Assembly: GCA_016932385.1 (NCBI GenBank) | Contig: JAFGCY010000096.1 | Location: 62,001 to 126,000, forward strand | Direction: 5' to 3' | DNA from: a bacterium | GTDB taxonomy: Bacteria > 4484-113 > JAFGCY01 | DNA length: 64,000 bases | Shown here: one piece after another, positions 1 through 64,000 of the stretch | How positions within the stretch are numbered: the first letter of the stretch is position 1 | How the letters are laid out: each line of letters opens with the position of its first letter | Program-made: the position numbers and the translations under genes | Notes under the pieces: generated by a model | The model's input: only the letters and a program-made list of their open reading frames with translations | Told to the model about the DNA's origin: nothing | Databases searched by the model: none

Positions 1-272
1 CCCAGCCTGATCGTCACACCGCCCGTCGCCCGGGCGATTTTAGTCGCGCGGTCGTAGCGCAATTCGTAGGTGTCGAACTTGATCCCGGCCAGTTCGAAGG
101 TCACGCCATCCGCCCACAGCGTAACGACGTTGCCGTCGACGATCTCATGCCGCGAATAGCCCGATGACCAGAATTCCAGTACCGATTCCAGATCATCCTC
201 ACCACTCTGCGCCCAGGCCAGCGATATCACTGACAGCAAGGCAAGCAGGCCGGCCAGGACAATCCTATTCAT
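1..272 (-). CDS. LptA/OstA-like periplasmic protein, C-terminus cut by window edge
   Basis: An open frame runs from an ATG at 270-272 off the left edge. The first about 21 residues form a typical signal peptide (basic start, Leu-rich core, cleavage after LAWA-Q). The following residues, including IVDGNVVTLWADGVTFEL and a later ATGGVTIRL, have the short alternating-strand repeats of the LptA/OstA jellyroll that carries lipopolysaccharide across the periplasm. The start ATG overlaps the stop of the NYN gene by 8 nt, so it is the distal gene of the minus-strand cluster. About 90 residues are visible. The family call is my reading of the repeat pattern and fits an envelope operon, but a different secreted protein is possible. 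Confidence 0.6.
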   Translation of the reverse strand, partial: MNRIVLAGLLALLSVISLAWAQSGEDDLESVLEFWSSGYSRHEIVDGNVVTLWADGVTFELAGIKFDTYELRYDRATKIARATGGVTIRL

Positions 273-804
273 ACAACAGCACTTCCGAATCCAGTGGGAT
301 GTATTCCGTAGCCGTATAGCGCAACTCTTCGGCGGTCGACTCCGGGAACGCATAGACCTCGCAGCGCAGGCCCTTGGCCTTCAGGTGCCGGACCAGCTCA
401 CAGAAATCGCCGTCGCCGGAGACCAGCGCCATCACATCGATGCGGTCGCTCATGCTCAGTGTATCGATCGCGATCCCCATGTCCCAGTCGCCCTTGGCCG
501 ACCCATCCGGCCGGACCTTCAGCTCCTTGCTCTTCACTTCGAAGCCGATCTGGTGCAGGAAATTGATGAACCCGCTCTGGTCCACGTCCGGTGCCTGCAC
601 GATATAGGCGATCGCCCGGACCAGTTCACGGCCGGTGACGACCTTGCGCAGCAGCGACTCGAAATTCAGTTTGCGCTGGTACAGCGCCTTGGCTGAATAG
701 AACATGTTCTGCACGTCGACGTAAACCGCCAACCGCTGATGCATGTGGATCGGCCGCCGGTAGCTGCCGCCCGTTGACTCACGGGTGGGAAAACTAGAAC
801 TCAT
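265..804 (-). CDS. NYN-domain (LabA/DUF88) ribonuclease-like protein
   Basis: The 179-residue protein matches the NYN/LabA group of PIN-like nucleases. Visible marks are the first strand AVYVDVQN (Asp30, Asn33), the central KGDWDMGIAIDTL acidic patch (around Asp106-Asp114), and the SGDGDF motif at 129-134. These acidic residues bind the metal in PIN-like nucleases. I chose ATG 804 because AGGGAG lies 6 nt upstream and the upstream ctpA stop is 16 nt away. A longer frame to 867 would run into ctpA. LabA-type proteins are known as RNA-processing or regulatory nucleases; the target here is unknown. It is probably co-transcribed with ctpA and the downstream LptA-like gene. Confidence 0.85.
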   Translation of the reverse strand: MSSSFPTRESTGGSYRRPIHMHQRLAVYVDVQNMFYSAKALYQRKLNFESLLRKVVTGRELVRAIAYIVQAPDVDQSGFINFLHQIGFEVKSKELKVRPDGSAKGDWDMGIAIDTLSMSDRIDVMALVSGDGDFCELVRHLKAKGLRCEVYAFPESTAEELRYTATEYIPLDSEVLLYE

Positions 805-820
805 TTTGGCTCCCTGATCA

Positions 821-2338
821 TTACTCCCCTTGCTCTTCATTCTCGGTATCCGGCTCCTCTGTTTCATTCTCCTCGGGGTGGTCCGCGCCGTTGTTCATCG
901 CGGCGACGGGCATATGCTCTTCTGCTTCCGGCTCGACCCGCCCCTCGTCGGGGACTTCTTCGCCACGGGCCAGCCGGTCCGCCACGTCGGTGGCTTTATC
1001 GACGATCGTGTCGTTATCACGCACGTACTTGATCAGCTCGGCGCGCAACTGGCGCAGCTCCTCCGTTTTCTCGCGGACGACCTGCTCCATCCGTTTCAAT
1101 TCCGGCTCGTCCTGCAGCCGGTTGTCGATCGTGAACCAGATATCCGGCTCGATCCCGACGCCGTGGATATCGTGACCGTTCGGCGTCATGTACTTGCCGA
1201 TCGTGATCGCCAGCGCGTCCTTGACGACCTCCTGCTTGTAGGACTGGCCGTCTTCGTCCTTCATCTCCTCAACCGTTTTCTCCATCGGCGTCACCGCCTG
1301 GATCACGCCCTTGCCGTAGCTCTGCGTGCCGACGATCGTAGCCAACCCGTGATCCTTCAGGGCGCCGACCAGGATTTCGCTGGCGCTGGCCGAGTTCTCG
1401 TTGATCAGCACCACCAGCGGCAAGTCGTACTTCTTGACATCCGGATTGGCGTAAATCGCCGTGTGCTCGTCGTTGCGCTCGACGATCTCCACCACCACAC
1501 CTTCGTCGATGAACCGCTCGGCGATATCCACCGCCGGTTTCATCAGGCCGCCGGAGTTGTTGCGCAAATCGATCACCAGCGCCTGCATGCCCTGCTCCAG
1601 CAGCTCATCTACCGCGCTGAAAAAGTCCTTGTCCGTCTGCTCGCCGAAGTTGTTGATCCGTAAGAACCCGGTCGTGCCGTCCAGCATTTTAATATCGCTG
1701 ATGCTGCTGAATGACACCTCACGGCGCTCCACCGTGAAGTCGTAGTATTCGTTCTCGGTCGCGCGGTAAACCGTCAGCTTGACCTTGGTCTCCTCCTTGC
1801 CCTTGATCCGCGTGGCGACCTCGGGCAGGATCATGCCGAACGTGTCCTCATCGTCGACCGCCGTGATGATGTCCTGGGGTTCGATCCCCGCTTCCTCGGC
1901 GGGCGTGTTGGGAAACACGCTGCTGATTTCCGGATAGAAGCCGTCGGGCGTGGTACCCATCAGGATGCCAATGCCGGCATACTCGCCCGAGGTCTGGGCG
2001 TCCAGGTCCTTGTACAGCTCCGGATCGTAGAAATGCGAGAAATTGTCGTTGAACGGTTCTTTGCGCAGCTCGTTGACCATACCTTGGATCGCGCCGTAGA
2101 CCAGGTTGGTTTTCGCCTCCTCGTCGATCGGCATGTAATAGTCGGACTCCAGGATCCGCATCGCCTTGTTGAATAAATCGCCCGAACGCTCATTGCGAAT
2201 CTGGCTGAGCTGATTGATCGTCCAGGCATCCCGGCCGCCGGTACTGGCCGAGGCAGCGCCTGCCAGGTACGCCGCCCAGATAAATACCATCATTACTGCC
2301 AGGGCAATGATTATGGTCGCTAGTTTGAGCTTGCCCAC
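821..2338 (-). CDS. ctpA: C-terminal processing peptidase, S41A family, membrane-anchored
   Basis: This is a CtpA/Prc-type serine protease of the periplasm. In order: a membrane anchor (about residues 5-27), a helical N-region, a PDZ domain (about 120-200, with YAGIGILMG and ITAVDDED), and the S41 core with the nucleophilic Ser in NENSASASE and the general base Lys in QSYGKGV (about Lys343). The C-terminal about 50 residues are Glu-rich and of low complexity. I prefer the GTG at 2338, which has GGAGGA about 5 nt upstream and places the anchor at the N-terminus; the frame stays open to an ATG at 2434 without a good ribosome site. It follows the EnvC-like gene, and CtpA proteases are known to trim peptidoglycan hydrolases or their regulators, so a joint role in wall turnover is likely. 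Confidence 0.93.
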   Translation of the reverse strand: MGKLKLATIIIALAVMMVFIWAAYLAGAASASTGGRDAWTINQLSQIRNERSGDLFNKAMRILESDYYMPIDEEAKTNLVYGAIQGMVNELRKEPFNDNFSHFYDPELYKDLDAQTSGEYAGIGILMGTTPDGFYPEISSVFPNTPAEEAGIEPQDIITAVDDEDTFGMILPEVATRIKGKEETKVKLTVYRATENEYYDFTVERREVSFSSISDIKMLDGTTGFLRINNFGEQTDKDFFSAVDELLEQGMQALVIDLRNNSGGLMKPAVDIAERFIDEGVVVEIVERNDEHTAIYANPDVKKYDLPLVVLINENSASASEILVGALKDHGLATIVGTQSYGKGVIQAVTPMEKTVEEMKDEDGQSYKQEVVKDALAITIGKYMTPNGHDIHGVGIEPDIWFTIDNRLQDEPELKRMEQVVREKTEELRQLRAELIKYVRDNDTIVDKATDVADRLARGEEVPDEGRVEPEAEEHMPVAAMNNGADHPEENETEEPDTENEEQGE

Positions 2339-2463
2339 TATCTTCCTCCGCGTTTGCTGCGCCGACCCGCCCCCTGGCCGTAACGCCAGGATGTCGCTGG
2401 ACCGACTATACATAGTACTTGATATCCGCATCACGTGCCGCTCCGACGGGACTGGGCCCGGCT

Positions 2464-3597
2464 TTAAAGCTCCTTAAGCGGATCGACCGGCTCACCGTCG
2501 ATGCGCACCTCGAAGTGCAGGTGATTGCCGGTGGAGATCCCCGTACTGCCTACCTCGCCGATCTTGGTCGAGGTCGTGACGTGCTGGCCGGCATCGCAGG
2601 TGATCCTGCTCATATGCGCGTACAGCGTGACGCGCTTGTTGCCGTGGTCGATGATCACGGTCTTGCCGTAGCCGCTCTTCCGTCCGGTGAAGATAACCTT
2701 GCCCTCGCCGGCGGCCATGATCGCCGTCCCTTCGGGCGCGCTGATATCGACGCCGGTATGCATCTTTTTCACGCCGTAGATCGGGTGTTTGCGCATCCCG
2801 AATCCGGAGGTAATCCCGCCCGGGCAAGGCTTCTTGAAGCTGCCGGTCCAGGGCTTGCCCTTATAGGCGCTGGCGGAATTCTGCAGCTCGCGGATTTCCG
2901 CGCGGATCCGTTTGTTTTCCTCTTCCAGCTCGTTGATCCGCCTGAGCGTCAGGTCGCGGTCCTCGTTGATGGCCTTGATCACCAGTTCCTTTTCACCCCG
3001 GCGCGCTTCCAGGACCTCGAGCTCCTTCTCCATCTCCTCGCAGATCACGCTGATGTCCTTGATCTGGTTGGCGATCGCGGCCTGTTTGTCCTCCAATTCC
3101 CGGTTGGTAACTTCGGCATCGCTGACCAGCTGCTCATCGTGCTTGAGCACGCGCTGGACAAAGAACACGCGATCCATCAGGTCTGTAAAGTCGTTGGAGC
3201 TGAACAGCAGTTCCAGGTAGGACAGGTCGCCCTGCATATAGATCGCCCGGGCGCGCTGCGCCAGATTCTGCTTATAGCTGGCCAACTGGTTGTCCAGCTC
3301 GGCCTGCTCGGCCAGCAGCTGCTCGTGTCGGGAATTGGCTTCGTCCAGTTGCGTGCGCGTCCGCTCGATCTGCTGCTCGCACTCCTCGATCAACTCGTCG
3401 ACGCCGGCAACCACGTCCGCCAGGTTGCTCTGCTCCTGGCCCAGCTGCGCCACCCGTTCCCAAAGCCGGGAGTGCTCCTGCTTGTTCTGCTTGATGCGCT
3501 GCTCACGGCTGTCCGCGTAAGCCACGGACTGTGCCATGATCACCAGGCCGAATAGGCCGATCAGGCTGAGCGTAACCAGCCACCGATATTTAGCCAT
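2464..3597 (-). CDS. EnvC-like murein hydrolase activator with LytM (M23) domain
   Basis: The 377-residue exported protein has a signal peptide (1-29, AYADS), a long coiled coil (about 30-240) and a C-terminal LytM domain (about 255-375). This is the layout of EnvC, which FtsEX uses to switch on cell-wall amidases at the septum. Unlike the catalytically dead E. coli EnvC, the M23 residues look complete: His280 and Asp284 in KMHTGVD, His328 in LYAHM, and His359/His361 in NHLHFEV. It could therefore be an active endopeptidase. ATG 3597 has GAGGTGA 6 nt upstream, and the gene sits 5 nt after ftsX. Confidence 0.92.
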   Translation of the reverse strand: MAKYRWLVTLSLIGLFGLVIMAQSVAYADSREQRIKQNKQEHSRLWERVAQLGQEQSNLADVVAGVDELIEECEQQIERTRTQLDEANSRHEQLLAEQAELDNQLASYKQNLAQRARAIYMQGDLSYLELLFSSNDFTDLMDRVFFVQRVLKHDEQLVSDAEVTNRELEDKQAAIANQIKDISVICEEMEKELEVLEARRGEKELVIKAINEDRDLTLRRINELEEENKRIRAEIRELQNSASAYKGKPWTGSFKKPCPGGITSGFGMRKHPIYGVKKMHTGVDISAPEGTAIMAAGEGKVIFTGRKSGYGKTVIIDHGNKRVTLYAHMSRITCDAGQHVTTSTKIGEVGSTGISTGNHLHFEVRIDGEPVDPLKEL

Positions 3598-3602
3598 CTA
3601 TT

Positions 3603-4538
3603 TCACCTCGTCAGCTGCCGTACGCGCAGCGCATCAAGGTTTACCTCGGTTTCCCTACCCAAAAACGTATTTACGGTCCTTAAAGATCCGAAAAACCCGA
3701 CCAAACCGCCCAGCGAAAGCAGCAACAACGCCAAGACGACAAAGATCCCGCCTGTATTCAACCCGAAGTAGGGCAAGGCCAGCGTAAGTTCGGATAGTTT
3801 CAGCGCTTCAGACATCATCAACAGCAATGCCCAGATGATCAGGCTGGCGACAATAGCACCGACAGTGCCGAAAAAGACGCCCTCGAACAGGAACGGCCAG
3901 CGGATGAACCACCAGGTCGCCCCTACCAGTTGCATGATCCGAATCTCGGTGCGCCGCGCGTAAATCGACATACCGATGATGTTGCTGATACTCGACGCGG
4001 TGAAGACCAGCAGCAGCAGGATGGTCACGGCGCCGATGCTGATCAGGATCATCATCACTTTCAGGAAATTCTGCACCATCTCGGAGCCGTAACGCAACTC
4101 CTCGACTCCGGGCATGCTCTTGATCTGCTCGGCCAGCCCTTGGATGTAGCGCGGATGGGTGGCGCGGATGATCAGGCTCGCCGGCAGGATATCGTCGCTT
4201 TCCAGAATGCCCAGGTCCATGTGCGGGTTCTTGGCTTCCCAGATCGCCAACGCATCCGACTGCGAACGGTATTCGACATCATGAACGTGGTCCATTTGCT
4301 CCAACTCATTCTTCAGCTGGAGGATGCCGGTTTCGGTCATCGTGCTGCTCATGTACGCGTGGATCAGCAGGTTGTTGCCCACCCGGTTCCAGATCACCGC
4401 GGCGCCCAGCATCAGCACGAGGAAGATACCCAAGACCAGCAGGCTGATCGTAACCTGCACGCCGTAGGTGAAATGCAGGAATCTGTTCAGCGCCAGGCTG
4501 GACAGGAACTCGCGGAAGAGGAACAGCATGCTACGCAT
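3603..4538 (-). CDS. ftsX: Cell division ABC transporter permease FtsX
   Basis: The 311-residue protein has the FtsX plan: a short cytoplasmic N-terminus, TM1 (about 27-48), a large extracytoplasmic domain (about 50-165) that in other bacteria contacts EnvC or hydrolases, and three more membrane segments (about 168-195, 215-240, 275-295). The loop after TM2 reads IIGMSIYARRTEIRIMQLVG, a recognisable FtsX signature. Its start overlaps the end of ftsE by 8 nt, and the EnvC-like gene follows after 5 nt, so the three proteins are probably made together as a complex that couples ATP hydrolysis to septal wall cleavage. Confidence 0.95.
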   Translation of the reverse strand: MRSMLFLFREFLSSLALNRFLHFTYGVQVTISLLVLGIFLVLMLGAAVIWNRVGNNLLIHAYMSSTMTETGILQLKNELEQMDHVHDVEYRSQSDALAIWEAKNPHMDLGILESDDILPASLIIRATHPRYIQGLAEQIKSMPGVEELRYGSEMVQNFLKVMMILISIGAVTILLLLVFTASSISNIIGMSIYARRTEIRIMQLVGATWWFIRWPFLFEGVFFGTVGAIVASLIIWALLLMMSEALKLSELTLALPYFGLNTGGIFVVLALLLLSLGGLVGFFGSLRTVNTFLGRETEVNLDALRVRQLTR

Positions 4539-5232
4539 TGGCGGCCTCCTCGGCGTTGAGGTAGCCGCCCTCGGTGCGGTCCGCGATCATCTGCCCCTGG
4601 CTGATGACGATCGTCCGCTTGCGGTAGTCGTTGACGACATTTTCGTCGTGCGTGGCCACGACGACCGTGGTCCCCCGCGAGTTGATCCTGACCAATAGGT
4701 CCATGATCTCCTTGCTCGTATCCGGATCAAGGTTGCCCGTCGGCTCGTCGGCCAGCAGGATGTCCGGCTTGTTCACCAGCGCCCGAGCGATACAGACGCG
4801 CTGCTGCTCACCGCCCGACAGCTGGTGGGGATAGCTTTTCTGGCGCTTGGTCAGGCCAACCCAATCCATGACCTCGGGTACAAGCTGCCCGATCTGCCGG
4901 CCCGAAGCCCCGCGAATCTGCAAAGCGTAAGCGATATTTTCGAATGCAGTTTTATGTGGCAGAAGCAAGAAATCCTGGAAGATAACGCCGATGCGTCGCC
5001 TGTGAAACGGAATTTCACGAATCCGCATCTTGGCAATATCCTTGTTGAACACGAAGACCTTACCGCTGGTCGGGATCGCATCGCGGTAGATCAATTTCAT
5101 CAGGCTGCTCTTGCCGCCGCCGGTCGGTCCGACGACGAACACGAACTCCTGCTTCTGGATGTGCAGGTTGACGTTTCTCAGGCAGTTCACCAGATTGGGA
5201 TACGTCAATCCGACGGAAACAAACTTGATCAC
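4531..5232 (-). CDS. ftsE: Cell division ATP-binding protein FtsE
   Basis: An ABC ATPase of 233 residues when started at GTG 5232. That start forms a GTGA overlap with the stop of the upstream glycosyltransferase and has GGAGGG 4 nt upstream; a longer frame to 5358 has no support. Walker A is GPTGGGKSS (about 35-43), the signature is LSGGEQQR, Walker B is [12 protein letters not shown], and the switch His is in VATHDENVV. The Q-loop region [20 protein letters not shown] is typical of FtsE. With FtsX it forms the inner-membrane machine that drives septal peptidoglycan hydrolysis. Confidence 0.95.
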
Positions 5233-6053
5233 GCCGCCCTCCGCATGGCTTGGCGTAACACGAGAAAGACGAACTGAGGCAGCATCCCCAGCCGTTTGAA
5301 CCGGGACAAGTCCTGCATTGAGCGGTAGGCCCATTCCAGCCCCGTGCCGCGCATCCACATCGGCGCGCGGCTGCGCTTGCCGGCGAAGACCTCCAGTGCT
5401 CCACCGACGCCGACCATGATCGGCACCTGCAGTTCGTTACGATGTTCCGCGATAAACCGCTCCTGTTTCGGGCAGCCCATTCCCACGAGCAACAGATCCG
5501 GCTGGGCATTTCTGATCCGCTCGACCATCATCCGTTCTTCTGACGACGTGAAATAGCCGTCCGCTGTTCCAACGACCGCCAGGCCCGGCAGCTGCGCGCT
5601 GATCCGCTCCCCTGCGGTTTGGGCGATGCCCTCCTCCGAACCCAGCAGATAGACCCGCCCCTGATACTTGGCCAGCTTGGCCATCAGGTCGAAGGCCAGA
5701 TCGATGCCGGGGTAGCGATGCACGGCGTTTTTGCGCAGCATACGGGCGGCCCAGGTCAGACCGACACCGTCGGAGACGTACATGTCTCCGCGCCGCAATA
5801 CCTTTTGTGCATCAGGCTCGCGCTGCGCCGCAAGAATCATTTCGGCGTTAAGAGTGACCACATGCGTCTGAACCCTTGCTTCAAAAAGCTGCCAGAGCAG
5901 CTCCAGCACATCCCGAGGTTCACCGACGCATAGCGGGTAACCCAACACCTCCGATACTTGTATTTGCGCGCCCACGCCGCCCACCTCAGCTGGGCAGTTC
6001 ATATCTGCATTATCGAAATTGCTCAATTGCGAGTTAAACGCGCCGATAATCAT
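5229..6053 (-). CDS. WecG/TagA/CpsF family glycosyltransferase
   Basis: The 274-residue frame carries the WecG/TagA (GT26) landmarks: VTLNAEMILAA, MYVSDGVGLTWAAR, MGCPKQERFI, VGVGGALEVFAGKRSRAP and the C-terminal GLEWAYRSMQDLSR. Members add ManNAc or related sugars to lipid-linked acceptors on the cytoplasmic face, in enterobacterial common antigen, teichoic acid or exopolysaccharide pathways. No other polysaccharide gene is next to it, so the substrate is unknown. It is coupled to ftsE through a GTGA overlap. The start is uncertain: ATG 6053 has no ribosome site, ATG 6002 has GATAAT exactly 6 nt upstream (possible leaderless start), and an internal GTG follows a GAGGTG. Confidence 0.9.
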   Translation of the reverse strand: MIIGAFNSQLSNFDNADMNCPAEVGGVGAQIQVSEVLGYPLCVGEPRDVLELLWQLFEARVQTHVVTLNAEMILAAQREPDAQKVLRRGDMYVSDGVGLTWAARMLRKNAVHRYPGIDLAFDLMAKLAKYQGRVYLLGSEEGIAQTAGERISAQLPGLAVVGTADGYFTSSEERMMVERIRNAQPDLLLVGMGCPKQERFIAEHRNELQVPIMVGVGGALEVFAGKRSRAPMWMRGTGLEWAYRSMQDLSRFKRLGMLPQFVFLVLRQAMRRAA

Positions 6054-6528
6054 GACTGAGATGGTGGATGTTGGTCAAGTTGACACATTGCTGGCGACCT
6101 ATGCGCCGCCCGTAACGTCCGGTGCGCTGGGCGCCGCCGACCCCCTCGCCCCTCTTGATACCGGCAATCCCGGCTCATTCCTGAACACGCTCGCCGCCGA
6201 GATGAGCCTGCCCGCTGACACCACTTCGAGCGCGGTGGTTGACACCGCCGCCGCGCCGGCGGACCAGGCTGAGATCAGCCAGGTCGCGGCCCAGCTGGAA
6301 TCCCTGATGCTGGAGATGCTGCTTAAGCAAATGTGGGAGACCATTCCCAAAAGTGAGCTCTTCGGCCAGGGGCTCGATTCCAAGTTTTACCGCGAGATGT
6401 GGATCGAGGAACTCTCCAAGGACCTGACGGAGAACGGCCCGGGCATCGGTCTCAAGGCCATGCTGGAGCAGGAGCTGACCATCACGGACGGTCGGTCCGT
6501 CGATCCCTTCATGCTGGGCACCGAGTAG
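6052..6528 (+). CDS. Stand-alone flagellar rod-binding protein (FlgJ N-terminal domain)
   Basis: About 158 residues. The second half (roughly 75-145) matches the rod-binding domain of FlgJ: QLESLMLEMLLKQMWETIP, a Gly-Leu-Asp-Ser stretch, YREMWIEELSKDL and GPGIGLKAMLEQ. The first 70 residues are Ala/Pro/Thr-rich and probably disordered. The muramidase half found in enterobacterial FlgJ is absent, as in many phyla with single-domain versions. It should help assemble the rod through the wall. It stands alone, between a divergent glycosyltransferase and suf, with no flagellar neighbours. The start could be ATG 6052 or 6061; neither has a clear ribosome site. Confidence 0.8.
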   Translation: MTEMVDVGQVDTLLATYAPPVTSGALGAADPLAPLDTGNPGSFLNTLAAEMSLPADTTSSAVVDTAAAPADQAEISQVAAQLESLMLEMLLKQMWETIPKSELFGQGLDSKFYREMWIEELSKDLTENGPGIGLKAMLEQELTITDGRSVDPFMLGTE

Positions 6529-6578
6529 ACGCCGCCGGTTCCCTCCCGTTCCCGCTAGGCCATGCACCGGTCCAAGGC

Positions 6579-6584
6579 TATAAT
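6579..6584 (+). promoter_or_regulatory. Possible -10 box of the suf operon
   Basis: A perfect TATAAT lies in the 197-nt gap between the rod-binding gene and sufC. No convincing -35 box is present at 16-18 nt. It would give a leader of about 130 nt. The rest of the gap shows no gene and no Rrf2/IscR-type site that I can recognise. Confidence 0.4.
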
Positions 6585-6725
6585 TCTTGCGCGGAATCGC
6601 GGCATACCCCGGGGCCAGTTCGGCCATACGCCTGTCAACTGCATTGGGTAAGCTATTCGCCGGGAATCCATGGTAGTTAGCAACGTAACACGAGTCCACG
6701 CGGCTCGAAAATATCTGGTGCAAAC

Positions 6726-7480
<755 letters not shown>

Positions 7481-7481
<1 letters not shown>

Positions 7482-8947
7482 TGCCGGCAGCGGACGGAGC
7501 CCAGGAGAAGACAGGGATGCCAATAGACGAAACAACTGAAGCGGGACAGACGGTGGCCCAGCCCGAGATCGGCGCTTACGCCGCCGGCTGGCACGACGCC
7601 GACACCAAGTACAGCTTCCGTGCCGAACCGGGCCTGTCGGAAAACGTCATCCGCCAGATAAGCGAGATCAAGGGTGAGCCGCAATGGATGCTCGATTTCC
7701 GCTTACGTTCCTACGAGCACTTTCTAAAGCGCCCGTTGCCGCGTTGGGGCGGAAACCTGGGCGAGTTGGACTTCGATTCGATCTATTACTACCTCAAGCC
7801 GGAGGCCGAGAACGCGCGCAGCTGGGACGATGTCCCCGAGGCGATCAAGGACACCTTCGAAAAACTCGGCATTCCCGAAGCCGAGCGGACGGTGTTGGCG
7901 GGCGTCGGCGCGCAGTACGACAGCGAGACCGTGTACCACAACCTCCAGCAGGAATGGCGCGACAAGGGTGTCGTCTTCCTGGACATGGACGGCGGCCTGC
8001 GCGAGCACGAGGATATCGTCAAGGAGCACTTCGGCACGGTGATCGCGCCGGAGGACAACAAGTTCTCGGCGCTGAACAGCGCCGTCTGGAGCGGCGGCAG
8101 CTTCGTCTACGTGCCCAAGGGCGTCCAGCTGGAAATCCCGCTGCAGGCGTACTTCCGCATCAATGCGGACCGCGCGGGCCAGTTCGAGCGCACGCTGATC
8201 ATCGTCGAGGAAGGCGCCTTCGTGCATTACATCGAAGGCTGCACCGCCCCGACTTACGCCAGCGAAGCGCTGCACAGCGCGGTTGTCGAGATCATCGCCA
8301 AGCCCGGCGCCCGTGTGCGCTATAGCACCGTGCAGAACTGGTCGGCGAACGTCTACAACCTGGTCACCAAACGCGCCGTCGCCATGGAGCACGCCACGGT
8401 GGAGTGGCTGGACGGCAACATCGGCAGCAAGCTGACGATGAAATACCCGGCGGTCGTACTGGCCGGCGAAGGCGCGCGCGGCGAGGTGCTAAGCGTGGCC
8501 TACGCCAAGGACGGCCAGCACCAGGACACGGGTGCCAAGATGATCCATGTCGCGCCGGGCACCTCGAGCCGCATTATCAGCAAGTCGATCAGCAAAGGCT
8601 TGGGTCGCTCGAGTTACCGCGGCCTGGTGCGCGTCCACAGCGGCGCGCGCGGGGCCAAGAGCAATGTCGAGTGCGATGCCCTGTTGCTCGATGAAAACAG
8701 CCGCACCGATACTTATCCGTATATCGAGATCGACGAGGATTCGGCAAGCGTGGGCCACGAGGCGCGGGTCAGCCGCGTCTCCGAGCAGCAGGTGTTCTAC
8801 CTGATGCAGCGCGGCATCCCCGAACCGGAGGCGATGGCCTTGGTGGTCAGCGGCTTCATCGAGCCGATCACCAAGGAACTGCCGCTGGAATACGCCGTCG
8901 AGTTGAACCGCCTGATTGAACTGGAAATGGAAGGGAGCGTCGGATAA
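7481..8947 (+). CDS. sufB: Fe-S cluster assembly scaffold protein SufB
   Basis: SufB pairs with SufD and SufC to form the scaffold on which clusters are made. The 488-residue protein has the SufB landmarks: [21 protein letters not shown] near the N-terminus, [20 protein letters not shown], the beta-helix region with [18 protein letters not shown], and the C-terminal [20 protein letters not shown] followed by SGFIEPI. The start at 7481 overlaps the sufC stop. ATG 7517, behind AGGAGA, is an alternative that removes 12 residues. The next gene, sufD, overlaps by TAATG. Confidence 0.97.
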
Positions 8948-10266
8948 TGCCTGCCACCACGCAACAGCTATCGCCCGTCGAGCGGAAACTGGCCAACTGG
9001 CAGCCCGCAGCGGACGTGCCGGACTGGTTCGCCCAGCAGCGCCGCGACGCTCGCGACGCCTATTTCGACTCCGCGCTACCGGATCGCTCCGACGAGGCCT
9101 GGCATTACGGCCATCCGCAGCATTACACGCTGGACGACCTCGATATCGCCCACGCGCAGCCGGGTTTCAACGGCATCCGCTATGAGCGCATCTGCGGCCT
9201 GACCGGCCAGCCGCGCCGTATCGCCTGCCTGAGCATGGTCGGTGATAACGTCGCGGAGATCAGCTCCAGCACGCCGCTACGCGATGCCGGCGTAACCGTC
9301 ATGTCCCTGCGCCAGGCGCTGGCCTTGCGCGGCGATCAGTTGCAGGACTACTGGCAGCGCGAGCTGCTCAAAGCCGACCGCGACCGCCTGACCGCCAGCC
9401 ACTATGCGCTGATCGACAACGGGTTTTACGTGCACGTGCCGGCCGGCGTCACCGCTCCCGAGCCGATCCACCTGATTATGGAAACGGGCGAGCAGGGCAG
9501 CGTGGTCGCGCCGCATGTGATCATCGGCGCGGAAAAAGGCTCCACCTCAACCGTGTTCGTCCACTATCTGGGCTCGACCTACGAAAAGCGCAACCTGCAG
9601 CTCGGCCAGTTGCACGCGCATCTGGATGACGCAGCGAAGCTGTCCGTCGTCAAGGTCGAGCACGTCGGACTGAATACCGATATCCTGACCCAGGAGCTCG
9701 CCAACGTCGGCCGCGATGCCAAATACGTCAGCGTCGCCGTCCATTTCGGCGGCAAACATCTGCGCCATGAGGCCGTGGCCAATCACGCACAGCCCGGCGG
9801 TTCCAGTGAATTGCTCGGGATGCATTTCGTGCGCGACCGCCAACGCTACGACTTCCAGACCACGCAGGTGCATGCCGCGCCCGAATGCGCCAGCAACCTG
9901 CTGTTCAAGGGCGCTGTGATGGATCGCGGCCGCGCCAGCTACCAGGGCATCATCCAGGTGCATCCGCATGCGCAGAAGACCGACGCCTACCAGACCAATC
10001 GCACGCTCTTGCTGTCGCCGGAGGCCCGTGCCGACAGCTCGCCGCAGCTGGAGATCCTGGCCAATGACGTCCGTTGCAGCCATGGCTCGACGGTGGCGAA
10101 CGTCGACAAAGACCAGATTTTCTATCTGGAAAGCCGCGGGATCAGGGCCGCCGAGGCCCGGCGCCTGATCGTCAGCGGCTTCATGGCGGAAATCGCCGAC
10201 CGCGTGCCGCTGGCTACCGCCCGTGACTACGTGTATAACTACGTCCTGGACCGCGTCAATGAGTAA
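8947..10266 (+). CDS. sufD: Fe-S cluster assembly protein SufD
   Basis: The 439-residue protein is a SufB paralogue with a divergent N-terminus (WFAQQRRDARDAYFDSALPD) and the shared beta-helix core. Typical SufD features are NGFYVHVPAGVTAPEPIHLI, GAVMDRGRASYQGIIQVH, the CSHGSTVANVDKDQIFYLESRG segment near the C-terminus, and SGFMAEIADRVP. It completes the SufBCD complex. It starts in a TAATG overlap with sufB, and its last codons overlap the start of the Rieske ferredoxin gene. Confidence 0.96.
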   Translation: MPATTQQLSPVERKLANWQPAADVPDWFAQQRRDARDAYFDSALPDRSDEAWHYGHPQHYTLDDLDIAHAQPGFNGIRYERICGLTGQPRRIACLSMVGDNVAEISSSTPLRDAGVTVMSLRQALALRGDQLQDYWQRELLKADRDRLTASHYALIDNGFYVHVPAGVTAPEPIHLIMETGEQGSVVAPHVIIGAEKGSTSTVFVHYLGSTYEKRNLQLGQLHAHLDDAAKLSVVKVEHVGLNTDILTQELANVGRDAKYVSVAVHFGGKHLRHEAVANHAQPGGSSELLGMHFVRDRQRYDFQTTQVHAAPECASNLLFKGAVMDRGRASYQGIIQVHPHAQKTDAYQTNRTLLLSPEARADSSPQLEILANDVRCSHGSTVANVDKDQIFYLESRGIRAAEARRLIVSGFMAEIADRVPLATARDYVYNYVLDRVNE

Positions 10267-10567
10267 CTGGATCGAAGCCTGCAGTCTGGACCAGCTCAAG
10301 GAAGGCCTGCCCTACCCCGTCACGCTGGATGACTACGATATCGTGCTGATCCGGCAAGACGATTCCGTCTACGCGCTGGCGGACAACTGCACGCACCAGG
10401 ATTTTCCGCTCAGCCAGGGGAAAGTCGGCCCGGACCGTATCACTTGCCGGGCCCACGGCGCGCAGTTCTGCCTGAAAACCGGCAAGGCGCTCAAGGCTCC
10501 GGCTTTCGCCGGCGTTAAAACCTTTACCACCAGGATCGACGACGGTATCGTGTTTGTAGATGTATAG
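10259..10567 (+). CDS. Small Rieske-type [2Fe-2S] ferredoxin of the suf operon
   Basis: The 102-residue protein has a full Rieske motif: Cys-Thr-His in DNCTHQDFPLSQG and Cys-Arg-Ala-His in ITCRAHGAQF, spaced as in NirD or biphenyl-dioxygenase ferredoxins. It is cytoplasmic with no signal peptide. The start ATG 10259 sits inside the last codons of sufD (ATGAGTAA overlap), so it is translated with sufCBD. Rieske ferredoxins are commonly found in suf operons and are thought to supply electrons during assembly; that role is inferred here. The gene ends 92 nt before sufS. Confidence 0.93.
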   Translation: MSNWIEACSLDQLKEGLPYPVTLDDYDIVLIRQDDSVYALADNCTHQDFPLSQGKVGPDRITCRAHGAQFCLKTGKALKAPAFAGVKTFTTRIDDGIVFVDV

Positions 10568-10588
10568 GGCCGTCTGTACCGGCAAACC

Positions 10589-10617
10589 TTGTCTAACCAT
10601 CTTTTCCCCGTCATAAT
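10589..10617 (+). promoter_or_regulatory. Predicted sigma-70 promoter of sufSU
   Basis: TTGTCT at 10589-10594 and CATAAT at 10612-10617 are separated by 17 nt, 42 nt before the sufS GTG. The promoter lies between the arms of an 8-bp inverted repeat, GGGCCGTC at 10567-10574 and GACGGCCC at 10623-10630. It would let sufSU be expressed apart from sufCBD. Confidence 0.55.
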
Positions 10618-10659
10618 AAGGGGACGGCCCAATGCGGGCCGAAATACAGGTGGTGTTAA

Positions 10660-11934
10660 GTGTCCGATACCGCAGAGAGTCTGGTAATGAACGAAGACGA
10701 AGTTCCGTGTACCCCGCTTTCCCCGGAGGAAGTCCGCCCCGACTTTCCGCAGCTTAACCGGCGCATCGGTGATTATCCCCTGGCCTACCTTGATAACACG
10801 GCGGCTACGCTCAAGCCCCGCCAGGTAATCGAGGCGATCGATCACTTCTATGCGACCTGCCCAGCCAACGTGCACCGCGGCATCCACACGTTAAGCGAGG
10901 AAGCGACCGACGCCTATGAAAGCTCCAGAAAGCGCATCGCGGCGTTCATCCACGCCCCGCGCGAATCCGAGCTGATCTTCACCCGCAATACGACCGAAGG
11001 GATCAACCTGGTCGCGGACTGCTGGGCACGCCGGCGGCTTAAGCCTGGTGATGAAGTGCTGGTCACGGTGATGGAGCATCACGCCAACCTGATTCCCTGG
11101 CAGATCGTGACCGAAGCGACCGGTGCTACATTGAAGTTTGCCCGACTCCACCCCAGCGGCCAGCTGGACCTGGACGACTGGTACAGCAAGCTGAGCGAGC
11201 GTACGAAGTTCGTCAGCATGCCGCAGGTTAGCAATGTCCTGGGCGTGATCAACCCCGTCAAGACATTGACCGCCGCCGCCAAAGCCGTGGGCGCGACTGT
11301 GCTGGTCGATGCCGCGCAGAGCGTACCGCACATGCCGGTCGACGTCGTCGACATCGGCTGCGACTTCCTGGCGTTCTCTGGCTACAAGCTGCTGGGCCCC
11401 TTTGGCATCGGCGGCTTGTGGGGGCGCTACGAGCTACTCGACGCTATGCCGCCCTACCAGACCGGCGGCAGCATGATCCACACGGTCACGCTGGAGAAGA
11501 CCACCTTCGCCGACCCGCCGCAGCGCTTCGAGGCCGGCACGCCGTCGATCGCCGACGCGGTGGGCTTTGCCGCGGCGATCGACTACCTGACCAACGTCGG
11601 GATGGACCGCCTGCATCAGCGCGAGATCGAACTCAGCAAGTACATGCACGAGCGCCTGGCCGAAATCCCCGGTCTGCGCATCCTGGGCGAGTACTTCGAG
11701 GGCAAGCCCGGCATCGCCAGCTTCGATCTGGCATACGCCCATGCGCACGATGTCGCGCAGTTCCTCAGCGACGAGGGCGTCGCGGTCCGCGCCGGCCATC
11801 ACTGCGCCGAGCCGCTGCACCATGAATTCAACTCCGAGAGCACATCCCGGGCCAGCCTCTACCTCTACAACACCGAGGCGGAAATCGATCAGTTGATTGC
11901 GGGCCTGGGCACCGTAAGGGAGATCTTCGGATAA
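10660..11934 (+). CDS. sufS: Cysteine desulfurase SufS (group II)
   Basis: SufS removes sulfur from cysteine as an enzyme persulfide and passes it to SufU. The 424-residue sequence shows YLDNTAATLKPRQVIEAI at the N-terminus, TRNTTEGINLVADCW, the pyridoxal-phosphate Asp in VLVDAAQSVPHMPVDV, the Schiff-base Lys in FSGYKLLGPFG (usually SGHK; the Tyr is a small oddity) and the catalytic Cys about 382 in VRAGHHCAEPLHHEF. The start is GTG 10660 behind AGGTGGTG. The first 26 residues before RPDFPQLN are an extension. The stop overlaps the sufU start (TAATG). Confidence 0.97.
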   Translation: MSDTAESLVMNEDEVPCTPLSPEEVRPDFPQLNRRIGDYPLAYLDNTAATLKPRQVIEAIDHFYATCPANVHRGIHTLSEEATDAYESSRKRIAAFIHAPRESELIFTRNTTEGINLVADCWARRRLKPGDEVLVTVMEHHANLIPWQIVTEATGATLKFARLHPSGQLDLDDWYSKLSERTKFVSMPQVSNVLGVINPVKTLTAAAKAVGATVLVDAAQSVPHMPVDVVDIGCDFLAFSGYKLLGPFGIGGLWGRYELLDAMPPYQTGGSMIHTVTLEKTTFADPPQRFEAGTPSIADAVGFAAAIDYLTNVGMDRLHQREIELSKYMHERLAEIPGLRILGEYFEGKPGIASFDLAYAHAHDVAQFLSDEGVAVRAGHHCAEPLHHEFNSESTSRASLYLYNTEAEIDQLIAGLGTVREIFG

Positions 11935-12422
11935 TGGACCTGAAAACTCTGTACCGCGAAGTGATCGTCGACCATTATAAGAAGCCGCGCAACTCGACGC
12001 CACTCGATCATCCGGACGTCGAGGCCAAGTGCAAGAATCCGTCCTGCGGAGACCGCGTGACGCTGCAACTGCGCTTTGCCAACGACAACCTGGCCGAGAT
12101 CGGCTTTATCGGTGTCGGCTGCGCGATCAGTCAAGCCAGCACTTCAATGATGACCCAAGCCGTGAAGGGTAAGTCGCGCGAGGAAGTGCGCCAGATCATG
12201 ACCGCGTTCCGCGAGATGGTGGTAGAAGGCGCGGAGCAGCCCGATGCGGAGGCACTTGGAGACTTGGTGACGATGCAGGGTATCGCCAAGTTGCCGGCGC
12301 GCGTGAAATGCGCGATGTGCGGCTGGTCCGCGCTGGAGGCGGCTTTGGACGAGCAAAGCGAGGAAGTGGACATGGACCAGGACACCTCGATGCCTGAAGC
12401 CAAGCGCGGCGGCGGCATGTAA
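11934..12422 (+). CDS. sufU: SufU sulfurtransferase / Fe-S assembly protein
   Basis: This is the zinc-dependent SufU that accepts persulfide sulfur from SufS. The 162 residues contain the three conserved cysteines, Cys38 in KNPSCGD, Cys63 in GVGCAISQAS and Cys126 in RVKCAMCGW, plus Asp40, the fourth zinc ligand in SufU. The region around residues 78-105 is the SufU-type insertion absent from IscU. The last 25 residues are acidic and glycine-rich. No SufE or IscU is nearby. A short CGCCG/CGGCG hairpin without a T-tract follows the stop. Confidence 0.95.
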   Translation: MDLKTLYREVIVDHYKKPRNSTPLDHPDVEAKCKNPSCGDRVTLQLRFANDNLAEIGFIGVGCAISQASTSMMTQAVKGKSREEVRQIMTAFREMVVEGAEQPDAEALGDLVTMQGIAKLPARVKCAMCGWSALEAALDEQSEEVDMDQDTSMPEAKRGGGM

Positions 12423-12445
12423 GCGAACGCCGTCACGGCGCCGGC

Positions 12446-12673
12446 TCAGGCCTCGCCGATCATGCCCTTGCGGTACCAGGCGGCACCGGCGCACAGGATC
12501 ACGACAACCGGCAAGGCCAGCCCGTTGGCCAGTTGCTTGGCGGTCAGCACGTCGTAATGGCCGAACGGCGACCGCCAGTCCACGAATGCCACGGGGAAGC
12601 CTTTGTCGATTCCCAACAAGACATAGGCCAGGTAGATGACCGCCAGAATGATGATGATCATCATGTCTTTCAT
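12446..12673 (-). CDS. Small two-helix membrane protein, unknown function
   Basis: A 75-residue protein with two membrane segments (about 4-21, very Ile-rich, and about 49-66) joined by a soluble loop containing DWRSPFGHYDVLTAKQLANG. I do not recognise a family. It is supported as a gene by its promoter: TGCTAGAAT on the minus strand (TAGAAT at 12680-12685) ends exactly 6 nt before the ATG, with no room for a ribosome-binding site, so it looks leaderless. It is divergent from the dUTPase gene. Confidence 0.7.
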   Translation of the reverse strand: MKDMMIIIILAVIYLAYVLLGIDKGFPVAFVDWRSPFGHYDVLTAKQLANGLALPVVVILCAGAAWYRKGMIGEA

Positions 12674-12679
12674 GGCTTG

Positions 12680-12685
12680 ATTCTA
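12680..12685 (-). promoter_or_regulatory. Extended -10 box, leaderless start
   Basis: Reads TAGAAT on the minus strand, preceded by TGC, and ends 6 nt before ATG 12673. The predicted transcription start coincides with the start codon. Confidence 0.6.
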
Positions 12686-12732
12686 GCAAATCGCGGTGCG
12701 CGCGGCGTGACGGCGGATCTTCCGGAACCGTC

Positions 12733-12738
12733 TAGAAT
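12733..12738 (+). promoter_or_regulatory. -10 box, leaderless start of the dUTPase gene
   Basis: TAGAAT ends 6 nt before ATG 12745. No Shine-Dalgarno is present. It is the mirror arrangement of the divergent gene 60 nt away. Confidence 0.6.
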
Positions 12739-12744
12739 AAGCCG

Positions 12745-13245
12745 ATGCTAAGCCTGTTGACCGACCTCGAATTCCCCGGCGCTCCGGCGCCGGACCTGCA
12801 ACGCCAGCCGGCGGGCTTCGACCTGACCTGCGCGCAAATCGCCCGTTTCACCGGCACCGGCGCGATCGACCTGACGAACTCCCGGCGCGAACTGCCGGCG
12901 CTGTCGCCGCTGGCCTGGCCGCCTGCCTCTGCCGCCGCCGAGTCCGTCTCGCTGGTTCTGGACCCGGCTGGCTATCTGGTTACATATAACGAAGAAATCG
13001 CCGTACCGGTTGATTGCGCCGGCATCGTCCTGCCGCGCAGTTCGCTGATGCGTTGCGGCGCGACGCTGCACAGCGCGTTGTGGGATCCCGGCTACCGCGG
13101 CCGGGGCCAGGGCCTGCTGACCGTCTTCAGCTCGTTGAGGCTGTATCGCGACGCGCGGATCGGCCAGTTCATTCTGCTGCGACTGGAGGCCCAGGCCGAC
13201 AGGACCTACGACGGCCAGTACCAAGGTGAGAACCTCGACCGCTAG
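12745..13245 (+). CDS. dut: dUTPase/dCTP deaminase superfamily nucleotidohydrolase
   Basis: The 166-residue protein matches the archaeal-type dUTP diphosphatase branch. It has the LPRSSLMRCGATLHSALWDPGY stretch in two adjacent motifs (substrate phosphate and uracil binding), GRGQGLLTVF, ARIGQFILLRLEA and the C-terminal YDGQYQGE. Such enzymes hydrolyse dUTP to dUMP and keep uracil out of DNA. A dCTP deaminase role is less likely because the deaminase-type Glu region is not evident. The start is supported by the leaderless -10 box. The stop overlaps that of the convergent CsgG-like gene through a shared CTAG. Confidence 0.82.
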   Translation: MLSLLTDLEFPGAPAPDLQRQPAGFDLTCAQIARFTGTGAIDLTNSRRELPALSPLAWPPASAAAESVSLVLDPAGYLVTYNEEIAVPVDCAGIVLPRSSLMRCGATLHSALWDPGYRGRGQGLLTVFSSLRLYRDARIGQFILLRLEAQADRTYDGQYQGENLDR

Positions 13246-14195
13246 TCCTGGAAGTCGCTATCCACGCCCACCGGCAGCGAATAGCGCAACACGACGGGCC
13301 GGGCCAGGTCGCCTTCGCTGATCAACCCCAGGCCGTCGAGGATCGCGCAAAGGCAGCGGCCCGGCTGGAACTCCACCACTTCCGCGCTGCCGATCCGCTC
13401 ATAGTCATGCCAGACCACCAATCCCTCCGCGTTGGCGATGCCGTTGTCGCGCAGGATCGTCAGCTCGTCCCCCGGTTCCAGCCCGCAGGTTTCGTCCAGG
13501 TCGACCACGAGCGCTTCGCCGTTGACGGCCAGGACTAATCCTTGCAGTGGTAATTGCTCGGTCAGCTGGTAGATCGCCGCGCCCAGGACCTTGTAGGTGG
13601 CATGGCCGATCATCGTCTCGCTGAAGTCCGTCGATGTGAAGTCGATGCTGGCCGCCCAGCCCGAGCTGATGCGGTCCTGGCGCGTGCCTTCGCGGCTCTC
13701 CCGCCCGTCCAGCAGCCACTGCGCCAGTTCCTGGCCGCCCTCGGTCTCGATCAGGCGCAGGCTCAGCGACACATAAGCCACGTTGGATCCCGTGCCCAAC
13801 ATGCGGCTCAGGTCGTTAAGATCGTCGCTGAGATCGACGACCTGGTCCCGGTCGCTGACGGCGAACGCGACAACCTCCCCCACTACCAGGTAGTCGCAAT
13901 GCTCATTGAGCAACGCCAGCTGATCCTCGCTGAGCCCGACCAGTGCGTCGTATTCCACCGCGGCATCCTTCAGCAGCGCTTCCACTTCGGCCACGCCCAG
14001 CGCTTCGCCGACGCCGGATAGCGATATCTCCTGAGCGAACAACCGCGCGATACCCCGGCCGACATTCGGGATCTCCGCCGCGAAAGGCGCGACGCCCACG
14101 ACGGGCCTGGCCGCAAGTGCGGGCAACGAAGTGGATAATAAAAAGGCCGCCAGAAATATGCTGAGGAAAATCGCTCTGTGCTTGGTTGACGTCAA
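13242..14195 (-). CDS. CsgG-like exported protein
   Basis: The 317-residue protein begins at a TTG (14195) behind GGAGGT with a 6-nt spacing and carries a signal peptide (1-28, ending PALAA). The mature part opens RPVVGVAPFAAEIPNVGRGIARLF and contains CDYLVVGEVVAF and YVSLSLRLIET, the pattern of the CsgG / LpoB-type fold. The C-terminal third (about 220-310) looks like a small beta domain (GDELTILRDNGIANAEG). No lipobox Cys is present, unlike true CsgG, so a curli-pore role is doubtful. It may be a periplasmic assembly or envelope-stress protein. Confidence 0.6.
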   Translation of the reverse strand: MTSTKHRAIFLSIFLAAFLLSTSLPALAARPVVGVAPFAAEIPNVGRGIARLFAQEISLSGVGEALGVAEVEALLKDAAVEYDALVGLSEDQLALLNEHCDYLVVGEVVAFAVSDRDQVVDLSDDLNDLSRMLGTGSNVAYVSLSLRLIETEGGQELAQWLLDGRESREGTRQDRISSGWAASIDFTSTDFSETMIGHATYKVLGAAIYQLTEQLPLQGLVLAVNGEALVVDLDETCGLEPGDELTILRDNGIANAEGLVVWHDYERIGSAEVVEFQPGRCLCAILDGLGLISEGDLARPVVLRYSLPVGVDSDFQD

Positions 14196-14214
14196 CGCAT
14201 TACCTCCGTATAAT
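14186..14214 (+). promoter_or_regulatory. Strong sigma-70 promoter of tRNA-Thr
   Basis: TTGACG (14186-14191), a 17-nt spacer and a perfect TATAAT (14209-14214) lie 27 nt before the tRNA. The -35 box is part of the perfect palindrome TTGACGTCAA (14186-14195), which on the other strand contains the TTG start codon of the CsgG-like gene. Confidence 0.9.
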
Positions 14215-14241
14215 CACTGGCCTGGCGATATTATCGCCGAC

Positions 14242-14313
14242 GCCGACGTAGCTCAGCGGCAGAGCAGCTGATTCGTAATTAGCAGGTCGTCGGTTCAAAT
14301 CCGACCGTCGGCT
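14242..14313 (+). tRNA. tRNA-Thr, anticodon CGT
   Basis: A complete cloverleaf: acceptor GCCGACG (14242-14248) with CGTCGGC (14306-14312), D-stem GCTC/GAGC, anticodon stem GCTGA/TTAGC with loop TTCGTAA (anticodon CGT at 14274-14276), and T-stem GTCGG/CCGAC with loop TTCAAAT. Discriminator base T. CCA is not encoded; the gene is followed at once by GTTTTTC, which may serve as terminator. It reads ACG codons. Confidence 0.98.
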
Positions 14314-14327
14314 GTTTTTCTCTGAAG

Positions 14328-14819
14328 CTACGCTTTCCGCTCATCCATCATATCGCCCAGCATGGCATTCTCTTCCTCGCTGAGAATCCGCTCGACATCC
14401 AGGATGATTAACAGGCGGTTTTCCAGCTTACCCACGCCCGAGATGTAGCCGCTGTCGATCGTCGTCGTCATGGCCGGCGCCGCGCTGATCAGGTTGCCAG
14501 ACAGTGTCAGCACTTCGCTAACCTCGTTAACCTGCAAGCCCACCGTCAAATTACTGTATTCCACGATAACCACCTTCATTTCGGAGTCACCGGTGGACCC
14601 GAGATTGAACCTGGTATGCATGCAGATAATCGGGATAATTTGACCGCGTAAATTGATAACACCGAGAATATATTTCGGGGCATTGGGCAGCTGCGTAACT
14701 TCGGGCTTACGGATGATTTCCTTTACGAATTGAATGGGGATTCCGTACTCTTCCTCGCCTAACGCAAACACCACCAGCTGGATCGATTGGTCAGCAGAAC
14801 CAACGTGCTCAATGTCCAT
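14328..14819 (-). CDS. cheW: Chemotaxis coupling protein CheW
   Basis: The 163-residue single-domain protein has the CheW fold pattern: LVVFALGEEEYGIPIQFVKEIIR, the PNAPKYILGVINLRGQIIPII core (the most conserved CheW segment), VGLQVNEVSEVL and LLIILDVERIL at the C-terminus. It couples chemoreceptors to CheA. ATG 14819 has GGAGGA upstream. It stands alone here, without cheA, cheY or receptors, although the window ends in a membrane sensor with a HAMP-like region. The 117 nt upstream are AT-rich and probably hold its promoter. Confidence 0.95.
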   Translation of the reverse strand: MDIEHVGSADQSIQLVVFALGEEEYGIPIQFVKEIIRKPEVTQLPNAPKYILGVINLRGQIIPIICMHTRFNLGSTGDSEMKVVIVEYSNLTVGLQVNEVSEVLTLSGNLISAAPAMTTTIDSGYISGVGKLENRLLIILDVERILSEEENAMLGDMMDERKA

Positions 14820-14936
14820 TGTATCCTCCAGACACTTGCTTGTGGAAACTCGTCGTTATCGACGTTTCGATTCAATTATCACCGAAAATGCCGATTTTTC
14901 ATGGTTAATTATCAAGATTAACCAAAGCTTCACTTC

Positions 14937-16358
<1,422 letters not shown>

Positions 16359-16367
16359 TCAACCGAG

Positions 16368-19058
<2,691 letters not shown>

Positions 19059-19086
19059 TCACTTGGTTGGTTAATTGGCGCCCGTA

Positions 19087-19092
19087 ATTATA
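19087..19092 (-). promoter_or_regulatory. Predicted -10 box of ppdK
   Basis: Perfect TATAAT on the minus strand, about 28 nt before the ppdK start. No -35 match is seen at normal spacing. Confidence 0.45.
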
Positions 19093-19187
19093 TTACTCGC
19101 GCACAGGGGTTGGATTGCCCCTGGCGTCCCGCGCACCACCAAAGCGATACGCGAGACGCCAGTAATGTTAACAGCAGTTTGGGAACT

Positions 19188-20099
19188 TTAGTGTTCCGCT
19201 TCCTCTTCTGCTTCGTCCGCGGGGGTTTCAGCGTCCGCGCCGGGTTCTTCCGTCACTTCTTCCGTGCCGGCCGCCTCATCCTCGACGACGGCTTCCTCGC
19301 CGGCCGTTTCTTCCAACACAGCCTCTTCCCCGCTTTCCAGGGTCGCCACCGCGGCGTTGGCGGCCTCATCCGGCTCGCCGTCTTCCTGCTTCTGATGCAT
19401 ACCCAGGATCAGGTACTCGAACAGCTGTTTGTCTTCCGCGGAGTCCAGACAGAGGATATCCAGCGTCGCGCTGTTGATAATCTCATCCTCGAGCTCGACC
19501 TGCACCGGGAAGGCCTCTTTGGCCTTGATCTTCTCCTTGATCGTTTCCTTGCAGTCCTCATAGGTCAGCGTCGCCAGTGAGCTTTCCGTCAGGTGGTTGA
19601 ACTGGACGTGCTTGTTCTTGATGTCGTCGGCGTTGTCTTCCCACTCTTTTTGCATTTTCTCTTCGGTGATGTCGATTCGGGACTCAACCAGCGCATCCCA
19701 GAGCAGCCGGCTGCGCATGTCGTTGATGAACTCCTTTTCCGAGATCGACTGCTCGGAAAGGAACTGGTCCCACGTCTTGCCCGAGTTGATCTGCTGCTCA
19801 CGCGTCATTTCCATCATTTCATCGAACCTGGTCTCATCGACTTTGACACCGTCCTGCGCGGCAATCTGATGCAGCCGGTCATAGGCGATCAGCTGGCGCA
19901 GTGGTCCGCGCATATACTGGTAAGTAATCACGTCCGCGGCATACACCGGATGCCCGTTCATGTTCATCACCGGCTTGCTGTCCGCCTTGGGGGCGTACTG
20001 GCCGTTGGGTCCATCCTGGGTGCTGGCCGTGGTTACGCAACCCAGCAGCAACCCGACCAGCAACGCGGCGATGACCCACGTGATGTTGACTTTGTTCAT
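19188..20099 (-). CDS. SurA N-domain-like lipoprotein with acidic tail
   Basis: The 303-residue protein has a lipoprotein signal (LLVGLLLGC, lipidated Cys about 21). The central part (about 45-185: VYAADVITYQYMRGPLRQLIAYDRLHQIA, then EKEFINDMRSRLLWDALVESR) resembles the helical N-domain of SurA-type chaperones, with a shortened segment and no recognisable parvulin domain. The last about 75 residues are almost only Glu, Ala, Thr and Pro. ATG 20099 has AAGGAG 8 nt upstream. A periplasmic chaperone role is inferred from the fold pattern only. Confidence 0.6.
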   Translation of the reverse strand: MNKVNITWVIAALLVGLLLGCVTTASTQDGPNGQYAPKADSKPVMNMNGHPVYAADVITYQYMRGPLRQLIAYDRLHQIAAQDGVKVDETRFDEMMEMTREQQINSGKTWDQFLSEQSISEKEFINDMRSRLLWDALVESRIDITEEKMQKEWEDNADDIKNKHVQFNHLTESSLATLTYEDCKETIKEKIKAKEAFPVQVELEDEIINSATLDILCLDSAEDKQLFEYLILGMHQKQEDGEPDEAANAAVATLESGEEAVLEETAGEEAVVEDEAAGTEEVTEEPGADAETPADEAEEEAEH

Positions 20100-20179
20100 T
20101 ATGTGCTCCTTGTAAGCCCTGAATGGCCGTTTATACTACCGGCGGTCCTGCGCTTTGTAAACGATCAAGGCGCTCGTGA

Positions 20180-20185
20180 TAGAAT
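20180..20185 (+). promoter_or_regulatory. Extended -10 box of pepA
   Basis: TAGAAT preceded by TGA (TGn extended -10), about 38 nt before the pepA GTG. Confidence 0.5.
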
Positions 20186-20222
20186 TTGCGTTCTTGTATC
20201 AAGCTTGCCCTGCGAGGTTACC

Positions 20223-21665
20223 GTGCGCATCAGTATCGTTGCTAAACCGGCCAAGACCCTCAAGCCCGAAATTACCTGCTATTTCCTTAATCCAGACGTG
20301 CGCTACGCCGCCAATGTTCCGGCCGCGCTGGCTAACGTCAACTCGGATGCCAATCCACCCGTCATCGTTCCGGCCGCAGACCGGCTGCTGCTCGGTTTTA
20401 ACCTGCCGGTCTACAAATACTACGAAGAGCATGAAGCCCGCCGCGTCGCCGGCGGATCGACCGTGCGCGAACTGCGGCGCATGAACAAGACGGTCGCCAC
20501 CTGGATCCTGGATGGGAAATTCCCGCTCGAGCATTTCACCCAGCTGGTAACCGGCGCGCTGATGGCCGACTACCGTTTTCTCGATTACAAGTCACAGAAG
20601 CCGGCGCAGCTGGCTAAGGAACAGCTGGTGATCGTCGCCGGGGCGAACGCACCGGCATTTAAGCGCGAGCTGGCGCGGCTCCAGGCGATCGACGCCGGCG
20701 TCCGCGTGGCGCGCGACCTCGCTAACACGCCGGCCAACGACCTGGTACCGCTGGACCTGGCCGATTTCGCACGCCGGTTGGCTAAGGAGCACGGCCTGTC
20801 CTTCAAAGCGCTCAGCGCCGCCCAGCTGGAAAAAGGCGGCTACGTGGGCCTGACCCAGGTCGGCAAGGGCAGCGTGCATCCGCCCGTGATGTTCACGCTG
20901 ACTTACCAGCCCAAGGTCAGCAATCGCCAGGCTCAGCCGCTCTGCCTCGTCGGCAAGGGCCTGTGCTTCGACGCCGGCGGCGTGAACCTGAAACCCTGGG
21001 AAGGCATGTGGAACATGAAGGCGGACATGGGCGGCGCCGCCGCCGTCATCGGCGCGATGAAATCCATTGCCCTGCTGAAGCCCCGCGTCGAGGTCACCGC
21101 CGTCATCGGTTCGGCGATCAATGTGCTTGACGGCAAGGCCGTGCTGCCGGGCGATATCTTGCGCTACCGCAACGGGCGCACGGTGGAAATCCAGAATACC
21201 GACGCCGAAGGCCGGCTGGTGCTGGCCGACGCCCTGCTCTACAGCCAGCAGATCCTGAAACAGCGCCGAATCGTCGACTTCGCCACGCTGACCGGTGCCT
21301 GCGCGCGAGCATTGGGGGTGCAGTACATCGGCCTGCTGTCCCGCGCCCAGGGGCTGAAAGCCGATGTCGAGCGTGCGGCTGAAATCAGCGGCGAAAACAC
21401 GTGGGAACTGCCGCTGCATCCGGAGTACCGCCTGCAGCTCAAGAGCTCCATCGCCGACGTGCGCAATATCGGCGGCGCGATTGCCGGGGCGCAAACCGCG
21501 GCTTGGTTCCTGCACGAGTTCATCGAGGAGAAGACCGAATACGTCCACCTGGATATTGCCGGCACCTTCCTGACGGAAAAGGAAGACAAGTACTGGAGCC
21601 AAGCCGGCATGACTGGGTCCGGCGTACGTTTGGCGGTGGCGCTGGCGGAGTTATCGGCCGGCTAG
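20223..21665 (+). CDS. pepA: Leucyl aminopeptidase, M17 family
   Basis: A cytosolic two-zinc aminopeptidase of 480 residues. The C-terminal catalytic domain shows LVGKGLCFDAGGVNLKP, NMKADMGGAAAVIGAM and the signature NTDAEGRLVLADAL, which supply the metal ligands and the catalytic Arg/Lys. The N-terminal about 170 residues are the macro-like domain. I start it at GTG 20223 because GAGGT lies 4 nt upstream; the frame stays open to 19593, but that part lies over the divergent lipoprotein gene. The stop shares CTAG with the convergent zinc-finger gene. Confidence 0.95.
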   Translation: MRISIVAKPAKTLKPEITCYFLNPDVRYAANVPAALANVNSDANPPVIVPAADRLLLGFNLPVYKYYEEHEARRVAGGSTVRELRRMNKTVATWILDGKFPLEHFTQLVTGALMADYRFLDYKSQKPAQLAKEQLVIVAGANAPAFKRELARLQAIDAGVRVARDLANTPANDLVPLDLADFARRLAKEHGLSFKALSAAQLEKGGYVGLTQVGKGSVHPPVMFTLTYQPKVSNRQAQPLCLVGKGLCFDAGGVNLKPWEGMWNMKADMGGAAAVIGAMKSIALLKPRVEVTAVIGSAINVLDGKAVLPGDILRYRNGRTVEIQNTDAEGRLVLADALLYSQQILKQRRIVDFATLTGACARALGVQYIGLLSRAQGLKADVERAAEISGENTWELPLHPEYRLQLKSSIADVRNIGGAIAGAQTAAWFLHEFIEEKTEYVHLDIAGTFLTEKEDKYWSQAGMTGSGVRLAVALAELSAG

Positions 21666-22201
21666 CGCTTCTCGTACATAAAACTGAGATTGACGCCCAT
21701 ATCCTCCAGGTCGCCGGTCATTTCCGGCGTCAGGTCCTGATGCCAGTCGCCGCTGACCGGAATATTGTAGGTGTGGCCGCAGGATGTGCAGCGGACTTTA
21801 ACCTGTTCCACGATTTCGACCTGGCGTAATTCCTCTTCGCGCTCCCAACTGCGCGTCATCTTGTGTTCTTCGATCTGACTGACAATCTCAAACCGGTTTT
21901 CATGGCATTTGTCACAACGCCGGTTAAAAAAGGTGCCGGGTTTGAGTTTGGACCGTGGAATAAAGCCGAAAGTATCGACGCGGCCGGTACCGTTGCAGGC
22001 ACGGCACAACTCGCGCTCGTTGCCGATCAGGCCTTGCCCCTCGCAAAACGGGCAGAGCGGAAACTCCAAAACGTACCCATTGCCTTCGCACTCGTCACAG
22101 GTCGTGGGAATTTGCCTTTTCAGTAGCCCGAACAAAACACTCGTATACACCATCCGCACACCGGTGCCTTGGCAAAACGGGCAGTTTTTCTTTACCAGCA
22201 C
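21662..22201 (-). CDS. DnaJ-type cysteine-rich zinc-finger protein without J domain
   Basis: The 179-residue protein contains four CxxCxGxG-type repeats in its first 75 residues (CPFCQGTG, CDECEGNG, CPFCEGQG, CRACNGTG), as in the zinc-binding domain of DnaJ. Two further CxxC pairs (CDKC about 95, CTSC about 138) form a second likely zinc ribbon. No J domain or membrane segment is present. It starts at GTG 22201 behind AGGAGG. Free-standing DnaJ-like fingers act as thiol or unfolded-protein binding modules in other proteins; the function here is unknown. Confidence 0.75.
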   Translation of the reverse strand: MLVKKNCPFCQGTGVRMVYTSVLFGLLKRQIPTTCDECEGNGYVLEFPLCPFCEGQGLIGNERELCRACNGTGRVDTFGFIPRSKLKPGTFFNRRCDKCHENRFEIVSQIEEHKMTRSWEREEELRQVEIVEQVKVRCTSCGHTYNIPVSGDWHQDLTPEMTGDLEDMGVNLSFMYEKR

Positions 22202-22329
22202 GAAAGCCTCCTGACCGCAACGACTCTACCTTACATGATACAGCTTTCGTACGACTTAGACAATACGTCTGTACAGCGCTAATTAGCCTTCAGCACGCAC
22301 CGGACTGAGCAATCGATCCTGAACTATGT

Positions 22330-22335
22330 TACACT
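22330..22335 (+). promoter_or_regulatory. Extended -10 box of the GGDEF gene
   Basis: TACACT preceded by TGT, 34 nt before the TTG start. The implied leader of about 28 nt includes the GGAGG ribosome site. Confidence 0.5.
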
Positions 22336-22369
22336 TTCGCCAGTAATCACCCTTCCATGGAGGCGAGAC

Positions 22370-23971
22370 TTGGCGGTCACGTCCCGGCGCGGCGATTCAG
22401 CACCCAGCGTCAAATTAGCGGAATTGAGCCTGGAACTCGCGCAGATTCAGGTCAAGGGCTCCAGAACCATCGCCCGGCAGATCGTCCAAGCCCTGAGCGC
22501 GTGCATCGAAACCAACCGCTCCAGCCTGGTCCTGCTCGAAGCCAAGTCGCACAACATCGCCAAGCATGTCAGTGTCGGCTACGAGCTGAAAAAGCCGCAG
22601 CTAGATGAATCCCTGAAGCTGATCAAGGCCGTCTGTGCCTCCAAGAAGCCGTTTTTCTGCTACGACATCCGCGAAACACCTGATTTGCTGGCGCCCTGGG
22701 CCGATGACTACCGGACGGACGCCTTCATTTTGATTCCGCTGGTCTACAAACATCAAACCCGGGCCGTGGCTTGCGTCAGCAACCTGTCGCGGCAGCAATT
22801 GATGCAGATCGAGAATTCGCCCGCCCAGTTCGAGCTGATTATCTCCCAGTTGCATCAGCTGGTCAGCCTGCAGCTGGATCTCGACGAGGCCGAGGAGTGC
22901 GCCAAACCGGCCGTCGACGATGAGTTGGTCCTGATCGGCAACATGATCGACAAATTGGACCAGACGCTCGACTCCCGCAACATTTTCAGCCTTTTCGGCG
23001 AGTTGATCGCCGATGTCCTGCCGCTGGATCTGCTGGCCGTGATCCACGACAACCTGGCCGGCGATCAATCCGGCGTTGTCTGTGTCAGGCGCCCTTCGCA
23101 CCAGCAAGACCTGTCGTCGATCTTCGACAATCTGAGCCGCCAATGGCAACGGCGCCATCGCCGCGCGCCGCACCTCGAGTTGGAGCAGGCGATGTTGATC
23201 GGCGGCGAACTGGTCAGCTACGAAGGCGAATGCCCGCAGGAGCTGGCGCTGGGCCGCGTGGAGACGTTCCCGATCTTCATCGACAACGACCTGTTCGCGC
23301 TCGTGCTGATCTCGGCCTGCGAGGAAACGCTGCAGGAACGGCGCCTGATGCGCCTGTTCAACATCCTCGCGCACCACCTGCTGATGCATGTCAAGAAGTC
23401 GCTGCTGCTGGTGCAGAACCAGGAGATGCAGACGGTCGACAGCCTGACCGGCTTGTACAACGAGCGGCACTTCTACCACATGATGGACCGCGAGTTCGAT
23501 CGCGCCGCCCGTTATAACGTGCCGTTGACGATCCTGATCATCGATGTCGACCATTTCAAGGACGTCAACGAGGCCTACGGTTTCGAGACCGGCGACATGC
23601 TCTTACGCGAGATCTCGCGGATCCTGATGGAAAACATGCGTACGACGGACTTCGTCAGCCGTTACAGCGGCGAGCGGTTCATCATCGTACTGCCCGAAAC
23701 TCACAATAAAAACTCGGAAATCATGGCCAACCGCCTGCGGCGGTACATCGAGAACAACAGCTTTTACATTCCGAATACGAACGTCTTCATCAAGGTAACC
23801 GTCTCCATCGGTGTTGCCAGCTACCTGGACCACAAACCGACCAGCCTGGCGCAGTTTATCGAGTTCGCGGATACGGCGTTGTATTTCGCCAAGCGGGCTG
23901 GACGCAACCAAGTCATTGGCTATAGTTATGTCATTAACGTAATGATGCGTGAGACGGATAACGAGAGCTGA
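22370..23971 (+). CDS. GGDEF-domain protein with degenerate signature, GAF-like N-region
   Basis: A 533-residue soluble protein. The N-terminal about 360 residues look like two GAF-type sensor domains (for example SVGYELKKPQ... and ELIADVLPLDLLAVIHDN). The C-terminal about 165 residues are a GGDEF domain: DSLTGLYNERHFYHMMDREF, IIDVDHFKDVNEAYGF and SIGVASY are well kept, but the signature reads SGERF (433-437), with Arg in place of the catalytic Glu. Cyclic-di-GMP synthesis is therefore doubtful, and it may bind GTP or act as a scaffold. The TTG start at 22370 has GGAGG 6 nt upstream. Confidence 0.85.
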   Translation: MAVTSRRGDSAPSVKLAELSLELAQIQVKGSRTIARQIVQALSACIETNRSSLVLLEAKSHNIAKHVSVGYELKKPQLDESLKLIKAVCASKKPFFCYDIRETPDLLAPWADDYRTDAFILIPLVYKHQTRAVACVSNLSRQQLMQIENSPAQFELIISQLHQLVSLQLDLDEAEECAKPAVDDELVLIGNMIDKLDQTLDSRNIFSLFGELIADVLPLDLLAVIHDNLAGDQSGVVCVRRPSHQQDLSSIFDNLSRQWQRRHRRAPHLELEQAMLIGGELVSYEGECPQELALGRVETFPIFIDNDLFALVLISACEETLQERRLMRLFNILAHHLLMHVKKSLLLVQNQEMQTVDSLTGLYNERHFYHMMDREFDRAARYNVPLTILIIDVDHFKDVNEAYGFETGDMLLREISRILMENMRTTDFVSRYSGERFIIVLPETHNKNSEIMANRLRRYIENNSFYIPNTNVFIKVTVSIGVASYLDHKPTSLAQFIEFADTALYFAKRAGRNQVIGYSYVINVMMRETDNES

Positions 23972-23978
23972 GCAAGCC

Positions 23979-25241
23979 ATGATCAGGATCGCAAGCATTT
24001 GGACACTGGTTGTTTTCGCGCTGGTCGCGGGGGTCTGTGTGGCCGCGGCACAGCAAAACGATACGCCGCCGGACCTGCCCCCGATCGAAGAGGTCGAGGA
24101 GCAGGCGGAGTATATCTACGACCCGGCGACTAACACATATATCCCGCGGCCGCAGCCGGATACCGGCGTGTTCGTGCCGATGGACTTCAGTTTCCGGATC
24201 GGCGTGGTCGGCGACTACATCAAGGAAGTCCCCACCGCCGGCGGGGTGCAGACCCAGGTCAAAACGCCGCTGATTCTGATCGACCCGCGCAACGGCGAAA
24301 TCGGCGTTTATGCCAAGAATTTCCCGGCGCGGATCGTCACCCACTCGGACAACGGCAACTGGGTGGTCGGCGTCGCCGAGAGCAGCTCGGTCGAGGGCTC
24401 GTCCGGCAGCCGCCAGCGCGAATGCGCCGTCTCGCTGGACATGAACGAAGGCGACATCGAGATCATCCAGGAATTCCCGCTGTTCAGCAAGTTCCAGGCG
24501 TTCTTCACGCCCAACGATAACAACGCGATTCTGTACTGTGTCAACGAGCCGGCGGTCGTCAATTCGCTGGTGCGCTACAACCTGCGCAACAAAGAGGAAG
24601 AGATTCTGCCCGCCGAGGGCAACCGCTTCTACCTGTACGGGTTAAAGCAGGATGATCCGCGGGGGATCTGGGTCGAGGACCCGTTCTCGGTGGCCGATTA
24701 CCCCGTCGTCGACCTGGTTAACTGGGAAGACGGATCCAACCTGGACAAGGTCAAGTTCCCCGGCTCGTCCTATATCCTGCCCAGCCCGATGGGCGACGTG
24801 CTGCTGGCCGTGGTGGAAAACCGCGCCGAGGCCAGCATCGGCTATTACAAGCTAAGCGACCATTCCTTCCACCAGGTGCCCAACCTGGTGCTGACGCGAC
24901 CGACGGTGAAATGGGCGCACACGGCCATGGCGGTCATCGCCAAGGAATCCACCGCCACACGCGACCGCTTCCTCTGGATCGACCTCGAGACGGGCAATGC
25001 CCAGGAAATCTGGTCGGACTACTTCAAGATCTCCTACTGGGATATCTCGCCGGACGACGACGCCCTGGTGTTCATCATCGACAGCGAGAAGGAGCCGGTG
25101 CTGTACGTCGTGCCGCTGGACAAGTCGCTGGCCGCAATCAACTGCATCCGGCTGACTGACGTGTCCAATGTCTCCTGGATCGGTTGCCTGAACCCGCCGC
25201 GCGGCAGCGGCAGTTGGCTCGACCGCCTGCTGCCCTTCTAG
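23979..25241 (+). CDS. Exported beta-propeller-like protein, unknown function
   Basis: A 420-residue secreted protein with signal peptide (1-25, ending VAAAQ). The rest is rich in short beta strands with repeated patterns such as NGNWVVGVAES, NNAILYCVNEP, MGDVLLAVVENR and DDALVFIIDSE, spaced about 45-60 residues apart, which suggests a WD40- or TolB-like propeller. No enzyme motif is seen. It starts 7 nt after the GGDEF stop and is probably co-transcribed with it. A related-looking propeller gene lies at 27933-29063. Confidence 0.6.
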   Translation: MIRIASIWTLVVFALVAGVCVAAAQQNDTPPDLPPIEEVEEQAEYIYDPATNTYIPRPQPDTGVFVPMDFSFRIGVVGDYIKEVPTAGGVQTQVKTPLILIDPRNGEIGVYAKNFPARIVTHSDNGNWVVGVAESSSVEGSSGSRQRECAVSLDMNEGDIEIIQEFPLFSKFQAFFTPNDNNAILYCVNEPAVVNSLVRYNLRNKEEEILPAEGNRFYLYGLKQDDPRGIWVEDPFSVADYPVVDLVNWEDGSNLDKVKFPGSSYILPSPMGDVLLAVVENRAEASIGYYKLSDHSFHQVPNLVLTRPTVKWAHTAMAVIAKESTATRDRFLWIDLETGNAQEIWSDYFKISYWDISPDDDALVFIIDSEKEPVLYVVPLDKSLAAINCIRLTDVSNVSWIGCLNPPRGSGSWLDRLLPF

Positions 25242-25255
25242 CGCCAAAGGCGTGC

Positions 25256-25261
25256 TATCAT
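25256..25261 (+). promoter_or_regulatory. Extended -10 box, leaderless start of suhB
   Basis: TATCAT preceded by TGC, ending exactly 6 nt before the GTG start. Confidence 0.55.
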
Positions 25262-25267
25262 CGGCGC

Positions 25268-26098
25268 GTGAATATCACTGAGCTGCACCGTTTGATGAGC
25301 ACCGCCGCCCAGGCGGCGCACTTGGCCGGCCACGTGCTGGACAGCTATTTCCAGCGTCTGGATAGCTCATTGATCGAGAGTAAAAGCACGGCGGTCGACC
25401 TGGTCACCGCCGCCGACCGCGACGCTGAACAGGTGATCCGCGAGGAACTGGCGCAGGTCTATCCTGAGCTGGGATTCATCGGTGAGGAATCCGCGCCGGC
25501 CGAGCCCAGTTGTGACGGCGATTATTGCTGGGTGGTCGACCCGCTCGACGGCACCAGCAACTTCGTCTGCGGCCTACCGATCTGGTCCGTGTCGATCGCC
25601 CTGTGCCAGGCTACGGCCGCCGGTTACGATCCCCTGGCCGGCGTGGTCTACGCGCCGCAGCTCAACAAGATCTGGACGGCGGTGCGGGGTCTGGGAGCCT
25701 GGCTCAACGCCGCGCCGATCCGCGTCCGCCCCGCCCCGCCGGGCGGCGGCCTGGAGAATGCGATGATCGCCACCGGCTTTCCCTATACGGTCACGGCCAG
25801 CGGGGATTCCACCAACCTCGACAACTTTTCCAACATGCAGCGCCGGTTCCACAAAATCCGCCGGCTGGGCTCGGCCGCGATCGACCTGGCGTTCGTCGCC
25901 GACGGAACCTACGACGGCATCTGGGAGCTGGGCCTGAAAATCTGGGATATCGCCGCCGGCCAGTTGCTGATCAGCGAGGCCGGCGGGCTGTTCCGGCGGG
26001 TCCAGCTTGATCACTTCAATCCCGAAGTGCATATCATCGCCGCCGCCACTGCCGAGTTGATGCAGACCATGCAGTCCACTTTGGTTTTCCCCGCATAA
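25268..26098 (+). CDS. suhB: Inositol monophosphatase family protein
   Basis: The 276-residue enzyme has all signatures of the lithium-sensitive phosphatases: GFIGEES (metal ligand Glu), WVVDPLDGTSNFVCGLP (second motif with three metal Asp/Thr residues) and LKIWDIAAGQLLISEAGG at the C-terminus. Likely substrate is inositol monophosphate or a related sugar phosphate; E. coli SuhB also has an rRNA antitermination role, which cannot be judged here. I place the start at GTG 25268 because of the -10 box 6 nt upstream; the frame is open to 25184 inside the preceding gene. Confidence 0.92.
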   Translation: MNITELHRLMSTAAQAAHLAGHVLDSYFQRLDSSLIESKSTAVDLVTAADRDAEQVIREELAQVYPELGFIGEESAPAEPSCDGDYCWVVDPLDGTSNFVCGLPIWSVSIALCQATAAGYDPLAGVVYAPQLNKIWTAVRGLGAWLNAAPIRVRPAPPGGGLENAMIATGFPYTVTASGDSTNLDNFSNMQRRFHKIRRLGSAAIDLAFVADGTYDGIWELGLKIWDIAAGQLLISEAGGLFRRVQLDHFNPEVHIIAAATAELMQTMQSTLVFPA

Positions 26099-26123
26099 CC
26101 GGTCCAGCCGTTTTCGGGCATGT

Positions 26124-26129
26124 TATGAT
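26124..26129 (+). promoter_or_regulatory. Extended -10 box upstream of 26163
   Basis: TATGAT preceded by TGT, 33 nt before the start codon. The leader carries GAGGA. Confidence 0.5.
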
Positions 26130-26162
26130 GATCATTACCTGAAATTCAACACTGAGGACCGC

Positions 26163-27059
26163 ATGATCCGCTTATATACGACAAACCAGTCAATCATCGA
26201 CGTGGTCCAGAACGTCGCGGACGGCAAAGGCTACCAGGCCGAGATTCTCAACAAGCTGGACGCGAACGAGCTGGCGGCGTCCGTTGAGGATCTGAGCATC
26301 CTCGTGTTCGATCTCACCTCCGCGACGTTGAGTACGGACGCCGTGATCAGCGCCCTTGATTCGCAGGATCCCGAGCTGCTGCCACCCGTGCTGTATATCC
26401 TGGCCAGCCCCGCCGACATCGAGCTGGTCACCCAGATGGGCAGCATCGTCAACCAAGACTACATTTTCGTCCCGCTGGAGCCCGTACAACTCGGCGCCCG
26501 TTTCGAGGTTTTGAAAATGTTAGGCCAGCGGCGTCGGCTGACCATGGAAACGGCGATTACGGACAGACTGACCGGCCTCTACAACCGCAAGTACTTCCTG
26601 AGGCGCCTGGAGGAGGAGTTGTACCGTTCCGTCCGCTACAAATACTCGGTGGGCGTCCTGCTGGCCGTGGTCGACTTTTCGACCGACACGGGTCAGCTGA
26701 CTGAGCAGACCGGCACCGAGGTCATCACGCAGATCGCGGACTATCTCAAGGGCCGCCTGCGCCGCTCAGATATCGTGGCTCGTTTCAAGTGGGACAACTT
26801 CGCGTTTTTACTGCCGGATATCACGATCGAGGACAGCAAGTCCGTGGCCGAGGACGTCAAGAACAAACTGGAGCTTCTCGGCGTCAGTACTGACGGACAA
26901 AACGTCAGAATCAGCGTCAGCCTGGGGCACGTGCTGTTCCCGGTCGACGGCCTGGGTAGCGCGATCGAGGTTGTCGAGGCGCTGGAAGAATGCACGTTTA
27001 AAGCCAAAACAGGCGGAAGCGGCGAGATTTCCTATTATCAGTCAGCCCAGCGCAAGTAA
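26163..27059 (+). CDS. Receiver-like/GGDEF protein with destroyed active site
   Basis: The 298-residue protein has an N-terminal alpha/beta domain (1-125) like a response-regulator receiver (ILVFDLTS, LYILASPAD) followed by a GGDEF domain (about 130-290) recognised from DRLTGLYNRKYFLRRLEEEL and the late SVSLGHVLFPVDG. The signature is KWDNF (209-213) and the substrate Asp patch reads VVDFSTDTG, so it cannot be an ordinary cyclase. The receiver part also lacks a clear phospho-acceptor setting. ATG 26163 has GAGGA 5 nt upstream. With the 22370 gene it makes two degenerate GGDEF proteins within 5 kb. Confidence 0.82.
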   Translation: MIRLYTTNQSIIDVVQNVADGKGYQAEILNKLDANELAASVEDLSILVFDLTSATLSTDAVISALDSQDPELLPPVLYILASPADIELVTQMGSIVNQDYIFVPLEPVQLGARFEVLKMLGQRRRLTMETAITDRLTGLYNRKYFLRRLEEELYRSVRYKYSVGVLLAVVDFSTDTGQLTEQTGTEVITQIADYLKGRLRRSDIVARFKWDNFAFLLPDITIEDSKSVAEDVKNKLELLGVSTDGQNVRISVSLGHVLFPVDGLGSAIEVVEALEECTFKAKTGGSGEISYYQSAQRK

Positions 27060-27137
27060 GCTGGACAACCCGCCGCCGCAACCAGCCGTAGTAATTTTTC
27101 CGGGCCGGAAGTCTTGAATAATAATCGGAGAGTTTGC

Positions 27138-27926
27138 ATGACTAGACTTGTTGCGTTATTGGTGATCCTGCCGATCCTGTTCCTGGCCACGCAGGCCTGG
27201 GCCGCCACCGGACATCAGGCGGACTTCAGCGTTACCGAGAAGTACGACTTCGGCGGCATTGAGATGTCGGACGAAGAGGCCGCGGCGATGAGCGCCATGG
27301 CGGACGCCTTCAATATCCAGGGCCGGATGTACTGGTGCGAGGACGGCATGCGCCAGGAAATGAACATCCCCGGCATGGGCGAGATGGTCTCGATCTTCGA
27401 TTTCCAGACCAAAATCTCCTACCAGATCCTGGAAGATGAGAAGCAGGCGGTCAAGACCGATTTCAGCGAAATCCAGCAGACCGGCATCCCGCAGCCGGAT
27501 CAGATGGTCGGCGACTGGGCCAATATCGAGGCCAGTTTGAGCAGCGCCGAGGGTGTCACCGTCGAGGAGTTGGGCACCGAAACCGTCCAGGGTTACAGCT
27601 GCAAGAAGGTCGCGATCTCCCTGACCCCGCCCGCCGACGACGCGGCTGCTAACGGTGAAGACGACGAGTTCTCGGCGATGGCCGCCGCCTTCGGCCAGAT
27701 CGACGTAACCTGCTGGGTCTCCGACGAACTGGAGTCGGTCATCAAAATGGAAATGAACGGCGCCGGCATGTCGATGCTCTGGGAGCTGAGCAATGTCGAA
27801 GACTGGACGCCCGATCCCGCCATGCTGACCGTCGGTGACGGCTACGAGATCCTCACCCAGGAAGAAATGCTCGAGCGGATGATGGAGGAGATGGACCTCG
27901 GCGGCATGGCCGCGCCGGCCGCCTAA
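27138..27926 (+). CDS. Exported DUF4412/LolA-like protein
   Basis: The 262-residue secreted protein has a signal peptide (1-22, TQAWAAT). The body has the curved-sheet pattern of DUF4412/LolA-type proteins: QGRMYWCEDGMRQEMNIPG, a strand with KISYQILEDEKQAV, ETVQGYSCKKVAISLTP and TCWVSDELESVIKMEM. These repeat the read-out of a lipid-carrier-like sheet, but the ligand is unknown. The ends are Met- and Glu-rich. ATG 27138 is chosen because GGAGAG lies 6 nt upstream. It is convergent with the next gene, with only 6 nt between the stops. Confidence 0.65.
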   Translation: MTRLVALLVILPILFLATQAWAATGHQADFSVTEKYDFGGIEMSDEEAAAMSAMADAFNIQGRMYWCEDGMRQEMNIPGMGEMVSIFDFQTKISYQILEDEKQAVKTDFSEIQQTGIPQPDQMVGDWANIEASLSSAEGVTVEELGTETVQGYSCKKVAISLTPPADDAAANGEDDEFSAMAAAFGQIDVTCWVSDELESVIKMEMNGAGMSMLWELSNVEDWTPDPAMLTVGDGYEILTQEEMLERMMEEMDLGGMAAPAA

Positions 27927-27932
27927 GCCGAC

Positions 27933-29063
27933 TTACTCCGCCGCCAGATCGAAATAGAGCAAGCCCGTGCGCTCGCCATTTGCCGTGCAGACGCGCGTGG
28001 CATCGGGCGAGAAAACAAACAGCGAACAGGGCTCCGAAGTGACCGACAGCAGGCCGTCACTCGAGCGCTGCAGGACCAGGTAATTCTCGTCACCGCGCCG
28101 CTCGACGCCCAGTTCGGTACCTTTCGCGATCAGTCCCAGCCATTTGGCATCGGCGCTGGCCTGCAACTCAACCAGCGAATGGGAAGCCGCCAGGTAGACG
28201 CTTTCCAGTTCCTGCTTGTCCGGCGCCAGCATCCAGTGGCCGTAGGAACCCTGCGCGTTCACTTCGGCCAGCGGCTCGGTGATGACGAGCGTGCCGTCGG
28301 CCAGTGCGATCAGCCGGTGGTCGTCGGCATCGGCGTGGATGATCCGCGTCTGCCCCTGGCGCTCCTCCACGAGCACGATCAGCTCGTGTTCGGGATACTC
28401 GCCGCGGTAGCTGCGCGCGCGGACTGCCAGCGCGCCGCGCCCCGGAATGGAGATCAGGCTATTGACCAGATCGACGTTGGCCTTGAGCGCGACGCTGCTG
28501 AAGCGGCCGCTGTCCACGTCGATACGCCCGATGCTGTACTTCTGATCGGGGAACAGGTAATGCTGCGCGCTGACGAAGACAACGCCGCCGTCGTCAGCGA
28601 CCGTCGCGTGTTCGACCCAGAAGTCGACCGGCAGACCGGTGACACTGACCTGCCTGAGCTCACCGGCGGTGATCCGGTACACCGAAAACTCCGGTGCTAC
28701 CAGCGGATCGACCGCGTTTTCCAGCACGGCCAGCGTCGTGCCGGACGCCGCCAGGAAGAAACTGAGTCGGATCTCGTCGCGCGACTCCGCGCTGATCCGC
28801 GTGAAGCCCCGCGGCGCGGAGATCACGCTGATCTCGCCGGTGTTCACGTCGCACCGCCGCAAGGCATAGCCACCGTCCACCTCGACCAGCATCACGATGC
28901 TCTGGTCGGCGGACCAGGCCAGATCGACCACGGTCTCACCGGCGGGTAGTTCGATCAACGGTGACTGCGCCCAGGCGCAGGCCGCCCAGCTGGCCGTCGC
29001 CAGCCAGGCCAGTAACGCGACACGTAAAAGGCCATTTGCTAACACCTGGGGATAAAACCACAA
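27933..29063 (-). CDS. Exported propeller-like protein, unknown function
   Basis: The 376-residue protein has a signal peptide (about 1-33, ending CAWAQ) followed by beta-rich repeats: VVDLAWSADQSIVMLVEVDGG, DDGGVVFVSAQHY, DDHRLIALADGTLVI and a C-terminal SLFVFSPDATRVCTANGE, in the style of WD40 or TolB propellers. The start is TTG 29063, with core GGAGG 6 nt upstream; the frame continues to 29537 only as the antisense of the divergent DUF115 gene. Function unknown. It may be a relative of the gene at 23979. Confidence 0.6.
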   Translation of the reverse strand: MWFYPQVLANGLLRVALLAWLATASWAACAWAQSPLIELPAGETVVDLAWSADQSIVMLVEVDGGYALRRCDVNTGEISVISAPRGFTRISAESRDEIRLSFFLAASGTTLAVLENAVDPLVAPEFSVYRITAGELRQVSVTGLPVDFWVEHATVADDGGVVFVSAQHYLFPDQKYSIGRIDVDSGRFSSVALKANVDLVNSLISIPGRGALAVRARSYRGEYPEHELIVLVEERQGQTRIIHADADDHRLIALADGTLVITEPLAEVNAQGSYGHWMLAPDKQELESVYLAASHSLVELQASADAKWLGLIAKGTELGVERRGDENYLVLQRSSDGLLSVTSEPCSLFVFSPDATRVCTANGERTGLLYFDLAAE

Positions 29064-29153
29064 CAAGCCCCTCCGAGTCAAGTAATCCCCGCGGCTCAAA
29101 TTCACCCGCCACCGCGCCGATAAATAAGCTGTATCCCTCGAACGGGTGGCACT

Positions 29154-31106
29154 ATGTCGCAATTTGCGCAAAACCTGGAACTGCTGCGAAAAGCCAGCGA
29201 GCCGTTGGCGGCGCGGATGGAAGCCTATCACGACAGCGTGGGCGAACCGCGCGAGCTCAACGGTTTCATGATCGAGCCGGCCCGCTCCGGCGAGCTCACG
29301 GTCAAATACACCAACGACGAGCACAGTTTTTACCTGCACAGCCCCTACGACCCGCTGCAGGAGGCCCAGCAATATTCGACGGGCCAGCTGAAAGACGCCG
29401 GCAAGGGCAACTTTATCGTGTTCTTCGGCATGGGCCTGGGCCACGGCGTCAAGGAAGTGATCGCCAGCCTGCCGGACAACGACCGCGTCCTGGTTTTTGA
29501 GCCGCACTGGGACCTGTTCTACCTGGCGTTCTGCCACACCGACCTGGCCTGGCTCTTAACCCGCGACAAGACCACCATCACCTGCGATCCCAGTGTCCAG
29601 GGCGCGCTGCTGCAGTATATGAATCTGTTCGAGCTGGCTGGCTTCAAGGGCGTCAAGCTGTTTTCCAACGCGGCCTTCGAGCGGCTGCCAGCGGCCGAGC
29701 ACTTCAACGAACTCGCCGGCCGCATCCGCTACGAAATGCTGGCGGTCGGCGGCAACGTCCAGACGCTGATGATCATGGGCGAGATGCAGCAGATGAATAT
29801 CATCCTGAACTTCCCGCAGATCCTGGACAATCCGCCGTTCCTGCACCTGATCGACAAGTTCAAAGGCCGCCCGGCGATTATCGTCTCCGCCGGCCCGAGC
29901 CTCGAAAAGAACATGCACCTGCTCAGGGACCTGCAGGATAAAGCACTGATCATCGCCGTCGACACCTCGATCAAACCGCTCCTGGCCAACGGGATCACCC
30001 CCCACGTCGTGGTCACGGGCGACCCGCAGGAAGCCAACTCGCGCCACCTGCGCGGCGTGGATGCGCCGGACACCTACCTGATCGCCGAGCCGCAGAGCCC
30101 GATCGCCTCGTTCAACGGCTGGACCGGCGGCAAGTTCGTCTGTACGTTCCACGACAACATGATGCAGTGGATCGACCGCGTCCTCGGCACCCGCGGCCGC
30201 GTCCTGGTGTGGGGTAGCGTCGCGGTGATGGCCTATGACGTGTCCGTCAAGATTGGCGCCGATCCGATCGTGTTCATCGGCCAGGACCTGAGCTTCCCCG
30301 GCGGCCGCACCTATACCAAGGGCACCTTCTTCGAGACCGAAGACAAGATGCAGCTGACCGTGGAGGAGTTGCAGGAACGGGGCACGCAACTGATCGAGAT
30401 GACCGATATCTACGGCGAGCCGGTGCAGACGAACAAGCAGATGTATTCGTACTACAACTTCCTGATCAACCGGTTCAAGGCCGCCGAGGTCAAGGGCCGG
30501 CGGATCATCAACGCCACCGAGGGTGGCATCCTGAAGAGCCCGCAGGTCGAGGTCATGACGCTACAGGAGACCGTCGACAAGTACATCACCGACAGCTTCG
30601 ACGTCCGGGGGCTGCTCGACGACGCCTATCGGCAGGGCAACAGCGTCAACTACACCAACCTGCTTTTGGAACTCGACTCGCTGATCGCCGAGCTGCGCCT
30701 CTCGCACGAAGCCTGCCAGAAGGGTATCAGCTTCGTCGGCAAGGCCCTGGGGGCGATGGAGAACGAGGAGGAGACGCTCAGTTCGAAGAAAGAGATCGTG
30801 GCCGCCTACAACCGCGTCGTCTCGCAGCGCAAGCAGACGATCCGCAACCAGGAGGTCGGCAAGATCGTCGAGATGGCCAACCAGTCGGGGATCTACTCCT
30901 TCGCCCGCGGCGTGAAGAACCTGCAGCTCAAGTACAAGGGCACCGAGGATTACCCGACGGACTTCATTAAGAGCTCGCTCTACCACTACCACACGCTGTA
31001 TGTCTCGACCCGCGATGCGATCGAGCGCCTGATCCCGCCGATCGAGGCCGCCCGCGAGGCGGCCAAGGCCCGTGCCGAGAAACTGCGGGTGCCGGTCGGT
31101 ATTTAA
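29154..31106 (+). CDS. DUF115 / Maf-type motility accessory factor
   Basis: The 650-residue cytoplasmic protein belongs to the DUF115 (MptE-like) group, known in flagellated bacteria as Maf proteins that put nonulosonic acids on flagellin. Visible marks are FFGMGLGHGVKEVI and RVLVFEPHWDLFYLAF in the N-part, the central IVSAGPSLEKNMHLL with AVDTSIKPLLANGITPHVVVTGDPQ (nucleotide-binding core) and DPIVFIGQDLSFPGGRTY. The C-terminal about 180 residues are helical. It supports the presence of a flagellum, but flagellin and sialic-type sugar genes are not in the window. Confidence 0.88.
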   Translation: MSQFAQNLELLRKASEPLAARMEAYHDSVGEPRELNGFMIEPARSGELTVKYTNDEHSFYLHSPYDPLQEAQQYSTGQLKDAGKGNFIVFFGMGLGHGVKEVIASLPDNDRVLVFEPHWDLFYLAFCHTDLAWLLTRDKTTITCDPSVQGALLQYMNLFELAGFKGVKLFSNAAFERLPAAEHFNELAGRIRYEMLAVGGNVQTLMIMGEMQQMNIILNFPQILDNPPFLHLIDKFKGRPAIIVSAGPSLEKNMHLLRDLQDKALIIAVDTSIKPLLANGITPHVVVTGDPQEANSRHLRGVDAPDTYLIAEPQSPIASFNGWTGGKFVCTFHDNMMQWIDRVLGTRGRVLVWGSVAVMAYDVSVKIGADPIVFIGQDLSFPGGRTYTKGTFFETEDKMQLTVEELQERGTQLIEMTDIYGEPVQTNKQMYSYYNFLINRFKAAEVKGRRIINATEGGILKSPQVEVMTLQETVDKYITDSFDVRGLLDDAYRQGNSVNYTNLLLELDSLIAELRLSHEACQKGISFVGKALGAMENEEETLSSKKEIVAAYNRVVSQRKQTIRNQEVGKIVEMANQSGIYSFARGVKNLQLKYKGTEDYPTDFIKSSLYHYHTLYVSTRDAIERLIPPIEAAREAAKARAEKLRVPVGI

Positions 31107-31124
31107 TTACGGGTGAGTTCGCGC

Positions 31125-31130
31125 TAAACT
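31125..31130 (+). promoter_or_regulatory. -10 box, leaderless start of 31137
   Basis: TAAACT ends exactly 6 nt before ATG 31137; no ribosome-binding site is present. Confidence 0.5.
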
Positions 31131-31136
31131 CATCCG

Positions 31137-32330
31137 ATGCCATATTTCCCGGAAGCGCCACCGGCACCGCCGGTCGAACCGGCCGGTGACATCGAGCAGT
31201 TCGCGGCGGAATACCGCGCCTCCCTGCCGATCACCGGCAAATTCATCTACCTGAACCACGCCAGCGTCGGCCCGCTCTCGGACTGGGTTGTCGCCGCGGC
31301 GGCGGAGCAGTTCACCCAGCAGCAGATGGACCTGACCGTCACCCAGGACGAGTGGTTCAACGGCTGGCGCCTGGCGCGCCAGCGCATCGGCGAGTTGATC
31401 AACACCAGCAAGGACAACATCTGCATTGTCCCCAACACCTGGGCCGGGCTGGCCCGTGCTTTTTCCGCCCTGCCCCTCGGCCCGGAGGATGAGGTGCTGT
31501 TTCCCACCGACGAGTTTCCCAGCCTGTATTTCGCGCTCAGTGAACTGCGGGCGCGCGGCTGCGCCGTCCGCGCCGTGGAGTCGGGCGCCGGCGACGGCGT
31601 CGTACGTACGGCGGACCTTCTCGCGGCCCTCGGACCCCGCACGAAGCTGGTCGCCACCAGCTGGGTCAATTTCTTCCACGGCTTCAAGCACGATCTGGAC
31701 GCCCTCGGCGCGGCCTGCCGGGCCAACGGGACCTGGCTCGTCGTCGACGCGATCCAGGGACTGGGCCAACTGGCGCTGGATGTCGAGAAAACCGGCGTGC
31801 ATTTCGTCTCCTGCAACGGCGCCAAGTGGCTGTGCTCGCCGCTCGGCAGTGGCTTCTTATACGTCGCGCCGGATGTGCCACTGGAGATCACGCCGCGGCT
31901 GGAGGGCTGGTTCTCGATGGAACTCAACCACGACCAATATACCGATCGCGCGATCCAGCCCAAGGCCAACGCCAACCGCTTCGGCACGGGCACCGTCCCG
32001 CTGGCCAACACCTACGGCCTGCGTCGGTCCTGCGAGGTCCTGCTGGCCGCCGGGCCAAAACGGGCCGAGGCGCGCGCGCTCAAACTGGCGGAGACGATAG
32101 CCGCGGCCACCGTCGACGCGGGGATCCGGCTGGTTTCCGACCGGATCAACGGACCCTCGGCGATCGTCAGCATGAAGTTAGCCGACTGCCCGGCCCTGCC
32201 GGACGCCTTGAAGGCCCGGCGCGTGGCGTTTTCCGTGCGGGAAGGCGCGGTGCGCTTAAGCCCGCACTGGTATTCGGACCAGGCCGAAGTCGAAATCGTC
32301 AACGCGATCATCCGCCAGCACGGCCCCTGA
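31137..32330 (+). CDS. Class V aminotransferase family PLP enzyme
   Basis: The 397-residue enzyme has the class V fold: YLNHASVGPLSDWV near the N-terminus, a VPNTWAGLARAFSALPL phosphate-binding region, the PLP Asp in WLVVDAIQGLGQLALDV and the Schiff-base Lys in VSCNGAKWLCSPLGSGFLY. The C-terminal small domain ends SVREGAVRLSPHWYS. It lacks the SufS/IscS catalytic Cys loop, so it is more likely an isopenicillin-epimerase-like or alanine/serine-type enzyme than a desulfurase. Substrate unknown. Confidence 0.85.
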   Translation: MPYFPEAPPAPPVEPAGDIEQFAAEYRASLPITGKFIYLNHASVGPLSDWVVAAAAEQFTQQQMDLTVTQDEWFNGWRLARQRIGELINTSKDNICIVPNTWAGLARAFSALPLGPEDEVLFPTDEFPSLYFALSELRARGCAVRAVESGAGDGVVRTADLLAALGPRTKLVATSWVNFFHGFKHDLDALGAACRANGTWLVVDAIQGLGQLALDVEKTGVHFVSCNGAKWLCSPLGSGFLYVAPDVPLEITPRLEGWFSMELNHDQYTDRAIQPKANANRFGTGTVPLANTYGLRRSCEVLLAAGPKRAEARALKLAETIAAATVDAGIRLVSDRINGPSAIVSMKLADCPALPDALKARRVAFSVREGAVRLSPHWYSDQAEVEIVNAIIRQHGP

Positions 32331-32450
32331 CCGCCGCACTCGCCCGTGGGTGTCCGGTGCCGGTCATGCTCCGCCGGACCCGGCGGCAGCATCACGCTGT
32401 AACATGTATCATATACACAGCTGATCTCGCGATTGAGCCCAGTTCTAGTC

Positions 32451-34268
32451 ATGAACGCAGAAACGCCGGACAACGCAATGCAGACCGCCTCCCCGGACGG
32501 TTCGGCGCTGCTCGGGCTGCTGAATTCCTTGAATCTCCCGATCTGGATCTTCAGCGGCCAGCAGCTGGTGTTCAGCAACAAAACCGCGCAGGCGATTGCG
32601 CTGGTGGTTGGACACGACCTGATCGAACCGGCTGAAGTGCCGGCTTACCTGCTGCGTGCGATCGCCGGCCAGCGCCAGGCTAAACGCTGCACCAGCGCCG
32701 AGGAGATCGGTTACTACGAACACCGGCCGTATGCGGATACGCCGCCGTTGGTGGGAACGCTGGCTCGCCACGACCTGCCGGGCGGCCAGGTGACGGTTAC
32801 GCTCCAGCCATCGGTCTATCCCGAGCACGAAGCGCCGCCGTACCTGCGCGAAGACGAGCCTGTCAGCAAGGATGAGCGTGAGCGCCAGATGGCCTTGTTC
32901 GCGGAGTACAATCCAAACCCCATCCTCCGCTTTGACAGCCGTGGCACGATCCTCTCGGCCAACTCGAGCGCGATCCAGGCTTTTGGCGAGCTGTCCGGCC
33001 GGGTCAAGCTGGGTGATCTGCTGCCGCAACTTAACAAGCTCAACCTGAGCCAGATCATCTCCGCCGGTGAACGGCTGGTCATCGAACACCGCATCGGCCT
33101 GCGCTATTTCGACTTCCTGGTCCGCGGAGTACCGGAGCTGAGTGCCGGACATATCTACGGCACGGACATCAGCAAGCGCAAAATCGCCGAAGAGGCCGCG
33201 CAGGCCGAATGCGACAAGCTCTCCACGATGCTTTCGGACATCGAGGAAGGGGTGCTGCTGGTCAACTCCGACAATAGCGTGATTGAGACCAATGCCTTTT
33301 TCTGCCGGTTTTTCGCTATCGATCGCGGGGCGATCATCGGCAAGGATGTGTTTCAACTCACCGCCCAGCTCGCGCCGAAGATGTTGCCGCGCGTGCGGCA
33401 GCTGATCGATGACTTCACGCAGCTGAAGCGAACCGAGCCGTATGTGATTCAGCGTCAATACCGCGATGGCGAAGTCCTGCTGCGCGTAAATCCGATCGTG
33501 TTAGGCGACCGTTATCTGGGCTTGGTGGCTAATATCCTGGATGTCACCGAACTGGTCGCCGCGCGCAAGCTCGCCGAGTCGGCCAACCAATCCAAGACCC
33601 AATTCCTGGCCAACATGAGCCACGAATTGCGCACGCCGCTGACCATCATCAACGGCTTCAGCGAGGTGCTCTTGGAGAAGTCGTTCGGCCCGTTGACCGA
33701 ACAGCAGGAGCACTACCTCAAGCAGATCCAGTCGAGCGGCCAGCACCTGCTGGCGATCATCAGCGACCTGCTGGACCTGGCGCGGATCGAATCCGGCCGC
33801 CTGGAGCTGGACATCAAGGATTGCGACCTGGGCTTAGCCTGCCGCGAGGTGATGCTGATGATCGAGCCGCGCCTGCGCGCCAATGTCACGCTAACCCAGG
33901 ACCTGCCCGCCGAACCCGTGATCGTCCCGGCCGACTACCTGCGCATGAAACAGGTGCTGCTCAATCTGCTCTCGAACGCCGCCAAGTTCACCTACGAAGG
34001 GCATGTCAATGTCTGGTTGCGCCAGACCGCTGATGGTGCCGAAGTCGGCGTCGACGACACCGGCATCGGGATCGGCCCCGAGGACCTGGACCGCCTGTTT
34101 AAGCCGTTTGAGCAGGTCCAGGAGAAAAACACCTCCTCCACGCAGGGCACCGGCCTGGGCCTGGCGCTCTGCCGCGAGATCGTCTACGCGCACAAGGGCA
34201 GGATCGAGGTTTCCAGCACGGTTGATGTCGGCAGTTCTTTCCGCGTCATTCTGCCCAAAGCCGGCTGA
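32451..34268 (+). CDS. PAS-domain sensor histidine kinase
   Basis: A soluble kinase of about 605 residues. The N-terminal part holds PAS-like domains (about 20-120, 145-240, 255-365; for example NPNPILRFDSRGTILSANSS and GVLLVNSDNSVIETNAFFC). Then comes HisKA with the phospho-acceptor in MSHELRTPLTIING and HATPase with N-box LLNLLSNAAKFT, G1 VDDTGIGI and G2 GTGLGLALC. No membrane segment is seen. The start may be ATG 32451 or TTG 32433; neither has a ribosome site. A receiver-kinase hybrid follows 128 nt downstream and is the likely partner. Confidence 0.93.
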   Translation: MNAETPDNAMQTASPDGSALLGLLNSLNLPIWIFSGQQLVFSNKTAQAIALVVGHDLIEPAEVPAYLLRAIAGQRQAKRCTSAEEIGYYEHRPYADTPPLVGTLARHDLPGGQVTVTLQPSVYPEHEAPPYLREDEPVSKDERERQMALFAEYNPNPILRFDSRGTILSANSSAIQAFGELSGRVKLGDLLPQLNKLNLSQIISAGERLVIEHRIGLRYFDFLVRGVPELSAGHIYGTDISKRKIAEEAAQAECDKLSTMLSDIEEGVLLVNSDNSVIETNAFFCRFFAIDRGAIIGKDVFQLTAQLAPKMLPRVRQLIDDFTQLKRTEPYVIQRQYRDGEVLLRVNPIVLGDRYLGLVANILDVTELVAARKLAESANQSKTQFLANMSHELRTPLTIINGFSEVLLEKSFGPLTEQQEHYLKQIQSSGQHLLAIISDLLDLARIESGRLELDIKDCDLGLACREVMLMIEPRLRANVTLTQDLPAEPVIVPADYLRMKQVLLNLLSNAAKFTYEGHVNVWLRQTADGAEVGVDDTGIGIGPEDLDRLFKPFEQVQEKNTSSTQGTGLGLALCREIVYAHKGRIEVSSTVDVGSSFRVILPKAG

Positions 34269-34396
34269 TCCTCCAGTCGGCCGCGATTTACGTCACCTCC
34301 GGAGTATGGCCCCGCGTCGATTGCACGGTATACTTGCACGCTTAAGCCGGTGTATTTAATAGCAGTGGATCAATATCACCGGCCGGTTGAGGCAAG

Positions 34397-35509
34397 ATGA
34401 ACAACCCGCCGATTGTGGTAGTTGTCGACGACGAACCTGCGATCCTGGACCTGATCCAGGCGCAGTTGGCCGCGGAAAATTACGACATCCGCCCCTACGC
34501 CAGCGGCACGCTTCTACTGGACGACCTTGAAATCCTGGCCACCGCCGACTTGTTCTTGCTGGATGTGATGATGCCGGCTATTTCCGGCTTCGAGCTTTGC
34601 CAGGTGATCCGTGAACGGCGTTCGTCATTTGCCCCGATCATTCTGGTCACGGCACTCGGCGATGTGGAACACAAGGTTCGCGGGCTCAACGCCGGCGCCG
34701 ACGACTTCCTGACCAAGCCCACCAACACCGCGGAGATGAAAGCGCGGATCCGCGCCAACTTGCGCGCGCGCGAATACTACTGCCAGCTGGAGCTGGCCAA
34801 ACAGGATGTGGAACGCTTGTCGCTGTTCAAGGACAAGCTGATGGACATGATCGTCCATGACATCCGCAACCCGCTCGGCTCGGTCGCGCTGTCGATCCAG
34901 CTGATGGGCGACCCGCCGAACCCGGCCAAGGTCGATCCGACCACCTGGCAGCTGACCGGCCGGCAGGTGGACTTCGCGCTCGAGATGTGCGAGCAGCTGC
35001 TGGATATCAAGCGCCAGCAGTCCAACGAACTGGAAGTGCTTCCCTATGTCGTCCACCTGCGGGAAACGGTCAACCAGGCGGTGCAGCCGCTGTTGCTCTT
35101 CGCCCGTGAGCGGAAAGTCGAGATCAAGTCCGACATCGAGGACCTGACCTTCGAGTCCGATGAACGCCTGCTAACGCGTATCCTGATGAACCTACTGAAC
35201 AACGCCGTGAAGTTTTCGCCCGGCGAAGACGCGGTGGAGATCAAGGGCCGGCGCGCCGGCGACCAGGTGGTGATCACCGTCGTCGATCACGGTCCGGGTA
35301 TCCCGCACGAATTCCAGGACAAGATCTTCGAGCTGTTCAGCACCGCCGAAGTCAGCCGGCAGGTCCGCGGGTACGGGATCGGCCTGGCGTTCTGCAGCAT
35401 GGCCGTGCAGTCGCTGGGCGGCTTCATCACAGTGGAGAGCGAACCCGGCCAGGGCAGCCGCTTCATCGTCACCCTGCCCTGGGTTGAAGCTCGCGAAGAG
35501 GAATTCTAA
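34397..35509 (+). CDS. Receiver-histidine kinase hybrid (REC-HisKA-HATPase)
   Basis: The 370-residue protein starts with a receiver domain (1-125: VVVVDDEP, phospho-acceptor Asp in FLLDVMMP, VTALGD, conserved Lys in LTKPTN), followed by HisKA (acceptor in IVHDIRNPLGS) and HATPase (LMNLLNNAVKFS, DHGPGIP, GYGIGLAFC). Such proteins act as intermediate kinases whose activity is set by their own receiver. ATG 34397 has GAGG 5 nt upstream. The stop overlaps that of the convergent MATE gene. Confidence 0.95.
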   Translation: MNNPPIVVVVDDEPAILDLIQAQLAAENYDIRPYASGTLLLDDLEILATADLFLLDVMMPAISGFELCQVIRERRSSFAPIILVTALGDVEHKVRGLNAGADDFLTKPTNTAEMKARIRANLRAREYYCQLELAKQDVERLSLFKDKLMDMIVHDIRNPLGSVALSIQLMGDPPNPAKVDPTTWQLTGRQVDFALEMCEQLLDIKRQQSNELEVLPYVVHLRETVNQAVQPLLLFARERKVEIKSDIEDLTFESDERLLTRILMNLLNNAVKFSPGEDAVEIKGRRAGDQVVITVVDHGPGIPHEFQDKIFELFSTAEVSRQVRGYGIGLAFCSMAVQSLGGFITVESEPGQGSRFIVTLPWVEAREEEF

Positions 35510-36939
35510 ACCTCGGCCAGTTTGATCCGCTGCCACTTGCCGCTGCGAAATCGCAGATAACTCAGCGTCGCCTCGACGTAGACCGAAAGTGTCATCGCCC
35601 ACCAGACGCCGTCAAGTCCCAGCCCCAGTCCCAGTCCCGTGCCCCAGATATCGGACAGAGCCATGAAGGCCACCAGCGGAATCCGCACCAGCCACATCGA
35701 CGTCAGCGTGATCAACGCCGCGACGCGCGTGTCGCCGCTGCCGCGCAACACGCCGTTCATCGTCATGGCGACGGCCAGGCCCGGCAGGCACAGTGCGATG
35801 ATCCTGAGGAAGCTCGCCGCCACCGGAGCCACCTCGGGCGCGTTGTGCGCGATGAAGACGGCGATGAACGCCTGCGGGAACAGGTACAGCAATGTCCCCA
35901 TCGAGAGCATGATCAGCTCGCTGAAGCCCAGGCAATATAGCGCGCTGGTGCGCGCCTGCTCGGGTTGCTCGGCGCCCAGGTTCTGCCCGACCAGCGTGCT
36001 GGCCGCCACGGAAAAGGCGAAGGCCGGCATGAAGGCCAGGCTCTCGGCCATCAGCCCGACTACCAGCGCGCCTTGCCCGACCACGCTATTCGGCAGATAG
36101 GTAATGAGCTTGATTAACAGCAGCATCGCCAGCGAGCGCGCCACCACTTGCAGCGATGCCGGCAACCCCAGCCTGAGCATCTCCCAGGTCCGCCGGAGCG
36201 GCGCGACCAGGATGTTCGCGTCGAAGGCAATCGCCTTCTGCTTGAGCAGCATCACGATCGCCACCGTGGAGGTCAGCGTGACGGTCGCCGATGTCGACCA
36301 GGCGCAGCCGGCCACCTCGTAGCGCTGGATCAGCAAGTAGTTGCCGACGAAGTTGGCGATGTTGGCGATCACCAGCAGCCACATCGGGTACAACGTCCGG
36401 CCCAGGCTGTTGAAGACGCTGATCACGGCGAACTGCGCGCCCATGCCGGCCATGCCGATGAAGATCACGCGCATGTAATCCCAGGCATACTGCTTGGTCA
36501 GCACGGCCAGCTGCGGATCCAGGTCGGCGGCCTCGCTGTGAACCATGTATTTCACCGGTCCCCCGCCGATCAGAAGCCCCAGGATCATCATCAGCACACC
36601 GGCGATCAGCCCGGCGATCACGCCGATGCTGGCGTAGGCCCGGGCGCGGTCGTGGTCCTGGGCCCCGGTGAACCGCGCGACATAGGCAGTGATACCAGCG
36701 CCCAAGCCCATGAACAGCGCGCTGACCAGCCAGATACTCTGCCGGCCCACCGCCAGGCTCGCCAGGGCCGCCCCGCCCAGGCCGCTGATCATCCGGACGT
36801 CGACGAAACCGATCAGCGTCTGCAGGGCGTTGGTGGCCGTGACCGGCAGCGACAGCCACAACACCGTACGCGCCAGTTCGCGGCCGGACGACCAACGCGT
36901 CAACTGGATGTTTTTATGGGAAAACCAGGGCTGCGCCAT
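35506..36939 (-). CDS. MATE family efflux transporter
   Basis: A 477-residue inner-membrane protein with about 12 hydrophobic segments in two homologous halves. The first half opens LPVTATNALQTLIGFVDVRMISGLGGAALA, a form of the MATE entry motif, and the second contains GLMAESLAFMPAFAFSVAASTLVGQNLGA, the classic MATE repeat. MATE pumps export drugs or organic cations with Na+ or H+. Substrate unknown. The start ATG 36939 is preceded by TAGTAT with a 7-nt gap; the longer frame to 36996 lacks any site. Confidence 0.92.
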   Translation of the reverse strand: MAQPWFSHKNIQLTRWSSGRELARTVLWLSLPVTATNALQTLIGFVDVRMISGLGGAALASLAVGRQSIWLVSALFMGLGAGITAYVARFTGAQDHDRARAYASIGVIAGLIAGVLMMILGLLIGGGPVKYMVHSEAADLDPQLAVLTKQYAWDYMRVIFIGMAGMGAQFAVISVFNSLGRTLYPMWLLVIANIANFVGNYLLIQRYEVAGCAWSTSATVTLTSTVAIVMLLKQKAIAFDANILVAPLRRTWEMLRLGLPASLQVVARSLAMLLLIKLITYLPNSVVGQGALVVGLMAESLAFMPAFAFSVAASTLVGQNLGAEQPEQARTSALYCLGFSELIMLSMGTLLYLFPQAFIAVFIAHNAPEVAPVAASFLRIIALCLPGLAVAMTMNGVLRGSGDTRVAALITLTSMWLVRIPLVAFMALSDIWGTGLGLGLGLDGVWWAMTLSVYVEATLSYLRFRSGKWQRIKLAEV

Positions 36940-36946
36940 TGCATCA

Positions 36947-36952
36947 ATACTA
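36947..36952 (-). promoter_or_regulatory. -10 box, leaderless start of the MATE gene
   Basis: TAGTAT on the minus strand ends 7 nt before ATG 36939. No Shine-Dalgarno. Confidence 0.4.
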
Positions 36953-37016
36953 CCCGATTGCGCCCGGCACCCATCCAAAACCGGGCACGATAACAATTAA
37001 ATACGAAGGTATTACA

Positions 37017-37310
37017 ATGCTGATGATGAACGCACCACAACCTGCAGTAACCGTCTATGGCGCCGACTGGTGCCTCGATTGCGTCCGTTCCAAACGCTTC
37101 CTCGACGAGCACGGCGTTAGCTACGAGTGGCTCGATATCCAGCAGCAACCGGAACTGGCCGAAAAGGTGATCGAACTGAATATTCAGGGCGGATTCGGTC
37201 CGAAACGGCGCATTCCGCTGATCCTGATCGGCGCGCAGATCCTATCCGAACCTTCCGATGAAGAACTGGGCCGAGCCCTGGCAAGCGGCCAGACGGCCGA
37301 ATCGGGCTAG
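37017..37310 (+). CDS. Glutaredoxin-like protein
   Basis: The 97-residue thioredoxin-fold protein has the redox motif in YGADWCLDCVRSKRFL (CxxC about 19-22) and the cis-Pro in RRIPLILIG. The short length and the DIQQQPELAEKV segment match the glutaredoxin/mycoredoxin group, which reduces protein or low-molecular-weight thiol mixed disulfides. ATG 37017 has AAGGT 6 nt upstream; an upstream in-frame ATG at 36939 is antisense to the MATE start. It is convergent with the receiver gene through a shared CTAG. Confidence 0.9.
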   Translation: MLMMNAPQPAVTVYGADWCLDCVRSKRFLDEHGVSYEWLDIQQQPELAEKVIELNIQGGFGPKRRIPLILIGAQILSEPSDEELGRALASGQTAESG

Positions 37311-37741
37311 CGCGACTGGATCAAGGCCTGGACGATATTGAGCAGCCGGTTGATGTTGACGGGCTTGGTTACGCACTCCGAAGCCCCGGAAGCCAGGGCC
37401 ATCGTCACCGCTTCGAGATCCATCCGGCCGGAGATAAAAATCACCTTCACCTCGGGCAGTTTTTCGCGGATTTTGATCAGGGTGCCGACGCCGTCCAGGC
37501 CCGGCATATCGTAGTCCAGCGAGATCAGATCGGGCATGAACGACACGGCCAGATCTACGGCTTTCAGCCCCGAATCCGCGGTGCGGACTTCATAGCCCTG
37601 CGATTGGAGTACCGAGCTGAAATTGCGCAGAAATGGCAGCGAGTCATCGACAAGCATCACCCGGCCCAGATTACCTCCGCTCGATCCACCACCCCGTACC
37701 GCGGAGTAATCGTATAGTTTGGGACACTGCCAGATTTTCAT
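37307..37741 (-). CDS. Single-domain response regulator
   Basis: A 144-residue protein with a receiver domain from about residue 26: VMLVDDSLPFL (acidic pair), phospho-acceptor Asp in LISLDYDMPGLDG, the Ser in VIFISGRMD and the Lys in VTKPVNI. The first 25 residues (WQCPKLYDYSAVRGGGSSGG) are a Gly/Ser-rich extension of unknown role. There is no output domain, so it works as a phosphorelay or CheY-like element. AAGGAG lies 11 nt before the ATG. No kinase is adjacent on the same strand. Confidence 0.92.
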   Translation of the reverse strand: MKIWQCPKLYDYSAVRGGGSSGGNLGRVMLVDDSLPFLRNFSSVLQSQGYEVRTADSGLKAVDLAVSFMPDLISLDYDMPGLDGVGTLIKIREKLPEVKVIFISGRMDLEAVTMALASGASECVTKPVNINRLLNIVQALIQSR

Positions 37742-37842
37742 TTGCTCTGGTACTCCTTGTCAGCAATCGTGTCGACCTGTGCGCGGGAAGTAAACCCACG
37801 TACCTGCCCATTCAACTCAGCCAGGAAGAGCACGTAACATCT

Positions 37843-37868
37843 TAGCGAAAACAAGCATGGTTTTGCTA
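37843..37868 (-). terminator. Possible terminator-like hairpin after pgpH
   Basis: TAGCGAAAAC and GTTTTGCTA pair with one bulged base around a 7-nt loop, between the pgpH stop and the receiver gene. The stem is AT-rich and no long T-tract follows, so the call is weak; an operator is equally possible. Confidence 0.3.
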
Positions 37869-37903
37869 AATTTCAACTGCTCTTAAACCAAGCGTTCAAA
37901 TGC

Positions 37904-40009
37904 TCAGCTCTTCGGGCCGCCGTTGTCGATGTAATGGAATTGCACCGTCGCCGGGTGGTCTTCCGGATACCGCACGCGCTGGTGTCGTTGGGCGACGAGG
38001 ATCCGGTTGAACGCGCGCTTGACCAGTTGCAGGTCGCCGATCGTCAGGCCGCTGGCGATGAGTTGCTCCTCATCGATTTTATCCGCCACGATCCGATCGA
38101 CGATGACGCGGATCTCCTCCGCTTCCACGATGCCCTTGGCGCGGATCACCGCTTCAGTTACATCGGCCAGCATGACGATCCCGCTTTCCCGGCTTGTGGG
38201 AATCGGCCCGCTGTAGCTGAAGTTCTTCTTGTCCGGCTCGGGATGCTCCTCCGGATTCTCCTGGTGCAGTTGCTGCGCTTTGTAGAAGAAGTAACGGATC
38301 AGATAGTTGCCGTGGTGCTCCTTGATGAACTGGTGCAGCTCGACCGGCAGCTTGTTTTCCTTGGCCATTTCGATCCCGTTGCTCACATGGTCGCGCAGAA
38401 TCTTGACCGACGTCTCCGGCGGTAAGCCCTGGTGGGGATTCTTGGTCAGGTCGTGGATGTTTTCGGCGAAGAAGCCGGGGCGCTTCAGCTTGCCGATATC
38501 GTGATAGAGCGCACCGACCTTGGCCAAAAGCGAGTTGAGACCGATCTCCTTGCAGGCCTCCTCCGACAGGTCCGCCACCATCTCGCTGTGGACGTAGGTC
38601 CCATGGGCCTCGCGCTTGAGTTGGCGCAGCAGCTCGTTCTCGGGATTGGCCAGCTCGAACAGCTTGCCCGGCGTCAACTGCGACGTCAGCGTTTCCACCA
38701 CCGGCAACAGCCCCAGCGCCAGCACCGCGGCGATGAAACCGGCCAGGAAGGCGATCACGAACACTTCCCAGTGCAGCGTCTGCACGGAGACCAGGATCAC
38801 CGTCGCCGCCAGCAGCATGTTGAACAGCCCCAGCGCGATACTGAACCAGACCTGCTGCTGCCGGGACGCGCTGGGCGCGATAAACACCGGGGGCAGGATG
38901 CCGCCGGCCAGGGTATAGAGCATCAGATCGGCGCCGAAATTCAGCGCCAGGCTGAGCATCAGTCCCAGCCCCAGCCCCAGATATAACGCCAGGGTGGAAT
39001 CGAATACCAGCACGATGATCGTTGCCAGCGCAGCGGCGGCGAAGGTTACGCCGTAGTACGAGAAGTTGAACGGCAGGCGGCCGATCACCAGCCCGATGAC
39101 CAGGAACAGCAGGAACAGGCTCGACAGCTGCAGCACGCCGGAGGTACTGCACAGCTGGGGCGTCATGCGCTGCAGGAACACATACCACCAGAACAGCAGC
39201 GCCAGCAGCACCAGCGCTGCGCCGCAGAACCGGAACAAGTTTTGCTGCAGCAGGTGCGGCCAGACGGCTTCCAGCTGTTGTTCGGCCCGTTTGTCCACCA
39301 CGTTGCCGGCGGTGATGATGACGCTGCCTTTCTCGATCGTCTGCTTGGCCAGTTCCTCGCGCTGGTCCGCCATCGTCGGCGGGGTGAATTCATTCTGGTT
39401 GGGGATGAGAAAATAGATGTAAATGTTCTCGGGCGTGCTGGCCAGCTCCGGTACCCCGCCCTGCTTCAGCGTCCGCAGGTAAGCGTCGTTGACCCCCTGG
39501 TCCATTGTCTGCTCAAGCTGGCTGCGCGCGGCGGCGAAGATGGTGTTCAGCCGCTCGTCGCTGAAACCCATCAGAATGATGATCACAGCTGTATCGCGCA
39601 GGTTGTATTTGCTTGCCAGCGTGGCAATCATGCCGGCTTCTTCCTCATCCGACCAATCCTGCTGGATCAGGCGTTGGCGCAAGGTGTTGAAATCAGCCCG
39701 GAACTGCTGCAGGCGGGCCAAGCTTTCGTCCTTCTTGGAGCTGTCGATGATGATGGTCGATGGGCTATCGCTCATCCGGCCTGTCAACAGCGCCAGTTCG
39801 GTCTGGTCAAGGTATTCCACCGTCACGGGCGCGAAAATCGTGTAAGGGACAATCTGCCCTTCCTTGTATTCACGCGGCCAGGCGTACAGGTAGCCGTATA
39901 TGATTCCCAGCGCGATCAGGTAAAACAGCGCGCCGATCAGAATCAGGCGCCAGGACGCCGGAATGCCTTTCTCCAGCGAGGTTCCGTGCTGTTTGTTTTT
40001 ATCGGTCAA
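37904..40009 (-). CDS. pgpH: 7TM-HD family phosphohydrolase (PgpH type)
   Basis: The 701-residue membrane protein has an N-terminal anchor (about 21-43), an extracytoplasmic domain (about 50-260), about seven membrane helices (about 265-455) and a cytoplasmic HD domain (about 480-640: THGTY-VHSEMVADL-like helix, ALYHDIGKLKRPGFFAENI with the HD pair, HVSNGIEMA, IKEHHG). This is the layout of PgpH, which degrades cyclic-di-AMP in Firmicutes, and a similar role is inferred. It begins at TTG 40009, 24 nt after phoH. The phoH-pgpH order is common in bacteria. Confidence 0.92.
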   Translation of the reverse strand: MTDKNKQHGTSLEKGIPASWRLILIGALFYLIALGIIYGYLYAWPREYKEGQIVPYTIFAPVTVEYLDQTELALLTGRMSDSPSTIIIDSSKKDESLARLQQFRADFNTLRQRLIQQDWSDEEEAGMIATLASKYNLRDTAVIIILMGFSDERLNTIFAAARSQLEQTMDQGVNDAYLRTLKQGGVPELASTPENIYIYFLIPNQNEFTPPTMADQREELAKQTIEKGSVIITAGNVVDKRAEQQLEAVWPHLLQQNLFRFCGAALVLLALLFWWYVFLQRMTPQLCSTSGVLQLSSLFLLFLVIGLVIGRLPFNFSYYGVTFAAAALATIIVLVFDSTLALYLGLGLGLMLSLALNFGADLMLYTLAGGILPPVFIAPSASRQQQVWFSIALGLFNMLLAATVILVSVQTLHWEVFVIAFLAGFIAAVLALGLLPVVETLTSQLTPGKLFELANPENELLRQLKREAHGTYVHSEMVADLSEEACKEIGLNSLLAKVGALYHDIGKLKRPGFFAENIHDLTKNPHQGLPPETSVKILRDHVSNGIEMAKENKLPVELHQFIKEHHGNYLIRYFFYKAQQLHQENPEEHPEPDKKNFSYSGPIPTSRESGIVMLADVTEAVIRAKGIVEAEEIRVIVDRIVADKIDEEQLIASGLTIGDLQLVKRAFNRILVAQRHQRVRYPEDHPATVQFHYIDNGGPKS

Positions 40010-40018
40010 AACACACCC

Positions 40019-40035
40019 GAGGTATTAAATACCTC
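40019..40035. promoter_or_regulatory. Perfect palindrome at the phoH-pgpH junction
   Basis: GAGGTATT-A-AATACCTC, 8-bp arms with a 1-nt centre, covering the phoH stop and the leader of pgpH. It includes GAGGT on both strands and could be an operator or hide a ribosome site. Confidence 0.45.
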
Positions 40036-41068
40036 ACTTCCCCTGGCTCTCGTGCTTTTCGTAGGCCTTGATGATCTTTTCGACCACCGGGTGCCTGACG
40101 ACATCCTTGCGAGTCAGTTCAACGATACCGACATGCGGTTCGGCATGCCGCAGGATCTTGAGCGCATGCACGAAACCGCTCTGCTGGCCCGATTCCAGGT
40201 CTACCTGAGTTATATCACCTGTCACGATCGACCGGCTACCGCGGCCCATGCGCGTCAGAAACATTTTCATTTGGCTGTAGGTGGTGTTTTGCGCCTCGTC
40301 CAGGATGATGAAGCTGTTGTTGAGTGACCGCCCGCGCATGAAGGCCAGCGGCGCGACCTCGATCACGTTGCGCTCCATCAGCCGCCGGACCCGCTCGAAC
40401 CGCAGCAGATCATTGAGCGCGTCAAACAACGGAATCAGATACGGGTTGACCTTCTCATACAGCGTGCCGGGCAGAAAGCCCAGTTTCTCGCCCGCCTCCA
40501 CCGCCGGCCGCGTTAGCACGATGCGCTGGATCTTCTTGCGCCGGTAGAAATCGATCGCCGCCGCAACGGCGAGATAGGTTTTGCCCGTACCGGCCGGCCC
40601 GTGGCAGAGTACGACCTCGTGGCTTTCGATCGCCTGCAGGTAATTCTCCTGGCCGGGGGTCTGCGGCTGGAAATGCGGCAGGTGCGCCAACTGGGTTTCA
40701 CCGTTGCCGGCGCTTTCCTGGCTGCCCTCCACCGCCTCGGCGACGGTCTCCTGGGTGATCTGGCCTCCGTTCTTGACTGCTTTGAGCATGGCGATCAGCG
40801 CCCGTCGCGCGTTTTTGACGTCGCGCCCGTCGCCGGTGATGAACACCTCCAACCCCTTGGCGTAGACCTTGACGTTAAAGCGCTCGGTCACCAGCCGCAG
40901 GTTGCCATCGAAGTCGCCAAACAGCTCCTGCATCTCCTCGCGGGAGCGCAATTCGATTGAATCGGTCTTTAAAATCTCGTTTACCTTCTCTTGTTTACCG
41001 TACGGCTGTATTCTACCATCGCTAAACGGAATTTTAGTCGTTTTCACCAGCCCCGGAAGGTCGATCAA
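40034..41068 (-). CDS. phoH: PhoH-like ATPase (YbeZ type)
   Basis: The 344-residue protein has an N-terminal KH-like region (about 45-100: LFGDFDGNLRLVTERFNVKV, GDGRDVKNARRAL) and the PhoH ATPase domain with Walker A HGPAGTGKTYLA, TRPAVEAGEKLGFLPG and Walker B FIILDEAQNTT, followed by RMGRGSRSIVTGDITQVDL. PhoH/YbeZ proteins work with YbeY in rRNA and ribosome quality control; no ybeY is in the window. The start is uncertain: TTG 41068 or GTG 41047, neither with a clear ribosome site. Confidence 0.93.
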   Translation of the reverse strand: MIDLPGLVKTTKIPFSDGRIQPYGKQEKVNEILKTDSIELRSREEMQELFGDFDGNLRLVTERFNVKVYAKGLEVFITGDGRDVKNARRALIAMLKAVKNGGQITQETVAEAVEGSQESAGNGETQLAHLPHFQPQTPGQENYLQAIESHEVVLCHGPAGTGKTYLAVAAAIDFYRRKKIQRIVLTRPAVEAGEKLGFLPGTLYEKVNPYLIPLFDALNDLLRFERVRRLMERNVIEVAPLAFMRGRSLNNSFIILDEAQNTTYSQMKMFLTRMGRGSRSIVTGDITQVDLESGQQSGFVHALKILRHAEPHVGIVELTRKDVVRHPVVEKIIKAYEKHESQGK

Positions 41069-41114
41069 GCTGATTTAAAGTTATGGTACAAAACCCGGCC
41101 GGATGGTCGGCTGC

Positions 41115-41120
41115 TACACT
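41115..41120 (+). promoter_or_regulatory. Extended -10 box, leaderless start of the uracil-DNA glycosylase
   Basis: TACACT preceded by TGC, ending exactly 6 nt before ATG 41127. Confidence 0.55.
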
Positions 41121-41126
41121 AACCGC

Positions 41127-41693
41127 ATGCATGATGTTCCTGCGGACATGCTGGCCAAGATCGCAAGCGAGATCCACGCCTGTACCGCCTGTCCGCTGCA
41201 CGCAACGCGCACGCATGCCGTACCCGGCGAGGGTCCGCCCGAGGCCCGCGTGGTGTTTATCGGCGAAGCGCCCGGCGGCGACGAAGACCTGCAGGGCCGC
41301 CCCTTCGTCGGCCGCTCCGGCCAGCTGTTGCGCAAGACGATCCGGGAAACGGGCTGGCGCGAGGATGAAGTATTCATCGGCAATGTGCTTAAGTGCCGCC
41401 CCCCCAACAACGCCGATCCGGTTCCCGAGCAAGTCGAGGCCTGTCGCCACTTCCTGATGGCGCAGCTGGTGATCCTGCGGCCCAAGGTGATCGTCACGCT
41501 GGGACGCCACAGCCTGAACCTGCTGATTAGCCCCGAGCTTAAGATCACCAAGATCCGCGGCCAGCACATCAAAAAAAACGGCCAGCTGTACCTGCCGACC
41601 TACCATCCGGCGATGATCCTGCGCAACGCGCGTTTGGAGCCGGAATTCCGCCACGATTTGGCCAAGGCCAAAGCCCTCTGCGAACGGAGTTAA
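41127..41693 (+). CDS. Uracil-DNA glycosylase, family 4 (4Fe-4S)
   Basis: The 188-residue DNA-repair enzyme has the family-4 signature: CTACPLHATRTHAVPGEG (first two cluster cysteines), FIGEAPGGDEDLQGRPFVGRSGQLL (catalytic pocket), NVLKCRPPNN (third Cys), CRHFL (fourth Cys) and the late LPTYHPAMILRN motif. It removes uracil from DNA. ATG 41127 is favoured by the -10 box 6 nt upstream; the frame is open to 41103. Together with the dUTPase at 12745 it forms the usual double defence against uracil, though the genes are far apart. Confidence 0.95.
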   Translation: MHDVPADMLAKIASEIHACTACPLHATRTHAVPGEGPPEARVVFIGEAPGGDEDLQGRPFVGRSGQLLRKTIRETGWREDEVFIGNVLKCRPPNNADPVPEQVEACRHFLMAQLVILRPKVIVTLGRHSLNLLISPELKITKIRGQHIKKNGQLYLPTYHPAMILRNARLEPEFRHDLAKAKALCERS

Positions 41694-41695
41694 CT

Positions 41696-42415
41696 GTGCG
41701 AGACGATCCTTCCGCCCCCGTAAATCCCGAGGTGGTCTTCTTCGACCTGGGCTCGACACTGTGGGACGACTACCCGGCGGAACTGCACATGTGGGAGTAT
41801 GCCCGGCAGCTGCTGGCTGACTACGGCATCAGCGTCTCCCACGACGAGATCCTGGCCAAGACCCAATCCGTCATCCACAGCTTCTGCCCGTCATTGACAC
41901 GGGCCACGGTCTGGCAGCTGACCAATGGCGATCGCGCGATTTATAACGATGTACTCGACAAGTTGGTCTCTGACCTAATCTCCCGCCAGAACGATCCCGC
42001 CGAGTTCAAACGCCTCAATCCCCTGTTCCCGGGCATCCACGAGCTGCTCAGCCGCCTCAAACAACATTATCGCCTGGGTGTGATCAGCCAGCATTTCAAG
42101 CAGGTCAAGAAGTGGCTGACCAACTACGGCCTGGAGCAATACTTCGAACACCTGGCGGTCAGCGGGGATGTCCAGCTTTACAAGCCCGATCCGCGCCTGT
42201 ATCTCTCCGCCTGCCAGGCCATGTCCGTCGACCCGAAACGGGCGCTGATGGTCGGTGACCGTCTGGACAACGACATCTGGCCGGCCAACCGTATCGGCAT
42301 GCTCACGGTCCGCGTGCTGTCCGATCCCTACCGCATCCAGCAACCGCGCTACAACCGCGACCTGCCCGACTACACCATCGAGTGCACCACCGACCTGGCG
42401 GAGATCCTGCTGTAG
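41696..42415 (+). CDS. HAD-superfamily hydrolase with non-standard motif I
   Basis: The 239-residue protein has a HAD core with helical cap: motif I FFDLGSTLWDD, motif II VISQHF, motif III Lys in YKPDPRLYL and motif IV MVGDRLDNDIWPANR. The nucleophile Asp is present, but the second Asp of DxDxT is Gly, so the usual acid/base of phosphatases is missing. GTG 41696 has GGAG 7 nt upstream and follows the glycosylase stop by 2 nt, suggesting co-transcription. Substrate unknown. Confidence 0.88.
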   Translation: MRDDPSAPVNPEVVFFDLGSTLWDDYPAELHMWEYARQLLADYGISVSHDEILAKTQSVIHSFCPSLTRATVWQLTNGDRAIYNDVLDKLVSDLISRQNDPAEFKRLNPLFPGIHELLSRLKQHYRLGVISQHFKQVKKWLTNYGLEQYFEHLAVSGDVQLYKPDPRLYLSACQAMSVDPKRALMVGDRLDNDIWPANRIGMLTVRVLSDPYRIQQPRYNRDLPDYTIECTTDLAEILL

Positions 42416-42437
42416 CGTCCGACGGCGTCGTGCACGG

Positions 42438-42467
42438 TTGGCTTAGAGGGCGGGGATTAGCTACAAT
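42438..42467 (+). promoter_or_regulatory. Predicted promoter of livHMGF
   Basis: TTGGCT (42438-42443), an 18-nt spacer and TACAAT (42462-42467). The predicted start of transcription is near 42474, which would exclude the ATG at 42468 as start codon. Confidence 0.5.
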
Positions 42468-42482
42468 ATGCGCAAGAGGGAG

Positions 42483-43915
42483 ATGGCGCTGCAGGATTAC
42501 ACAAACAAGGCGAGCATGTTTCGCTGGCCGTTACTAATCGCGCTGATTGCCGTGCCGCTGGTTTGCGGTTGGGCCGGCGCGTTGTTCGGTGCGACCACCA
42601 TCACCCTCGGCACCGTCGTCGAGCAGCTGATCCTCGGCCTGATCCTCGGCAGCGTCTACGCGCTGATCGCGCTCGGTTACACGCTCGTCTACGGCGTGAT
42701 CAAGCTGATCAACTTCGCCCACGGCGATATCTACATGCTGGGAGCGTTCTTCGGTTTCTACCTGCTGCGCTTCATGATCCGCTGGCTGCATTTCACCCAC
42801 GGCGTCTCGCTGATCTGGTGCTGGATCATCTCGGTGATCATCTCGGCGGCCGTCTGCGCCCTGATCGCCGTGGTCATGGAGCGCCTGGCCTACCGGCCCC
42901 TGCGCGGCTCCAGCCGGATCGCCGCGCTGATCACGGCGGTCGGCGTCAGCTTTCTCTTGGAGAACGCCGGCATCATCGTCTTCGGCGCCAATCCCAAGAG
43001 CTATGAGCCCAAGACGCTCGCCGTGTACCAGGTCGAGTTGGCGGCGGAGCAGAGCTTCGCCGCGGCGCGCCACCTGGAATTCGTGGAAACGACGCAGCGC
43101 GAATTGCCCGTCCGCTGGTTCACGGACACGCAGTACGCGCGCGTGCGGCTGGTCGCCAAGGACGGCAGTTCCGACTGGAGCCCGGTGCTGGAGATCACCC
43201 CGGACGAAAGCCACGGCTATGTCGAATCGCCCTCGAGCGGCGAGCAGACCGGCCTGACACCCCCCGCATCCCTGGGCTATTCGCGCAAGCAGGTCGGCGG
43301 CCGTCAGGAATTCAGCTTGTCCTGGGCCAATGCCGCGGTCGACAACGTCCGCATGCGCCCCGTCTTCAGCAACGACCAGGGCGAGCAACTGGCAGTCTAC
43401 CTGCCGCTGAAAACAGCCCAGGGCCATAACGTGCGCGTCCCGGTGTTCAACATCGTGATCGTCGCGGTGACGCTGATCCTGCTGTGGGCGCTCAACCAGC
43501 TGATCAACCGCAGCATGTTCGGCATGAGCATGCGCGCGTTGAGTTTCGACGGCGACGCCGCGCGCCTGATGGGCATCAATACCGACAAGGTGATCGCGCA
43601 GACGTTCGCGATCGGTGGGGCCTGCGCGGCCGTGGCCGGCAACATGGTCGGCATCTACAATCAGGCGATCGAGCCGCTGATGGGCATCCTGCCGGGTATC
43701 AAGGCTTTCGTCGCCGCGGTGGTTGGCGGCATCGGCAGCATCCCCGGCGCCGCCGTCGGCGGCATGATCATGGGCATCAGCGAAGCGCTGGTGAAAAGCA
43801 ACATCCCCTCCGACTGGAGCTCGATGGCCGATGCGCTGGCCTTCGCGATCCTGATCGCGGTGCTGTTGTTCAAGCCCTCCGGCATCTTCGGTTCGGCCGT
43901 CAAGGAGAAGGTCTG

Positions 43916-43916
<1 letters not shown>
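42483..43916 (+). CDS. livH: Branched-chain amino acid ABC permease LivH, enlarged
   Basis: A 477-residue inner-membrane permease of the HAAT family. Typical LivH segments are LILGSVYALIALGYTLVYGVIKLINFAHG, ERLAYRPLRGSSRIAALITAVGVSFLLEN and the C-terminal GINTDKVIAQTFAIGGACAAVAGNMVG and FVAAVVGGIGSIPGA. Between them (about 43005-43442) sits a roughly 145-residue extracytoplasmic insert where E. coli LivH has about 40. The first ATG (42468) touches the -10 box, so ATG 42483 or 42516 (AAGGCGAG upstream) is more likely. It overlaps livM by one base. Confidence 0.93.
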
Positions 43917-45173
<1,257 letters not shown>

Positions 45174-45181
<8 letters not shown>

Positions 45182-45986
45182 GATCGCTGACATCAGTGTG
45201 GTCTTCGGCGGGCTGGTCGCGGTCAAGGAGTTGAGTTTCACCGTCAGCCCCGGCCAGATCGTCGGCCTGATCGGCCCCAACGGCGCCGGCAAGACGACGG
45301 TGTTCAACGCGATCCTGGCCGTCTACCCGCCGACCTCCGGCGAGGTCCGCCTCAACGGCCGGCGGATCGACCGGTTGCCCACCCACCGCATCTGCCGCTT
45401 GGGCATCGGCCGCACGTTCCAGAACATCCGCCTGTTTAAGGACATGAGCGTGCTGGATAACGTCAAGGTCGCCCTGCACCGCTCCTTCCGCTACAGCCTG
45501 TTCGACGCGCTGCTCAGAACCCCGCGCTGCCGGCGCCAGGAGCGCGAGATCGACTATGCCGCGCGCGATATCCTGGAGTATTTCGATCTCCTCAGCGTGG
45601 CGGACGACAAGGCCAGCTCCCTGCCCTACGGCAAGCAGAAGTACCTGGAAATCGCCCGGGCCTATGCCACCCGGCCGCGGATCCTGCTGCTGGACGAACC
45701 CGCCGCGGGCCTGAACGCTTCCGAGACCGAAGCACTGATGGACAAAGTGCGCGAGATCATGGCCGACACTCACTGCGGCGTGCTGTTGATCGAGCATGAC
45801 ATGCGGCTGGTGATGGGCATCTGCGAGCATATCGTCGCCATCGAGTACGGCGCGAAGATCAGCGAGGGCACGGCCGAGTACATCCAGAACGATCCGAAGG
45901 TGATTGAGGCCTATCTGGGCACGCAGGACGAAAAAGACGCCGCGGTGGTCGAGGATCTGGCCGCGGTGACGGGGGAGGAGGAATAA
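45174..45986 (+). CDS. livG: Branched-chain amino acid ABC ATPase LivG
   Basis: The 270-residue ATPase has Walker A GPNGAGKTTVFNAI, the LivG-specific GRTFQNIRLFKDMSVLDNV, the signature region LPYGKQKYLEIARA, Walker B ILLLDEPAAGLNASE and switch His in LIEHDMRLVMGICEHI. The start is ATG 45174, with GAGG 6 nt upstream, overlapping the livM stop by 8 nt. The last 25 residues are acidic. It energises the LivHM permease together with LivF. Confidence 0.96.
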
Positions 45987-46708
45987 TGGACGCCGGCCAA
46001 CCCCTGCTCGTGGTCAACGACCTGCACGTAGCCTATGGCGCCGTCCGCGCGCTGCACGGCATCTCGTTTGCCGTCCGCGACGGCGAAATCGTCACGCTGA
46101 TCGGGGCCAACGGCGCGGGTAAATCGACGACGATGAACACGATCATCGGCTTGGTCAAATGCCGCCAGGGCAAGATCTCCTTCAACGGCGAGGAGATCGC
46201 CAACCAGCCGGCGCACCAGATCGTCCACAAAGGCCTGGCGTTGGCGCCGGAAGGCCGCCGGCTGTTTTTGAACCTGACCGTCCGCGAGAACCTGGAGGTC
46301 GGCGGTCTGGTCACGCGCGACAAGGGACGTAAACAGGATCTGCTCACTGAGGTCTTCACCCTCTTCCCGCGGATCAAGGAGCGCCTGCGCCAAGTGGCCG
46401 GCACGCTGTCCGGCGGCGAACAGCAAATGCTGGCGATCAGCCGGGCGATGATGCAGGACCCGCGCCTGATGTTACTGGATGAGCCCAGCCTGGGCTTGGC
46501 GCCCAACCTGGTGCAGGAAATCTTCGAGAAGATCCGCTATCTCAATCGCGAAGGCAAGACCATCCTGCTCGTGGAACAAAATGCCTATCAGGCGCTGAAA
46601 ATCAGCCAGCAGGCCCACGTGCTGGAACAGGGCCGGATCGTCATGAGCGGCACGGGGGCGGAACTGAGCGCCAACCCGAAAATCAAGGAAGCCTACCTGG
46701 GTGGATAG
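45986..46708 (+). CDS. livF: Branched-chain amino acid ABC ATPase LivF
   Basis: The 240-residue second ATPase has Walker A GANGAGKSTTMNTIIG, the LivF mark LALAPEGRRLFLNLTVRENLE, the signature LSGGEQQMLAISRAMM, Walker B LMLLDEPSLGLAPNLV and LLVEQNAYQALKIS. It starts in a TAATG overlap with livG behind GGAGGAGGA. The operon ends here, 18 nt before a convergent gene, and no LivJ/LivK binding protein is found in the window. Confidence 0.96.
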   Translation: MDAGQPLLVVNDLHVAYGAVRALHGISFAVRDGEIVTLIGANGAGKSTTMNTIIGLVKCRQGKISFNGEEIANQPAHQIVHKGLALAPEGRRLFLNLTVRENLEVGGLVTRDKGRKQDLLTEVFTLFPRIKERLRQVAGTLSGGEQQMLAISRAMMQDPRLMLLDEPSLGLAPNLVQEIFEKIRYLNREGKTILLVEQNAYQALKISQQAHVLEQGRIVMSGTGAELSANPKIKEAYLGG

Positions 46709-46726
46709 GGCGAATTCAGCTGCCGA

Positions 46727-46945
46727 TTACGCCTCGGGCTGCTTAGCGTTGGGGTAGGAAAACGCTATAGCGACCAGCACGGTCTGCCGCTTGATGATGT
46801 TGTCCCCCACATTGCCGACCAGTTCAAGATTGGCGGCGATATCGTCCTCGGTCACGATCGAATCGTCAGCGATTTTCACTTGATCTTTAATGCGCAGCGC
46901 TTCCATCACAACTTCGTTGCTGACAATTGGCGGATCAGGTACCAT
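46727..46945 (-). CDS. Small protein of unknown function
   Basis: A 72-residue soluble protein (starts MVPDPPIVSNEVVMEALRIK, then alternating acidic and hydrophobic stretches). I recognise no family. GAGGAAG lies 8 nt before the ATG. It sits downstream, on the same strand, of the hairpin RNA element at 47144-47205, so that element could be part of its leader. Confidence 0.5.
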   Translation of the reverse strand: MVPDPPIVSNEVVMEALRIKDQVKIADDSIVTEDDIAANLELVGNVGDNIIKRQTVLVAIAFSYPNAKQPEA

Positions 46946-47143
46946 GCTTCAAGCTTCCTCGCCTGCTAATTCCTCGGGACGGTGATCGAAAAAATATCTT
47001 GCACAGTTTAACCTACGCGGCAACCCGCACGAAACCGACGGTCGGTTCTTTAATTAGAGTTAATCTTCGGCCCCAGGCAGCAGTTATCAACAGCGCGGTT
47101 CAAGGGGATTGATAAGTGAAGAAAACCGTCAATTCAGGCCTAT

Positions 47144-47205
47144 AAAAAGCCCGGTCCGGGAACATGTGGCAGGCTCCGGAACCGCTAACCCACATATCCC
47201 CGGAC
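47144..47205 (-). ncRNA. Candidate 62-nt hairpin RNA or attenuator
   Basis: On the minus strand the RNA starting at 47205 folds end to end: GTCCGGG pairs with CCCGGAC (7 bp), then ATGTGG with CCACAT (6 bp) across a 3x3 internal loop, then GGTT with AGCC around CCGG. It is followed by CGGGC and five T. The 3' part can instead form CCCG-GAC-CGGG just before the T-tract, so two mutually exclusive folds exist, as in attenuators. A TATACT box places transcription start exactly at the first paired base. No match to a known RNA family is recognised. Confidence 0.5.
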
Positions 47206-47211
47206 ATCAAC

Positions 47212-47217
47212 AGTATA
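47212..47217 (-). promoter_or_regulatory. -10 box of the hairpin RNA
   Basis: TATACT on the minus strand, ending 6 nt before the first paired base of the RNA. TTGATG lies 19 nt upstream as a poor -35. Confidence 0.45.
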
Positions 47218-47320
47218 CCCGAAATTGTTGTAATTGCATCAAATCTAGCGTAAATTTCCCCTAACGATTGCGTGCTTGCCCGATTATCATTGCAGGTTTT
47301 GTTTGCCTAAAGCGTCGCGA

Positions 47321-48640
47321 TTACCAGCTTATCGCCAGATAGATATTGGCTTCTTCATTGTCGAAAGCGAAGTCCGGTTCGCGCGCCGCCAGGCTGGTCG
47401 ACCATGTATAGGCGGAGCGGATTTCGAGATTCTTGGCCAGCGTGTAGCGAACCTGGAGCCGCGTGCCCTCGTAGTTCGTGGCGTATTCGCCGCGATTGAC
47501 CGCCGCCAGTGCCGCATCGGCCTCGATGACCGCATGGTCGATGCTGAGTTGCAGGTCACCGGGGTCGCCGCGCCGGCCGCAGGCCAATTCGGCGTAATAG
47601 GCGCTGTCGCAGCCCGCACCGTCACCCGACGCTCCCAGGTTCTTGGCCAGCTCAACCTCCAGTTGGACGGGCCAGTCCGCCGCTTCGCCGAACGACGCCC
47701 GCCACCACAGATCCGCGATCTGATAGTCCGAGACCAGTTCGCCGGTCTCCGCGTCGGTGAAATTCGTCGTCTCCCCGCCGCCGGCGACACCGCCGATGCG
47801 CCATTCCTCGGCCAGCACGGCGCGTTGGATCGACTCCGCGTGGATGAAGTCCAGGTAGGACACAGCGGCATCGACCCGGCCGTCCGCGCCGGCGGCCCAG
47901 CGCAGCGCCGCGCGGGCAACGACCAGTTGCGCGGCATCCATCTCGCTCTTGGCACTTAAAAGCTCCGTGCCCAACGCGGATAGCCGGATGCGCTCCAGGC
48001 TGCCGCATCCCTTGATTTCGCCTTCATACTCGATAAAACCACCGCGCAGCAGCAGGTCGTTGTCGATCAGGAGCTGCCCGATGTTGAACGGATAGGTAAA
48101 CCGGCCGGCCTGCACCACGAATTCGCCGCCCTCCAGCGACCAGGTTTTTCGCACCCAGTATTCCTCGGCAAACGGCCAGTTATCCTCGAATACATCGTCC
48201 GCCGCGACCCAGTTGGTCTTGGGTCGGGTTGCCCGACGGATGTTCAACCCGAAATGCAGCTCCCAGTCTGTGCGCGTTTTCAGTTCAGACCAGATGTTAA
48301 ATCCCAGGTCGCGCTCGCTGACAGCGGTTTCGCCACTGGACTTGAGCTCGCTGAAGCGATACTCCAGCTCTCCGCCCCAGTCCAACTCGAACTCGGGCTG
48401 CGCGGTCTCCCGCTGTTCCTTGACGCGATCCATCAGGTACCACTCCAGGTAGTCCTGCTCGTCCCCGCCAAGCTCATCGCCAACAGACTCATCCACCGGA
48501 ACCAGTTCCTCGTATTCCGGCTCATCCGCGGCCAAACCAGGCCGCGGCAGCCAGACGGTGGCCAGGGTCAATAGACCGAGCGCCGCAAGCCGGATAAAGC
48601 CTTGCGCGACCAGGCAATTACGGTGCTGGATTGTTATCAT
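47321..48640 (-). CDS. Putative outer-membrane beta-barrel protein
   Basis: The 439-residue protein has a signal peptide (about 1-37, ending GLAAD), an acidic linker, and from about residue 85 many alternating amphipathic strands (ELDWGGELEYRFSELKS, DLGFNIWSELKTRTDWELHF, EFVVQAGRFTYPFNIGQLL) ending in an aromatic residue (IYLAISW), the usual last-strand sorting signal. It resembles alginate-export or phosphate-porin barrels, but no specific family is sure. It starts 23 nt inside the end of the DUF4956 gene and is probably translated with it. Confidence 0.7.
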   Translation of the reverse strand: MITIQHRNCLVAQGFIRLAALGLLTLATVWLPRPGLAADEPEYEELVPVDESVGDELGGDEQDYLEWYLMDRVKEQRETAQPEFELDWGGELEYRFSELKSSGETAVSERDLGFNIWSELKTRTDWELHFGLNIRRATRPKTNWVAADDVFEDNWPFAEEYWVRKTWSLEGGEFVVQAGRFTYPFNIGQLLIDNDLLLRGGFIEYEGEIKGCGSLERIRLSALGTELLSAKSEMDAAQLVVARAALRWAAGADGRVDAAVSYLDFIHAESIQRAVLAEEWRIGGVAGGGETTNFTDAETGELVSDYQIADLWWRASFGEAADWPVQLEVELAKNLGASGDGAGCDSAYYAELACGRRGDPGDLQLSIDHAVIEADAALAAVNRGEYATNYEGTRLQVRYTLAKNLEIRSAYTWSTSLAAREPDFAFDNEEANIYLAISW

Positions 48641-49223
48641 TGGGCTTCTGCTCGTCTTGTCCGTGATCGTCCGCCGCGGTTGCCTCCAGCGGCTTGATCA
48701 CCCGTGGCTGGTTGTTCAGATGCGATTTCATCGGCTGGCTCAACGCGGCCCGATCGTTGATGATCTTGATGATCCACAGCACCAGGCCGATAAACGCCGA
48801 TCCGAAAACGGCGGTGAAGTACTGGTGGAGTCCGCAAGCCATGCCGATGATGATCGCGAAAAACACCATCGTCGTGTCCTTGGGATCCTGCATGCGCGTT
48901 CGGTAGCGGATCATCGCCAGCGCGCCGGCCAGGCCGAAGGCGCGGACCAGGTTGTCGGCTACGATCAGCCAGACCAGCGATCCTCCCAGGCACAGCAACA
49001 CGAGCGTATAGACCATCTGCCCGCGCTTTTCCTTTTTGCCCGTGTAGGTCAGGTGGTAGGCCAGCGCCAGGTAGCCGCCTAGCAGCGCCGCCACCACCAG
49101 CGCGATGATGACCTCGATCCAGGCGGACTCGGGCATCACGCGGCTTTGGATCAGTTGCCGTAATTCCTCGTGCAGCGACTGCTGTCCAGTCGTGCTTTGT
49201 ATCAATATCAGCGCCGGTATCAA
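48618..49223 (-). CDS. DUF4956 membrane protein
   Basis: The 201-residue protein has four hydrophobic segments (about 36-58, 70-88, 92-106, 117-150) and the DUF4956 hallmark NLVRAFGLAGALAMIRYRTRMQDPKDTTMVFFAIIIGMACG. In other bacteria such genes often lie next to CotH- or VTC-type polyphosphate genes; none is seen here, and the partner is the barrel gene. The C-terminus is hydrophilic and Asn/Asp-rich. The start is TTG 49223, with GGAGGT 9 nt upstream and a TATAAT at 49255-49260. Confidence 0.82.
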   Translation of the reverse strand: MIPALILIQSTTGQQSLHEELRQLIQSRVMPESAWIEVIIALVVAALLGGYLALAYHLTYTGKKEKRGQMVYTLVLLCLGGSLVWLIVADNLVRAFGLAGALAMIRYRTRMQDPKDTTMVFFAIIIGMACGLHQYFTAVFGSAFIGLVLWIIKIINDRAALSQPMKSHLNNQPRVIKPLEATAADDHGQDEQKPNDNNPAP

Positions 49224-49669
49224 CCTACCTGCACCTCCTCATCTGCCTTGGCGCATTATATAGCAGCGCATGCCGATCAGCTCCCATCCGGACGGCTCAG
49301 GGGCGATTAGCCTTACGCCAAAAGACCCTTCACCCGGGTAAACCTGATGCGCTGGTTCGAAAATCACACCTCTGCTGATTGGCGGGATTCGCGCCTGCCT
49401 GCTTAGAGACCCGGCCTGGCCGAGAGGTTTCAGCTTGTCCAGAATACGCGCCGTAGCGCCAACGAATTCATCCGCTGAGCCATCCGCTCAACCAGGATAT
49501 TGGCCCGGCTTGCTCAACACGCTCATTCGCTGGTTCTGCGGTTCCGACTATGTAAAACCGCGCCAAGCTGTTAAACTAGAAATGTCATTGTCCATAATAA
49601 GGTATCAGTCCGCCATGTGCAGACTTGATTTCATTCGTTTAAAGCCGGCTTGTTTCCTGGAGGATTAGC
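49224..49669. other. 446-nt intergenic region between divergent genes
   Basis: Holds the minus-strand -10 box of DUF4956 and, at its right end, the GGAGG ribosome site of the PKD lipoprotein. A 77-codon frame at 49435-49668 has no ribosome site or family resemblance and I do not call it. CGCTGGTTC occurs twice. No RNA or repeat family is recognised. Confidence 0.6.
49255..49260 (-). promoter_or_regulatory. Predicted -10 box of the DUF4956 gene
   Basis: TATAAT on the minus strand, giving a leader of about 25 nt that contains GGAGGT. No good -35. Confidence 0.4.
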
Positions 49670-52600
49670 ATGCGCTCTATGTTTCGTCACGCGTCGATGA
49701 TGTTCGCCCTTACCCTTTGCCTGGTCGCCGCAGGCTTGCTATCCGCCTGCGGGGGCGGGTCGGCGGGCAGCCTGGCCCTGGACGAGAAGGGCTCCGCGGC
49801 AACGGCCGCCGGCGCGACCGGTCCTGCCACCAGTGACGGCGCCGTCACCAAGCGTGTCGGCCTGTTGATCACCGAAGACGAGATCGGCACTCTGCCCCAG
49901 TGGCAGCAGGAGCTGTTGAGCGACCCGGGCTGGAACCAGCCCTACATCGAGCCCCGCACGGGCACCGAACTCGACCCGCCCACCACCGCGATGCTCGAGG
50001 AGTACACCCAGCGCGAGTTGGAGCAAGGTGTCAGCATCGTCCCCCGCACCGCCGCCCAGTCGGCAACCAAAACTGCCAGCTGGAACGACCAGGGCGTCTT
50101 CGAACCGGGCTGGGAGGTCTTCCACGCCGAGTATGCGGATGTCGCCCGTTCCGCCACCCCCCTGTTCGGCTGCAATGACAACCCCGAAAACGAATACAAC
50201 GGCCACGCCCTTGAGGACGTGATCTTCGCCGTCCCCGAGCCCCTGGCCCACGTCGTCAGCTACGTCAGCCTCGGCCATTCCACCGCCAACCACTTCAACG
50301 CCACCGGCGGTTCCGGCAACGACTATCTCAGCGCCGTCTACCAACTGTACTCCGACGACATCAACGCGGTCCCGTCCGATGAGGCCAGCACGGCCACCTT
50401 CGGCGAGATCAGCTACCGCGCCGACCTCGCCCCGGGCATCGGCCCCGGCGGCAGCTGCGCCGGTGCGACGGGCCACAGTGTCCGCGGCAAGTTCTGGGAG
50501 CGCTTCAGCGGCCTCTACGACGCCCTGCCGGACAACGACCTCGACGGCCTGCCCGACGCCGCCCCGCTCTATGACATCCTGATCGCCCCGGCCGGCGACG
50601 TCACCGGCCCCCTGACCAACTCAGGCGGCACCACCGCCAACTACCAGGAGTTCTACTTCGGCTCGCTGGGCAGCTGCTACGCCGGCTCCTGGATCATCGC
50701 GATCGAGAGCAGTTCCTCCAGCTGCGGCAAGTTCAACACGCTCGCCGCCGCCAACGCCGGCAACGCCCTGCTCGTGCGCCCGCTTTACGGCCTGATGCTG
50801 CGCCGCTGGCTGGCCATGCAGCCCCTTTCCGCCGCCGGCGCCTGGGACAGCTGGCTGGGCTGGCCCGTGATGGGCCCGGTCGCCGCCAACAACGGCGACA
50901 ATAACTATGTTGCCGCCCTGGGTACCCATTACACCTGGGGCATCTGGTTCGAGCACGGCTTCATGTGGTGGGTCGACTACGACCAGGCGGCCTATCCCGC
51001 CACCCCGGACGAGATCCAGATCTACCACTTCACCGGCGACCACGTGTTCTGCGCCCAAAGCGGCGACTACTACGACCGAATCGACCCGCCCGTCTACTAC
51101 GGCGGCAACGGCCCGCTCAGTGTCGGCGTCTATGTCGACGGCATGCGTTTCAGTGCAGACTACCTCGGCGATCCGGACGCCACCGACTGGCTGTCCGTCC
51201 CGATGGACTCAACCAGCGCCTACTACATGATCGCCCTGCCCAACAACGGCGTGCACACCGTCGATCTGAGCCTGTACGCCCAGGCCTACGGCGGCCAGAC
51301 CGACGCCGACTGCAATTACCGCTATTACATCTGGGCCTTCCGCGACGGCACGATCCAACCCGCGACCTTCGCTTACGACCCGGCCCAGGCCTTCGCCGAG
51401 CACACCTACGGCTCGGCCACGGACAACCTCGAGGCGACCTACGTCGTGCGCGTCCAGGTGATGGATGCCGCCGGCACGATCGCCTACGGCGACTCGCTGC
51501 CGATCCACATCGGCCACGATCCCGTCGGGCCGGGCGACTTCGCGGAATACACCGGCCAGCCCGAGATCATCAGCGTCACGCCGATGGTCTGGCAGGCGGG
51601 CAACCTCTCCAAGGGCCTGACCACCTACACCTGGGACGGCACCGGCACCCATGCCTTCAACTTCCCCAACCAGGACTCCCCCGACGTCTATCGCAACAGC
51701 CTGCTCTACCCCAACAACGTGATCACCACCAGCGTCCCCCCCCATAACGACTGGATCAACGGCAACGACGTCGACTTCCAGTTCCCTTGGTACGCCTACA
51801 TCTACGACCCCGACGGCAGCCTGACGGGCATGAGCCTGACCGGCGACGAAGTACTGGCGGGCTACGCCGGCCTGTTGCTGGAGGACACGGACGGGTCCTG
51901 GGTGCGCGCCGACCCGCTCACCCCCACCTACATCTACCCCACCGATCCGCGCTGGGCGACGGAGGTGAACCTGGGCGACGTAACCGCGCCCGTCTGGCCG
52001 CTGGCACCGGTGGCGGGTTGGTATTCTTCCACCTATCCCGGCGACACCGGGGACGAAACGCGCGCGCACTACGGCTCGGGCTACGGCCTGGTCTTCAACT
52101 CCGCGGTGCACGAGGTCACCGCCGAGGCGATCGTCCACTGGCCGTCGAGCCTGACCTACTGGGGCTTCTGGGGCATTCCCGCCTCCGATCCGGTGCTGTA
52201 CTGGTCGATGTACCCCGGCCAGGACGTGCTGATTCCGGGCACGACGGACCAGATCCCCTACGACAGCGTCGGCGGCTGGGGCGCTTACCGCGACTACTTC
52301 GACGTCGACCCGAGCATCATCAACATCTGGCGGTTCGGCAATATCTGGAACCGCCCGCAGTTCGATTACAGCTACGCGCCCAGCGCCGGCCGCGTGGTGA
52401 CCTTCGATTACTCGTCGATCCCCGGCTGGGACCCGGACCTGAACCTCAACGGTTACGCCGACACCGGCGACAAGTTCCCGCTGCGCTGCCGGCTGTTCGT
52501 CGACCACAGCGACTATGTCACCTGGGCCGGCACCTGGCCGCACCACCTGCAGGACCCGGGCTCCGATCCGGCGCTGACGGGCGACCTGACCAGCGACGGC

Positions 52601-54412
52601 GACTTCATCGAGGGCGGCACCTACATGGTCGACTACGGCCCGGCGGTCCCCTATGTGGACATCTATGACGATCCGGCCCAGCCTGACCCGGTGATGGGCA
52701 CGACGATCACGGACCTGGGCGGCAATAACTACGCAGTGACGCTGTACTACGGCATTCAAGACGGCACGCCGAATTACGCGGTGGAGTTGGACGCCCAGTT
52801 CTCACCTTACGCCGGCCCGACCCCGCGCGAGAGCTTCGGGCTGAACAACCCGGCGCAGGTCTACGCCGTGCCCGATCCGACCCCCGGCAGCAACGGCCTG
52901 CGCACCGCGACGGTGACAGTCAACCAGCCCAATCCCGGCGATTACTGGTATGCCCTGCGCGTCACGGACGCCGCCGGCGACCAGGACATGTTCTGGTACG
53001 GCGACTACGTGCACATCAACTGGCCGCCCACCGCCGTGTTGGTGGCCGACTCGTATTACGGCAATGTGCCGCACACGGTCAACTTCGATGCCACGGGCAG
53101 TTACGACACCAACGGCTGGATCGTAGATTACGAGTGGGACTTCGACGGCGACCTGGTCTTCAACGAACCGAGTGCCGAGGCGAGCGCCCACGGCAATGCC
53201 TCGCCTTCATATACGTTCACTGCGGCGGGAAGCTACACCGTAACGGTCCGTGTGACCGATAACGACGGCGCCACCGACACCGACGATGTCTCGATCACCA
53301 TCGGGATGCCGCTGGCCGGCTGGCAGTTAACGACGGTCGACAGCGCCGGCGACGTCGGCAAATACACCTCGCTGGCCGAGGTCAACGGCCATCCCTCAAT
53401 CAGCTATATCGGCAACGGCGAGGCGCGCTACGCCTGGGCCAGCAATGCCACGGGCATCGGCGCCACCTGGAATTGGCAAACCTTGTCGCCGGCACTGGAG
53501 CAGCAGACCACGCTGGCTGTGGTTGGCGGGGGAACCCCCGTGCCCGGCGTCGTCTACAAACGTGACAACTCCACGTCTTTCGGCCTGCTCGAATACCGTT
53601 ACTCGATCAACGCCGACGGCTCCGCCGGTTGGGGCATCGTAACCAGCGGCACGGCGATTAACACCGTGCAAGGCTCCCAGTCGCTGGCCTTCGTCAACGG
53701 CGGCCCGGCGATCGCCTACCACCGGCGCGTCAATTCCACGGACTACGAGCTGCGCTACTGGTGGTCGACCTCCGCCGACGGCTCGGGTCTGGGCACCTGG
53801 AACGAAACACCGATCTGGACGGTGAGCGGTGTCACCAGCCTGGGCCTGGGCTACTTCAGTTCACTCGATGTCGTCAACGGCCATCCCGCCGTCTCGTTCT
53901 ACAAATACAACGGCACAGACGGAAATTGCCACTATGCCTATTCCAGCCTGAGCGACGGCTCGGGTACCTGGGCCCCGATCACCGTCGACTCGGTAGCCGG
54001 CACCGGCCTGATGACCTCGCTGGAAACGGTCGCCTCCGGCAATCTGGGAATCAGCTACTACGAGCACAACAACGGCGACCTCTGGTACGCCCACACGTAC
54101 TCGCTGGACGGCATCAGCGGGTCGTGGAACCGGTACTTTGTTGACGGCAGCGGTAATGATGTCGGCCAGTGGACCTCTCTGATCTTTGCAGGCGGTTATC
54201 CAGGTATCAGCTATTACGATGCCACCAACGGCGACCTGAAGTACGCTTCCTCTCTCTCCCCAATCGGTACTTCAGCCTGGACTCCAACGACGATCGACAG
54301 CGCCGGCGATGTCGGGCAATACACTTCAGCCGCGGTGATCGCCGGCCAGCCGGCGATCAGCTATTACGACGCGACCAACGGCGACCTGAAGTACGCCCGC
54401 TACTTCCCGTAA
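49670..54412 (+). CDS. Giant PKD-domain lipoprotein with C-terminal seven-repeat propeller
   Basis: The 1580-residue lipoprotein has a clear lipobox (LLSAC, Cys27). The N-terminal about 450 residues (Tyr/Trp/Asn-rich, with LGHSTANHFNATGG) match no family I know and contain no HExxH. A long beta-rich middle (about 450-1115) follows, then one PKD domain (about 1118-1212; NFDATGSYDTNG, YEWDFDGDL, YTVTVRVTDNDG). The last about 365 residues hold seven repeats of about 50 residues built on YTSL..V.G.PAISYYD and NGDLKYA, as in a seven-bladed propeller. ATG 49670 has GGAGG 7 nt upstream. Probably cell-surface and adhesive or substrate-binding. Confidence 0.85.
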   Translation: MRSMFRHASMMFALTLCLVAAGLLSACGGGSAGSLALDEKGSAATAAGATGPATSDGAVTKRVGLLITEDEIGTLPQWQQELLSDPGWNQPYIEPRTGTELDPPTTAMLEEYTQRELEQGVSIVPRTAAQSATKTASWNDQGVFEPGWEVFHAEYADVARSATPLFGCNDNPENEYNGHALEDVIFAVPEPLAHVVSYVSLGHSTANHFNATGGSGNDYLSAVYQLYSDDINAVPSDEASTATFGEISYRADLAPGIGPGGSCAGATGHSVRGKFWERFSGLYDALPDNDLDGLPDAAPLYDILIAPAGDVTGPLTNSGGTTANYQEFYFGSLGSCYAGSWIIAIESSSSSCGKFNTLAAANAGNALLVRPLYGLMLRRWLAMQPLSAAGAWDSWLGWPVMGPVAANNGDNNYVAALGTHYTWGIWFEHGFMWWVDYDQAAYPATPDEIQIYHFTGDHVFCAQSGDYYDRIDPPVYYGGNGPLSVGVYVDGMRFSADYLGDPDATDWLSVPMDSTSAYYMIALPNNGVHTVDLSLYAQAYGGQTDADCNYRYYIWAFRDGTIQPATFAYDPAQAFAEHTYGSATDNLEATYVVRVQVMDAAGTIAYGDSLPIHIGHDPVGPGDFAEYTGQPEIISVTPMVWQAGNLSKGLTTYTWDGTGTHAFNFPNQDSPDVYRNSLLYPNNVITTSVPPHNDWINGNDVDFQFPWYAYIYDPDGSLTGMSLTGDEVLAGYAGLLLEDTDGSWVRADPLTPTYIYPTDPRWATEVNLGDVTAPVWPLAPVAGWYSSTYPGDTGDETRAHYGSGYGLVFNSAVHEVTAEAIVHWPSSLTYWGFWGIPASDPVLYWSMYPGQDVLIPGTTDQIPYDSVGGWGAYRDYFDVDPSIINIWRFGNIWNRPQFDYSYAPSAGRVVTFDYSSIPGWDPDLNLNGYADTGDKFPLRCRLFVDHSDYVTWAGTWPHHLQDPGSDPALTGDLTSDGDFIEGGTYMVDYGPAVPYVDIYDDPAQPDPVMGTTITDLGGNNYAVTLYYGIQDGTPNYAVELDAQFSPYAGPTPRESFGLNNPAQVYAVPDPTPGSNGLRTATVTVNQPNPGDYWYALRVTDAAGDQDMFWYGDYVHINWPPTAVLVADSYYGNVPHTVNFDATGSYDTNGWIVDYEWDFDGDLVFNEPSAEASAHGNASPSYTFTAAGSYTVTVRVTDNDGATDTDDVSITIGMPLAGWQLTTVDSAGDVGKYTSLAEVNGHPSISYIGNGEARYAWASNATGIGATWNWQTLSPALEQQTTLAVVGGGTPVPGVVYKRDNSTSFGLLEYRYSINADGSAGWGIVTSGTAINTVQGSQSLAFVNGGPAIAYHRRVNSTDYELRYWWSTSADGSGLGTWNETPIWTVSGVTSLGLGYFSSLDVVNGHPAVSFYKYNGTDGNCHYAYSSLSDGSGTWAPITVDSVAGTGLMTSLETVASGNLGISYYEHNNGDLWYAHTYSLDGISGSWNRYFVDGSGNDVGQWTSLIFAGGYPGISYYDATNGDLKYASSLSPIGTSAWTPTTIDSAGDVGQYTSAAVIAGQPAISYYDATNGDLKYARYFP
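53314..54409 (+). repeat. Seven protein repeats encoding a propeller-like domain
   Basis: Repeats begin at about residue 1215 of the lipoprotein. Units 5-7 are the most alike, and the last two share ISYYDATNGDLKYA almost base for base, suggesting recent duplication or conversion. Confidence 0.7.
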
Positions 54413-54442
54413 ACCGCGCTTAGCTGGTTTTAGTAGATATAG

Positions 54443-54466
54443 AAAGGGGCGCTTAGGCGCCCCTTT
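54443..54466. terminator. Bidirectional intrinsic terminator
   Basis: A perfect 10-bp stem, AAAGGGGCGC and GCGCCCCTTT around TTAG, lies between the convergent lipoprotein and polymerase genes. It ends in T-tracts in both directions. Confidence 0.9.
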
Positions 54467-54468
54467 TG

Positions 54469-57400
54469 CTACTCCGGCACCAGCAGGCGCAGGCCGCTGG
54501 CGTTGATCGTGTAGGTGTCGAACTGCTCCTCGACCACGCCGGTGACCAAAAACGGCCCGGCGCAGTGGGTCAGGTGCGCGTACTGCTCGTAGGCCTGGGG
54601 GAACAGCACCACCTCGAAGGTGCCGGTCCGGTCCTCCATGCTTAAAAACTTCATCCCGCGCCCGCCGCGGGACTCGTACTGGCCGGGGCGCGGCCCGCCG
54701 TCGCTCTTTCTGATGATCCCCAGGTCGGCGGCCGGATTGTCGCGCTCCTCGGGCTCGTCGGACTCCGTCGCCTGGTAGGGATTCGGCCCGGCCGGGTCGC
54801 CGCCCTGCAGCGCCAGGGTGTCGCGCACCTCCTGGCGCCGGCGCAGGTCGACGCGCTTGGTGGCGATGCACCAGCCCAACAGGCGCACGTGCCGGCCGGC
54901 GTGGTCCGGCAAGTCGGCGGCGTCGATCACGTCGCGCACCTGGCCCGCGACCAGCTCCAGCGGATGGCGGCTGACCAGCATCCCCAGGTGCGTTAGCTCC
55001 AGTTCGCAGCGCGTCAGTTCGTCGTGGTCGGTCAGCTTGACGCCGATCCGCCGGCGGAACTCGTCGATCCGCTCCGATTCGTCCAGCGGAAGCGTCCCCC
55101 CGCGCAGGGCGGCTTGGTGGTCGAGGTCGGCCAGCCATTCCAACTCCGGCCGCTTCAGCCCCAGGCTGTCGAGCGCCCCGCACTGGACCAGCACGCTGAG
55201 ATCGGCGCGCGGGGGCCGCACGCGGGTGATGAAATCCTTGAGCGAGCTGAAGGGCCCGCCCTGGCCGCGCTCGGCGACGGTCCGCTCCAGCACCGCCGTG
55301 CGCACGTTCTTGATCGCCGACAGGCTGACGCGTACGGCGGTCGCCCCCTCGGCCTGGTAATCCAGCCCGCTGTAGTTGATGTCCGGCGGCAGCACCTTCA
55401 GTCCCATTCGCCCGCACTCGCTGATGTAGGCGCGCTGGCCGTAGAACCCGCCGCTGTGGCTCAAGACCGCCGCCATGTACTCCGCCGGATAGTGCGCCTT
55501 GAGGTAGGCCACCTTCCAGCTTAAGGAGGCGAAGGCCGCCGAGTGCGCCTTGCAGAAGGAGTAACCCGAGAAGCTGGCGATCTGTCGCCAGATCGTCAGC
55601 GCGCTGGCGGTGTCCACCCCGTTGGCCTCGCAGCCGGCGATGAACTGCTCGCGCACGTCGTTCATGCGGTTCATGCTTCTGAGCTTGCCGCTCATCGCGC
55701 GCCGCAAGAGGTCGGCCTCGGCCAGGCTCAGGCCGGCCAGCTCGTGGGCGACGCGGATCACGTCCTCCTGGTAGATCATCACGCCGCGGGTCTCGGGCAG
55801 CAGCTCGAGCATCAGCGGGTGGCTGGGCTGGCGCGGCGCCTCGCCCCGCACGCGGCGGATGTACTCCTGCATCATGCCGCTCTCGGCGACGCCGGGCCGG
55901 ATCACGCTGGAGGCCGCGGTCAGCTCTAAAAACGTCTGCGTCTTGAGGCGCTTGAGCAGCTGGCGCATGCCGGGGCTTTCGATGTAGAAGCAGCCCATCG
56001 TGCGCCCAGAGCGCACCAGGTCCACCGTGGCCGGGTCGGTGAGCACCGTCTCCAGGTCGTGGGCCGGCGGCCGGATGCCGCGCCGCGCCAGCGTCTTCAT
56101 CGTCTCCTCGTAGGCGTCCAGCCCGCAGTTGCCCAACAGGTCGATCTTGATCAGCCCGACGTCCTCGACGCTGAACATCTCGTACTGGGTGACCGAAAGC
56201 CCCTTGGCGGCGCGGGCCAGCGCCGTGAACTCGGTCAGCTTGTTCGGCGCGATCACGATCCCGCCGCAGTGGATGCCCAGGTGCCGCGGGCAGCCGTTTA
56301 GGCGGCTGGCCAGCGGGATGATATGGCGGTAGGGCTCGGCGCTGAGGTCGATGCCGCGCATCTCGGGAAAGCGCTCTTTCAGCGAGCCCAGGCCCGCCGC
56401 CGAGGCGTGCGGCATGTGGCGGGCGATCGTGGTGATCTCCTTGTCGCCCAGGCCGAAGACCTTGGCGACCTCGCGGAAGGCGCCGCGGGCGCGGAAGGTG
56501 ACGTGCGTGCTGATCATCGCCGCGCGGTCGGCCCCCCAGCGCTCGTAGACGTAGTTCAGGATATCGTCGCGGCGCTTGGAGGAGAAGTCGATGTCGATGT
56601 CCGGCGGACTTTTGCGCGCGGGGTTCAAAAAGCGCTCGAAGTACATGTTCAGCGCGATCGGATCGACCGGCGTCAGCCCCAGCAGGTAGCTGACGATGCT
56701 GTTGGCCGCGCTGCCGCGCCCCAGGCAGGGGATGCCCATTTTGCCGGCGGCGCGCACGATGTCGTAGACCGCCAGGAAGTAGCTGGTGTAGCCCAGGTCG
56801 TCGATCACCGACAGTTCGTAGTCCAGCCGGGCCAGGTGCGTTTCGGAATAGCCGCCGGCGCGCCCCGGGCGGCTGTAGCGCCAGACCAGGCCGCGCTGGC
56901 AGAGGTCGCGCAGCGCCCGCCGCGGGTCGCCGCCGCCCTTGAGCGGGTAGTCGGGGAAGCGCCACTTGCCCAGCTCGAAGTCCACCACGCAGGACAGCGC
57001 CAGCTGGTGCGCCGCCTCGACGGCCTGCGGGCAGTCGTAGTAATAGCCGCCCAGCTCCACCGGCGCCGACAGGTAGTGGCTGCGCGGCACGACGCCCTGC
57101 GCCGTATGCAGCGTGGCGTTCTGGCCGATCGCGCGCAGCACGTGGTGGACGGGCTGGTCCTGGGGGCGCAGGAAGCGCACGTCGGTCGCGGCCACCGGCG
57201 CCAGGCCGAAGTGCTGGGCGAGCTTGAGCTGGCGCAGCTGGCGCGCGCGGTAGGAATCGCCGTAGTCCGGGCTGAGCCGGACGAATACCCGCCGCGGGCC
57301 CAGCCGCCGCCCCAGGTAGTCTAGAAGCTTGGGCCGGTCGGTGAGGATGTAGCAGTGGTCGGTGTGCTCAAGGAGTTCACGGGCCAGGTCGAATTGCGGA

Positions 57401-57900
57401 TCGAGGTGGCGCCCGGTGGCCAGCTCGCACAGCTCGGAGTAGCCGTCGCGGTCGCGGGCCAGCACCGTCGCCGCCGGCGTGATCGTCAGCTCGGCCTCGC
57501 TGATCTTTCGAAGCGGCCGGGGCGTGAGTTTGCCCGTCTTGGTGCCGGGCAGATCCGGTGCGCTGGCATAGCGCGGCTGGCCGTTGCCATGCTTAGGTAG
57601 GGGCGAAGCCATGCTTCGCCCTTCTTCGCTTGCGGCGAGTTGCCCGTTCTGGGCGAAGCCTGGCTTCGCCCCTCCGCAATCCGCCGCATTCTCGCCGCGC
57701 GGATCGGTGAAACTCACCCCCAATACGGGATGCAGGCCGTACTTCAGTGCCGCCTTGTAGAAGCCGATCAGCCCGTAGACGCCGTTGACGTCGCAGATCC
57801 CCAGGGCGTCGTAGCCCAGCTCCGCCGCCTGGGCGGCCAAGGCGTCCGGCGAGCTCACCCCGTCGTGGAAGGAATACCAACTGCGCGCATCGATATGCAT
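54469..57900 (-). CDS. dnaE2: Error-prone DNA polymerase III alpha subunit, DnaE2 type
   Basis: From ATG 57900 the C-family polymerase has 1143 residues. It has an N-terminal PHP domain, the palm with catalytic PDIDIDF in KSPPDIDIDFSSKRRDD, ADRAAMISTHVTFRARGA typical of DnaE2, EDVGLIKIDLLGN, the AHSAAFASLSW fingers, a helix-hairpin-helix region and a C-terminal OB fold (MEDRTGTFEVVLFP). The PHP domain looks degenerate (HIDARS instead of HxH) and carries a roughly 60-residue insert built on two palindromic repeats. ATG 57948 is an alternative start. An inverted repeat overlaps its promoter (candidate SOS box). imuA and imuB are not adjacent. Confidence 0.9.
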   Translation of the reverse strand: MHIDARSWYSFHDGVSSPDALAAQAAELGYDALGICDVNGVYGLIGFYKAALKYGLHPVLGVSFTDPRGENAADCGGAKPGFAQNGQLAASEEGRSMASPLPKHGNGQPRYASAPDLPGTKTGKLTPRPLRKISEAELTITPAATVLARDRDGYSELCELATGRHLDPQFDLARELLEHTDHCYILTDRPKLLDYLGRRLGPRRVFVRLSPDYGDSYRARQLRQLKLAQHFGLAPVAATDVRFLRPQDQPVHHVLRAIGQNATLHTAQGVVPRSHYLSAPVELGGYYYDCPQAVEAAHQLALSCVVDFELGKWRFPDYPLKGGGDPRRALRDLCQRGLVWRYSRPGRAGGYSETHLARLDYELSVIDDLGYTSYFLAVYDIVRAAGKMGIPCLGRGSAANSIVSYLLGLTPVDPIALNMYFERFLNPARKSPPDIDIDFSSKRRDDILNYVYERWGADRAAMISTHVTFRARGAFREVAKVFGLGDKEITTIARHMPHASAAGLGSLKERFPEMRGIDLSAEPYRHIIPLASRLNGCPRHLGIHCGGIVIAPNKLTEFTALARAAKGLSVTQYEMFSVEDVGLIKIDLLGNCGLDAYEETMKTLARRGIRPPAHDLETVLTDPATVDLVRSGRTMGCFYIESPGMRQLLKRLKTQTFLELTAASSVIRPGVAESGMMQEYIRRVRGEAPRQPSHPLMLELLPETRGVMIYQEDVIRVAHELAGLSLAEADLLRRAMSGKLRSMNRMNDVREQFIAGCEANGVDTASALTIWRQIASFSGYSFCKAHSAAFASLSWKVAYLKAHYPAEYMAAVLSHSGGFYGQRAYISECGRMGLKVLPPDINYSGLDYQAEGATAVRVSLSAIKNVRTAVLERTVAERGQGGPFSSLKDFITRVRPPRADLSVLVQCGALDSLGLKRPELEWLADLDHQAALRGGTLPLDESERIDEFRRRIGVKLTDHDELTRCELELTHLGMLVSRHPLELVAGQVRDVIDAADLPDHAGRHVRLLGWCIATKRVDLRRRQEVRDTLALQGGDPAGPNPYQATESDEPEERDNPAADLGIIRKSDGGPRPGQYESRGGRGMKFLSMEDRTGTFEVVLFPQAYEQYAHLTHCAGPFLVTGVVEEQFDTYTINASGLRLLVPE
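57601..57671. repeat. Two palindromic repeats inside the dnaE2 frame
   Basis: GGGCGAAGC-CAT-GCTTCGCCC (57601-57621) and GGGCGAAGC-CTG-GCTTCGCCC (57651-57671) are two 9-bp stem hairpins, 29 nt apart, in the PHP-domain coding region. The first is preceded by GGTAG, as is a similar hairpin at 60633-60652 read on the other strand. Confidence 0.8.
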
Positions 57901-57949
57901 ACATCGCTTCCGGCGCCGTCGGGGCCTTTCGCGTGCCCTGACCCGCATA

Positions 57950-57967
57950 ACTATACACATGTATAGT
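57950..57967. promoter_or_regulatory. Candidate LexA (SOS) operator of dnaE2
   Basis: ACTATACACATGTATAGT, perfect 7-bp arms around 4 nt. It overlaps the minus-strand extended -10 TGTTATACT (TATACT at 57965-57970), so a bound protein would block transcription of the polymerase gene. A 16-of-18 match lies upstream of the GyrI-like gene. Confidence 0.6.
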
Positions 57968-58089
57968 ATAACATAAAAATTGTGGCCAACAGGCTTATAC
58001 CGATAACCGACTACTGTTCCAAACAATTGCTGCGGATCGCACGTCCATGCTCCTAGTACACATGCTAAGGGAAAACCCCGGGAGGACTT

Positions 58090-59439
58090 ATGGGATTCAA
58101 CCGTACGCTGCTGGTTATGGCCGCCACCATCCTGCTGCTGTCGACACCCGCCTTCGCCGACACCGCGCAGGTGCTGGAAATTGCGGCGGAATTCTCCGCC
58201 ATGGCCACCGGGGATTATTGGCCCGGCTACGATCCGCTGGCCTATCCACTGGCGATCTACAATTGCGCCGATACCTACCTATTCCGCCACCCGAATCCGC
58301 CGGAGGACTTCGTTCCCTGTACCGACCATCCGGAGATATCCGTGTTTAGCGGCCGCTATCCCGCCGTGACCGCCAATTCATCGGCCGAGATCGGTGGCGT
58401 GATCACCGGCACTCTGACCCTCGATGCGACCGGTGCCGCCGGGCCGCGCGCGCTGGCCGCTGTCGCCGTGCACGAGCTGTATCACGTCTTCCAGGGCGAG
58501 CACCATCCGAGCTGGGGGGCCAACGTCGCCAACCGGCTGACCTATCCCGATACCGATGCCGGCCTGCTGGCGGCCAAGCGGCTGGAGACCCTGGCGCTGG
58601 AGGAAGCGCTCGCCGCCGTGAACTTCGCCGAAGTACTGGGCTGGGTCCAGGCCGCGCTCGAGCTGCGCCGGCAGCGGTTTGCCACGATGGCCCCCGAGCA
58701 CATCGAGTATGAGCAGCGCATGGAAGTGCATGAGGGCACGGCGGCCTATATCCAGACCAAAGCGGAAGGCCTGCCGCACTCGGTGGTCCGGCCCGCCGGT
58801 GGCGATTACGGCCCGGCGGACGTCCGCCGCCAGGCGTATTACTCCGGTTCGCTGATCGCCCTGCTGCTGGACCGCTGCCGGCTCGGCTGGCGCGAAGAAC
58901 TGGAAGCGGACGATACGCTGTTCATCGACGACCTGTTGGCCGATACCGTCGCGGACAGCGAAGTACCGCCCAAGGAATTCCCGCCCTTCGTCACCGACGA
59001 GACTGCCGCCAATGCCCGGGCGGACATTGCGGCCCATTTGGCCGGCCTGGCCGAGCAACGTGCGGCCTTCGACGCGGTGCCGGGCCAATCGGTGGTCATC
59101 GTCGCCGCCGGCGACATCCTGTTTCCCAACGCGATCGATCCGATGAACATGCTGCGCCTGTCTGATGAGGAAGTACTGCACACACGCTGGTTGAAGCTGG
59201 GCAACCAAAGCGGCTATTTCGAAGCACTCAACTACCAGGTCCTCACCTGCGCCGCCGGCGGCCATCCGTTGTTCAACGGCGTCACCAAGGCGATCGTTCG
59301 CGGTCTGGACGAGCTGGAGATCAACACCGAGGATTCCACCGTGATCATCTCGGCCACGGACTTCGAGCTGTCCTTCTCCGGCGCGACTGTCGATCAGACC
59401 GATCGCGGCCAGGTTGTCGTGTCACTTGGGCAGACGTAG
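58090..59439 (+). CDS. Secreted HExxH zinc metallopeptidase candidate
   Basis: The 449-residue protein has a signal peptide (1-23, ending AFADT) and a zinc-peptidase core: His128-Glu129-x-x-His132 in VAVHELYHVFQGEHH, and a likely third ligand Glu215 in MEVHEGTAAYIQ, the HExxH-E order of gluzincins. The C-terminal about 110 residues are a beta domain (SVVIVAAGDILFPN, STVIISATDFELSF). I do not recognise a named family. ATG 58090 has GGAGG 5 nt upstream. A roughly 60-nt stretch after the stop leads into the repeat region. Confidence 0.75.
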   Translation: MGFNRTLLVMAATILLLSTPAFADTAQVLEIAAEFSAMATGDYWPGYDPLAYPLAIYNCADTYLFRHPNPPEDFVPCTDHPEISVFSGRYPAVTANSSAEIGGVITGTLTLDATGAAGPRALAAVAVHELYHVFQGEHHPSWGANVANRLTYPDTDAGLLAAKRLETLALEEALAAVNFAEVLGWVQAALELRRQRFATMAPEHIEYEQRMEVHEGTAAYIQTKAEGLPHSVVRPAGGDYGPADVRRQAYYSGSLIALLLDRCRLGWREELEADDTLFIDDLLADTVADSEVPPKEFPPFVTDETAANARADIAAHLAGLAEQRAAFDAVPGQSVVIVAAGDILFPNAIDPMNMLRLSDEEVLHTRWLKLGNQSGYFEALNYQVLTCAAGGHPLFNGVTKAIVRGLDELEINTEDSTVIISATDFELSFSGATVDQTDRGQVVVSLGQT

Positions 59440-59508
59440 CCGTCTTGCCAGCAGAGCATTACCAGTCCGGTAAGAGCAACGCTGGTACCCGATCATGCGC
59501 CAGCGAAT

Positions 59509-59670
59509 CTGACAACTGACAACTTACCTACCGTGGAAGGGCTCCCCGAGCCCGTTTAAAGCCAAGGACGATGGATCGGGGACCCACCGCTACAGAGTGC
59601 TCACTTTGGCCTGATTCACGCTCTTTCCCCATTAACCTTTAACCGTTTACCGTTAACCTGCTTCCACGCC
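59509..59670. repeat. Left copy of a composite repeat flanking the GyrI-like gene
   Basis: In order: two CTGACAA heptamers (59509-59522), a GGAA plus GGGCTC-CCC-GAGCCC hairpin (59539-59553), CACTTTGGCCTG (59602-59613) and a 44-nt block (59627-59670) that starts CCCCA, holds four TTAACCG-like heptamers and ends GCTTCCACGCC. The same parts in the same order occur at 60447-60801. Confidence 0.75.
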
Positions 59671-60149
59671 TACATCACCGGCGTATACAGCTCGCAGGCG
59701 ATCTCGCCGGTTTCGTAGTCGTAGCCGTCGTGGGTGTACGATTCCAGCCACGGCCCCTGCAGATCCGCCTTCATCCCCGCTTCCTTCACGAGGCCCGGAT
59801 AAGTTGCCTGCCATTGCTTGCTCATGTTCGTGGGCAGGTCCTTGAATTTGTGCACCAGGAAGCGGTGCGCCGGCACGGTAAAGCGCGTCAGGCCTTCCGG
59901 CGTCTCGGTCTCCGGCGTCACCTCGAACGCGCAGACATAGCGGAACCCCTGCGCATCGCCGTTGGCCAGGCAGACGCCCCAGACCGGGTTTTTCCAACCC
60001 AGGCGCTCCATGTGCGGGAAGAAGCTGTCCCATAACGGCACGATCCCCGCGGTGTCGTCGTGCTTGCAGTCGATAAACAGCCCGACGATTTCAAACGATT
60101 CCAAGGCTTCGATGCGATACTCCATTTCCGGCTCCAGTGCTGATACCAT
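59670..60149 (-). CDS. GyrI-like / AraC effector-binding domain protein
   Basis: The 159-residue protein is a single SHS2-type effector-binding domain as in GyrI (SbmC) and the BmrR/AraC ligand domains: YRIEALESFEIVGLFIDC at the start, PVWGVCLAN in the middle, RFTVPAHRFLVHKFKDLP, and the C-terminal YETGEIACELYTPV. In E. coli, sbmC is SOS-induced and protects gyrase. The gene may begin at ATG 60149, or at ATG 60125 behind GGAG, which gives the more typical MEYRIE start. It is isolated between repeats, with an SOS-like operator on its promoter. Confidence 0.82.
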   Translation of the reverse strand: MVSALEPEMEYRIEALESFEIVGLFIDCKHDDTAGIVPLWDSFFPHMERLGWKNPVWGVCLANGDAQGFRYVCAFEVTPETETPEGLTRFTVPAHRFLVHKFKDLPTNMSKQWQATYPGLVKEAGMKADLQGPWLESYTHDGYDYETGEIACELYTPVM

Positions 60150-60163
60150 CGTAGGTTGATACC

Positions 60164-60186
60164 ATTATACCATACATGTGTTTAGT
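60164..60186 (-). promoter_or_regulatory. Promoter and candidate LexA operator of the GyrI-like gene
   Basis: ACCATACATGTGTTTAGT at 60169-60186 matches the dnaE2 box at 16 of 18 positions (minus-strand reading ACTAAACACATGTATGGT). It abuts TATAAT on the minus strand (60164-60169), which is itself preceded by TGG as an extended -10. Confidence 0.6.
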
Positions 60187-60241
60187 TTTTCCCTGTGACA
60201 CGTAAATTCCGTGACTTAACGTCGATGGATATCGCTTATTG

Positions 60242-60613
60242 GTAGAGCAAGCCCCCGTGCTTGCGACAGTAAGGTTAACGGGAAACGGTTAAAGGTTGGC
60301 CCAAAACTGAGAAACGGTTATACGTTTTTGCTGTCTTGCGAAGCCAAGATATTGAATGGATTAAAGCAATACGCAACTCAAACCTTGCCCCTTTCACCAT
60401 TAACCTTTCTATGGTGGCCGCTACCGGACCACCTGCGCTACTAGACCTGACAACTGATAACTGCTGTGTGGAAGGCGTCCCCGACGCCGTCTCAAAGACG
60501 ACTCATGGACCGCAAGGTTTAACTGCTTGGTGGCATCGAAGTGGTAGGGCCGATCACGCCAGGGCGTATCGCCTGTACGCTCGTAGAATCGCAAGCACGG
60601 GGGCTTGATCTAC
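60242..60613. repeat. 372-bp element with 25-nt terminal inverted repeats
   Basis: 60242-60266 and 60589-60613 are inverted copies with one mismatch; each also folds alone (GCAAGC-CCCCGT-GCTTGC in the left copy). The bases TTG border both ends outside. There is no coding sequence inside, so it resembles a MITE or a pair of palindromic repeats. Confidence 0.6.
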
Positions 60614-60801
60614 TTGCCACTTTGGCCTGCGCGGGCCGCATGAATGCGGCCCCCCTACCCAAGTCAAAACTGATAACTGAGAACTAATCCGGCGCCAGGG
60701 ATCCCGCGAACGGCGGGACTACGAATCTGCTGAAACCCGCATCCAGCCTAGTCCCAAGTCCCTTGCCCCATTAACCTTTACCGATAACCTGCTTCCACGC
60801 C
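60447..60801. repeat. Right copy of the composite repeat
   Basis: CTGACAA and CTGATAA (60447-60460), GGAA plus GGCGTC-CCC-GACGCC (60474-60488), CACTTTGGCCTG (60618-60629) and the 36-nt CCCCATTAACC block (60766-60801). It is longer than the left copy because of extra DNA in the middle. Confidence 0.75.
60633..60652. repeat. GGTAGGGG-type palindromic hairpin
   Basis: GGGCCGCAT-GA-ATGCGGCCC, a perfect 9-bp stem. Read on the minus strand it is preceded by GGTAGGGG, like the first palindrome inside dnaE2. Confidence 0.65.
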
Positions 60802-60863
60802 AGCACCAAGGCTTGCAACCAAGGTAACGTGGATCACTCTGTGAGTCTGGATACTGAGGCTAA

Positions 60864-62321
60864 CTAATCCCCGAACAGGTTCGGTTCTTCCATTTCGACG
60901 GCCAGGCGCTCGAGATCCACGCTGGCGCTCTCTTCGGCCACGCGTTGGCTGAAGCGCTCGGCGAGCATCTGCCCCACCTTGTAGATGCTGCCCGCGCCGA
61001 CGGTCAGCACCACGTCGCCCGGCTTGCTCGACTGGTAGACGTAGTCGGCGATCTCCTCGAACTCGCTCATGCAGCGCAGCTTGCGCTCGTCGTACTGCCG
61101 CTGGAAGAAGCGGTTGAGGTAGTCCAGCCCGATGCCCGCCACCGGCTTCTCGTGCGCTGTATAGATCGGCGCCAGCACGATCTCGTCGGCGTTGATGAAC
61201 GCCGCCGGGAACTGCTGCGCCAGGTTCTTGCTCCTCGTAAAGCGGTGCGGCTGGAAGATCACGCGCATCCGCCCCTTATAGACCTCGCGCACGCCGGACA
61301 GAAGCGCATGCACCTCGCTGGGATGGTGCGCGAAGTCGTCGATCACCGTCACGTCGCCGCGGTAGAGCACGTCGTAGCGGCGCCTGACGCCGGGGAAGTT
61401 CTCCAGCGAGAACGAGACGGTGTCGAAGGCGATGCCCATCTCGCGGCAGATCGCCACGGTGCAGAGCGCGTTCTGGATATTGTGGTCGCCGGGCATCCGC
61501 AGGTTGATCACGCCGAGTGGCCCGTCGTCCTTGTGGTGCACCTCGAAGCTCAGGCCGTCGTCGCCGTTGAGCTTGCGTCCCTGCGCCTGGTAGGTGGCGT
61601 CCGGATGGAAGCCGTAGGTCACCACGCGCTTGTTGATCTTCGGCAGGATCGAGCGCAGGTTCTCGTCGTCGAGGCAGACCACCGTGAACCCGCCGCGCTT
61701 GGGGCTGTTTAAGAAGCTGATGAAGCTTTCCTTGAGCCGTTCCAGGCTGCCGTGGAAGTCCAGGTGGTCGCAGTCGATGTTGGTGACCACCGCCACCTTG
61801 GGCGTGAAGGCCAGCATCGAGTTGTTACTCTCGTCGCCCTCGGCGATGAACACCTTGCTGTGGCCCAGTTTAGCCGAGCCGATGTCCTGCTTGAGCACGC
61901 TGCCCATCACCACGGTCGGATCGCGCTGGGCGGCCATGAACGCCGTCGCCACCATACTGGTGGTCGTCGACTTGCCGTGGCTGCCGGAAATCACCACGCT
62001 GTCGTTGCGCTCCGCCAGGTAGCTTAACAGTTCGATGCGGGTCAAGAGCGGCTTGCCGACCTGGCGCGCGTAGGCCAACTCGGGGTTCTCGTCGGGGATT
62101 GCCGTGCTGTAGACGACCATGTCGGCCAGCCGCGCATAGCGCTCGTTGTGGCCGATCCAGATGCTCGCGCCCGCTTTGGCCAGCTTCTGCGTGACCGCAG
62201 ATTCCTGGCAGTCGGAGCCAGTCACCTCGTAACCCATATCGAGCAGTAGGTGCGCCAAGGCACTGACACCCGAGCCACCAACTCCCACGAAGTGGATGCG
62301 TTTATATGATCGCTTCAGCAC
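60864..62321 (-). CDS. murC: UDP-N-acetylmuramate--L-alanine ligase MurC
   Basis: The 485-residue cytoplasmic ligase adds the first L-alanine of the peptidoglycan stem peptide. Marks are the N-terminal Rossmann loop HFVGVGGSGVSALAHLL, the ATP loop SGSHGKSTTTSM, EGDESNNSML, VTNIDCDHLDFHG, the MPGDHNIQNALCTVAI segment, GVRRRYDVL and DDFAHHPSEV. The start is GTG 62321. A TATAAT (62333-62338, minus) only 11 nt upstream implies a leader of about 5 nt and no Shine-Dalgarno. It stands alone, without the mur/fts cluster. Confidence 0.96.
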   Translation of the reverse strand: MLKRSYKRIHFVGVGGSGVSALAHLLLDMGYEVTGSDCQESAVTQKLAKAGASIWIGHNERYARLADMVVYSTAIPDENPELAYARQVGKPLLTRIELLSYLAERNDSVVISGSHGKSTTTSMVATAFMAAQRDPTVVMGSVLKQDIGSAKLGHSKVFIAEGDESNNSMLAFTPKVAVVTNIDCDHLDFHGSLERLKESFISFLNSPKRGGFTVVCLDDENLRSILPKINKRVVTYGFHPDATYQAQGRKLNGDDGLSFEVHHKDDGPLGVINLRMPGDHNIQNALCTVAICREMGIAFDTVSFSLENFPGVRRRYDVLYRGDVTVIDDFAHHPSEVHALLSGVREVYKGRMRVIFQPHRFTRSKNLAQQFPAAFINADEIVLAPIYTAHEKPVAGIGLDYLNRFFQRQYDERKLRCMSEFEEIADYVYQSSKPGDVVLTVGAGSIYKVGQMLAERFSQRVAEESASVDLERLAVEMEEPNLFGD

Positions 62322-62332
62322 TGAAAGGCGCT

Positions 62333-62338
62333 ATTATA
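62333..62338 (-). promoter_or_regulatory. -10 box of murC
   Basis: Perfect TATAAT on the minus strand, 11 nt before the GTG; transcription would start about 5 nt before the start codon. Confidence 0.5.
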
Positions 62339-62458
62339 CCGAAGAACGCCGCGGGATGCCAGTCCGGTTCTCCACAATCTATCCACAACCAAATCAACAC
62401 TGTCTTATTGATAAGCAGCGCTCAACTATGACTTCATTAACCAAATTTTCACCAGTGC

Positions 62459-62464
62459 TATACT
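62459..62464 (+). promoter_or_regulatory. Extended -10 box, leaderless start of 62471
   Basis: TATACT preceded by TGC, ending 6 nt before GTG 62471; TTAACC lies 16 nt upstream as a fair -35. Confidence 0.6.
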
Positions 62465-62470
62465 CAGCGC

Positions 62471-64000
62471 GTGCAGGAAGGTCCGAAGCTCTACAAGCCC
62501 ACCATCTGGCGCCGGTTGCTGATCATTGCACTGATTAGCGCGATCGTGCCGATCGCGATCCTGGCGCTGGTAACCGTTCTCGCTCCGGCCGGACCCTCGG
62601 GCAGCGGCAACCAGCTGAGCTCGCAGGTTTCGCAGGAGACCAAGCAGCAGCTCGTGCAGACCGCCGAGGCCCGGGCCCTGGGGATCAACACGCGCCTGGC
62701 GCGGATCGGTTATTCGGTCAAATTGCTCGGATCCTACGCTGAGGAAGTCCTGATCTCGCCGGCGGTGTTCGCCGAGAGGATCGTGCCGGCGAAACCGGCG
62801 GAGGGCGAGGCCGCCGCGGAAGAGGGCACGGCGTCGGTCGGCCAGACCGCCATCGACAATCCGCTCTTCTACACGCAGGGCGAAGACGGCGCGATCCGCA
62901 AGCTGATTAACGACGACAAGTCCGCGGTCTACTTCGCCGCCACGGCGACGGGCGAGTTTTCAGCCTACGATCTGCAGCGGTTGCACGCTTCGGCGATTCT
63001 CGATCCGCTGCTGATCGAGCCGGTAGCCAGCGAACCGCTGGTGCTGCAGTCCTTCATGCTGACGCATGACAAGCTGCTTAGGACCTATCCGTTCCTGGAT
63101 ATCTCGCTGTGGCCGCCGGACAAGGACCTGTCCAAGCCCGGCGAATGGTGGAACCCCGACAAGGCCAACGCGGACGGCCTGCTCTGGACCGCGCCCTACT
63201 TCAGCATCTACCAGCAGCGCTGGGTGACGGCCTGCATCACCGCCTGCTACGCCGGCGACCGCGTGGTCGCGGTGGTGGGTTGCGAGATCGACCTGGCCAA
63301 GCTGACCGAGGAAACGCTGGACTTCTCGCTCGGCGAGAACAGCATCAGCTGGCTGATGAAACCCTACCAGCGCAATGCCGAGGAGCCGCTACGGTGGCTC
63401 GTGATGTCGGCGCAGGACACCAGCCAGGAGCGGCTGGGCATCATTCCCTTCGACATGGCCACGGCGCCGACGGAAAAGGACGGCGACAAGCCGATCTTCG
63501 AGGAGGCTGACCTGCTGGGCCACGGGCGGGCCGAACTCGTCGCCAATCTGAAGCAGCAGATCGATTCCGGCACGACGAACGTCGGCACCGCGCTGCCCGC
63601 CGCCACCGCCATCGACACGGGCCAGGGCGACTTCATCATCATCGCGCCGATCCCGCAGGCCGGCTGGATCATCGGCGGCATCGTCCGCAATCCGGCCGTT
63701 GCCACGCTGGAGAACTTCGAGACCGGCGTGGAGTCCTGGGTACGCCAGCGGATGCTGATCGTGCTCGGGGTCGCCGTACTCGCCGTGTTGCTGGCCTTCG
63801 GCCTGGCCTGGTTCGAGGCCAACCGCATCGTGCAGCCGCTGAAGATCCTCACCGACAAGGTCCGGCTGGCCGCCGTCTCGCGCAAAACCTCGTCGGTCGC
63901 GATGGCGGATGAGGGCGAGATCGGCGCGCTGGCCCAGGTGATCCAGCAGCTGATCGACAAGACCACCGAGCGGCCCAACAACCATGCGCCGGTCGAACCC
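62471..64000 (+). CDS. Membrane sensor with large extracytoplasmic domain and HAMP-like region, C-terminus cut
   Basis: An uninterrupted frame of 510 codons runs from GTG 62471 off the right edge. It has TM1 (about 17-39), a large extracytoplasmic sensory region (about 40-430) with Cache-like features (YFSIYQQRWVTACITACYAGDRVVAVVGCEIDLAKL, then QGDFIIIAPIPQAGWIIGGIV), TM2 (about 434-455) and the start of a HAMP-like segment (ANRIVQPLKILTDKV, EGEIGALAQVIQQLI). The output domain, which may be a kinase, cyclase, phosphatase or chemoreceptor, lies beyond the window. The start rests on the -10 box 6 nt upstream. Confidence 0.82.
   Translation, partial: MQEGPKLYKPTIWRRLLIIALISAIVPIAILALVTVLAPAGPSGSGNQLSSQVSQETKQQLVQTAEARALGINTRLARIGYSVKLLGSYAEEVLISPAVFAERIVPAKPAEGEAAAEEGTASVGQTAIDNPLFYTQGEDGAIRKLINDDKSAVYFAATATGEFSAYDLQRLHASAILDPLLIEPVASEPLVLQSFMLTHDKLLRTYPFLDISLWPPDKDLSKPGEWWNPDKANADGLLWTAPYFSIYQQRWVTACITACYAGDRVVAVVGCEIDLAKLTEETLDFSLGENSISWLMKPYQRNAEEPLRWLVMSAQDTSQERLGIIPFDMATAPTEKDGDKPIFEEADLLGHGRAELVANLKQQIDSGTTNVGTALPAATAIDTGQGDFIIIAPIPQAGWIIGGIVRNPAVATLENFETGVESWVRQRMLIVLGVAVLAVLLAFGLAWFEANRIVQPLKILTDKVRLAAVSRKTSSVAMADEGEIGALAQVIQQLIDKTTERPNNHAPVEP

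Follow-up and report, generated by a model that had tools for sequence, protein, structure and literature searches.

A -10-like TANNNT box six nucleotides before start codons suggests a class of leaderless genes in a bacterium of candidate phylum UBP7

Results

The window studied here, i.e., the whole 64,000-nt stretch (64 kb, 62% GC), comes from a 3.70 Mb genome in 113 contigs, and at positions 12,446–13,245 carries two genes pointing away from each other. On the minus strand lies a gene for a 75-aa membrane protein without Pfam match (12446..12673), and on the plus strand a dCTP deaminase-like/dUTPase gene (dcd, 12745..13245, Pfam PF22769), both predicted to be leaderless. Each is preceded by the same putative -10 box, TAGAAT, located at 12680..12685 on the minus strand (with TGC at 12686–12688), 6 nt before the ATG at 12673, and at 12733..12738 on the plus strand, 6 nt before the ATG at 12745. 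Two relatives from the same family (G001 and G002) keep both boxes, at 6 nt (G001) and 7 nt (G002) for dcd, and as TACAAT (7 nt, G001) and TAAGAT (6 nt, G002) for the small membrane protein, whose orthologues adjoin dcd in both genomes. Since the 75-aa gene retains a box of its own in both relatives, two divergent promoters, each predicted to yield a leaderless mRNA, would share ~71 bp. In two further genera of the family, the 75-aa protein (37–39% identity) is likewise encoded divergently from dcd, so the small gene is conserved.

Four other plus-strand genes of the window, likewise predicted to be leaderless, have a candidate -10 box with the same 6-nt spacer: an inositol monophosphatase family gene (25268..26098, PF00459; TATCAT at 25256..25261, TGC at 25253–25255, GTG start), a class V aminotransferase (31137..32330, PF00266; TAAACT at 31125..31130, ATG start), a member of the uracil-DNA glycosylase (UDG) superfamily (41127..41693, PF03167; TACACT at 41115..41120, TGC at 41112–41114, ATG start), and a sensor-like gene with a weak Cache-domain match under the Pfam cut-off (62471..64000, continuing beyond the window end; TATACT at 62459..62464, TGC at 62456–62458, GTG start). 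To these can be added a MATE transporter on the minus strand (35506..36939, PF01554), in which TAGTAT (36947..36952) stands 7 nt before the ATG at 36939, and which is predicted to have either no leader or a 1-nt leader.

Reading the 60 nt upstream of each start codon recovered all six TANNNT boxes with a spacer of exactly 6 nt that the first-pass annotation had described, as well as the TGC directly 5' of four of them (12673 on the minus strand, 25268, 41127 and 62471) and the MATE box at 7 nt. The same six genes had been said to lack a Shine-Dalgarno (SD) site, and none of the six has an SD-like tetramer at 5–15 nt, a result that is largely mechanical as the box fills most of this space. A further candidate, GATAAT-N6 at the ATG at 6002 of a WecG family glycosyltransferase, was dropped: an earlier in-frame ATG exists at 6053, and the box was found in none of the four orthologues. 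Elsewhere in the window, the GTG start at 37660 (minus strand) combines TAATCT at 7 nt with an overlapping GGAGG, such that either mode is possible and the start itself uncertain, and an ATG upstream of it, at 37741 (minus strand), likewise has an SD-like motif.

Among relatives of the same family, a TANNNT box at 6–8 nt was kept in every orthologue found of dcd (2/2), the inositol monophosphatase (3/3; G001, G002 and G003), the class V aminotransferase (3/3, always at 6 nt), UDG (3/3, always TAAACT at 6 nt) and the sensor-like gene (3/3, always TATACT at 7 nt), with surrounding upstream sequences that were, judged by eye, much changed. For the MATE transporter, TATTAT at 7 nt was present in two of three orthologues, the two closest ones (G002 and G003). 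Beyond the family, UDG has TATAAT in G007 (6 nt) and G009 (8 nt), and the box is missing in G004 and G005, while dcd, box-type in G001 and G002, shows a clear SD site in the class-level relatives G007, G008 and G009 (loci L166–L170). These differences in start type suggest that the mode of a gene can change over time. Conservation appeared weaker in a reciprocal-best-hit comparison of box genes to box genes over the whole sample than for the genes of the window: with few pairs and noisy starts, it was borderline at best, with 4/13 vs. 5/57 for G001 (p = 0.055) and no box-to-box signal from G002 or G004, both with few pairs.

To evaluate the box beyond the window, 843 kb of the same genome (window included, 628 predicted genes) were scanned, with genes called by coding potential, no model of ribosome sites being used, and every ATG or GTG near a coding start scored for TANNNT at each distance. 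The first-pass annotation had proposed such a scan against shuffled upstream regions, and had named missing enrichment at 6–7 nt as evidence against its interpretation. Instead, TANNNT was found at exactly 6 nt in 86 genes, compared to 15.2 ± 4.0 in dinucleotide shuffles (z = 17.7), with smaller peaks of 36 genes at 7 nt and 29 genes at 8 nt (~15 in shuffles at each distance). The excess over shuffles at 6–8 nt amounts to 107 genes, or ~17% of all genes in the sample, a share estimated from this excess, as starts were assigned by a simple caller based on coding potential. Genome-wide, TGNTANNNT-N6-ATG had 86 matches, compared to 21 when the pattern was reversed, and pooling spacings of 0–30 left no excess (943 vs. 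963). A refined pattern, TANAAT-N5-Y-ATG, reached 128 matches vs. 12 in reversed-pattern controls. In 200 kb of Escherichia coli (90 genes from an under-trained caller), no peak was observed at 6 nt (2 vs. 2.5).

Boxes at 6 nt have a consensus of their own, with A at box position 4 in 78% and A or C at position 5 in 88%, the most frequent hexamers being TATAAT (21) and TACAAT (16) among 84 assigned. A G is found at -14 in 62% of them vs. 38% of control boxes, and the full TGN extension in 20/86 vs. 45/312 (p = 0.07, not significant), so that the extended -10 is only half borne out as a property of the class. No clear -35 element was detected (TTG at 17-bp spacing in 5/86 vs. 6/312; mean best -35 match of 2.92, and of 2.84 for controls), and beyond this slight TTG excess nothing favored a -35 as part of the class, which suggests that the boxes do not require one. 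Taken as sequence motifs, they look like extended -10 promoters of the form G-N-TA[T/C]A[A/C]T, with the -35 undetected.

The base preceding the start codon is also informative. Bacterial RNA polymerase favors a pyrimidine at -1 and a purine at +1, and a pyrimidine occupies -1 in 69/86 starts of the 6-nt class (80%) vs. 145/289 SD starts (50%, p = 5e-7), i.e., the pattern expected if transcription started on the first base of ATG or GTG. In the 7-nt and 8-nt spacer classes, the pyrimidine sits at -2 and not -1 (78% and 69%, respectively), which suggests starts one base earlier and 1-nt leaders. A G is frequent at -3 in these two classes in the window genome (56% and 52%).

Shine-Dalgarno initiation is common in the same genome, with an excess of SD-like motifs for about half of all genes and for more than three quarters of those packed tightly inside operons. 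None of the 86 starts with a box at 6 nt has GGAG, GAGG or AGGA at 5–15 nt, but as the box itself fills that space this absence is mostly mechanical, and we set it aside as independent evidence. The 16S rRNA 3' end reads ...GGATCACCTCCTT, the usual anti-SD, in G001 and G004 (the window genome's own 16S match is partial and stops short of the 3' end). Together with the SD-like excess, this suggests an organism using both modes, with leaderless genes as a predicted large minority. The two types also differ in genomic position: a divergent upstream neighbor is found for 62/136 box genes vs. 63/258 SD genes (p = 2e-5), and among genes with same-strand neighbors, 1/74 box genes overlaps the upstream gene vs. 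46/195 SD genes (p = 1e-6). This placement fits promoters better than translation signals.

The closest named relative of the organism is the MAG "bacterium isolate UBP7 HKST-UBA03" (64% identity in UDG), whose UDG locus (L001) contains exactly the core of the corresponding locus (L189) of G002, a genome from the same family as the window genome. On the strength of that record's title and of the kinship label of G002, the organism is thus assigned to the same family as HKST-UBA03, which places it in candidate phylum UBP7 and outside Deinococcus-Thermus. By the same shuffle test, TANNNT at 6 nt was enriched in G001 (37 vs. 3.4), G002 (19 vs. 1.7) and G004, which belongs to the same order (19 vs. 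4.6), with an excess corresponding to 15.5, 17.8, and 10.1% of genes, respectively. First calls from the under-trained caller comprised 13 genes for G007 and 39 for G009 (as well as the 90 for E. coli), and the first two genomes were redone with shorter training ORFs; for G009, this retrained caller gave boxes at 6 nt in 9/86 genes vs. ~1 at other spacings. The TANAAT-N5-Y-ATG pattern was enriched, to differing degrees, in 10/10 UBP7 genomes compared (524 vs. 56 in reversed-pattern controls), and as it was derived from the window genome, the other nine represent an independent test. The TG-extended pattern was in excess in relatives of the same family and order and not clearly enriched in G007 (45/37) or G009 (22/24), and may thus be a trait of the order and not of the whole phylum. 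Separately, G027 (same domain, 2.1 Mb) had 27 matches to TGNTANNNT-N6-ATG vs. 0 reversed, a ratio more extreme than in any other comparison genome, and is possibly another leaderless-rich lineage.

Discussion

The interpretation we favor, with a probability of roughly 0.9, is that these boxes are -10 elements directing transcription to start at, or within 1–2 nt of, the start codon, which would produce leaderless mRNAs. Exact spacing, a -10-like consensus with half of an extended -10, pyrimidine at -1, enrichment at divergent heads, avoidance of overlaps and conservation in orthologues of the window genes all argue for this reading, already put forward in the first-pass annotation. Mechanistically, RNA polymerase with the main sigma factor would bind the extended -10-like G-N-T-A-[T/C]-A-[A/C]-T without recognizable -35, transcription would begin on the A or G of ATG/GTG behind a preceding pyrimidine, and the ribosome would initiate at this 5'-terminal start codon without any leader. 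About one gene in six would be made leaderless, preferentially at the heads of transcription units, with operon-packed genes mostly relying on SD sites. That such mRNAs are translated we infer from their intact and conserved ORFs. The suggestion that leaderless translation is a "major mode" in this organism holds in so far as the predicted class is large (~15–18% of genes across the three sampled members of the family); SD initiation is nonetheless the commoner of the two, with its excess at about half of genes.

TANNNT is a loose motif with three fixed bases, and chance matches combined with a reader's choice of start codons could produce some of the boxes. The window alone has six at 6 nt among ~52 genes vs. 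1.3 expected (Poisson p ~0.002, for a spacing chosen post hoc), so one or two of them could be fortuitous. For the class as a whole, however, chance is refuted by the gap between observed and shuffled counts at 6 nt, by both reversed-pattern controls, and by the conservation of each window case in orthologues; outside the window, it may account for individual genes. Alternatively, the box could act in translation, as an AU-rich ribosome or S1 site of the type proposed for some non-SD genes, on mRNAs beginning further upstream. Nakagawa et al. (2017; PMC5397173) indeed note that S1 binding, and not promoters, could lie behind AT- or U-rich biases near -10. Yet in place of a diffuse A/U richness there is one particular hexamer held at a single exact spacing, accompanied by G at -14 and by a pyrimidine at -1. 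The boxes, unlike SD sites, are also concentrated at divergent heads and hardly ever precede genes that overlap an upstream one. Together, these features make a translational role very improbable.

A closer contender keeps the boxes as real -10 elements, but gives many transcripts, especially in the 7–8 nt classes, leaders of 1–3 nt or mixed 5' ends, with SD-independent initiation on these very short leaders. The smaller peaks at 7 and 8 nt, with their pyrimidine at -2 suggesting starts one base upstream, speak for it; in the dominant 6-nt class, the pyrimidine occupies -1, as a start on the codon's first base would predict, and we hold this version to be possible but rather unlikely.

A start directly behind a -10 box is a mechanism of known kind (Deinococcus, Mycobacterium). 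TA-led leaderless genes make up ~20% of genes in Actinobacteria and ~40% in Deinococcus-Thermus (Zheng et al., 2011; PMC3160421), and the UBP7 class resembles them in having a TA-like signal ~10 bp before the start, TAnnnT in form as in GC-rich genomes, above chance at a fixed distance of ~6–8 nt, and mixed with SD-led genes alongside a canonical anti-SD (as read in G001 and G004). It differs in the middle of the box, which is reported to give little information in their high-GC groups but at 62% GC carries a signal here at positions 4 and 5 (TANA[A/C]T), and UBP7 is not named in their list of leaderless lineages. Another parallel, described in Deinococcus-Thermus by Zhong et al. (2025; PMC12340547), is the -10-adjacent class, with TANNNT 6–7 bp before the start, no -35 needed, a second class with GGAG-type SD, and conservation between orthologues. 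The UBP7 genes share the box and its 6–7 bp distance from the ORF, and probably the dispensable -35, given that none was detected; they belong, however, to another phylum, comprise ~15–18% of genes vs. nearly one third in Deinococcus radiodurans, and are predicted from sequence. Bacterial genomes with leaderless transcription have also been classed with GeneMarkS-2, for a set of NCBI representative genomes (Lomsadze et al., 2018, as cited in PMC9581028). In the papers searched, we found no report of leaderless genes in UBP7, and this phylum as a carrier appears unreported.

It is likely that leaderless initiation from extended -10 promoters lacking a -35 is ancestral in UBP7 and strongest in the family of the window genome, with genes switching between leaderless and SD initiation over time. 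In practice, gene callers based on SD sites likely misplace some starts in these genomes, and a rule combining the box with its 6-nt spacing would help to correct them. More broadly, these results would add a candidate phylum to the lineages with a substantial leaderless class, and bear on whether this mode of initiation is ancestral or evolved repeatedly.
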